42,963 nt of DNA, taken from Acidobacteriota bacterium. GTDB lineage: Bacteria > Acidobacteriota > Aminicenantia > Aminicenantales > Saccharicenantaceae. Every line of letters starts with the position of its first letter. Position 1 is the first letter of the stretch. Where the stretch lies: NCBI GenBank assembly GCA_014894455.1, contig JADBLN010000016.1, positions 1 through 42,963 on the forward strand, read 5' to 3'. Below are positions 1-42,963 of this stretch, piece after piece. The translations under genes were made by a program, and so were the position numbers. The notes under the pieces were generated by a model. The model worked only from the letters and a program-made list of their open reading frames with translations. It did no database searches and was not told the origin of the DNA.

Positions 1-33
1 TCTTTGTTATGTCCAGTTAATAGTTATGCGGAG
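1..33. repeat. Left terminal inverted repeat of RIT element
   Basis: Perfect 33-nt match to reverse complement of 3317-3349; may extend left of the window. Confidence 0.93.
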
Positions 34-122
34 CAATCCTGGGATTGCTGGCGATAAACTCTTTAGCCTCAAGGATCGAATCCAGTTGAGTCCGTTGCGT
101 TCTCCACATAATCTTGTGTCCT

Positions 123-137
123 CCGACGAATCGTCGG
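123..137. promoter_or_regulatory. Perfect dyad ccgacga-a-tcgtcgg upstream of the RIT operon RBS
   Basis: 7-bp arms around one central base, just 5' of aggagg/ATG at 159; function unknown. Confidence 0.5.
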
Positions 138-158
138 TAAATCAAACAGGAGGACACC

Positions 159-1400
159 ATGTCAGAAATTGGAGATCCATTGGAGAAGCTCCGCTATGGG
201 TCAACGGGACCTTTTATGGACGGTTTCGCGCGCGATTTACTCAACAAGGATTTTTCAAGAAGGATCATCTGCGCTCACCTCAGAGCAGCAACGCATTTTA
301 CCCATTGGGCGGCGAGTCTAGATCTATCTCTTTCCGACCTAAAAGAGGATTGCCTCGAATCTTTTTGTGCCCACCTCCGCGGCTGTCAATGCAAGGGGAC
401 CTATAAGGACAAATCCTCTCACACAATCGCGGGAGCAAGGCGCTTTCTTGCCCACCTTCAAAACCAGGGAGTCAATCTCCCGACAAACGTCGTTAAGAGG
501 CATCCTATCATCCATCCGTTACGGATGAATTTTGAACATTGGATGCGGACACACCGAGGGGTGATGGACTCCACCTTGGCAACGTACCGGCGTTTCATAA
601 CCGCACTTCTCGAGCAGATAGGAGATGATCTCTCGCGTCTTAATCCGAGCGAGATCCGAGCGTTTATTCTGAAACATTCCGGCTCGGTCAACATGCCCTC
701 TGCGCGTTCGCTCATCACGGCAACCCGGATGTTTTTACGCTATCTGGTGGCAGAAGGCTTATGCCCGTCTGATTGGGGACCGGCTATTCCTCGCGTCGCA
801 TGCTGGCGGCTCTGCACATTGCCACGGCATTTTTCTCAAGAGGATATCCAAAGGATCGTTACCGCCTGCCACGACGCCTCTGTAAAAACGGGGCTCCGCA
901 ACCGGGCCATTGTGCTTCTGGGCGCCCGCATGGGACTTCGGGTAGGCGAAATCATCAAGCTTCGTTTGATCGATATCGATTGGCTAGGAGCGAGCCTTCG
1001 TGTCCTTGGGAAAGGAAGACGTGAGGCCCGTATGCCTTTGACCCAGGAAGTAGGCGACGCTCTCCTGACTTATGTGGAACAGGCTCGTCCTCCGCTCCAG
1101 TCCGACCACCTTTTTGTCACCGCTTATCCACCATGGCGGCCTTTGGGGGCCAGTAGTTCAGCCAGCAGCATCGTGGCCCGCCTGATTCGCCGAGCTGGTG
1201 TAAAGCCGGCAACCCGCGGAGCAGCCCATTTACTGCGGCATTCCGCCGCTACGGAGATGCTTCGACAAGGAGTTTCACTCCAGGACATCGCAACGATCCT
1301 GCGTCACCGGTCTTTGGAGACCACGGCCATTTACGCTAAGGTCGATTTCAACGCGCTTCACTTGGTCAAACAACCCTGGCCGGGGGGTGAGTCATGCTGA
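159..1400 (+). CDS. Tyrosine recombinase/integrase, first gene of RIT trio
   Basis: ARMGLRVGE (Arg I), HLLRHSAATEML (HxxR), LRHRSLETTAIYAKV (H...Y); RBS-like aggagg upstream of ATG. Confidence 0.92.
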   Translation: MSEIGDPLEKLRYGSTGPFMDGFARDLLNKDFSRRIICAHLRAATHFTHWAASLDLSLSDLKEDCLESFCAHLRGCQCKGTYKDKSSHTIAGARRFLAHLQNQGVNLPTNVVKRHPIIHPLRMNFEHWMRTHRGVMDSTLATYRRFITALLEQIGDDLSRLNPSEIRAFILKHSGSVNMPSARSLITATRMFLRYLVAEGLCPSDWGPAIPRVACWRLCTLPRHFSQEDIQRIVTACHDASVKTGLRNRAIVLLGARMGLRVGEIIKLRLIDIDWLGASLRVLGKGRREARMPLTQEVGDALLTYVEQARPPLQSDHLFVTAYPPWRPLGASSSASSIVARLIRRAGVKPATRGAAHLLRHSAATEMLRQGVSLQDIATILRHRSLETTAIYAKVDFNALHLVKQPWPGGESC

Positions 1401-2290
1401 TAAGCGATTTCGAAACGTACCTTTCCCTTCGCCGAGCCGGCGGATTCGACCTTAGAAAGGACATGTTCCTTTTGAGAAACTTCGCGAGGTTTGCCGGCGA
1501 ACGCAATGAAACCCATGTGAAAACGTCCCTGGCGATTGAATGGGCGGCTAAAACAACCTCTGTCGCGCAACGCGCCCATCGCCTTAAAGCGCTCATTCGA
1601 TTCGCTCAATATCTACGACTTGAAGACAACCGGCACCAGCTCCCGCCAGGCGGAGTTTTTGGACATCACCGGCAACGCCCTGTTCCATACATCTTCCAAA
1701 ATGCTGAGGTAAAGGCCTTGGTCGAACACACAGCCGGTCTCCCATCCTTCGATCCTTTGCGTAGACATACTTTTAGCTTCCTTTTTGGGCTGTTGGCCGC
1801 AACGGGTCTCCGGATTTCCGAAGCCCTCGCCCTGCGTCTTGATGATCTGACGGAGAATGGCCTTTTAATCCGCAGGACCAAGTTTCACAAAAGCAGGATC
1901 CTGCCACTGCACGAAACCACCGCTAAGGCGCTTGAAACCTATTGCCTCTATCATCGGCCTAAGTTGGAAAACGACCATCTCTTTATCTCTGCCGTTGGGA
2001 AGACCCTCAGTTACTTTGTTGTGCGAGAAGCACTGCGAGCCGTCGCCAAGAGCATGAGACTGCCTGCTCGGGCGGCACGTCTTCATAACTTTCGGCATAC
2101 TTTCGCGGTCAGAGCCTTAGAAAACTCTCCGGAAAGCCGTGATCGTATCGGTCGGCATATGCTTGCCGTTTCCACTTATCTTGGTCATGCCCGAGTATCA
2201 GATACCTTTTGGTATCTGCGGAGTACTCCACAACTGATGATTGACATCACCAAGGCCGGCGAGCGTTTCTTGGAAGGAAGAACAGCTTGA
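1394..2290 (+). CDS. Tyrosine recombinase/integrase, second gene of RIT trio
   Basis: AATGLRISEAL, HNFRHTFAVRAL, YLGHARVSDTFWYLR; overlaps preceding gene by 7 nt. Confidence 0.92.
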   Translation: MLISDFETYLSLRRAGGFDLRKDMFLLRNFARFAGERNETHVKTSLAIEWAAKTTSVAQRAHRLKALIRFAQYLRLEDNRHQLPPGGVFGHHRQRPVPYIFQNAEVKALVEHTAGLPSFDPLRRHTFSFLFGLLAATGLRISEALALRLDDLTENGLLIRRTKFHKSRILPLHETTAKALETYCLYHRPKLENDHLFISAVGKTLSYFVVREALRAVAKSMRLPARAARLHNFRHTFAVRALENSPESRDRIGRHMLAVSTYLGHARVSDTFWYLRSTPQLMIDITKAGERFLEGRTA

Positions 2291-3267
2291 ACCCCATAGC
2301 CCCCCATATCAGCATGTTCTTGCAACAACGATTACCCCACGAACGGCAAGCCAGTCAAAACACTTCCGACAGCTATGCCTATGCCTTCCTGCTTCTGTTC
2401 GCGTTCGCCAGCAAACAATACAAGGTTTCGCCATCTGCGCTTCTCCTGGAACAGATCGATGCTCCTTTGGTGATGGCTTTTCTCGAACATCTTGAGAAAG
2501 AAAGGAATAATAGTCCTCGTACCCGCAATGCCCGTCTTGCCGCGGTCAAATCGTTTATGCGTTTCATCGAATATCGCGTGCCATCAGCTTTAGATCAAGT
2601 TCGCCGTATCATGGCCATTCCCGTCAAAAAAACAGACGTGCCACTTGTCAACTATCTTACTCAAAGCGAGATCCAGGCTCTGCTCGATGCGCCGGACGAA
2701 AACACACTTGACGGCATCAGGGACCGGGCGATGTTACATGTGGCCTATGCGGGAGGGTTGCGTGTTTCAGAACTCGTAGGATTACGCATGGAAGACCTGA
2801 GCTTTGAACCAAGATTAATCATCCGAGTGCGCGGAAAAGGGCGAAAAGAGCGAGCCCTGCCTTTATGGAAGGAAACAGGCCGTGCGCTGCGGGCTTGGCT
2901 GGCGATTCGGGAAAAGGCCGCTGTTCCCGAGGTGTTTCTCAACTCTCGCGGGCAACATATAACACGCTCTGGATTTTCTTACATACTGAAAAAACATGTC
3001 ATGACCGCAATCCAGCGGTCTCCCTGTCTGGCCAAGAAGCGTGTATCCCCCCATGTCCTTAGGCACACCTGTGCCATGATCATGCTGCAAGCAACCCACG
3101 ACATACGAAAAGTCTCCATCTGGCTTGGCCATGCAACTCTGCAGAGCACCGAAGTATATGTTCAGGCTGACCCCAACGAAAAGCTGGAAGCTATCGAAGC
3201 CATTACCCCCCCCACTGTTCCGAAAAGGCCGGTTCCAACCTCCCGATCGTCTAATCGCCCTTATTAG
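2287..3267 (+). CDS. Tyrosine recombinase/integrase, third gene of RIT trio
   Basis: YAGGLRVSELVGL, HVLRHTCAMIML, WLGHATLQSTEVYVQ; TTG start in a TTGA overlap with the second gene stop. Confidence 0.9.
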   Translation: MNPIAPHISMFLQQRLPHERQASQNTSDSYAYAFLLLFAFASKQYKVSPSALLLEQIDAPLVMAFLEHLEKERNNSPRTRNARLAAVKSFMRFIEYRVPSALDQVRRIMAIPVKKTDVPLVNYLTQSEIQALLDAPDENTLDGIRDRAMLHVAYAGGLRVSELVGLRMEDLSFEPRLIIRVRGKGRKERALPLWKETGRALRAWLAIREKAAVPEVFLNSRGQHITRSGFSYILKKHVMTAIQRSPCLAKKRVSPHVLRHTCAMIMLQATHDIRKVSIWLGHATLQSTEVYVQADPNEKLEAIEAITPPTVPKRPVPTSRSSNRPY

Positions 3268-3316
3268 AAACGGGGGTACGTTATGCTCAGTTCGTTAGCC
3301 TGAATGACGTGGTCAA

Positions 3317-3349
3317 CTCCGCATAACTATTAACTGGACATAACAAAGA
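3317..3349. repeat. Right terminal inverted repeat of RIT element
   Basis: Perfect 33-nt match to reverse complement of 1-33. Confidence 0.93.
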
Positions 3350-3375
3350 TTATGCTGAGCTCAGCATAATCTTTG
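3344..3375. repeat. Perfect 32-bp palindrome abutting the RIT right end
   Basis: caaagattatgctgagctcagcataatctttg equals its own reverse complement; followed by atttttc, so a terminator role is possible. Confidence 0.8.
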
Positions 3376-3491
3376 ATTTTTCGCATGGATAACCTCTTTC
3401 GGGCCATTTGTGCCTCCTTTTAAAGGAGATATCCTGGCCCATTTTGGAATAGTTATCCAGCGTCGCTTCACATTCCGGTCCCGTCCAAAAA

Positions 3492-3583
3492 GTGGCCGGA
3501 TTCAACCGGAATCGGTGGCCGCTTTGAACCGGAACAGGTGGCCGGATTGAACCGGAATCACTGTCCGCTTTCAGCCGGAATAT
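3492..3583. repeat. Four tandem 23-bp units (gtggccggattNaaccggaatcN), orphan IS21-family-like terminal repeat array
   Basis: Units at 3492, 3515, 3538, 3561 with exact 23-nt spacing; IS21-type ends carry multiple such repeats; no istAB present. Confidence 0.7.
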
Positions 3584-3752
3584 ACAATCAATCTCACTTC
3601 GTTCAATTCTGGGACTTCTAGTATATCTGTGTAGTGCAGTTACGGACACTTTGATCAATCTTCTCTTTTTTCTTCTTCGACCTCACCCTCTCACAACCCG
3701 AAGCACGACTAACTGAATCGTAGGGCCAAGGATCTTTGTAATATGACTTATA

Positions 3753-4670
3753 CTACTGTATTTTGAAGAGCACGAAGTAGTTTACGGTTTCTATATTCTC
3801 CGCATTTATGAATGTTCTGATTTTAACCGGATCCTTCTTAATCGGATTAATAATCAGATCTGCCAGCCATAAGTTCGTTTTCCCTTGAATTTCCGCGGCT
3901 TGATAGCGAACTACTTGACTACCATCCTCTTGGGTAGCTATAGAATAACCTTTGCCCTTTTCTACCATAATTTCTCGCGGAAACCATATGCCCAGTTCAA
4001 CTCTTTTTGCCATTCTTTTCTCATTATTAGCCAGCGCGATTTTCAGTGTATTTTTGGTATTAAGTGTTAGATTAAACTCTGCCTTATCATTTTCGATAGT
4101 GTTGCCATTAATTATCGGATGAACGTCCTTTATTAAACCGGCAGAGGACGACATTGACAGCAAACTGATTATTTTCGACTCTAGTTCTCCTCTTCGCGCA
4201 TCGACAGTTTGTTTCACCTCAACTAGAATCCCCAGTAACTTCCAGAGAATAGATAAAGTGATGGAAAAAAAGGACAAACTCAGAATCAGGGATAAGCCTC
4301 TATAAAACGCATGCTCTTTTAGTAGCAGTGCACCTATTGTTGACAGAAAAGATATAAATAAAAATATGAAAAGCCTTGAGAGCTGTTTCTTAGGATTTAG
4401 ATACTGTAGTTTCTTATCGGCCGCCTCTTTGATCCCCGTCAATTCTTGCATGCTCTTCTGAATCTCGGGGACATTAACCTTGCCTGATTCTCCCTGCTTT
4501 ATCATTTGCTCGGCTAGGTTTTTTTCGCTACTTGATTTTTGATTTACGTATTGAGTAGTTAATTCTATTACGCCCTCTCTGAAGAGAGAAAGGAGAATGC
4601 CTAAGAGAGGAACGATGATGCCTAGAAATGTGAGTATCAAGAAGCCGAATAACGTGATTGCTGATTCCAT
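3753..4670 (-). CDS. Hypothetical membrane protein with C-terminal soluble domain
   Basis: 305-aa ORF; N-terminal TM segment and two central TM segments; no family recognised. Confidence 0.75.
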   Translation of the reverse strand: MESAITLFGFLILTFLGIIVPLLGILLSLFREGVIELTTQYVNQKSSSEKNLAEQMIKQGESGKVNVPEIQKSMQELTGIKEAADKKLQYLNPKKQLSRLFIFLFISFLSTIGALLLKEHAFYRGLSLILSLSFFSITLSILWKLLGILVEVKQTVDARRGELESKIISLLSMSSSAGLIKDVHPIINGNTIENDKAEFNLTLNTKNTLKIALANNEKRMAKRVELGIWFPREIMVEKGKGYSIATQEDGSQVVRYQAAEIQGKTNLWLADLIINPIKKDPVKIRTFINAENIETVNYFVLFKIQ

Positions 4671-4889
4671 GCTTGTATCCTCACCCTTTAGAAGATGTGC
4701 TTGCTAACTATTAGCACATGACCCCGAGAATATCAAACGGAATATTAACGCGGGAAACAGCTAACGAAAGCCGATAGCAAAAAAGGGATATGTGAAATTC
4801 CGTCGCCTCCCAGCGTCTATCTCTACGAGGCGCGATCACCGCCCTAACCGGCGTCTTTATGATCAGCTCCATGAACTTCCGCATACTAC

Positions 4890-5561
4890 TCAGTAGAACT
4901 TCTTCTCGATATCGGCCAGCAGGTACAACACGTCGCCTATCCCGATGAACCCCTTCTTCGGCGGATCGGTGAAAAGGCAGTCCCCTTGCATGGCCCGCAC
5001 GATCTTGAGGGTCCTCCACTCCGCCGGTTTCTTTGGTTCCCCGGGATCGAAGTGGAACGCCCCGTTGTGTGCGGCGGCGTTTCGACAGTGGCGCAAGAAC
5101 TGCCAGAGTGGATCTCTATTATGTTTTTTCCCAGTTATCGTCCAAGCCAGTATGAGTAGACCCCCAGCGGAAATGCGATTGAAATATTCCAATGCAACGT
5201 CAGGTTCATTAAATACGTTATCAGCCAGTGCTTCACTGTCCACTCCGATCGACTTGCCACATGATGATAACAATTCGGGTTTAAAGATCATGATAGGTTT
5301 TTCGTGTGATATCGCCCTCTCGATTGCTCTTCGATATCCGGCATTAATGTTTTTTAGCAGTATAGAGATTTTTTGCTCACGCGTTAGTCTTGATTTGGCG
5401 TATTTTTTATCAAGATGGTCAAAGAGCTGACATATTCCTCTTGATGCTAAATCAACGAGGCCATGAACCTGACAAAGGTAGGCTGCGACTAAAGGATAGA
5501 ACGGCTTTTTAGGATCAAATTCTAGCTGAGGTTTAAGGATGTTCTTTAGCATTGCTTGCAA
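4890..5561 (-). CDS. HEPN-like protein
   Basis: 223-aa ORF, mostly helical, motif LRHCRNAAAHNG = Rx4H signature. Confidence 0.6.
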   Translation of the reverse strand: MQAMLKNILKPQLEFDPKKPFYPLVAAYLCQVHGLVDLASRGICQLFDHLDKKYAKSRLTREQKISILLKNINAGYRRAIERAISHEKPIMIFKPELLSSCGKSIGVDSEALADNVFNEPDVALEYFNRISAGGLLILAWTITGKKHNRDPLWQFLRHCRNAAAHNGAFHFDPGEPKKPAEWRTLKIVRAMQGDCLFTDPPKKGFIGIGDVLYLLADIEKKFY

Positions 5562-5617
5562 CTACCAGACGACTCCTCCCGCCCCGATTCATTTTCTATT
5601 AGGTTCGTTCTCTGTTA

Positions 5618-5850
5618 TCAGTGTTTCTTGTCTTTTGGCGGGCAGGGATCATGCCCAAAACTATCTTTGTCTTGAATCTTCCCGTCCCTGCCGTGGATGA
5701 CCAGTTCAGTGCCTTGCTTCTTGGCAATATCTCTTCCGGCCTTTTCTATCACGCCTTCGTTGGGGTAATTACAGTAAGACGCTTGTTGCCTTCGCCTCTT
5801 ACTCCCCAGTCTTTGCCCACAGGCACCACGTGTTGGCTTTTCTTTGACAT
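5618..5850 (-). pseudogene. DUF2188-like protein, frameshifted
   Basis: Minus strand reads MSKKSQHVVPVGKDWGVRGEGNKRLTVITPTK then, in another frame, VIEKAGRDIAKKQGTELVIHGRDGKIQDKDSFGHDPCPPKDKKH*; length 233 nt, one short of 78 codons. Confidence 0.75.
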
Positions 5851-5940
5851 AGCTGTCCTTCCTTTCGCTATCAATATGGAATCACGTGGACGAGAGGAGG
5901 CGGTCTACCTTTACCAGCTTCGCGTCTATCCCTTCCCGCC

Positions 5941-6453
5941 TCATTTTTTCATTGCTTCTCTTCTTTTTATCTCCACTCCAATCTGGTCGAATAAGGCTTT
6001 GTAAATCTTAGGGTCTCTTATAAGGTTTGAGTCAGTTTTGCTTGTCCCGCTGAACGACGACGATTGCCCGTATTTTGCTTCCTGTATATTCATTCTAAGT
6101 TCAGAGGATGTATCATTAATTTTATTGAGCATACAACTTACTTCGATATCGGTACCTTTGTGTGCAACAAAACCGAGCATTAGTGCCGAGAATAACTGTG
6201 AACCGAATGCAGTTTTTCTGTCGGCATATCCTAAGATTAGCCCGCCTGCCATGTCAGTATTTTTAATTACATACCCTTGGTCCTGTAATATGGTCAGGGT
6301 GGACCTGAAGACTGTTTCATAATCACTCTCAAACATTTTAGTCGTTAGCTCTCTGATCTGCATTGGGGATAGTTGAGGTTTTTTACCCGCGCAGCTGACA
6401 AAGGAGAGCACCATGGCCACCAAGAGACCCGATAACAAGAACTGCTTTCTCAT
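5941..6453 (-). CDS. Putative lipoprotein
   Basis: Signal peptide with lipobox LSFVSCAG. Confidence 0.75.
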   Translation of the reverse strand: MRKQFLLSGLLVAMVLSFVSCAGKKPQLSPMQIRELTTKMFESDYETVFRSTLTILQDQGYVIKNTDMAGGLILGYADRKTAFGSQLFSALMLGFVAHKGTDIEVSCMLNKINDTSSELRMNIQEAKYGQSSSFSGTSKTDSNLIRDPKIYKALFDQIGVEIKRREAMKK

Positions 6454-6467
6454 CGAAACCCCCTTCG

Positions 6468-6932
6468 TTAGAATTTTGCCGAGATTACTGAATAATCTAT
6501 CACAACGTCATTTTTATCAAAAATAACGATTAGATCGAATGATGCCGTCGTCGTGGTAGACACCGCCCGACTGCCATTCCAAAATATCCCCGTTCTATTG
6601 TCTTCTCCCGAGGTCGCCCTGTAGGACATTTTGCTATAATTCCAGACCTCATCATTGTTTTTATTTTTCGTGATGATATTAGGAGAGCCGAATATTTTAA
6701 GAATTTCTTCCTGTGTCGTTTGGCCCTTAATTATCTTCGACTTCACGACACCAAACGTAAGGTTGCTTAGTTGTGCCGGTTCTTGTTGTTCTTTAGGAAA
6801 TTGCGCACAGCTCATAATGAGGAACGAAAAGACCACGGCTAGGATAGAGATGTACCTAAGGGTTTTCATGAGAGACTCCTTGGCGAATAGCTTTTTAATA
6901 TTCCCCTCAACGCCTGTATTCTTTCTTAGCAT
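6468..6932 (-). CDS. Putative lipoprotein, SmpA/OmlA(BamE)-like fold; true start probably at MKTLRYISI
   Basis: Lipobox LIMSCAQ; KGQTTQEEILKIFGSPNIIT resembles SmpA/OmlA-type motif. Confidence 0.65.
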   Translation of the reverse strand: MLRKNTGVEGNIKKLFAKESLMKTLRYISILAVVFSFLIMSCAQFPKEQQEPAQLSNLTFGVVKSKIIKGQTTQEEILKIFGSPNIITKNKNNDEVWNYSKMSYRATSGEDNRTGIFWNGSRAVSTTTTASFDLIVIFDKNDVVIDYSVISAKF

Positions 6933-7102
6933 ATGTTCATCCGTTTGTCAAGATTTGATTTTGACAGCATTTTTTCTCCTTCAAATCGGTTCGGCCCAAT
7001 AATATGATTCCGCAGGACCTATCTAAGCCTCATTAAGAAGATGACCTGCCCCCCCTCACAGGGATCCAGCCCTTGTGTTAAGATTTTGCTGGATCGAGGG
7101 AG

Positions 7103-7387
7103 GTGGGCATGGCCAGGAAACGGTTTTCTCCGGAGCAGATCATCACGATGCTCCGGGAGGCGGAGGTGCTGCTCAATCAGGCAACTCCGGTCACCGAAGT
7201 CTGTCGCAAGCTGGGGATCTCTGAACAGACCTACTACCGGTGGCGGAAGGAGTACGGCAGGATGAGGGTCGACCAGGCCAAGAGGCTTAAAGAGCTCGAA
7301 CAGGAGAACGCGAGGCTGAAGAAACTGGTGGCCGATCTTTCGTTGGATAATTCCATCCTGAAAGAAGCCAACCGGGGAAACTTCTAA
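7103..7387 (+). CDS. IS3-family transposase OrfA
   Basis: HTH plus leucine zipper: MARKRFSPEQIITMLREAEV...QENARLKKLVADLSLDNSILKEA. Confidence 0.9.
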   Translation: MGMARKRFSPEQIITMLREAEVLLNQATPVTEVCRKLGISEQTYYRWRKEYGRMRVDQAKRLKELEQENARLKKLVADLSLDNSILKEANRGNF

Positions 7388-7410
7388 GCCCGGCCAAAAA
7401 AGGCCGGGCT
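7375..7410 (+). promoter_or_regulatory. Programmed -1 frameshift signal: G_GGA_AAC heptamer plus 9-bp stem-loop
   Basis: GGGAAAC at 7375-7381 in OrfA frame; stem agcccggcc(7387-7395)/ggccgggct(7402-7410), A6 loop, 5-nt spacer; OrfB is in the -1 frame. Confidence 0.8.
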
Positions 7411-8238
7411 GTCGAGCATGTGAGTGAAGTCATGGGAGTCTCCTAGCGGCGGGCTTGTCAGGTTTTGGACCAGCCCCGCTCAACCCAGAGGCACGTCCGG
7501 AAGGTACCCGATGACGAGGAGTGTTTAGTGAGCCAGATCGTCAGCCTGGCAAGTCAGTACGGACGGTATGGCTATCGTCGGATTACCGCGTTACTTCGTA
7601 ATGACGGTTGGAGGGTGAATCACAAGCGGGTGGAGAGGATATGGCGGCAGGAGGGGCTGAAAGTGCCGCAAAAGCAGCCCAAACGAGGACGTCTATGGCT
7701 CAACGACGGATCGTGCATCCGTCTCCGCCCAATGAAGAAGGACCACGTCTGGAGTTATGACCTGGTTATGGACAGGACCTCGGATGGGAGGCCGATCCGG
7801 ATCCTGGTCATTATCGACGAATATACGAGGGAATGCCTGTCGATGTATGTTTCCCGGAGGATCAGGTCCGAGGATGTTCTGGAACAACTCTACGAACTGT
7901 TCCTGACGCGGGGAGTGCCTGAACATATTCGGTCGGACAACGGCGCGGAATTCACGGCGAATGCGGTCAGGAACTGGCTCGAAGACCTTGGCGTAACCAC
8001 ACTCTTCATCGAGCCCGGGAGCCCGTGGGAAAACGGCTACGTCGAATCCTTCATCGGAAAGCTCAGGGATGAGCTGCTCAACGGCGAGGTTCTTGACACG
8101 TTAGCGGAAGCGAAGGTCCTTGTCGAGGGCTGGCGAGGGGAATACAATCGCTTCAGGCCTCATGGCTCCCTAGGCTATAGGCCGCCGGCCCCGGAGGCAT
8201 ATTTGGCTGGAAAATTCACTCAAGGGCTGGTGCATTGA
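7378..8238 (+). pseudogene. IS3-family transposase OrfB, in-frame TAG at 7444-7446
   Basis: Reads KLLSPAKKGRAVEHVSEVMGVS*RRACQVLDQPRSTQRHVRK... then intact rve DDE core (YDLVMDRTSDGRPIRILVIIDEYTREC, SDNGAEF, SPWENGYVESF). Confidence 0.8.
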
Positions 8239-8252
8239 TCGGGGGCGGGTCA

Positions 8253-8751
8253 TCGCCTGGCAGCTCTGCCGGGCCATGAAGGCCGAGGACGTGAAGAACA
8301 CTCTGGATATGGCCATCGCCAAAACCGGGGTCGAGCATATCCAGGTGGTCCAACGGCCAAGGCTTCTCAGCGACAACGGGGCCTGCTTTATCTCCCATGA
8401 GTTGAAGAAGTACCTCGAGAGCCATGAGATCCGCCATATCCGGACAAAAGTGTATCACCCCATGACCCAGGGGAGGATCGAACGTTATCATCGCTCGATG
8501 AAGAACCTGATCTTTTGGACAATTACTATGCCCCCACCGAGTTGACCGAGAGGATCCGGGAGTGGGTGGACTATTACAATCACCAGCGATATCACGAGGC
8601 CATCGACAACGTGACACCAGCGGACAAGTATTATGGAAGGGACCCCCTGATCCTGGAAAAGAGGGAAAAGGTCCGCCAGGAGACCATAAAGGCTAGGAGG
8701 GAGTTGAGCCGGATGGCAATGCTTGAAGCCTTGCCAAACGGCGTCAGCTGA
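8253..8751 (+). pseudogene. 3' remnant of another DDE/rve-type transposase, 5'-truncated and frameshifted near 8515
   Basis: ...RPRLLSDNGACFISHELKKYLESHEIRHIRTKVYHPMTQGRIERYHRSMKN then, frame-shifted, LDNYYAPTELTERIREWVDYYNHQRYHEAIDNVTPADKYYGR. Confidence 0.8.
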
Positions 8752-9078
8752 ATTATCATGAGAAACGGAATCCGTAAGCTTAGGGAATCAGCACGCGAGT
8801 CCGAAACCGCTTGACGACGCACAAGATTGGGTCCCTGGCCCACCCGAAACATGCTTTTTTTCACGCTCACTCCCGTCCTGGGTGGCTATCCAGCAGAAAA
8901 CGACAACAGCCCCTATGGGGGGGAAGTATGAGGTGCCCCCCATTGGTTGGACAGTTTAGTGGCTGGTTGAAGGTGCATAGCGGGCCCGCCGGCCGCGGCC
9001 ATTGTAACTTCTTCTAAACCCGAACGCCATCGATTTCGGGATCCTCGAAGCGAAGGCGTTTGATCTGGTTGGAACATG

Positions 9079-9595
9079 TCAGGCCATTCCCGCCGCCGTC
9101 GGCATCATGGAAGCCGAGGTCCCGAAGTACACTGCGGACGGCGTCCGATAATCCAGGGCTTCGTGAAGCCGCTCCTCGTTGTAAAAACGGAAGTACTCCC
9201 CGAGCCGTTTTTTAGCTTCCGCTACCGTTTGATATTCGTGCAGAAACACCTCCTCGTATTTCACCGAGCGCCACAGCCGCTCGATGAAGATGTTATCGTA
9301 GACCCGGCCCCGGCCGTCCATGCTGACCTTGATGTCATGCTTTTCCAAAAGTCCCGTGAAGTCGGTGCTCGTAAATTGCGAGCCCTGGTCCGTGTTGAAA
9401 ATCTTCGGCTTCGAGATTTGAAGCGCCTGCCGAACGGCGTCCAAACAGAAGCCCTTGTCCAGCGTCGTCGAAAGCTCCCACGACAACACGTACCGGCTGT
9501 TCCAATCCATGACGGCCACGAGATAAACAAACCCATGCGCCAGCCGGATATACGTGATATCCGTGCACCAGGCTTGATCTGGAGCGTTAATCGTA
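9079..9595 (-). pseudogene. IS3-family transposase OrfB, C-terminal DDE part (3' side of insertion)
   Basis: NAPDQAWCTDITYIRLAHGFVYLVAVMDWNSRYVLSW...IFNTDQGSQFTS...NIFIERLWRSVKYEEV. Confidence 0.85.
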
Positions 9596-11029
9596 GAGCT
9601 TGTTTCAAAGTTACGTGATGGCGTTTGACATGGACGAAAAAAAAGGGCTACAACCCTCCATGATGTCAACCACAACACTAGGAGGAGTAGCCCAATGGAC
9701 GACCTCGAAATCAAGATCGCCATCATCTATAAGGTACCACAAAGCAAGCTCACGCTCAACGGCCTTCTGCGCGGGCTGGAGCACGACCGGGATGAGATCA
9801 TGAGAGCTGTGCTCGGCCGCATCCTGGACGCCTTGGAAGAGAAGGCCAAGGGCGATTATCCTCCGGGTCGTTATGTCCTGAACGGCCATCAATCGACGGC
9901 CAGGAACCTCATGACGTCGTTCGGGCGAGTTCGTCACCGGCTGGCTCAGGTCTTGGATCGGACGACGGGGGCGGTCGTCTTCCCTCTGGCTGAGCGGTTG
10001 AAGATCGAACCTTATCGGCAGTACCAGAGGGAGACGCTGGAAGCCCCTGTCGGTCAGGCGATTCATCTGTCCTACCGCTTGGCCACGAAGGAGACGCGAC
10101 GCCTTCGCGGTCACGGGCCGAGTACCAGCACGCTCTGGCGCCGGCTCCAGGAGGTGGCGGAATCTCAGGGCGGTTGGCCGTTGCTCAAACATCGGCCGTT
10201 TACGTTTCTGATGGTCGACGGGACCAAGGTCCGGCTCCAAGACAGAGGGACCTCCCTGGAACCGGCGGAGATGCGTTGGGCGTGGGCCTCGGAGGGCGTC
10301 GGTAAACCGTTTGAATGGGTGGGGTTCTGGGTGGGCAAGGACTGGAGAACGATTCGCCGGGACCTCAGCCGCCGTCTGAACTACGGGCGTCTTCAGATGC
10401 TGTTTTCCGACGGCGAGTCGGCGATCGAGGACAACCTCCGCTCGGCGCGGATGGAGTGTCAGCGGTGCGTCTGGCATGGCCGGCACGACTTTCGTTTCCT
10501 TCTCTACGCCGATGAGGTTAAAGGCCCCGCCCAACGAGAGTTCCTGGAGCTGTTGAACCGCAATCCCCTCTTCCACCTGCGGCAGGCGGAGCTGGAAACG
10601 TTGAAACCCGAGGACGAGCCTCTGGTCCGCAAGCTCGCCCGAACGATCCGGAGCGGCTTCCGTGAGCTGCTGGCGGCGTTGCCGGAGAGCCGTTACCCGA
10701 AAACGCGGACCTACCTCCTGAACTTCTCGCAGCAGGCCTTGGCGTTTTTCGACTACTGGCTGGACCACCAACGCTGGATCCCTTTCACCACGAACATCGC
10801 CGAGTCGGCCTTCAGCCGGGTGGTGAATCGGATCAAACGAGTCGGCCGCCGCTGGAGCGAGGCCGGACTCCTGAACTGGCTGACGATAGCGATGGGCAAG
10901 ATCTTTCACCCCGCGTTGTGGACAAGTCTGTGGCGCCAATATCTCCAGCTTCATCGCAGCTTGCACCTTGCGTCTCTCATCTCCAAATACCGGTGGATCG
11001 ATGCCATCACGTAACTTTGAAACAAGCTC
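9596..11029 (+). mobile_element. 1434-bp IS, single DDE ORF, 27-bp IRs, 8-bp TSD; family tentative (ISH6-like / Mutator-type)
   Basis: gagcttgtttcaaagttacgtgatggc at 9596 mirrored by gccatcacgtaactttgaaacaagctc ending 11029; TSD taatcgta at 9588-9595 and 11030-11037. Confidence 0.88.
9695..11014 (+). CDS. Transposase, DDE type (ISH6/Mutator-like, tentative)
   Basis: 439-aa ORF; FLMVDGTKV...MLFSDGESAIEDNLRSARMECQRCVWHGRHDF...NIAESAFSRVVNRIK. Confidence 0.85.
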   Translation: MDDLEIKIAIIYKVPQSKLTLNGLLRGLEHDRDEIMRAVLGRILDALEEKAKGDYPPGRYVLNGHQSTARNLMTSFGRVRHRLAQVLDRTTGAVVFPLAERLKIEPYRQYQRETLEAPVGQAIHLSYRLATKETRRLRGHGPSTSTLWRRLQEVAESQGGWPLLKHRPFTFLMVDGTKVRLQDRGTSLEPAEMRWAWASEGVGKPFEWVGFWVGKDWRTIRRDLSRRLNYGRLQMLFSDGESAIEDNLRSARMECQRCVWHGRHDFRFLLYADEVKGPAQREFLELLNRNPLFHLRQAELETLKPEDEPLVRKLARTIRSGFRELLAALPESRYPKTRTYLLNFSQQALAFFDYWLDHQRWIPFTTNIAESAFSRVVNRIKRVGRRWSEAGLLNWLTIAMGKIFHPALWTSLWRQYLQLHRSLHLASLISKYRWIDAIT

Positions 11030-11360
11030 TAATCGTAAGTCCATTCAACAGATAAGGATAAACCTTGTGATCCGAACCGTTCCACGACAGCCGCGGCTTC
11101 GGATAGATGGCCACGAGGCCCATCAGCCTCATCAGCCGGCTGACCCGCTTGCGGTTGACCTCGTAACCCTGCGTCCACAGCCAGGCTTTCATCCGCCGCG
11201 CGCCGTAAAACGGATGCCGCATAAACTCCTCGTCAATCAGCCGCATGAGCAGAAGGTTCAATTCCGATTCGCCTTCGGGTTCGTAATAAAACGACGAGCG
11301 GGGCAAGTCCAATAGTTCGCATTGTCGGACGATGGGCATGCTGGGTGATACCGGTTCCAC
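11007..11360 (-). pseudogene. IS3-family transposase OrfB, N-terminal part (5' side of insertion)
   Basis: MPIVRQCELLDLPRSSFYYEPEGESELNLLLMRLIDEEFMRHPFYGARRM...YPYLLNGLTI, then runs into IS end. Confidence 0.85.
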
Positions 11361-11377
11361 GAAAGTCCGCTTTTCTT

Positions 11378-11746
11378 CTACAGGAGCTGCTGTGACTTTT
11401 TTTTTAACCAGTCGAGCTCGACCTTGAGCTGACCGATCTGCCGGAACAGTTCCGCAACCAGCTCATCCTGAGATTTCTCATTCTGAGACTTCTGCTGGGA
11501 GAACATTTCCGGAAGCCGTTCCAGAAGCCGGGATCGCCATTGGCGGATCTGATTGGGATGGACGCTATACCCCGAAGCGATCTCGGTGATCGTTTTTTCT
11601 CCCTTGACCGCCTCCAGAGCGACCTTGGCCTTGAAAGCTGCATCGTGAGTTTTTCGCATCGTAACCATCTTATACCATACCTCCTTTGAAGATATGGCGG
11701 GTCTTGATGCACCTAAATTCCCTGTCCAGTTTTTTGGGACCCCCAC
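11378..11746 (-). CDS. IS3-family transposase OrfA (true start likely MVTMRKTHDAAFKAKV)
   Basis: HTH: DAAFKAKVALEAVKGEKTITEIASGYSVHPNQIRQWR; ends at an A9 slippery tract (11397-11405). Confidence 0.88.
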   Translation of the reverse strand: MGVPKNWTGNLGASRPAISSKEVWYKMVTMRKTHDAAFKAKVALEAVKGEKTITEIASGYSVHPNQIRQWRSRLLERLPEMFSQQKSQNEKSQDELVAELFRQIGQLKVELDWLKKKSQQLL

Positions 11747-11990
11747 AGTAGGGGTAATGGATCCTTACTGGAAAAAGGCCTCCTAGAGCGTGTTTTTGGA
11801 GCCAAACGGGGTAGCGCCGCATCCCCTATAGGCCCTATGTGTGACGAGTTATCCCCCCGGCGCTCGCACGGATGAACCAAGCTACTCTCAGGGAGGCGAT
11901 ACCTGCAGGGCATATTGCACCAAACACGGGCAGGTTCAAATGGATTGAAAATTCTACTCGAGCGGTGTTATCTTGATGAGGGGAAGATCA

Positions 11991-13102
11991 ATGGGTCGAA
12001 AAGAGTTGCTCTTTAAGAACTACGAGCTCCGGGCGGTTCTTGAAGGACACCGGAAGGAAGCGGAAGGTGCGGTAGTCGAACTTCCGGCAACTGAGGTCGC
12101 GGCCGAGACCGAGGAATCGGTCCTCGACCGGCTTGAGGAAGAGTACCGCGTTGTCCCGCTTGAGCTACTCGAGGACAAAGCGACCGTGGAGCAGGAGGAA
12201 GCACAGGCCGATGTGAGCGGGGATCCACTCCGCTTCATTCGTGATCGAAGCCAGCCGTTCTACGTCCCTGGTCAGCGCGTTCGATATTACGTGCCGTATC
12301 GCGGCGACCAGGAACTTTGGCGCTGCCGGCCGAGCAGATACACGTTGAATCCGCCGTCGGCTGATGTTGCCAAGGACGAAATCGTCTTCGAGTTCACGGT
12401 ACCAAGCGCAGATATCGCCCAAACGAGAGGATGGTTCGACACGGCCATCGCCAGCGTAAGGCAGTGGATAAGCTTTTCAAAGCAAGACGTCGAAATGCAC
12501 AACCAGCAACTGCGGCCCATCCTGCGAGATGCGCTCCGACGACGTCGCAATCTACTTGCGACGGCTGCGAAGGAGGTGGAGGCGCTCGGCCTGCCGGTCC
12601 GCAGGAAGGTGGGCCCAGCCCCAGAGATACCGATGCCGGTGGCCGCACCCTCAGCGCGCACTGCCCGCGGTCGTATGCCTCCTCCGGAAACGCAAGAGTA
12701 TGACGTAGCGCTTTCCTTCGCTGGCGAGGACCGCGAGTACGTCGAGCAAGTCGCGACCTTGCTTCTCAACGCCGGCATCAGGGTCTTCTACGACAAGTTC
12801 GAGACCGTCAAGCTATGGGGCGAAATCTCGCCGACCATCTGGGAGAGATCTACGGCAAGCATTCGAGGTTTGTCGTGCTCTTTGTGTCGAAAAATTATCC
12901 GGCCAAGGCTTGGCCTACGCACGAACGTCAGAACGCGCAAGCCCGAGCTATCCGTGAAAACCGGATGATCCTCCTGCCAGCCCGCTTTGATGACACAGAC
13001 ATACCGGGGTTGCCGTCTACCATAGGTTACATCGACCTAAAGAGTACATCCCCTGAAGCGCTCGTGGCACTCATCAAAGAGAAACTAAGAGAGGAAACTT
13101 AA
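11991..13102 (+). pseudogene. TIR-domain protein split by frameshift (or phase-variable gene)
   Basis: Frame 1 N-domain plus EYDVALSFAGEDREYVEQVATLLLNAGIRVFYDKFETVKLWG; frame 2 from 12815 continues RNLADHLGEIYGKHSRFVVLFVSKNYPAKAWPTHERQNAQARAI...; junction at GGGG 12817-12820. Confidence 0.8.
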
Positions 13103-13121
13103 CTCTAGGTGCCTTATTAAG

Positions 13122-14000
13122 ATGGAACCAGTACCGTCGACAATAACGAAGACATACCCAGCCCGCGGCCCACTTCAACAGTTTCGCTTTATAGAAAGCT
13201 CTGCTTTCAACTGCTTCCGCTGTGGTGATTCGAAGAAGTCCAAGTTGATTACAGTATATGGTGGGGATTGGTCCAGGAAACTCTGCAACGGATGCTACGG
13301 CCGGCTCCTATCGCTGTTTGAAATCAAGGCCGGAATAATCCCGGATGATCAAAGGGTCGAAGCGTTGGTTGGAACGCTCTTAGCAACTGTCGCACTCGAC
13401 GATCAACGTCAAGCAGAGAGGATTCTTAAGGCCTCAGAGAAGCGAGCACAGGAGCTTTCCCCAGAGGCAGTGAGGTTCATTGCTACCGCCGAGCACATAG
13501 CAGGGCAGCTACAAGATGAACCCCAATTAGAATGGTCACCTGCGGTTATTGGTCTGTGTAAAGGGGTCGAAGCGGAGGTCGTGTCAAGGATGCTGAGGCC
13601 GCTAGCAGTGCTTGCCAGCCATGAGGAATTGAACGACGACAGGAGCGACAAGGACTTTGGGAGAATTGCAGCGTTCTGTGAGGACCCAAATAGGAAGCCT
13701 CCGGAACTGGGGGCGTTCGCACATTTCCTTCAGACGTTCATCAATAGCCACCGAAGACGCGAAACGAGCGTACTATTGGGCGCATTTAGGCGATTGGCCG
13801 CAGGATGGACAGGTTCAACTTGGATCCTATCTCTCGATGGGCTCCATGCTGCTCTGGCATCGTTGACCACGGATTTCAGAAATCGAGCTGCTCACATTGA
13901 TGAGCTCGGTAGGGCCGACTACATACAGTGTCGAGAGCTCACCATTGGCTCCGAAGGCATCCTTTGGAAGCTGGTGCTTGCCACCAAGCCCCACCGATGA
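13122..14000 (+). CDS. Zinc-ribbon plus HEPN-like protein
   Basis: CFRCGDSKKSKLITVYGGDWSRKLCNGC (CxxC...CxxC) and C-terminal FRNRAAHIDEL (Rx4H). Confidence 0.65.
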   Translation: MEPVPSTITKTYPARGPLQQFRFIESSAFNCFRCGDSKKSKLITVYGGDWSRKLCNGCYGRLLSLFEIKAGIIPDDQRVEALVGTLLATVALDDQRQAERILKASEKRAQELSPEAVRFIATAEHIAGQLQDEPQLEWSPAVIGLCKGVEAEVVSRMLRPLAVLASHEELNDDRSDKDFGRIAAFCEDPNRKPPELGAFAHFLQTFINSHRRRETSVLLGAFRRLAAGWTGSTWILSLDGLHAALASLTTDFRNRAAHIDELGRADYIQCRELTIGSEGILWKLVLATKPHR

Positions 14001-14069
14001 AAAAGCTCCGTTTCAGATCTGCAGATCATTGAGGGCCGACTAGCTCTGCAAGTTGGAGAGACAAGGGCA

Positions 14070-14849
14070 ATGGCTACCACCCCAAAGTCCGAAGCGCTGA
14101 TACCGGTTATATGTATCGATCCGTCTAGCGTTACTGGGGCGGAGATGTTTAATCTTAATTCCTGGCCAAGTGATAGCAAAGGCGTCATCCAATCGTGCTG
14201 GGCCGAATATTCCGTGCTACACCATTGTGTCGCCCAAATATCAGACATGTGTAATGACGCCGAACGCCTATTGGCAATAAGCATTAAGACAATTCAACAG
14301 CAGTGGCACGCTGAGAGATTTGATCTCGAAAGAGTTGCCATATTTAGCGAACAGCCCGATCTACATATACGAATTGAAGCGTTTTTCTCGGGAGTGAAGG
14401 CCCTGTTAGACCTCTTAGTACAGCTCCTTTCCACTGAAAAAATCGTAAGTGAGGTCATTGACGGCTTCCACCGAACTGGGGACATCTACGGCGGCAGAGT
14501 CCTCAATACACTGAAAAACAACGCGCTAAAGAACAAGAAAGACGCGGCTGCAAAGCTGGATGCTTTGATTTCAGAACATAAAAAGCTTTGGATTGATCAA
14601 GTGGTTCTGGCACGTGATCAACTCATCCACCCCGATAAAGGAACACATCAACTGATGTTCCGTCTCGTATTTGAAGAGAGAGCCAACGCGCTCGTCTGTA
14701 TAAAGGCATATCCGCCGGAAATAGGCGCTACGCCGATGCATATTTACACGCAAGATATTTTGAAACAAGCTACCGTTTTCTCGATGAGCTATTTGGGGCT
14801 ATTGCGCGAGCGAGCATTATCCAACAACAGCATGGAGCCGACGCGCTAA
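14070..14849 (+). CDS. HEPN-like protein
   Basis: Helical; KKLWIDQVVLARDQLIHPDKG (Rx4H); C-terminal tail SNNSMEPTR derives from the attC-like sequence. Confidence 0.6.
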   Translation: MATTPKSEALIPVICIDPSSVTGAEMFNLNSWPSDSKGVIQSCWAEYSVLHHCVAQISDMCNDAERLLAISIKTIQQQWHAERFDLERVAIFSEQPDLHIRIEAFFSGVKALLDLLVQLLSTEKIVSEVIDGFHRTGDIYGGRVLNTLKNNALKNKKDAAAKLDALISEHKKLWIDQVVLARDQLIHPDKGTHQLMFRLVFEERANALVCIKAYPPEIGATPMHIYTQDILKQATVFSMSYLGLLRERALSNNSMEPTR

Positions 14850-14870
14850 AGTGTGCGGCTCATCTTGAGC
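14819..14870 (+). repeat. attC-like degenerate hairpin at 3' end of HEPN ORF
   Basis: ATCCAAC (RYYYAAC) at 14819; imperfect stem atg[g]agccg[a]cgcgc-taaa-gtgtgcggctcat with an extrahelical G; right box cttgagc lacks GTT. Confidence 0.35.
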
Positions 14871-14959
14871 TTTATGCGGCTTGAGCGCTTCCCGCAGAGT
14901 GCGGGACACCGTAGGTGGCTGGGGGAAGCCCCTATCTCAGAGCGCCGGGCCGGCGCGCG

Positions 14960-16195
14960 CTATTTAATGACGGGAACCTTGTAGGGACGGCGCGGCCGTT
15001 TGGCCAGAAGCAGGTTGTCGACCTGCGTCACCCAGCGATAGCCGAAGTGGAAGGGCAGGGGCCTGACGTTTCCCGACGGGTCTTCGTAGGCCTGCCGCAG
15101 GTCTTTCTGCTCGACGTTGGTGAAATCCTTGACCGGGGTCGCGTACCGCCCGAAAAGGGTGACCTCCCAGCCGCCGCGCTTGAAAAAGCGGTAGGGTACG
15201 GCCGTGTCGTCCTCAAGCACGAACAGGCTCCGGTCGAGGATGAGCTGGCGCATGGTCGAGAAATTCTCCCATTGGAGAAGGTAGGACCCCGCCTTGACGA
15301 AGGTGGTCAGGTTCCCCAGGCCTTCGAAAAACCGGTAGAGGGGCGAGTTCACCCGGAAGGCCGTGTTCTCGACGTCGCAGGAGAAATAATAGACGCTGCG
15401 GAGAGCGGAGTCGCCCGGCTTCAGGCAGTCGATCCGGACTCCGTAGGGTCGGCGGGGGCGCTTGGCCAGGCGCTCGTAGGGGGTCTCCGTCCAGCCGCCT
15501 TGCTCGCCCGGGGCGAGACGCTTGACGTCGACGACGGAGTACCCTCCCCTCTTCAGAAAGAAGCCGATGACCGGCAGGGCCCCGTCCACGTTCCCCAGAG
15601 AATACGTGTCCATCATGTGCATGGTGATGAAGTAGCCGCGCTTGAGGAAATCCGAGGTCAAGGTGCCCAGGTCGGTGAAGAATTCCTGCCGTTCTTTCTC
15701 CGCATTCCGGGCGAAGTCCGGCAGGTTGCCAACGGGTTCAAGGCCCAGCAGGACGATCGTCGTCGCCCCGGGGAAGAGGACGAAGGCCGTGGCGAGATCC
15801 GGACCGCCGAAGGGGTAGAAGAGGGTCGCCGTCTTCTCCCGGACTTCCACGAGGTCGCTTCCGGCCCAGACCTTCATCGGCTGAAGGACTGCGGAATCAA
15901 ATTCCGCCCAAGCTTTGCCCGAGAGGGCCGCGAAGTCCTTCCAGGAGGCGTCCGCCTGCCAGGCCGCGTAGGACGGCGACTCCACGGGCAAGCCGGCGGC
16001 GAAGGCGAAGCGGTCGTCGAGCGCGCGGTCGACAGGCGGCGGCGCGGGGATGGAGCTCGGGGCCGCCGGGCCGGGATCTCCCGAGAGCGTCTCGCGGCCC
16101 GTGTCCCGGCGGTAGACGGCACTGGAAAGAAGGACCGCGAGGATGAGGAGGACCGGCCCCCCGACCGACGTTCGTCCTTTTCGTCGTTCGTTCAT
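14960..16195 (-). CDS. Hypothetical exported/membrane-anchored protein
   Basis: 411-aa ORF with N-terminal TM; codon usage like flanking genes; family not recognised. Confidence 0.7.
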   Translation of the reverse strand: MNERRKGRTSVGGPVLLILAVLLSSAVYRRDTGRETLSGDPGPAAPSSIPAPPPVDRALDDRFAFAAGLPVESPSYAAWQADASWKDFAALSGKAWAEFDSAVLQPMKVWAGSDLVEVREKTATLFYPFGGPDLATAFVLFPGATTIVLLGLEPVGNLPDFARNAEKERQEFFTDLGTLTSDFLKRGYFITMHMMDTYSLGNVDGALPVIGFFLKRGGYSVVDVKRLAPGEQGGWTETPYERLAKRPRRPYGVRIDCLKPGDSALRSVYYFSCDVENTAFRVNSPLYRFFEGLGNLTTFVKAGSYLLQWENFSTMRQLILDRSLFVLEDDTAVPYRFFKRGGWEVTLFGRYATPVKDFTNVEQKDLRQAYEDPSGNVRPLPFHFGYRWVTQVDNLLLAKRPRRPYKVPVIK

Positions 16196-16295
16196 GGGAA
16201 TATTGGGCTATTATCCGCATTTTTCAGTCGAAAAGAAAGATGTCTTTCCCCGCGGCCTCGGATGTGATATTTATCGGCCCTTGGAGGAAACCAAC

Positions 16296-17558
16296 ATGTC
16301 ACTGACCCGCCGTTCGTTCATTAAAACCGGAAGCGTTTCGCTGGCCGCCTTGGGCTTGAGTCCAACCTCCTTCGCCGCGCCCGCGGCCGGCGCGCCCCAG
16401 GAACTCAAGAACATGGTGGCGAGCGTCGAACCGCTCGCCCCGGAAGATTTCGCTCTGCGCCGGGAAAAAGCCCGGCGGCTGCTGGCAGAAAAGGGGCTCG
16501 ACGCCGTCTTCATCGGCGGCGGCACCAATCTCCTCTACTTCACCAAGGTCGGCTGGTGGCTGAGCGAGCGCGTCTTCGGCGTCGTCCTGAGCCGCAAGCG
16601 CGACCCGATCTGGGTCTGCCCGGCCTTCGAGGTCAAGCGGGCCGAGGAGCTCGTCCCGGCCGGCCAGGAGATCCGCACCTGGGAGGAGCATGAGAATCCC
16701 TACGGGGTCATCGACGGGGTCCTGCAGGACGCCGGCGCCGCGACAGGGAAGCTGGGCACGGCCCCGGACCTCCGGGCCTTCGAGGTCCACGGCCTGCGCC
16801 GCTTTCTGCCCGCAGTCGAGGTCGTCGACGGCGCGGTCATCACCGAGGGCTGCCGGGGAGTCAAAACAGCGAAAGAGATCGCCTACATGGATCTGGCTAA
16901 CCGGATCACCAAGCTCGCCTACCGGGAGGGCTTCAAGGAGCTCCGCGCGGGCATGACGACCCGTGACTTGTCGGGCGCCATCTCCTCCGCGACACAGAAG
17001 CTGGGTTCTTCAGGAGGCGGCGGGCCGCAGTTCGGCCCGAACACGGCCTTCCCCCACGGTTCCCAGGTTCCGCGGACGCTCACGGCCGGCGACACCGTCC
17101 TCGTCGACGGCGGCTGCGGCGTCGAGGGCTACCGGTCCGACGTGACCCGGACGGTCGTTTTCGGCAAGCCCTCCGACAAGCAGCGCCGCGTCTGGGACAT
17201 CGTCAGGAAGGCCCAGGCCGCCGCGCTCGAGGCGGCCCGTCCCGGGGCGACCTGCGAATCGGTCGACCGAGCGGCCCGGAAAGTCGTCGAGGACGCCGGC
17301 TTCGGCCCCGGCTATAAATATTTCGCCCACCGCCTCGGCCACGGCATCGGGATGGAGGGCCACGAATACCCCTATTTGGTCAAGGGAAACACGCTCAAAC
17401 TCGAACCGGGCATGACCTTCAGCAACGAGCCCGGCATCTATATCTATGGCGAGTTCGGCGTCCGTATCGAGGACTGCATGGTCGTCACGGAAGCGGGCGC
17501 CCGGCATCTCGGCGGCATGGAGGCCGAGTCGATCGACCGTCCTTTCGGCGGCGACTGA
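16296..17558 (+). CDS. M24-family metallopeptidase (Xaa-Pro peptidase-like), Tat signal
   Basis: TRRSFIKTGSVSLAALGL twin-arginine signal; DTVLVDGGCGVEGYRSDVTRTVVFGKP, HRLGHGIGMEGHE, GMTFSNEPGIYIYGEFGVRIED. Confidence 0.9.
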   Translation: MSLTRRSFIKTGSVSLAALGLSPTSFAAPAAGAPQELKNMVASVEPLAPEDFALRREKARRLLAEKGLDAVFIGGGTNLLYFTKVGWWLSERVFGVVLSRKRDPIWVCPAFEVKRAEELVPAGQEIRTWEEHENPYGVIDGVLQDAGAATGKLGTAPDLRAFEVHGLRRFLPAVEVVDGAVITEGCRGVKTAKEIAYMDLANRITKLAYREGFKELRAGMTTRDLSGAISSATQKLGSSGGGGPQFGPNTAFPHGSQVPRTLTAGDTVLVDGGCGVEGYRSDVTRTVVFGKPSDKQRRVWDIVRKAQAAALEAARPGATCESVDRAARKVVEDAGFGPGYKYFAHRLGHGIGMEGHEYPYLVKGNTLKLEPGMTFSNEPGIYIYGEFGVRIEDCMVVTEAGARHLGGMEAESIDRPFGGD

Positions 17559-17594
17559 TCCGGTCAAGGGGAAGGCAGAGAGTTTTACGGCGGG

Positions 17595-18758
17595 CTAGAC
17601 GCCTTCGACGGCGTGCGTCCCGGCCTCGATGCGGACAACGTGGATCTTGGGGGCGCGGCCGATCGCCGCCTCGTAGTCCCGCGCAACGCGGGCCTCGAAT
17701 TCCGGGACGGCGTCCGCCTCGACCAGGCTGATCGTGCAACCGCCGAAGCCCGCGCCCATCATCCGGGCGCCCAGGACGCCCGGCACGCGGCGGGCCGCTT
17801 CGACGAGGGCGTCGAGCTCGACGGACGAGACCTCGTAGTCATCGCGCAGGCCGGCGTGGGACAGGTTCATCAGCCCACCCAAGACCGCGAAGTCGTTCCG
17901 GACGAGGGCGGCCGAGGCGTCCCCGACGCGGATGTTCTCGCGGACGACGTAGTCGCAGCGGCGGTAGACGACCGGGTCGAACTCGGCCCTGTGTTCGCCG
18001 AGGAGGTCCAGGGTCGCGTCCCTCAGGCTGCGGACCGAGGGGTCGTGCATCCGGAGGACGCTGACGCCGGCCTCGCACTGCGCGCGGCGGACGTTGTATT
18101 CCGACGAGGCCAGCTCGCGCCGGACCAGGGTGTCGGAGATGACGATCCGGAGGTCCTCGCGCTCGAAGGGGAAGCGTTCGAACTCGAGCGACCGGCAGTC
18201 GAGCTTGAGGACGCTCTTCTCCCGGCCGTGGATGTTGATGAACTGGTCCATGATGCCGCAGCGAACGCCGACGAATTCGTTCTCGGCCTTCTGGGCCAGC
18301 TTGACCAGGGCCAGGCTGTCGAGCCCGAGGCCGAAAAGGACGTTGAGGGCGAAGGCCAGGCCGCCTTCGATGGCCGCCGACGAGGACATCCCGGCCCCGA
18401 TGGGGATGTCGCCGCCGAAGACGCAGTTGAAGCCGCCGACCCTGTGGCCGGCTTTGAGGAATTGGTCGACGACCCCCTGGAGGTAGTCGGGCCAGCGGAG
18501 GGGGGACCGGTGGAACGCGCCGAGCTCGCAGCGGAATTCCTGGTTGAAATCGTGCGAGACGAAATGGCAGAGCCCGTCCGGCCGGGGCGAAACGGCGAAG
18601 ACCACGGCCTTGTCCGTGGCGCCGGGAAGGACGAACCCTTCGTTGTAATCGGTATGCTCGCCGATAAGGTTGATCCTGCCGGGAGAGACGACGAGGAGGG
18701 GCTTCTCGGGGAAATGCCCGCGGAACTTGGCGGCGATGACGGGGACCTGCGCGTTCAT
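17595..18758 (-). CDS. galK: Galactokinase
   Basis: SPGRINLIGEHTDYNEGFVLP, GDIPIGAGMSSSAAIE, GARMMGAGFGGCTISLV. Confidence 0.95.
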   Translation of the reverse strand: MNAQVPVIAAKFRGHFPEKPLLVVSPGRINLIGEHTDYNEGFVLPGATDKAVVFAVSPRPDGLCHFVSHDFNQEFRCELGAFHRSPLRWPDYLQGVVDQFLKAGHRVGGFNCVFGGDIPIGAGMSSSAAIEGGLAFALNVLFGLGLDSLALVKLAQKAENEFVGVRCGIMDQFINIHGREKSVLKLDCRSLEFERFPFEREDLRIVISDTLVRRELASSEYNVRRAQCEAGVSVLRMHDPSVRSLRDATLDLLGEHRAEFDPVVYRRCDYVVRENIRVGDASAALVRNDFAVLGGLMNLSHAGLRDDYEVSSVELDALVEAARRVPGVLGARMMGAGFGGCTISLVEADAVPEFEARVARDYEAAIGRAPKIHVVRIEAGTHAVEGV

Positions 18759-18855
18759 TCTCTCTCCTTTCGCCCGGATGATATCATGAGACGCTGCCGG
18801 AGGGGAAGAATTATCAACTCAGCCCCAGAAAGTCAATACGGCGCCGGAAGGGAAA

Positions 18856-19433
18856 TCAGACGCCGAAGCTCATCTTCTGCCGGATCTCGGCCGCCTTCTG
18901 CTCGGCCGGGGCGATGACCTCCCGCCCGATCCGGGCAGGTGGAAATCGAGGACGAGCGGGGAATAGTCGACGCGGCGGAGGGCGTCTTTGATGGCCAGGA
19001 GGACGGGTTTCCTCTCGGGGGGAAAGCGGCCGATGACGAGGACGGTGTTGAGGGTGATGGAGAAAACCTCGTAGCGGGCCTTCTCGTGATGGAGCAGCAT
19101 GCCGACGAGCTGGGCCGTCTGCAGGCTGTCGACCGAAAGGACCGGCTGGCTGAGGTTGGCCTTGAAAAACGAGGCCTGGCTGAGGTCGGCCTGGCTGAGG
19201 TCGGCCCGGAAAAACTTGGCCCGGGCCAGGTTGGCGCCGCTGAGGTTCGTCCCGGCGAGCTTGGCGCCGCTGAAGTCGGCCTTGGCCAGGTTGGCCCCGG
19301 CCAGGTTGAGCTCGGAGAGGTCGGCGCCGGCGAAATCGGGCACGACCTTGGTGTTTTTCCGGCGCCACTCGTTCCAGTGGTCGATCCGGTCTCTGACGAT
19401 GTCGACGTGCCCCGCGTTCGCCATGGACTTCAT
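18856..19433 (-). pseudogene. Pentapeptide-repeat protein with disrupted/shortened C-terminal domain
   Basis: ADLSELNLAGANLAKADFSGAKLAG... repeats then LNTVLVIGRFPPERKPVLLAIKDALRRVDYSPLVLDF; apparent true C-terminus REVIAPAEQKAAEIRQKMSFGV* lies in another frame. Confidence 0.65.
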
Positions 19434-19473
19434 TCTAGGGGGATTGCCGTTCCCCTGTCAATCGCTCCAAATT

Positions 19474-21309
19474 CTATTTTTTCCTGAGTTTGAGGACCCC
19501 CTTGATGCCGTCGAGGTCGACCTGGAAGTACTGGAGAAAATCGTTGCCGAGAAGGCCGGCCTCCTCGTCCATTCCCAGGTCGTAGACAATGGCGCGGATG
19601 TCGAAGACCGTCTGCCCTTCGACCTCGATGGATTCGAGCCGGACCTGATAGGCCAGGTCCCCTCCCGCAACCCCCTGGAGACCTACGACGGGTGTCGACG
19701 AGTCGATCCTGATCCCCAACGCCTCGACGGCTGAAGTGGGGATGATGCTCGACGTCGCGCCCGTATCGATGAAAAACTTCTGCCGAAGCTTTTTATTGAT
19801 GACGGCGTAGACGGGGATGAGTTTGTCCCCAGGGTTGAAGCGGATGGTGGCCGACTCTTCGTCGCGGCGGCCCTCCTCGACGAGCCGCTCGAGAGTGCGG
19901 GCCTTGTCCGACAGGGCCGTCGGGTATTGTTTGGCCCGGAGGAGGTCCGACGCCCTCCCCCACTTCTTCTCCAGGACGGCGACCTCGACACCGAGGAGGT
20001 GAAGCTCGAGGTCGTCGGGAGCGAGAGGGCTCACCGCCTCGAAGATCTCGAGGCCGTTGTAGCCGCGCTCGTTGAGGATTTTGTGGAGCGACGCCTTGGC
20101 CAGCTCGACCTCGACGGCTTCGAGCTCCTTGTAGGCGGGCGCGCCCTGGATCACGGGCCGGCGCCGGAGGTCGGCGAGAAGTCGATGGGCGGCGTCGTAG
20201 CCGCGGGTTTCCCCGGCGGCCCTGGCCGCGGCCTTGATGAGCGAGATGTCCCCGGCGGCGGAGAGGATATCCGGGTCGAGGATCCGGCCGACCTCGGCGG
20301 CCATCCCCCGCTCGATCATGGCCGTGGCCAGGGACGACATGCGCGCCACGACCATGGCCGGTTTCAGGTGGAGCGGAAGGTCCTCTGGAGAAAGCAGGGC
20401 TTGGCCGCGGAAGCCGGCGGCGAATGCCGTCAGTTTGCGGTCGGACGCGACCTCGTCCGTCATGGACATGGCCCGGACGATGGCTGCTTCGCGCGAACGC
20501 GCGAAGAGCGTGCCGGCGAGGTCGCCGGCCGGAAGGAAGGGCTTCGGACCGGCCCCATCGAACGGCGCCCAAAGGTATCCCCTGGCGACGCCCTGGCCGA
20601 ACGTCCAGCCGACGACACGGCCTTTTTGAACGAGGACGCCGGGCGCGGAGATCTCGCCGAACAGGGCGAAGGTCTTGAACGAGCCGGCGGAACGAAGCGG
20701 GCCCGTCTCGATGGCGAAGGATGTCCTCTCGCCGCTCAAAGGACGCCACTCGAGAAGCTCGGATTCGTCGTAAGGCGCAAGCTCCGGGGTCCGCAGGCTT
20801 TCGTCGATCTCAAAGCGGCAGAGAACGACGGGATTCGTTGGTTTCCAATCCACCCAGGCCGGGCGGATGCCGGACGGGCCCGGGCTGTCGAGGAGCGGGA
20901 CGCCAATGCCGAGAAACGCCCAGAGCGGCAGGGCCGCCCAGGAGCCGTCGAAAAGGGCGCTTTCGAGCGAAGCCGGCGCTCCTTCCCACAAACCTTCGAG
21001 GGCGAAGCGCCCGGCGACAAGAGCAAGACTCGCCGGGGCGGGAATGGATTCGACGGCTTTCGAGGCGACGGAGCCCTGAGCGGCCGGCTCAGCGACGGAA
21101 GCCTTCGATTCCGCCCTCCGCGACATCGGCCTCAGCCCAGGCAATAGGAAATACCCGGCGATCACGACAAGAAGGGCCGCCGCACCGGCAAAGACGTACC
21201 AGGGGATAGTTCTCCTCTGCCGCGCCTGTGGCCGGGTCAAGAGCGCGCCGCAGGCCGAGCAGTATCTCGAGGTGTCGGGATTCTCGGTTCGACAGCGGCG
21301 GCAATTCAT
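19474..21309 (-). CDS. Zinc-ribbon/TM protein with C-terminal retropepsin-like aspartyl protease domain
   Basis: MNCRRCRTENPDTSRYCSACG; TM; KFFIDTGATSSIIPTSAVEALGI and GLLGNDFLQYF. Confidence 0.85.
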   Translation of the reverse strand: MNCRRCRTENPDTSRYCSACGALLTRPQARQRRTIPWYVFAGAAALLVVIAGYFLLPGLRPMSRRAESKASVAEPAAQGSVASKAVESIPAPASLALVAGRFALEGLWEGAPASLESALFDGSWAALPLWAFLGIGVPLLDSPGPSGIRPAWVDWKPTNPVVLCRFEIDESLRTPELAPYDESELLEWRPLSGERTSFAIETGPLRSAGSFKTFALFGEISAPGVLVQKGRVVGWTFGQGVARGYLWAPFDGAGPKPFLPAGDLAGTLFARSREAAIVRAMSMTDEVASDRKLTAFAAGFRGQALLSPEDLPLHLKPAMVVARMSSLATAMIERGMAAEVGRILDPDILSAAGDISLIKAAARAAGETRGYDAAHRLLADLRRRPVIQGAPAYKELEAVEVELAKASLHKILNERGYNGLEIFEAVSPLAPDDLELHLLGVEVAVLEKKWGRASDLLRAKQYPTALSDKARTLERLVEEGRRDEESATIRFNPGDKLIPVYAVINKKLRQKFFIDTGATSSIIPTSAVEALGIRIDSSTPVVGLQGVAGGDLAYQVRLESIEVEGQTVFDIRAIVYDLGMDEEAGLLGNDFLQYFQVDLDGIKGVLKLRKK

Positions 21310-21398
21310 GGCTGGCCCTTCTTTTTCGGAAGAATAAGTCAACGGAGGCGCGAAGTCAAACGGTCCGGGTCGGATTTGCGGGCGGGAAGATCCGTTAG

Positions 21399-21470
21399 TA
21401 GCGCTACGGGGATTCGAACCCCGGTCTGATGGCTGAGAACCACCTGTCCTGACCCCTAGACGATAGCGCC
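21399..21470 (-). tRNA. tRNA-Glu (anticodon CUC)
   Basis: Cloverleaf ggcgcta-tc-gtct...ggac-a-ggtgg-ttCTCag-ccatc-...-cggggttcgaatccccg-tagcgct-a. Confidence 0.93.
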
Positions 21471-21557
21471 GCAAGGGGCAATAAAAATAGCAGATTCCCC
21501 CCGGACTGTCAACCCGGCTTCGGTGGCCTAAAAGCCGCGGCGAAGAGCCGTTCTAGC

Positions 21558-23300
21558 CTAGCGTCTCCCCGCCAGGAGCATTTTGGCGGCCGTCTCTCCC
21601 CCGTTGATGCGGTAGAGCATCGGCAGGGGCCGGTCCAGGCCCTCGACGTATTCCGGGGCGTTCTCCCAGCGATAGTTCAGAATATTCGCGTAGTCGGAGA
21701 AATGCTGCCAGCGCCGCCGCGGCAGACCGGTCACCATGTGGATGTGGTTGGCCGGCATGCCCATCTTGGCCTGGCTCGCCGGGACGTGGTCGAAGGTCAG
21801 GAACGTGTGCGGCCAGGTGTAATCGGAGGCGTGGCAGACCCTCTCGGCGAGCAGCGCGGGGAGCTCGACGCTCTGGGCCTCGTCCTGGACCATGGTGAAC
21901 ATACCACCGAGGTCGGAGTAGGCAACGCGCCCGGCGACACCCTTGATGCCCTTGGGCGAGAGGTAGCTCACCGAAAAGCCCAGGCCGGGGAAATAGTACT
22001 CGATGGCCTTGAACAGGAACCACTTCTCGCCGTAGTCGAGCGAGCCGGAGCCGGAGTTGTCGCCGTCGATGAAGCCCCGCTCCATCCAAGGTTCGTTCTT
22101 GTATTTCTTGAGGTCGAGGCCGAGGGCCTTGGCGTTCGTCTCGATCTCCCAGGGCTCGTAGACCTTGCGGAAGTCCATGAAAAGAGTGGGTTTGCCGCCG
22201 GAGAGATAGCAGTAGGCGATCATAGTCAAGAGGGCCTGGATGTCGTTTTCGGTGGCGAAGGGGACGACCGTCTTTTTGCCGGTGTGGTCCTCGGTCGAGT
22301 TGAAGAGCGACTCGGCGATGTCGGCGGTCGCGAGCGGGATGCCGCGCCGGTCCGAACCCCAGGCGAGCTGGCTCGTCCAGCCGCCGCCGACGGCGTTGAT
22401 GTCGCGCATATAGTTGCGGATGATAAGGTAGAGGGCCAGGCCCTCGTCGAGCTTCGCCTTGTCGGCCGCGGAAAGCGCGGGGGCTTTGACGTCCTTTCCG
22501 GTGAGGATCGCCCGGCCGTACTTCTTGATGTCCTCGGAGTCGGCGAAGATGCGGCCGCGGAACTTGACGTCGACGACCCAATCGCGGAGGGCCTTGAGCT
22601 CGGCGGCGTCGTAGCCGCCCTTCTTGTGGAGCATGTCGGCGAAGAGCTTCATGGACTCGCGCGTGCTCTCCAGGCCGAAGAAGCGCCGGGCGGCATGGAC
22701 GTGGTTGAGGGCGGTCTCCATCTGCATGGAGTCGGTGTCCACGGCGAGGAAGCGCTTGCCCTGGAGGGCGACGCGGGTCAGCATGGCGTAGGCCAGGTCG
22801 ACGACCTCTTCTTGGGTCTTGGCGTCGAACTCCGGGTTCATCCCGGTTTCGGGCATCGTCCCGATGACCATGGGACAGAGGCGTCCCGTTTGGGCGTAGG
22901 CGCCGACCAGGGCGTCGATGCCGACGACGCCGGGCTTGGGGGCGTTGTTGCCGCCGACACAGGCGAGGGGCAGGCTCGGGGCGAAGTGCGCGGTCAGGGC
23001 CATGGCCGTCTTCCCCGGGAAAAACCAGGTGTCGGGGACGATGAAGATGCCGCCGACGCCCGCTTCCTTCATTTCCTGGGCCCCGGCGTCGGCCGTGCGC
23101 TCGCTGTCGACGAGGCGGGAGCAGGTGAAGATGTTGGGCGGGCTGCCGTCGGGCAGGCGCAGGCGCTTGGCCAGCAGGGCGGCCGTCATTTGGCCGATAT
23201 TGAAGGCTCGCGTCCGCGATTCCTCGTCGATGCGCGGGTCGCAAGGGACGAAGACACCGAGGGTGGGCGCTCCGGGCTTTTTCTTCCCCGTGTAGGGCAT
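21558..23300 (-). CDS. L-fucose isomerase-like protein
   Basis: 580 aa; FucI-type pattern (LGVFVPCDPRIDEESR, VPDTWFFPGKTAMAL, ETGMNPEFDAKTQEEVVDLAYAML), adjacent to fucosidase. Confidence 0.8.
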   Translation of the reverse strand: MPYTGKKKPGAPTLGVFVPCDPRIDEESRTRAFNIGQMTAALLAKRLRLPDGSPPNIFTCSRLVDSERTADAGAQEMKEAGVGGIFIVPDTWFFPGKTAMALTAHFAPSLPLACVGGNNAPKPGVVGIDALVGAYAQTGRLCPMVIGTMPETGMNPEFDAKTQEEVVDLAYAMLTRVALQGKRFLAVDTDSMQMETALNHVHAARRFFGLESTRESMKLFADMLHKKGGYDAAELKALRDWVVDVKFRGRIFADSEDIKKYGRAILTGKDVKAPALSAADKAKLDEGLALYLIIRNYMRDINAVGGGWTSQLAWGSDRRGIPLATADIAESLFNSTEDHTGKKTVVPFATENDIQALLTMIAYCYLSGGKPTLFMDFRKVYEPWEIETNAKALGLDLKKYKNEPWMERGFIDGDNSGSGSLDYGEKWFLFKAIEYYFPGLGFSVSYLSPKGIKGVAGRVAYSDLGGMFTMVQDEAQSVELPALLAERVCHASDYTWPHTFLTFDHVPASQAKMGMPANHIHMVTGLPRRRWQHFSDYANILNYRWENAPEYVEGLDRPLPMLYRINGGETAAKMLLAGRR

Positions 23301-23323
23301 GGCTCCCTCCGTGAGATGCGGGC

Positions 23324-24256
23324 TTAGATGTATTCGATGGTAGACGGCGGCTTGGGCGTCAGCTCGTAGGCCACGCGGGTGACCTCGGGTAGCTCGGTCG
23401 TGATCCTCGTCGAGATCTTCATGAGGACGTCCCAGGGCAGGGGCGACGGCTCGGCGGTCATGGCGTCCCGGCTCTCGACGGAACGGACGATGACGATGTG
23501 GCCGAAGGACCGTTTCCCGCCGACGATGCCCGTTCCCTTGTCCTCGAGGAGGACGGCGAAGGCCTGGAAGGGCTTGTGGGCCGCGACTTCCTCCTCGACG
23601 ATGACCGTGGCCGCCCGGACGAGGTCGACGCGTTCGGGCGTTACCTCGCCGATGATCCGTGTCGCCAGGGCCGGGCCGGGGAAGGGCATGCGGTTGTAGA
23701 TCGACTCGGGCAGGCCCAATTCCTTGGCCACGAGGCGGACCTCGTGCTTGAAGAGCTCCTTGATGGGCTCGACGACCTTGAAGCCGAACCCTTCCTCGGG
23801 ATTGATGCCGATCTGCTCGAGGATGTTGTGCTGGGTCTTGTAGCCTTTCTGCGTTTCGATGATGTCGGCCGCGATCGTCCCCTGGATGAGGTAGCGGGCC
23901 TTGCTCTTGAGGACCTCTTTGCCGAAGGAGCTGTAGAAGGCGTAGCGGAAGGCCTTGCGCTTCTCTTCGGGGTCGGACTTGCCCTTGAGGGCGGCGAAGT
24001 ATTCCTTCTTCTTGTCGGCGATATCGACGGCGATGCCCAGCCCGGCGAATATTTTGGCGACCTCCTGGGGCTCTCCGGCGCGCATCAGCCCGTGGTCGAT
24101 GAAGACCGACTTGAGCTGGGAGCCGAGGGCGCGGTAGGCCAGGACGGTGCAGGCGGAGCTGTCGACGCCGCCGGACAGGGCTGAAATGGCGTTGCCGCCG
24201 CCGATCGTCTTCTTGATTTCTTCGACTTGCGTTTCGATGAATTTTTTGACGTTCAT
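23324..24256 (-). CDS. GMP synthase ATP-pyrophosphatase subunit (stand-alone, no amidotransferase domain)
   Basis: AISALSGGVDSSACTVLAYRALG PP-loop; RMPFPGPALATRIIGEVTPERVDLVR; C-terminal TRVAYELTPKPPSTIEYI; start MNVKKFIETQVEEIKK. Confidence 0.92.
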   Translation of the reverse strand: MNVKKFIETQVEEIKKTIGGGNAISALSGGVDSSACTVLAYRALGSQLKSVFIDHGLMRAGEPQEVAKIFAGLGIAVDIADKKKEYFAALKGKSDPEEKRKAFRYAFYSSFGKEVLKSKARYLIQGTIAADIIETQKGYKTQHNILEQIGINPEEGFGFKVVEPIKELFKHEVRLVAKELGLPESIYNRMPFPGPALATRIIGEVTPERVDLVRAATVIVEEEVAAHKPFQAFAVLLEDKGTGIVGGKRSFGHIVIVRSVESRDAMTAEPSPLPWDVLMKISTRITTELPEVTRVAYELTPKPPSTIEYI

Positions 24257-24299
24257 GCGGGCCTCCATATCTCGTTTTGTGTCATCATACTTATTTTCC

Positions 24300-24352
24300 A
24301 AGAGGGGGTCAAACCTACCTTTTGCAGCAAAAGGTAGGTTTGACCCCCTCTT
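24300..24352. repeat. 53-nt perfect palindrome (26-bp arms, 1-nt centre), REP/MITE-like
   Basis: aagagggggtcaaacctaccttttgc-a-gcaaaaggtaggtttgaccccctctt between divergent genes. Confidence 0.9.
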
Positions 24353-24415
24353 TCCGTTTGAAGGGGGAACGCGTTTCGGATACCATAGGCTCCCACGATC
24401 CATGAGGAGGAGTCC

Positions 24416-25735
24416 ATGAAAAGCCAGCCTATCGCCATCCCAGTTTGTGTCCTCATTGTCCTGTTCGCCGCGACCGCCCTCCCGACGGCGCTTCATCCCG
24501 CGACACCCCTCGAAAAGAAGATCCAGGCCCTCACCGACAAGTTGACGCCCGAGCTCATCGCCATTCGCCAGGACATTCATTGTCATCCGGAGCTCGGCCT
24601 CCAGCTGCCGAGGACTTCCGCGATCGTCGCCGATTATTTCCGCAGGCTCGGCCTCGAGGTCCGGACGGGCTTCGCCGAGAGCGGGGTCCTCGGCATCCTC
24701 AAGGGAGGGAAGCCCGGCCCCGTCGTGGCCATGCGGGGCGATATGGACGCCCTGCCCATCACCGAGGAGACGGACCTGCCTTTTGCCTCGAAAGACCGGA
24801 CGACCCTCGACGGCCGCGAGGTCGGGGTCATGCACGCCTGCGGCCACGACATCCACACAGCGCTCCTCCTTGGTACCGCCGCCGTCCTCTCGGCCATGAA
24901 GGCCGATCTTCCGGGCACGGTCCTGTTCGTCGCCCAGCCTGGGGAGGAGTGCTGTGACGGGGCGAAACAGATGATCGCGGACGGCGTTTTCAAGGACATC
25001 GTCCCCGAGGCCTTCTTCGCCTACCACGTCGACGACACCCTCAAGGCCGGGAAGATCGGCTATGCGTCGGGCTTCATGTCGGCCAATGTCGACGGCTTCA
25101 CCCTCGAGATCAAGTCCGACGGATGCCACGGGGCGAGTCCCAACCTCTGCGTCGACCCGATCGTCGTCGGCGCCCAAATTGTCATCGCCCTCCAGGTCAT
25201 GGTCTCCCGGGAAATCGGCGTCCACGACAACACGGTCGTCACCGTCGGCTCCTTCCACGCCGGGAGCGCCCCGAACATCATCCCCCGCTCCGCCAAGCTC
25301 GAGGTCACCGTGCGTAACTACGGCGAGGCCCAGCGCAAGGTCCTCCAGGATAAGATCACCCGGCTGGTGTCGAACATCTGCGAGGCCGCCGGGGCGACCT
25401 TCGACCTCAACTATCAATTCGGCACAGCTTCGGTCTACAACGACCCGGCCCTCGTCCTCGAGGCGCTGGCAACAGCCGCGCGTGTCCTCGGCGGAAAATC
25501 GGCCCTCGTCGAGCAAAAACCCGAGATGGGCGGCGAGGACTTCAGCTACTTCGGCACGGTCGCCCCGGCTGTGATGTTCAACCTGGGTGTCGTCCCGCCG
25601 GACAGGGACACGACCGCGGTCCACTCCCCGACCTTCGTCGCCGACGAGGCCAGCATCCCCGTCGGCGTCAACCTCATGGCCAACATCATCATGGACCACC
25701 AGATGAAACCGGCCAAGAACCCGAAGAAGAAGTAG
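24416..25735 (+). CDS. M20-family amidohydrolase/peptidase, exported
   Basis: MRGDMDALPITEETDLPFAS, HACGHDIHTALLLG, QPGEECCDGAKQMI, MGGEDFSYF; signal peptide. Confidence 0.93.
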   Translation: MKSQPIAIPVCVLIVLFAATALPTALHPATPLEKKIQALTDKLTPELIAIRQDIHCHPELGLQLPRTSAIVADYFRRLGLEVRTGFAESGVLGILKGGKPGPVVAMRGDMDALPITEETDLPFASKDRTTLDGREVGVMHACGHDIHTALLLGTAAVLSAMKADLPGTVLFVAQPGEECCDGAKQMIADGVFKDIVPEAFFAYHVDDTLKAGKIGYASGFMSANVDGFTLEIKSDGCHGASPNLCVDPIVVGAQIVIALQVMVSREIGVHDNTVVTVGSFHAGSAPNIIPRSAKLEVTVRNYGEAQRKVLQDKITRLVSNICEAAGATFDLNYQFGTASVYNDPALVLEALATAARVLGGKSALVEQKPEMGGEDFSYFGTVAPAVMFNLGVVPPDRDTTAVHSPTFVADEASIPVGVNLMANIIMDHQMKPAKNPKKK

Positions 25736-25744
25736 GAGGGCGGC

Positions 25745-27199
25745 ATGAACCGTAAAGCCCTTCTCGTTCTCTCCGCGGCATTGGCGGGATCCCTTCTCCT
25801 GTCCGCGGGTTTGCCGGCCTCCCGGAACGCCTCGACCGAGGACCGCGAGACCGACCCGCTCGTCCTCCAAAAGCTCGAGCGCTGGCAGGACTGGAAGTTC
25901 GGCCTGATGATTCACTGGGGCCCCTATAGCCAATGGGGAGTCGTCGAGTCCTGGACGCTCTGCTCCGAGGACGAGCCCTGGTGCCGCCGCTCCATGGACA
26001 ACTACGTCGAATACAAGAAAGCTTACGAAGCCTTGCCCCACACATTCAACCCGGCCAAGTTCAACCCGGCCAAGTGGGCGGCCGTGGCAAAAGCGGCGGG
26101 GATGCGCTACGTCGTCTTCACGACCAAGCACCACGACGGCTTCTCGATGTTCGACACGAAACAAACGGACTACCGGATAACCTCGCCGGACGTCCCCTTT
26201 CACAGCGACCCGAAGGCCGATGTCACCAAGGTCCTATTCGACGCTTTCCGGAAAGAAGGATTCGGGACGGGCGCCTACTTTTCGAAGCCCGACTGGCGCC
26301 ACCCCGACTTCTGGGCGCCCGAATGGGCGACGCCCGACCGGAACGTCAACTACAGCATCGAGCGATACCCGGAGCGATGGCAGCGCTTCCGCGATTTCAC
26401 CTACCGGCAGGTCGAGGAGCTGGTCAGCGGCTACGGGCCGCTCGATATCCTCTGGCTCGACGGCGGCTGGGTCCGACCCCAGCCCATGACCGAGATCGCG
26501 CCGGGGCATTTCGTCAGGAACACGAAGAGCATGGACATCGACATGCCCCGGATCGCGGCCATGGCCCGCCGCTACCAGCCCGGCCTCCTCGTCGTCGACA
26601 GGACGGTGGCCGGCCGTTTCGAGAACTACCGGACGCCCGAGCAGGAGATCCCGGAAAAGCCCCTGCCCTACGCCTGGGAAACCTGCATGACCATGGGCGA
26701 CCAGTGGTCCTTCAAGCCCGGCGACCGCTACAAGACGACGCACCGGCTCGTCCATCTCCTCGTCGACATCGTCTCCAAGGGCGGGAATTTCCTGCTCAAC
26801 ATCGGCCCCAGCCCCGAGGGGGAGTTCGCCCCCGAAGCCCTCGACCGGCTCCGCGGCATCGGCGAATGGATGAAGGTCAACTCCGAGGCCATTTATGGGA
26901 CCCGGCCGGTCGCCCCATTCAAGGAAGCCAAGTCCTGCTTCACCTCCCTTCCTGACGGGACGGTTTACGCCATTTACCTGGCCGATGAAGACGAATCCGC
27001 GCCGCCCGGGAAGCTCATGCTCACCTCGATCGCGCCCAAAAAAGGGAGCATCGTCCGGATGCTCGGCGTCCGGGATCCCGTCCGCTGGGAAAAAGTCGGC
27101 AAGGGCGTCCTTTTGACGCTCCCCCGGAGCGCCGTCAAGAACCCGCCCTGCCACGACGCCTGGGTCTTCAAGATGAAGCAATCGCCGCCCGGGCTGTGA
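25745..27199 (+). CDS. Alpha-L-fucosidase, GH29, exported
   Basis: WKFGLMIHWGPYS, YVVFTTKHHDGFSMFDTKQTDY, DILWLDGGW. Confidence 0.95.
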   Translation: MNRKALLVLSAALAGSLLLSAGLPASRNASTEDRETDPLVLQKLERWQDWKFGLMIHWGPYSQWGVVESWTLCSEDEPWCRRSMDNYVEYKKAYEALPHTFNPAKFNPAKWAAVAKAAGMRYVVFTTKHHDGFSMFDTKQTDYRITSPDVPFHSDPKADVTKVLFDAFRKEGFGTGAYFSKPDWRHPDFWAPEWATPDRNVNYSIERYPERWQRFRDFTYRQVEELVSGYGPLDILWLDGGWVRPQPMTEIAPGHFVRNTKSMDIDMPRIAAMARRYQPGLLVVDRTVAGRFENYRTPEQEIPEKPLPYAWETCMTMGDQWSFKPGDRYKTTHRLVHLLVDIVSKGGNFLLNIGPSPEGEFAPEALDRLRGIGEWMKVNSEAIYGTRPVAPFKEAKSCFTSLPDGTVYAIYLADEDESAPPGKLMLTSIAPKKGSIVRMLGVRDPVRWEKVGKGVLLTLPRSAVKNPPCHDAWVFKMKQSPPGL

Positions 27200-27281
27200 C
27201 GGGGACCATCCAGAGCCCGAGGCGTTTGGCCATCCTCGATTCTTCCGATATAATGGATGTATCCTTGATACGGGAGGCGTC

Positions 27282-30086
27282 ATGACCACCGACCATTCTC
27301 CGTCGTTAAGAACCTTCCTCCGCGGCGCCACGGCCCTCATCATTCTGGTCGCGCTCGCCGGATTCCCAACCGCCGGCAGGGGCCAGGGCATGTATTCCAG
27401 GCAGGAACGGCCCGAGCCCGCGGCCAAGATGCGCGGTCCCTTCGAACGCGTCGTCAACCTCGGCAACCTCTGGTACCTCCAATCCTCCGAAAAAGCCAAG
27501 GGGGCCGGAGAGCAGATCTCCAAGCCCGGCTTCAAGATCGACTCGTGGTACCCGGCCGTCGTCCCCTCGACCGTCCTCGGGACGCTCGTTCAGAACAACG
27601 TCTATCCGGACATCTTCGTCGGGGAAAACCTCAAGGCCGTGCCCACGGCGCCTTTCGAGGCGTCCTGGTGGTATCGCAAGGAATTCACCGTGCCGGTGGG
27701 CCCCGGCCTCACGCGCACCCGGCTCGAGTTCGACGGCATCAACTACCGGGCCAACATCTGGCTCAACGGGACGAAGGTCGCCGACGCCGCGACGACGTAC
27801 GGCGCTTTCCGACGTTTCTCCATCGACGTGACCGCGAACGTCAAGACGACCGAGAAAAACGTCCTGGCCGTCGAGGTCTTCCCGCCGAAGAAGGGCGAGC
27901 CCACGATCGGTTTTGTCGACTGGAACCCGGCCGCCCCCGACAACAACATGGGTCTCTGGCGGGAGGTCCGCGTCCGGGCCACGGGTGACGTCTCCATCGA
28001 AAACCCCTTCGTTATCACCAAGCTGGACCTCGGAGCGGCCCGGCTGACGGTCTCGGCCGAGCTCAGGAACCACGCCGACCGGAGGGTCAAGGGCACGCTC
28101 GAAGGACGCATCGAGTCCCTGCGCTTCTCCCAGGACGTCGTCCTCGGACCGAAGGAAGCGAAGACGATCGAGTTCACCCCGGAGTCGACGCCCGAGCTCG
28201 TCATCAAGGACCCCCGGGTCTGGTGGACCCATGACCTGGGCAAGCAGGAACTCTACCTGCTCGCTCTCTCTTTCATCCAGAAAAGGGACAAGGCCGACGA
28301 GAAGGCCTCGCCCGAGCCCCCGGCCGAGAAGGCCGAGGAAGGCAAGACGAAGGGCAAGGCCCCGGCCAAACCGCCCGACCTCCCCCGCGGCCTGGCCTCG
28401 GACACGCGGCTCGTCCGCTTCGGCATCCGCGAGGTCGCCGACTACCGCACGGAGCAGGGCCACCGGGGCTTCAAGCTCAACGGCAAGAAGATCCTCATCC
28501 GCGGCGGCGGCTGGGCCGACGACCTCTTCCTCGACGTCCGGCCCAAGAAGCTCGCCGCCGAGGTCCTCTACGCCCGCCACATGAACCTCAACGCGCTCCG
28601 GCTCGAAGGGTTCTGGGGGACGAGCGAAGCCCTCTACGACCTCTGCGATCGCACCGGTCTCCTCCTCATGGTCGGCTGGAGCTGCCAGTGGGAGTGGGAC
28701 AACTATCTCGGCAAGCCCGCCGACGAACGCTACGGCGGCATCACCTCGCCGGAATTGATCGACCTCGTCGCCGCATCCTGGAGGGACCAAGTCCTCTGGC
28801 TCCGCAACCACCCCTCGATCTTCGTCTGGGCCGAGGCGAGCGACCTCATCCCCCACCCCGACCTCGAGAGACGCTACATCGAAATGCAGAAAGAGATCGA
28901 TCCGACCCGGCCGACGCTCGTCTCGACGAAGGGGAATTCGAGCGATATCACCGGGCCGTCCGGGGTCAAGATGCTCGGCCCCTACGACTACGTCCCGCCG
29001 GTCTACTGGTATATCGACACGAAGAACGGCGGCGCCTACGGCTTCAACACCGAGACGGGCCCGGGCCCCCAGGTCCCGCCCCTCGAAAGCCTCAAGAAGA
29101 TGTTCCCCGCGGACAAGCTCTGGCCGATCAACGAGACCTGGTTCTACCACTGCTGCCGGGGGGAATTCAAGACGCTCGAGCGCTACAACGAGGCCATGGA
29201 CCGTCGTCTGGGACCGGCCCGGAACCTCGAGGACTACATCCGGAAAGCCCAGTTCCTGAACTACGAGGCCATGCGGGCCATGTTCGAGGCCTTCGTCGCC
29301 AACAAGCACAAGGCGACGGGCGTCATCCAGTGGATGTACAACTCCGCCTGGCCGAAGCTCTGGTGGCAGCTCTATGATTACTACCTCCAGCCGAACGGCG
29401 CCTTTTACGGCGCCCGCAAGGCCGGCGAGCCCGTCCACATCCTCTACAACTACGGGACGCAGGACGTCGTCGCCGTCAACAGCACGGGGACGCCCTCGCC
29501 CAAGCTCAAGGCCGCCATCCGGGTCCTCGACTTCGACCTCAAGGAGGTCATCGCCAAGACGGCCGACTTCGGGCTGCTAGCCGACGAGGTCCGGACGATC
29601 GATGTGCTCCGCCTGCCCGGCGGCCCGACCCCGACCTACTTCCTCGACCTGCGGTTATTCTCGGAAAAGGGCCAGCTCGTCGACGCGAACTTCTACTGCC
29701 TGTCGACAAAGCCCGAGACGCTCGACGAGGCGAACGGGACCTGGTACGTGACGCCGATCAAGGACTTCGCCGACCTGACGGCCCTCAACGGGCTGAAGTA
29801 CGTGACCCTCAAGGTCAAGGACAAATACAACAAGGACGGCCCTTCGACCAAGGTCACCGTTGAGCTCGAGAACCCCTCTCCGGACCTGGCCCTCATGGTC
29901 GAGATCCGCGTCGTCCGCGACGTCTCGGGCGAGGTGGTCCTGCCGATCTTCCTCGACGACAACTACATCACGCTCCTGCCGAAGGAGACGCGCAAGATCT
30001 CCGGCCTCTTCGCCACCGAGGACCTCATGGGCGAACTTCCCGTCGTCAAGGTCAGGGGCTGGAACGTGAAGGAAGCCGAAAAATGA
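27282..30086 (+). CDS. GH2-family glycoside hydrolase (exo-beta-glucosaminidase/mannosidase-like)
   Basis: GH2 sugar-binding and TIM motifs: WWYRKEFTVP, GFKLNGKKILIRGGGWADDLFLDV, NLNALRLEGFWGTSEALYDLCDRTGLLLMVGWSCQWEW. Confidence 0.9.
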   Translation: MTTDHSPSLRTFLRGATALIILVALAGFPTAGRGQGMYSRQERPEPAAKMRGPFERVVNLGNLWYLQSSEKAKGAGEQISKPGFKIDSWYPAVVPSTVLGTLVQNNVYPDIFVGENLKAVPTAPFEASWWYRKEFTVPVGPGLTRTRLEFDGINYRANIWLNGTKVADAATTYGAFRRFSIDVTANVKTTEKNVLAVEVFPPKKGEPTIGFVDWNPAAPDNNMGLWREVRVRATGDVSIENPFVITKLDLGAARLTVSAELRNHADRRVKGTLEGRIESLRFSQDVVLGPKEAKTIEFTPESTPELVIKDPRVWWTHDLGKQELYLLALSFIQKRDKADEKASPEPPAEKAEEGKTKGKAPAKPPDLPRGLASDTRLVRFGIREVADYRTEQGHRGFKLNGKKILIRGGGWADDLFLDVRPKKLAAEVLYARHMNLNALRLEGFWGTSEALYDLCDRTGLLLMVGWSCQWEWDNYLGKPADERYGGITSPELIDLVAASWRDQVLWLRNHPSIFVWAEASDLIPHPDLERRYIEMQKEIDPTRPTLVSTKGNSSDITGPSGVKMLGPYDYVPPVYWYIDTKNGGAYGFNTETGPGPQVPPLESLKKMFPADKLWPINETWFYHCCRGEFKTLERYNEAMDRRLGPARNLEDYIRKAQFLNYEAMRAMFEAFVANKHKATGVIQWMYNSAWPKLWWQLYDYYLQPNGAFYGARKAGEPVHILYNYGTQDVVAVNSTGTPSPKLKAAIRVLDFDLKEVIAKTADFGLLADEVRTIDVLRLPGGPTPTYFLDLRLFSEKGQLVDANFYCLSTKPETLDEANGTWYVTPIKDFADLTALNGLKYVTLKVKDKYNKDGPSTKVTVELENPSPDLALMVEIRVVRDVSGEVVLPIFLDDNYITLLPKETRKISGLFATEDLMGELPVVKVRGWNVKEAEK

Positions 30087-30895
30087 TCCGGGCCCGGCGG
30101 GCAGGGCTCGTCCGGAGCGTCGCCCTTCTCCTCCCGCTCGGCCTTCTCTCCTGCCGGGGAGGGCCGGCCGCGCCGGCCGACCCCTGCCGGATCTTCCTCT
30201 GCGACAACGGCGGGATCGTCCGCGGCGACACCTCCTTCCGCCGGATGTCGCTCGTCTTCACCGGCGGCTCGTTCGCCGACGGCGGCGCTCACATCCGGGA
30301 AGTCCTCCGGAAAGAGAAGGTCAAGGCCGGATTCTTCTTCACCGGCGATTTCTACCGGACGCCCGAGTTCGCCGATCTCATCCGCGGCCTCGCTTCCGAC
30401 GGCCACTATCTCGGGCCGCACTCCGACCGCCATCTTCTCTACTGCGATTGGGACGACCGAGACAAGACGCTCGTGACCCGGGAGGAGTTCCGGGACGACC
30501 TCCTGGCTAATTACAGGGAAATGGACCGGTTCGGGGTCGCCCGCGATAAAGCGCGCCTGTTCATCCCGCCCTACGAGTGGTATAACCACGACATCGCGCG
30601 ATGGTCCCGGGAGCTCGGCCTCGTCCTCTTCAACTTCACCCCGGGCACGTCCTCCAACGCCGACTACACGACGCCCTCGATGCCGGAATACAAATCCTCA
30701 CGGGAGATCTACGACCGGATCCTGGCCTATGAGGCCAAAGACCCGAACGGCCTCAACGGCTTCATCCTCCTCATCCACATCGGGACGGACCCCGAGCGGA
30801 CCGACAAGTTCTATCTCTTGTTGGACGATATGCTCCGAGAACTCAAGGCTAAAAGCTACGCCTTCGTCCGGATCGACGAGTTGCTCGAGCGCTGA
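30083..30895 (+). CDS. NodB-like polysaccharide deacetylase (divergent motif 1)
   Basis: SLVFTGGSFADGGAHIREVLRKEKVKAGFFFTGDFYR, YLGPHSDRHLLYCDW, FIPPYEWYN; ATGA overlap with GH2. Confidence 0.85.
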   Translation: MIRARRAGLVRSVALLLPLGLLSCRGGPAAPADPCRIFLCDNGGIVRGDTSFRRMSLVFTGGSFADGGAHIREVLRKEKVKAGFFFTGDFYRTPEFADLIRGLASDGHYLGPHSDRHLLYCDWDDRDKTLVTREEFRDDLLANYREMDRFGVARDKARLFIPPYEWYNHDIARWSRELGLVLFNFTPGTSSNADYTTPSMPEYKSSREIYDRILAYEAKDPNGLNGFILLIHIGTDPERTDKFYLLLDDMLRELKAKSYAFVRIDELLER

Positions 30896-30898
30896 CCG

Positions 30899-32983
30899 CT
30901 ATTTTTTCTTGAGGGACTCGAGAAGGGCCCGAATTTTTTCCTGATTGGGGCTGAGCTCCAGGGACTTCGTCCAGGCCTTGACCGCCTCTTCCCTGTTCCC
31001 GAGCTGGAAATAGCAGGTCCCCAGGTAGTTCAGGATGTCGATGTTCGCCCCGAACCTGACGAGATAAGCCGCGTAGTGCGTCGAGGCCTCCCGAAACTCC
31101 CCGAGGGCGTGGCAGACCTGGCCGAGCAGGGCCAAAACCTCGGCCGCCGGCTCCGGCTCCCCGGCGAACGGGAGGAGGATCTCCTTGACGCGCCGGAAAT
31201 CATTCGACCGGAAGAGGGCCTGGCTGTAGGCGATGGCGATATCGGACCGCCCCGAGTTGCGGCCGTAAGCGTCGGCAAGACGGTTCCGGGCCGCTTCGAG
31301 GTCCCCTGTGTTCATGAGCTGAACGCCTGTCGTGAACAGGTCGTCCTCCTTCATCACCGACGGGGCGACCTTGGAAATGACTAGGGGCCGCGGGACCGTC
31401 GCGGCGAGCGAGACCTCGAAATTCTCTTTCGTCCCGGCCGCTTCCCTCCCCTGCCCGTCGAGGAGGGACACCCGGACCTGGTAGTAGCCGGGCGGGAAAT
31501 CCACGAGCGGCTGAGCATCGACGACGCTCATCCCGGCCGGACCGGCGGCGATCTTGGCCGTCCTCGACAGGAACTCCTTGTCCTCCCGGTAGAACGTGGT
31601 GCGGAGCGTGCCGGATGTCCGGAGGTCCTCTGTCAGGCCGTAGAGCTGGAAGAAGAGAACGAGCGAGTCTTTGGCGCTGAACGCCTTCCGCGTCTGGCAG
31701 AGGAGCTGGTCGTCGCCGGCCTTGAAGGGGACGCGCTCCCCCGGCGGCGACGGCCTCTTTTCGGCCCCGTAGGCCAGAAGGAGGGGGCTCATCCGGACCG
31801 CCCCGCCGGGCCTTGGAACGACGACCGTTTTGCCGGCGGCGGCGAACTCCTTGGACAGGACGTTCTTCAGGAGGATGTCGAACGTGTAAGTCCCCGGGAC
31901 GAGGGGAAAGGCGTCTTGGATGGAAATGGATTTCGAGCGGACGTCCTCGAGCTCGGCAGCCGTCAGGCTGAAGGGGAAGTCCTTGTCGAACTGATAGACA
32001 GTCTTCCCCTCGGCGTCGGATACGCGGCCTGTCAGGCGGAAACGGACCTCGTACTTCCCCCCGATTTCCTCCGTGGAGATCTTGGCCGGCTCGACGGTGT
32101 AGTGGACGAAACTGGAGCCCGTCTCGTCCCGGATGACCTGGACCTGGACCTCGCTCGAGATGTAGTTGGCCGTGTACTCCACCTCGATGAAATCCTTGTA
32201 TTTCAAGATTGCGTCGGCATAGCCGACCTCGACTTTTTTCTGGGGTGAGGCGAAGATCGTAGCCATCAGCCGGTTCGAGGCGAGCGACGCATGGCCCGGC
32301 TGGACGGCCTCGTTGGGGATGAGGCTCAGGGTCTGGCGGGCTAGGTTCGGCTCGAGCTCCTGAAGGGCCTTGTAGGCGGCCATGTCGTCGCTCAGGGAAC
32401 CGGAAATCCGGCTGACGTCACGGTAGCCGCCCATGGCGTCGGCGATAAGGCTCCTCGGGCCGTCGACGGTCGGCGAATAAAGGATGTAGTCGCCGGCCCC
32501 ATCCCGTTTGAAAAAGATGACGTTGAAGGCCGTCGGGAGACCGAGCTCGGGGTCGCCCAGGTAGAACCAGATCTCGACGGGAAAGACGCCGTTGACGTTG
32601 GTATACTGCTCGATATTCCTGGGAGGCCCGAGGAGGATGTGGAGGCGGCCGCGGTCGGTCTTCCAGCCGGGGAGCGGCGTCGACCGTCCAAAGGTCGCGT
32701 TGGCGTAATTCAGCCGGCGGTAGTGCTCCTCCTCGAATTCGTTCTTCGGCGTCGCGGGCTCGGGGTCGCGGTGCTTCCAGAAGGCCTCGACGAAGATGTC
32801 CCGCTCCCTGTCGGTCTGGAGCTGGCGGAAGACGTCCCGTTCGTGGGATGTGATGATGTAGACGACTTCTTCATCCAGCCATTTTTTATAGCGTTCGGGA
32901 AGGGCGATCTTCGATTGGCCAAGGATCCCGAGGGGAACGGCCAGGGCGAGCAGGATGACCGCGGACAGGAGCCTTGTTTTCAT
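30899..32983 (-). CDS. GWxTD-domain protein with C-terminal TPRs, exported
   Basis: LPGWKTDRGRLHILLGPP; signal peptide; C-terminal TPR units. Confidence 0.88.
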   Translation of the reverse strand: MKTRLLSAVILLALAVPLGILGQSKIALPERYKKWLDEEVVYIITSHERDVFRQLQTDRERDIFVEAFWKHRDPEPATPKNEFEEEHYRRLNYANATFGRSTPLPGWKTDRGRLHILLGPPRNIEQYTNVNGVFPVEIWFYLGDPELGLPTAFNVIFFKRDGAGDYILYSPTVDGPRSLIADAMGGYRDVSRISGSLSDDMAAYKALQELEPNLARQTLSLIPNEAVQPGHASLASNRLMATIFASPQKKVEVGYADAILKYKDFIEVEYTANYISSEVQVQVIRDETGSSFVHYTVEPAKISTEEIGGKYEVRFRLTGRVSDAEGKTVYQFDKDFPFSLTAAELEDVRSKSISIQDAFPLVPGTYTFDILLKNVLSKEFAAAGKTVVVPRPGGAVRMSPLLLAYGAEKRPSPPGERVPFKAGDDQLLCQTRKAFSAKDSLVLFFQLYGLTEDLRTSGTLRTTFYREDKEFLSRTAKIAAGPAGMSVVDAQPLVDFPPGYYQVRVSLLDGQGREAAGTKENFEVSLAATVPRPLVISKVAPSVMKEDDLFTTGVQLMNTGDLEAARNRLADAYGRNSGRSDIAIAYSQALFRSNDFRRVKEILLPFAGEPEPAAEVLALLGQVCHALGEFREASTHYAAYLVRFGANIDILNYLGTCYFQLGNREEAVKAWTKSLELSPNQEKIRALLESLKKK

Positions 32984-33040
32984 GGCTTTCCTCTGCTCTT
33001 ACTCTATCGGATTCGGCTTCTTTCGACAACCGCCCCGCCC

Positions 33041-33080
33041 CCCCAAAAGAAACCCCCGGAGGGCGCCATGCCCTCCGGGG
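33041..33080 (-). terminator. Rho-independent terminator downstream of TonB-dependent receptor gene
   Basis: Minus strand ccccggagggc-atggc-gccctccgggg followed by gtttctttt. Confidence 0.85.
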
Positions 33081-33105
33081 TGCGGAGATCTGTGCGTGCT
33101 TCGGC

Positions 33106-36100
33106 TTAGAACTGGTAGAGGAAGCTCAGTCTGAACGTGCGGGGCGAGAGGATGCCGCCGACCTTGCCGAACTCATACTGGTAATCGAGGTCGTTCGGTG
33201 TGTTGGCGTTGAAGAGGTTGAAGACGTCGAGGACGACGTGGACCGATCCGTACTTGGCCAGGCGGATGGCCTTCTCGACGCGGAAGTCAAGGATCGATTG
33301 CCTCGGCAGGTATCGGGGTTTCGTCGGGTCGACCGAGACGATCGTGCCGATGCCGCCCTCGATAACCCCGCCCGGAGGAGCACCCCATTCCGAAATCTGC
33401 GGGATCCCCTCCAGTTGCCAGACCGGGCGGCCGGTGTGCATCCTGAACCGGGCGCCGAGATCGACTTCGACGACCGGGATGGTGTAAGACCCGGAGATTT
33501 TGAACTCGAACTTGGGCGTGAAGGGCAGGGGGCCGGTCATGTTGTTGACCGTGTAGTTCAGGGTGCTCATCCAGTTGTTATCCGTGACCATCGGGCCTTC
33601 GAAGTTCATGCTTTGAGAATAGATCCGGTTGGCCATGCCGTCCGAATGGGTGTAGAGGAACGAGCCGAGCATCTGCCAGCGGTTGGAATACCGCTTGTTG
33701 AAGACGAACTGGTAGCCCTGGAAATCGCGCTTGGGTTTGACGCCGTCGAAGGCGCCCATGTTGACGACCTTATAGTCTGAATGCTGACCGACCCAGCGGA
33801 CGTCCAATCCGTCGATCGTTCCGGATCCGTCATAGTCGAGCCACTGGATGCTGTAGAGATCGACGGTCCGGCCGTCGAGGGTCGTGAACGGGACGCGGTC
33901 GTAGGCCCATTCTTCCTGGGTCACCTCATTGATCGGGATGTTGGCGAAAATGTCGGCCGAATGCTTGAGGATGAACGTGCCGCTGACGGAAAAGTCCTTG
34001 ATGAGCTCCCGTTCGAGGCTGAACGTGAACTGGTCCGTGAACTGGTCCTTGAGGTTCGGATCGACATTGAGGCGCCAGGAAGGGTCTTCCGGATCGCGGA
34101 TTTCCTCGGAGATCGGCGTCATGCCAAAGATCGTCCGGGCCGCGTCCCGCGTCTCGATCGTGTCGATGAAGCCGTCGTCGTTGGCGTCGGCGATAGACCA
34201 GGGGACTTCATACATCTGGAAGTGGGTCGTCTGCTGGGGCATATCGGGCCCCAGCCGCCGGAGGTACTCGACCGTGATCGGCAGGTAGTAGCGGCCGTAG
34301 CTGAAGCGGGCCACCGTCTTGGCGTCCTTCGTCAATTGATAGGTCAGGCCGATACGGGGCGATAACGTCTTGAAATTGAAGACGTTGTCGCTGCCGGCCC
34401 GGGTGCGGAGGACCGTCGGATTGGCGATGTCGGTGGGGCTGGTCAACGGCGCGTACTCGTACCCGTTGCCGTACTTGGCCGTCATCCGGTCGTAGCGCAG
34501 GCCGAGGTTGACGGTCAGCCTTTTCGTCGGGCTCCACTGGTCGTCGAGGAAGAAGGCCAGGGAGTCGGAGGTGCCGACGGTCAGAAAGGGGTTAATGTGG
34601 TTTTCCATGTTGTAGAAGAGCAGGCCGCCGGTGTCGCCGTACCAGCTCTGCATGTAGCTGACGTTTTGCGTCCAGCGGTAGGGGTAGAGGAAGTTGGCGT
34701 AGTTCTGGAAATAGCCGCCGAGGGAATTGCTGCGGCCCTTGGTGAACTGGGCGCCGAACTTGATGTCGTGTTCGCCGAGGAAGTTTTCGGCATAGTGGGA
34801 GACGTCGGCTTGGATCGTCTGCCGATTGGATTTCCAGCCCTCGATGTAGGGGAAGGCGCCGTTGATGCCGTACGAGGCCCACTTCCACCAGTTGATGTAG
34901 CCGCCATTGGCCGGGGCATCACTGGGGACGTGCGGCGTGTCGTTTGTCCAGAACCCCAGGTACTTCGTTGTGAAGATGGTCGTGCTCGAGGGGAGCCACT
35001 GCCACTGGGCGGACACGGTGTTGTTCTTGCTGGCCACACCGTAGGTCATGGACGTGTCCCACTGAGGTTGACTGCCCCAGCTGCCGCCGTCGTAGTCGTT
35101 GCTCTCGAAGTGGTAGGAGATCCAGGCCCGGTGGGCCTTGAAGGGCTCGGCCGAGATCTTCATGTCGGCGTAGCGGGCCCAACTGTTCATCTGGAGGTCC
35201 CAGCGCGGCCGGGTGGTGGCGGAATTGAGGGAGTCGTAGCCGCCGTAGAACCAGATCTTGTCTTTGATGATCGGGCCGCCCAGGGTGAAGTTCAGCTCGT
35301 AGTCCTTGACGGCCGGGCCCCCGTACAGGTTGTTGGCGGGGGAGTCTCCTGTACCGACCCAGAGCCAATCCGTCCCATAAGTTGCCGCATCGGCGGGCGC
35401 GTTGGTCCGCCGCCACTTGACCGGCTCGAAATAGACGCCGGCGTTGCCGTGGAACTTGTTGCTGCCGGACTTCGTCAGGATGTCGATCGCGGCGCCCGAG
35501 AAACTGCCGTACTCGGCCTTGGAGCCCAGGGCCACGACGCGGACTTCCTCGACGGCGTTGTAGTTGACGCGGACGAGGGAACCGAAGGACGACCCGCGGG
35601 GGTTCGTGGCGTTGACGCCGTTGACGAGGAAGACGTTCTCGTTCGAAGAGCCGCTGTAGGCCGTCGGGCTGGGGAGCCAGCCGGCGTTGCTGCCGTGGTC
35701 GAACATGCCGGGCGTTGTCAGCGCGAGATCGTAGAACGCGTCCCGGCTCGTCGGCAGCTTGCTGATCATCTGCTGATCGAGCTTGGAATCGACCGCCGAG
35801 CTCTTGGTGTCGACGATCGGGCTGGCCGCCGTGACCGTGATCTGTTCCTCGATCGCGCCGGCCTCCATCTGGAGGTCGACCCCGAGGGAGCCGCCCGCCG
35901 AGATGCCGATCTTCTCTTGGATGGTGGTCTTGAAGCCCGGCATCGATGCCGTGAGCTTATAGATCCCGGGCGGCAGGTTGAGGAAGACGTACGTGCCCCT
36001 GGCGGAGGTGATCGTCGCTCTCTTCCCTGAGATCAGGGCCGGACTAGTGACCTCGATGGCCACTCCGGGCAGGGGATCGCCTGATACCTCCGTGATCGTG

Positions 36101-36237
36101 CCGGTGAGTTTCCCGTCCAGGATGGACTGGGCCCGGACAGCGCCCACGGTGATGAAAGCCAGGCCGACGACTAGAGCCATCGTCACAAGCAGGATTTTTT
36201 TCGCCATGTGCTTTCTTGCTCCTATCTCTTTATTCAC
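33106..36237 (-). CDS. TonB-dependent receptor with N-terminal carboxypeptidase-regulatory-like domain (start may be 36207)
   Basis: KLTGTITEVSGDPLPGVAIEVTSPAL...GTYVFLNLPPGIYKLTASMPGF; plug-like NVFLVNGVNATNPRG; C-terminal FRLSFLYQF. Confidence 0.93.
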   Translation of the reverse strand: MNKEIGARKHMAKKILLVTMALVVGLAFITVGAVRAQSILDGKLTGTITEVSGDPLPGVAIEVTSPALISGKRATITSARGTYVFLNLPPGIYKLTASMPGFKTTIQEKIGISAGGSLGVDLQMEAGAIEEQITVTAASPIVDTKSSAVDSKLDQQMISKLPTSRDAFYDLALTTPGMFDHGSNAGWLPSPTAYSGSSNENVFLVNGVNATNPRGSSFGSLVRVNYNAVEEVRVVALGSKAEYGSFSGAAIDILTKSGSNKFHGNAGVYFEPVKWRRTNAPADAATYGTDWLWVGTGDSPANNLYGGPAVKDYELNFTLGGPIIKDKIWFYGGYDSLNSATTRPRWDLQMNSWARYADMKISAEPFKAHRAWISYHFESNDYDGGSWGSQPQWDTSMTYGVASKNNTVSAQWQWLPSSTTIFTTKYLGFWTNDTPHVPSDAPANGGYINWWKWASYGINGAFPYIEGWKSNRQTIQADVSHYAENFLGEHDIKFGAQFTKGRSNSLGGYFQNYANFLYPYRWTQNVSYMQSWYGDTGGLLFYNMENHINPFLTVGTSDSLAFFLDDQWSPTKRLTVNLGLRYDRMTAKYGNGYEYAPLTSPTDIANPTVLRTRAGSDNVFNFKTLSPRIGLTYQLTKDAKTVARFSYGRYYLPITVEYLRRLGPDMPQQTTHFQMYEVPWSIADANDDGFIDTIETRDAARTIFGMTPISEEIRDPEDPSWRLNVDPNLKDQFTDQFTFSLERELIKDFSVSGTFILKHSADIFANIPINEVTQEEWAYDRVPFTTLDGRTVDLYSIQWLDYDGSGTIDGLDVRWVGQHSDYKVVNMGAFDGVKPKRDFQGYQFVFNKRYSNRWQMLGSFLYTHSDGMANRIYSQSMNFEGPMVTDNNWMSTLNYTVNNMTGPLPFTPKFEFKISGSYTIPVVEVDLGARFRMHTGRPVWQLEGIPQISEWGAPPGGVIEGGIGTIVSVDPTKPRYLPRQSILDFRVEKAIRLAKYGSVHVVLDVFNLFNANTPNDLDYQYEFGKVGGILSPRTFRLSFLYQF

Positions 36238-36410
36238 TTCTCAGACTCTGCTCCCGCCGGCCTTGCGCCGGAAGAAACGGCCCACTGCCTTGATTTGCTA
36301 GAGTAATCTCTCTTTCCTCCTTCCTAAGGCTATAATTATGATGGTTTTTGGAAACCTATATCATTTTCTGGATTTTATTCGTTTTTTCCAGGGATTGTCA
36401 AGCAAGAGCG

Positions 36411-37370
36411 CTATTTTTTGATCTGGGCCTTCAAGGTGACGATGAGCTCGTCCAGGAACTTGACCCTGTCCGGGTCGGTCGTGCCGACCTTGGCCTTCTC
36501 CAGGTAGGCGATCGCTTTCGAGAATTCGGCCCTATTGATGTAGCACCGCCCGGCCATCTCGAGATAAGCCGGGTCGTCCGGCCTCAGGGCCAGGGCCTTT
36601 TCGAAATGGGCCAGGGCTTCGTCGATCCGGGTGAGCCCGAAAAGGAGCAGGCCGGAATTGTAGAAAACGTCCGGATTTCCGGGTTCAAGCTCGATGGCCT
36701 TCTCGTATTCCACGAGGGCCTTCTCCGGCTGGTTCTGCCGCTCGTAGCAGACGCCCAGCTGATAAAAGGCCGCGGCGAATTTCGGGCTCAGCTCGATGAC
36801 CCTCAGGAACGCGCCTGAGGCTTCGGCCGGCATGTCTTTCCTGAGATAGGCGACTCCGGTGAGGTACAGCGCGTTGGAATCCTGGGGGTTCTTCTCGAGG
36901 ATCCCTTTCAGGCCGGCCAGCGCGCCGTCGAAATCCCCCTGCCTGATCTTCTCGGACGCCGCCTTGACCCCGGCCTCGGTCTCCTTGAGGCGCTGGACCT
37001 CCTGGACGACTTCCTCGCTGATCATGGTGATGGGCGGGATCTCGACCTTCTCCATTTTAGCTTTGGCTTCGAGGAGCTTCCATTGGTCTAACTTGACGGC
37101 ATAACCGTCTTTCTTGAGCACGACCTGGTAGTCCCCGCGCGGCAGGCCGGCAAACTTGAATTCGCCGTCTTTTTTGGTCTTCAGCGTGAAGCTGCGGCTG
37201 CTCCCGGCGTCCCGGAGGGTGATCTCCACGCCTTCGAGGGGTATTTTCTGGGTGTCTGTGACCTTCCCGGTGATGTAATATTCGCGATACTGACCGAGAA
37301 GGGGGAAGGCCAGGAGAAAGGAGAACAACACGGCGAAAACCGCCGGATGGAGACGAAGACGGTTTTTCAT
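36411..37370 (-). CDS. Carboxypeptidase-regulatory-like plus TPR protein, exported
   Basis: ITGKVTDTQKIPLEGVEITLRDAGSS..., followed by TPR repeats. Confidence 0.88.
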   Translation of the reverse strand: MKNRLRLHPAVFAVLFSFLLAFPLLGQYREYYITGKVTDTQKIPLEGVEITLRDAGSSRSFTLKTKKDGEFKFAGLPRGDYQVVLKKDGYAVKLDQWKLLEAKAKMEKVEIPPITMISEEVVQEVQRLKETEAGVKAASEKIRQGDFDGALAGLKGILEKNPQDSNALYLTGVAYLRKDMPAEASGAFLRVIELSPKFAAAFYQLGVCYERQNQPEKALVEYEKAIELEPGNPDVFYNSGLLLFGLTRIDEALAHFEKALALRPDDPAYLEMAGRCYINRAEFSKAIAYLEKAKVGTTDPDRVKFLDELIVTLKAQIKK

Positions 37371-37373
37371 GGA

Positions 37374-39743
37374 TCACTCCTTCTGGGATTTGTAGAAATT
37401 GGCTTTTTTCAAGGCTTCGTTCATTTTTCCCGGCTCGCCCTCGCGGTTATAGACGTCCGCCAGCAGAAAATAGCCCAAGGCCTTGAGCTCGGATGTCTCG
37501 GCCAGGGACAGCCCTTTCTCCACCGCGGCCCGGACTTCCCCGAGGGGAACGGATTCATAAAGCAGGGCCCGGGCGAGAAGGAGATGGCCTTCAGCGAGCT
37601 TCGGGGCGATTTTGACGACCTCCCGCATTTGCTCCAGGGCGCCGACTCTATCGCCGAGGCGGAAAAGGACCTTCCCCAGGTTGAACCGGGCCTTGTACTC
37701 TTGGGGAAAGCTGGCGACTTCCTCGGCGTAGGACGCCCGGGCCTCTTCGAACCTTCCCTGCTCCTCATAAAGAAGTCCCAGGTTGTAGTGGGCCAGGACG
37801 AATTTCGGAGAATCCTGGATAACCGCCTTAAGCTCCGCTTCGGCCCGGTCGTATTGCTTGACCCCGACCAGGCAGGCCGCCATGTTAAGCCGGGTCCGGG
37901 TGATCTTCGGCTGGGTCTCGATGGCCTTTTCGAAGTACGGCAGGGCTTCGACGTAATTCTCGTCTTCCAGGTAGACTTCGCCGATGAGCGTGTAGGCCTG
38001 GGTGTTCTTGTCGTCGACCGAGAGGGTCCGCTTGCACAGGGCTACGACATCCTCGTTTTTCCCTTCGTCGAGCAGGATGTTGGCCAGGCTGATCAGGGCC
38101 TGGACGCTTTCCGGGTCGTCCTTGAGGAGGACGTCCAGCTTGGCCTTGGCCTCCTCGTTGCGTCCGAGCTCGACGTAGCAGGTCGCGAGGAGGAGCAGGG
38201 CTTGCGGGATCGTCGGTTCATCTCGGAGAGCGGACTCGAGCGCGGCCGCGGCCTCGCCATATTTTTCGCCAAGGATCAGTTCTCCGGCACGCGTCACGGC
38301 CGAGAAGACCGGCAGTTTGTCCTTGGGGTCGGCTAACGGTCCGCTTCCCCCGGAAGCTTTCTTGGCGGAGACTGGCGAGCCGACATAGCCCAGCGCTGAG
38401 AGCCGCTCCATCGTGTCCTTGTCGAGGTTGGCCGCCTGGGGTGTGGGGGCGCCGAGGCTCGTCTCGGTCATGAGCCGGTCGAGCTCGCTTTTCATCCGCC
38501 GGGCCACGTCGGGGGACTGCGGCAGGAGGTTCATCTGCTCGTCAGGGTCCCGGACGAGGTCGTAGAGCTCGGCCCGGGGCGCCTCGATATACTTATATTG
38601 GGCCGTCCTCAGCGCGTGGAGGGCACTCCAGCCGAACTGGAGGTTCGGGGCCATGGATTCGCCGTAGGCGGGGACATCGTCCTTCCTCTCCGGCTTGAAC
38701 ATCCGCGGGACGAGCGACCGGCCCTGCACCTTGACCGGCGAAGGGACGTTGACCAGGTCCAGGATCGTCGGGAAGACGTCAGCCGTGCTGACCTGGGAGG
38801 GGACGCGCTTGCCCCTCAGACCCTCGAAAGGCGTAACCGCCAGAAACGGGACGTGGAGCGCGTAATCGTAGACGAAGTAGCCGTGGGTGCCTTCGCCATG
38901 ACTGCCCAGGGACTCGCCGTGGTCGCCGACGAGGACGATGATGGTCTTCCCGGTCAGGCCGTTCGCCTCGAGCCAGGCCGTGACGCGCCCGATCTGCTCG
39001 TCCATGAAGGCGATCTCGCCGTCGTAGGGGCCGGCCGGACCGCGGCGGGCGTATTCGGAAGCGTATGGCTCGGGCGGGGCGTAGGGCACGTGGGGGTCGT
39101 AGAGATGGATCCAGGCGAAGAAGGGATTGGCTTTTTCGCCGTCGAGCCAGGCCAGGGCCGCGTCCATAACCTCGTTCCCCGGACGCTGGACCTCGCCGAG
39201 GTCGAGGTGCTTGTACTTTTTGAGGTCGAACTGGTCGTCGTAATGCTGGAAACCTTGCTTCATCCCCCAGCGGCCGTCGAGGACGAAGGCCCCGATGAAC
39301 GCCCCGGTCTGGTAGCCCTGGGCCGACAGGACCTCGGCCAGGGTCGTCTGCTCGTCGCTCAAGGCCGTGTTGCCGTTGACCCGGACGCCGTGGTAGGTCG
39401 GATACATCCCGGTCATGATCGTGCTGTGGGCAGGGAGCGTCAGCGGAGCCGCCGTGGCCGCCTGCTCGAACAGGACACCGCGTCCGGCCAGGGCGTCGAG
39501 GTTTGGGGTCGAGACGCCTTGATAGCCGTAACAGCCCAAGTGATCGGCCCGGGTCGTGTCCATGGTCACCAGGATGATGTTGGGCCTCTTCGTGCCCTGG
39601 CGCGCCCAGAGGCGGGCGATGGTCTCGGCGGCGGCTCCCGGGCGTCCGAGAAAGATCCAGGCCAGGAGCGCAGCGATGACGACCGCCGCGGCCGCTAGGA
39701 AAGGCCAGAGGGCCGTCCTTTTATGATCGTGCTTGTTCTTCAT
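37374..39743 (-). CDS. Sulfatase-fold hydrolase fused to TPR repeats, membrane-anchored
   Basis: KRPNIILVTMDTTRADHLGCYGYQGVSTPNLDALAGRGVLFEQA...LPAHSTIMTG; VLVGDHGESLGSHGE; C-terminal TPRs. Confidence 0.92.
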   Translation of the reverse strand: MKNKHDHKRTALWPFLAAAAVVIAALLAWIFLGRPGAAAETIARLWARQGTKRPNIILVTMDTTRADHLGCYGYQGVSTPNLDALAGRGVLFEQAATAAPLTLPAHSTIMTGMYPTYHGVRVNGNTALSDEQTTLAEVLSAQGYQTGAFIGAFVLDGRWGMKQGFQHYDDQFDLKKYKHLDLGEVQRPGNEVMDAALAWLDGEKANPFFAWIHLYDPHVPYAPPEPYASEYARRGPAGPYDGEIAFMDEQIGRVTAWLEANGLTGKTIIVLVGDHGESLGSHGEGTHGYFVYDYALHVPFLAVTPFEGLRGKRVPSQVSTADVFPTILDLVNVPSPVKVQGRSLVPRMFKPERKDDVPAYGESMAPNLQFGWSALHALRTAQYKYIEAPRAELYDLVRDPDEQMNLLPQSPDVARRMKSELDRLMTETSLGAPTPQAANLDKDTMERLSALGYVGSPVSAKKASGGSGPLADPKDKLPVFSAVTRAGELILGEKYGEAAAALESALRDEPTIPQALLLLATCYVELGRNEEAKAKLDVLLKDDPESVQALISLANILLDEGKNEDVVALCKRTLSVDDKNTQAYTLIGEVYLEDENYVEALPYFEKAIETQPKITRTRLNMAACLVGVKQYDRAEAELKAVIQDSPKFVLAHYNLGLLYEEQGRFEEARASYAEEVASFPQEYKARFNLGKVLFRLGDRVGALEQMREVVKIAPKLAEGHLLLARALLYESVPLGEVRAAVEKGLSLAETSELKALGYFLLADVYNREGEPGKMNEALKKANFYKSQKE

Positions 39744-39766
39744 GCCTAACAGACTAAGATAGCGCG

Positions 39767-42529
39767 TTACGGCCTGTTTTTCAACAACGCCTCATAGAGG
39801 GCCCAGACGGCGCCGGGCCGCATGTACTTCATCGCCCGGAAAAGTTTCTCTCCGTATTTCGCGTCGGCATTGTTCCACTGGACCTCGTCCGGATTGAGGT
39901 AGGCCTCGGGTGTCTTGAAGAAATAGCCCTGACCGAAGGGACTGTAGACGACGTGGTAGAGTCCGTAGGCCGTGTGCATCCCTTCGTCGCGGAGGCCGTT
40001 GAGGACGCAGTTCGCCGCGAAGGCGTAGGCCGTGCCGACCCAGACTTCGTCACCCTGCTGGCTCAGGAGCTGGCGTCCGTCGGCTTTGCGGCCGTTGACG
40101 GCGCCCATCAGCCCGCCGCCGAAGCCGAGGACGTTCTTTTCGAAGATCGTGCGCAGGGTCCGCTCGACCTCGACGGGCGGGACGATCGGGTCCCGGCCGT
40201 CGGCGTCGAGGCCGAGCATGTCCGCGTACCAGACGCCGAAGAGCTGGTCGGTCATGATATCGTCCGTGTAGGCGTCGATATGGAAATAGCCGCCCCGCTC
40301 GTCCCAGAGCTTTCGCAGGGAGGTCCGGCCCGACTCGAACCACCTCCGGTATTTACCGATGATCTCGAGGATATCGACATCGCCGGCCCGGACCAAGCCG
40401 CGGCCGTAGAGCGTCTCCCCCATCCGGACCGTCGCCCTAAGGCCGGCCAGCCAGAGGAGCCCGACGTAGGCGCTCTCCCCTTTCATCCGCCAGGTGTCAT
40501 AGGTCTGGTCGGGGATGGCCTCGTTGAGGGGGACGTGGGTCACCTTATCGCCGAAGCGCGCTTCGAGCGTGTCCAGGGCGACGACCGAGGCCTCGAACAT
40601 CTTCATGAGAAAACCGATATCCCGGGCGCCCGTCGCCAGGAAATCCCGGTAGGCCCGGAGCGGGAACTTGGGGTTGATGTCCTTCCAGAAGTTGGCGTTC
40701 TGCCAGTCGAAGGCGTTGAGGATGGTCCACGGTCTCTTGCGCGGCGAGCCGACGTCGTGAGGGACCATGCCCGCGGCCTTGATCGTGTTCCAGTAATAGT
40801 CCATCTTGTCCGGCGGGACCTCCTTGGGAAAGAGGACGGCGTACTGGAAGGCGCGGTAAGACGAATCCTCTAGCGGGATTGTGCCGGCGAGATAATCCAT
40901 GTGGGTCGTCTCGAGCTCGGGCCAGAGCTTGAGCACGTGCCAGCAGTAGGAGTCGACGTCGGTCGTCCCGTACATGAGGTAATCGGCGCTTTCAAGATAA
41001 GTGTGGAGGTTCGTCGCGGCATCCCAGATGCTCGTCTCGGTCAGGACGTAAAGCTCGTTCAGCAGCGCCTGCTTGAACCAGTCGGGAAGCCGCGGGTTCG
41101 TCAGGACGGGCTTCTGCCAATCGTCGACGGCCCGCTCCCACTCCCCCGCCCGGGACAGGGCCTCGGAGGCCAAGCGGAAAGCGTTTGTGCCTTCCTCGCC
41201 GGCGAAGGCCGTGTATTTCTTTTTGTGCTTGGCCCCGGTCTCGAACTCGTAGTAGGGAAAATCCCAAGTGATGGCGAAGGGGACCTCGAGCCGTTCGCCC
41301 GGCTTGAGCGTGAACGTGACCGCCAGGGCCGCGCCCGTTTCCTGCCCCGGCCCGAGCGGGGCGGAGGTGCGGACGCCGTCGAGCGTGCCGTCCGCGGCGA
41401 ACCTTTTCCAAATGTCGTCGCCGTCGCCACGAGGGTCGAAAGCGGCCTGGAAATGGACGCGAGTCTTGCCCGGGCTTTCGAGGGCGGCGATGGCCATCGT
41501 GCCGGCGAGAGCGTTCCCGGTTCTCGCATCCTGGCCTTTTTGCTGGAAGAGGATGCCTTTGCGGGACCCCTCCTCGACGAATTCGTTGAAGTTGCCGGCG
41601 CTCTTCCGGTCCCAGACGAAAGACGCCTGGGCGGCCTTGCCCGGCACGGACTGAGGGAGGACGGCCTCCCAGCCGACCATGTTCTCCCAGGTCAGGAGGA
41701 TGCTGACTTCGACAGGCTGCCGGGTCGGGTTGACGGCCACCCACCTGTAAACGGCGACGGGATAGCTCGTCTCCTTGTAGTTCCCGGCGATGACGGGCGA
41801 GAACTGGACGACCGCCAGCTTGACCGGCAGGTCCGAGTTCTCTTCGTACGAAAAGCCGGACTTGGGGTAGAGCGCGAAATAATCGCCTTTTCCCACCGGG
41901 TAGTTCCAGGCCCAGCCGCCAAGGCCTTCCCCGGCCGGCGGCGCCGTTGTCGAGAGCGTCCGGGCGACCGTCCGGCCGCCGGATTTCATGAAGACGTGGA
42001 ACTGGTCGGCCCAGACCGTATCCTCGACCATCCAGCCGAGCTTGAGGAACCAGGTCGAGAAATTTCCGTTCATGAGGCGCTCGTACCCGCCGGCGCCGAT
42101 GCCGCCGACCGGACAGGCGCTCCCTTCGGCTTGGGCCTCGATCGTCCCCGGGGCGATCGTCCGGCCGAATTTTTCGAGGATCGTCCCGATGGGCCTATCG
42201 AAGGCCGCCTGGGGGAAGCCGGCCAGGTTGGAGGCGGAATAATTCAGGGCGTCGAGCGAAGCGCGGAGGATCTGTTTTTCCGTTGCGGTTCCGCCCGAGC
42301 GGGCCGCGGCGATGAGCTTGTCGAGGCGGCCGTCGATCTCACGGCCGGCGTCGTCCGTGATGCCTTTCTCGGCGAGGAGCGCGGGGAAGCGGCGGACAAG
42401 CTCGCTCCGGACGGCGGTAGCGGTGGCGTCCCCGGGCGCCGCGGCCGGCGGATTCCCTGCGAATAAGCCGGAGAGCATCAGGCCGATCAGAAGACAAAAA
42501 GAAACGGCGCGGGTCTTGAGTTCCCTCAT
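39767..42529 (-). CDS. GH116-like (GBA2-type) glycoside hydrolase, exported
   Basis: 920 aa from MRELKTRAVSFCLLIGL; CPVGGIGAGGYERLMNGNFSTWFLK, MYGTTDVDSYCWHVLKLWPELETTHMDYL. Confidence 0.85.
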   Translation of the reverse strand: MRELKTRAVSFCLLIGLMLSGLFAGNPPAAAPGDATATAVRSELVRRFPALLAEKGITDDAGREIDGRLDKLIAAARSGGTATEKQILRASLDALNYSASNLAGFPQAAFDRPIGTILEKFGRTIAPGTIEAQAEGSACPVGGIGAGGYERLMNGNFSTWFLKLGWMVEDTVWADQFHVFMKSGGRTVARTLSTTAPPAGEGLGGWAWNYPVGKGDYFALYPKSGFSYEENSDLPVKLAVVQFSPVIAGNYKETSYPVAVYRWVAVNPTRQPVEVSILLTWENMVGWEAVLPQSVPGKAAQASFVWDRKSAGNFNEFVEEGSRKGILFQQKGQDARTGNALAGTMAIAALESPGKTRVHFQAAFDPRGDGDDIWKRFAADGTLDGVRTSAPLGPGQETGAALAVTFTLKPGERLEVPFAITWDFPYYEFETGAKHKKKYTAFAGEEGTNAFRLASEALSRAGEWERAVDDWQKPVLTNPRLPDWFKQALLNELYVLTETSIWDAATNLHTYLESADYLMYGTTDVDSYCWHVLKLWPELETTHMDYLAGTIPLEDSSYRAFQYAVLFPKEVPPDKMDYYWNTIKAAGMVPHDVGSPRKRPWTILNAFDWQNANFWKDINPKFPLRAYRDFLATGARDIGFLMKMFEASVVALDTLEARFGDKVTHVPLNEAIPDQTYDTWRMKGESAYVGLLWLAGLRATVRMGETLYGRGLVRAGDVDILEIIGKYRRWFESGRTSLRKLWDERGGYFHIDAYTDDIMTDQLFGVWYADMLGLDADGRDPIVPPVEVERTLRTIFEKNVLGFGGGLMGAVNGRKADGRQLLSQQGDEVWVGTAYAFAANCVLNGLRDEGMHTAYGLYHVVYSPFGQGYFFKTPEAYLNPDEVQWNNADAKYGEKLFRAMKYMRPGAVWALYEALLKNRP

Positions 42530-42963
42530 ACCGGGCTCCTTTCCTTCTTTTCCTTTTTCAACTCTCTGCCCACGAGTACCGACAGGACGACGATCATGGC
42601 GCAGTTGAAGACGGGGATGAGAAACCCCTGCCTCAGGCTCGAGGCCTCGGCGATCTTTCCGGCCAGCCAGGGCGCGAGCATGCCGCCGACGAGCCCCACG
42701 GCGATGACGATGCTGAAGGCCGTCCCGGTGAACGCGGCGAACTTTTCGCCGACGATGGCCAGAGTCGTCGGGTAAATGGCGGCGAAGCCGAGGCCGAGGA
42801 CGACGGCTCCGACGGCCGCCGCAATCCCGGAGGGAGCGAGGGCCATGAGGGCCGCAGCGCAAAGGGCCAGCGAGGCGCTGGCCAAGATGAGCGTTTCGCT
42901 GCGGACCGCCCGGACAAGGCGGCTCGAGAAAAGACGGCCGGACATGATGGCCGCCCAGTAGGC
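42526..42963 (-). CDS. MFS transporter, C-terminal part (runs off the window)
   Basis: Multiple TM segments; ATGA overlap with GH116-like start; reading frame open at window edge. Confidence 0.8.
   Translation of the reverse strand, partial: AYWAAIMSGRLFSSRLVRAVRSETLILASASLALCAAALMALAPSGIAAAVGAVVLGLGFAAIYPTTLAIVGEKFAAFTGTAFSIVIAVGLVGGMLAPWLAGKIAEASSLRQGFLIPVFNCAMIVVLSVLVGRELKKEKKERSPV

Follow-up and report, generated by a model that had tools for sequence, protein, structure and literature searches.

A widely mobile zinc-ribbon HEPN protein, a candidate abortive-infection RNase, in a strain-specific patch of an Acidobacteriota bacterium

Three neighbouring genes in the DNA analysed here (the window, 42,963 nt from an Acidobacteriota bacterium) raise the question of whether they act together as one anti-phage system or are separate pieces that came to lie side by side. 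The initial annotation had read them as a TIR protein, a zinc-ribbon HEPN protein and a second HEPN-like protein, and had inferred a single undescribed defence system.

Layout and chromosomal setting

We confirmed three coding regions at 11991-14849, all on the + strand and separated by gaps of 19 and 69 nt. All three genes are present, but the TIR gene is split across two frames rather than forming one ORF. The TIR call for gene 1 and the zinc-ribbon HEPN call for gene 2 (ZRH hereafter) hold, while HEPN in gene 3 is weak. The G+C content of genes 1, 2 and 3 is 58, 53 and 47%, compared with 64% for the backbone. The features are as follows.

11991..12704, + strand: N-terminal domain of the TIR protein, residues 1-238 (PADLOC PDC-S54 profile PDLC05036)
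12705..13102, + strand: TIR domain, frame-broken at about 12800-12830 (TIR_2 in two frames; read-through match)
13122..14000, + strand: ZRH, intact zinc-ribbon and predicted HEPN protein of 292 aa (relatives 41-67% identical; AlphaFold model)
13143..13304, + strand: zinc ribbon of ZRH, residues 8-61, with C31/C34/C55/C58 (mt-LAF7 profile match; Foldseek top match 6yxx_EG)
13878..13895, + strand: predicted HEPN catalytic motif RNRAAH of ZRH, residues 253-258 (invariant residues; helix position in the model; rule of PMC3710099)
14052..14058, + strand: core-like site GTTGGAG of a cassette 5' end, 11 nt upstream of the gene 3 start codon (pairs with 14819-14825)
14070..14849, + strand: gene 3, orphan HEPN-like protein of 259 aa (HEPN_Apea, E 0.14)
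14613..14630, + strand: RDQLIH motif of gene 3, residues 182-187 (motif scan)
14819..14863, + strand: partial attC-like site (core ATCCAAC at 14819-14825; arms ATGGAGCC at 14832-14839 and GGCTCAT at 14857-14863)
14966..16195, - strand: first conserved backbone on the right, where synteny resumes (alignment of five same-genus genomes)

Five same-genus genomes align with the window rightwards from 14966-14992 and not leftwards, and the strain-specific stretch holding all three genes stops about 100 bp before this conserved chromosome. Left of 14966 the five genomes mostly differ among themselves too, indicating a variable locus of the genus. Across 296 further genomes of the phylum, neither ZRH nor gene 3 was found. 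At the contig edge, three overlapping tyrosine-recombinase genes lie in a row (159-3267, + strand), resembling a RIT or GInt-type element, and the space between this trio and the TIR gene is occupied by an IS nest (7465-11746) in which several transposase frames are broken or overlap. The region is a pile-up of mobile DNA, where adjacency is a weak argument that genes function together.

Co-occurrence of the three genes, and the nature of genes 1 and 3

If the three genes formed one system, the TIR protein would signal or deplete NAD+ and two HEPN RNases would respond, a scheme favoured by the shared orientation, the two gaps given above and the effector-type domains. The initial annotation had proposed to abandon this idea should homologues never co-occur, and that is what we found. 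In the set of loci fetched, no ZRH-bearing locus carries a relative of the TIR protein or of gene 3, and no locus bearing the N-terminal domain of gene 1 carries a ZRH relative, with the rarity of the ZRH family (about a dozen loci) limiting the test. For eight ZRH loci the complete genome or plasmid record was covered, and gene 3 is missing from these too. Since relatives of the three genes never co-occur in these loci, a single system is not supported; ZRH is a one-gene cassette elsewhere, the TIR gene is broken and the G+C content is unequal among the genes, and we regard the three-gene system as highly improbable. As for assignment by existing tools, genes 2 and 3 fall in no known system, but the N-terminal domain of gene 1 matches PDC-S54 of PADLOC.

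This match covers residues 1-238 of gene 1 and positions 1-235 of the 410 in PDLC05036 (E 2.4e-45). The C-terminal nuclease part of PDC-S54 (profile 236-410) is not matched, and TIR_2 stands in that place. The ORF at 11991-12968 encodes the N-terminal domain and the start of the TIR domain (TIR_2 profile 1-33), and the ORF at 12815-13102, in another frame, encodes the remainder (profile 49-117) and retains the expected TIR active-site Glu, in WPTHE. Read through with an X at the break, gene 1 gives a full TIR_2 match above the cut-off (E 1.9e-17). The frame change reflects either a recent pseudogene or an assembly error. In plasmids of Thauera, Rhizobium and Nostoc and in other genomes, the N-terminal domain runs on into a PD-(D/E)xK-like segment, GKTDI...IAECKFW, and fusions of this kind are found at loci L023-L026, L038-L040 and L047; the PD-(D/E)xK-type assignment is a reading of the motif, the HSDR_N_2 match being weak (E 0.1). 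Thus, gene 1 shares its N-terminal domain with PDC-S54 and differs from it in ending, across a broken frame, in a TIR domain rather than a PD-(D/E)xK-type nuclease. Judged by these profile matches, it is a PDC-S54-type protein that has undergone an effector swap. About 650 sampled genomes yielded no second protein joining this N-terminal domain to TIR.

Effector swapping on a common N-terminal domain is typical of defence proteins. Because the effectors on the PDC-S54 N-terminal domain are swapped in this way, the domain is probably a sensor, and the exchange of nuclease for TIR argues for a general one. With respect to Thoeris, gene 1 is only weakly similar to the ThsB TIR protein, and the pairing of ThsA beside ThsB is not seen: PADLOC gave no ThsA-type match, and the neighbours of gene 1 are ZRH and gene 3. 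At one PDC-S54 locus (L047, 220-3605) the flanking genes encode a PIN-like protein and one whose C-terminus is of a TIR-like nucleotide-binding type. A literature search found no paper that names PDC-S54, and likewise none that names mt-LAF7, a protein discussed below.

Gene 3 is an open reading frame and does contain the RDQLIH motif described for it, but its HEPN_Apea match is below the Pfam threshold and it has no usable relatives. The chance frequency of the motif is ~5.6% and, since about 5% of shuffled proteins contain a motif of this kind, RDQLIH by itself is weak evidence. The structure model is unusable (pLDDT 41). Searches of plasmids, phages, viral contigs and about 650 genomes gave no relatives; one of the two weak genome matches (L057) proved to be a flagellar FlhB-like protein. 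Together the motif and the sub-threshold match make a HEPN protein plausible. The core pair around the gene, GTTGGAG and ATCCAAC, scores 19/21, a value reached in 0.5% of random placements, and short complementary arms are present at the 3' end, which lacks an intact right-hand core. Bottom-strand folding of the attC-like site is not above that of shuffled sequences. We also considered whether the gene 3 tail, NNSMEPTR, might be an attC that is repeated or carried on plasmids, but no further copy turned up in the genome, in plasmids or in viral contigs. From these sequence features gene 3, an orphan, is likely a decayed integron cassette remnant.

ZRH family and its mobility

Within the cluster, ZRH alone is clearly intact, conserved and recognisable as a unit. 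As initially described, it is a CxxC/CxxC protein (cysteines 31, 34, 55 and 58) with an Rx4H HEPN motif near its C-terminus; the ORF is intact, and both the cysteine ligands and RNxAAH are conserved. RNRAAH at 253-258 is its sole R[NDH]xxxH motif, and the chance of such a motif from composition alone is 5%. Relatives were identified in a Myxococcota MAG (67% identity), Xanthomonas (65%), Dechloromonas (65%), a Bradyrhizobium plasmid (59%), two prophages (57 and 56%), Adhaeribacter (44%) and a Streptomyces plasmid (41%), with fragments elsewhere. All aligned relatives that cover the motif share R253, N254, A256, A257 and H258, and the four cysteines are kept in nearly all full-length members; in one prophage copy (L030) the Gly after the second Cys is changed and the cysteines are retained. 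At two loci (L002, 8001-8876; L003, 8001-8873) the deposited ZRH starts downstream, at 8247 and 8121, such that the deposited proteins lack all or part of the ribbon. Pfam, NCBIfam and PADLOC, in the copies searched, hold no family covering ZRH. ZRH would therefore define a previously unnamed family, characterised by a CxxC/CxxC ribbon and a C-terminal HEPN motif, RNxAAH.

The AlphaFold model of ZRH (pLDDT 84.6, pTM 0.76) consists of a beta zinc ribbon (residues 8-54) and a helical bundle. In HEPN proteins the motif closes helix 3 and an acidic residue lies in helix 2 (PMC3710099). In the ZRH model, RNRAAH lies at the end of helix 241-257, followed by a loop and then the last helices, and the invariant E150 and E152 lie in an earlier helix, 139-164. 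Sequence and model thus show an Rx4-6H motif with a polar residue after the Arg and the HEPN helix order. Structure prediction, suggested as a check on the domain calls, bore out this helix order for ZRH but returned no HEPN fold match, and it was uninformative for gene 3. No known HEPN structure was among the significant Foldseek or profile matches of ZRH, for which only the monomer model was searched. HEPN families are very divergent. For these reasons, the missing fold match lowers the likelihood of HEPN membership and does not exclude it; the case for membership is built on motif, helix order and conservation, and we consider the prediction well supported.

The best solved-structure match of the ribbon is to mt-LAF7 of trypanosomes (profile E 2.8e-8; Foldseek E 0.013, probability 1.00). 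The two have in common the segment RGxLQ...FxCxRCG...S.L...W...C..CY. The likeness extends over only about 50 residues, the matched chain being 155 aa, and leaves the HEPN part of ZRH unmatched. A viral fold library gave no significant match. By profile, ZRH is related neither to gene 3 nor to the other Rx4H protein of the window. The latter, of 223 aa (4890-5561, - strand), has RNAAAH at residue 159, belongs to no Pfam or PADLOC family and is possibly another HEPN protein.

We examined integron core pairs of the form GTTRRRY / RYYYAAC around a single gene. In both Xanthomonas and Dechloromonas, GTTAGAC lies 10-11 nt before the ZRH ATG and the exactly complementary GTCTAAC just past the stop, a pair scoring 21/21 in a test anchored on start and stop, compared with 0.06% of random placements. 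In the Myxococcota MAG, ZRH lies between 43-nt palindromic direct repeats that are 86% identical (score 31; maximum of 15 in 486 random pairs). All three of these genomes, and none of 14 controls, encode integron integrases that score above the curated cut-off; the integrases lie far from ZRH or on other contigs. ZRH is the lone gene within these single-gene cassettes, and it stands alone in every locus. A complete attC site was sought in the window and in the relatives with strict and relaxed scanners, and none was found; the window copy of ZRH has no recognisable cassette ends, and no core pair was found around it.

ZRH is also carried on the Bradyrhizobium and Streptomyces plasmids and in two different prophages (L028 and L030), where it lies between head-tail and other structural genes, on the opposite strand in L028 (phage gene identities were read from translations). 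In both prophages it sits at about 5001-5890 next to related head-tail genes, its relative orientation being opposite in the two, which suggests a common cargo site. Taken together, these contexts indicate that ZRH spreads among very different bacteria as a single gene via integron cassettes, prophages and plasmids.

Possible role of ZRH

One of the nearest known counterparts is Tha. Tha is a prophage-encoded protein of 301 aa with a C-terminal HEPN domain (RNSIMH) that provides RNase-dependent abortive infection (PMC11087260). As described there, Tha-1 and Tha-2 of Staphylococcus aureus prophages resemble ZRH in size (about 300 aa), in being single genes, in the C-terminal HEPN RNxxxH and in being prophage-borne. 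They differ in having no recognisable N-terminal domain, where ZRH has a four-cysteine zinc ribbon, and ZRH travels in integron cassettes as well. Phage-defence genes have been reported among the cargo of integrons (10.1126/science.ads0915 and 10.1126/science.ads0768, as cited in PMC13092281). On the strength of the analogy with Tha and of these reports, ZRH most likely acts as a single-gene RNase of abortive infection, with the zinc ribbon as its gate. The HEPN part would be a metal-independent RNase acting as a dimer through R253, N254 and H258, kept inactive until the N-terminal mt-LAF7-type ribbon senses a phage-induced RNA or ribonucleoprotein state. Activated ZRH would then cut cellular or phage RNA, and the cell would halt, as with Tha. 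We consider it probable that the locus is a strain-specific patch of three separately mobile genes in which ZRH is such a stand-alone RNase, with both the RNase activity and the anti-phage role inferred.

The main rival, unlikely yet deserving of consideration, is that ZRH is a stress or addiction RNase, a dormancy toxin or one that stabilises its cassette, and not anti-phage. Its cassette location fits this, as does another HEPN family found in single-gene integron cassettes (PDB 3jrt), for which Anantharaman et al. proposed a dormancy role (PMC3710099). The ZRH profile matches no PDB HEPN chain up to E 10. However, ZRH cassettes lack an antitoxin-like partner, and occurrence in prophages and on plasmids would suit phage competition just as well. 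Neither is ZRH accompanied by the adjacent minimal nucleotidyltransferase of HEPN-MNT toxin-antitoxin pairs, as Pfam detected no such domain in neighbouring products.

The kinship of the ribbon to mt-LAF7, a mitoribosomal large-subunit assembly factor, raises two further readings. ZRH might act on ribosomes or pre-ribosomes with no defence role, for example as an accessory rRNA-processing factor, but it is found neither in the 296 further genomes of the phylum nor in 320 class relatives of Dechloromonas, and its contexts are mobile, making this very unlikely. A somewhat less remote, though still doubtful, idea retains defence: ZRH would represent a new class of defence RNase whose ribbon docks on a ribosomal or pre-ribosomal rRNA site and which cuts rRNA, tRNA or nascent mRNA upon perturbation by phage, the ribbon having been independently recruited to mitoribosome assembly in trypanosomes.

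Overall, these results replace an unsupported three-gene system with a testable one-gene candidate, a small and widely mobile zinc-ribbon HEPN protein. The cassette history of ZRH can be checked, and the relation of one of its domains to a mitochondrial ribosome assembly factor is unexpected.
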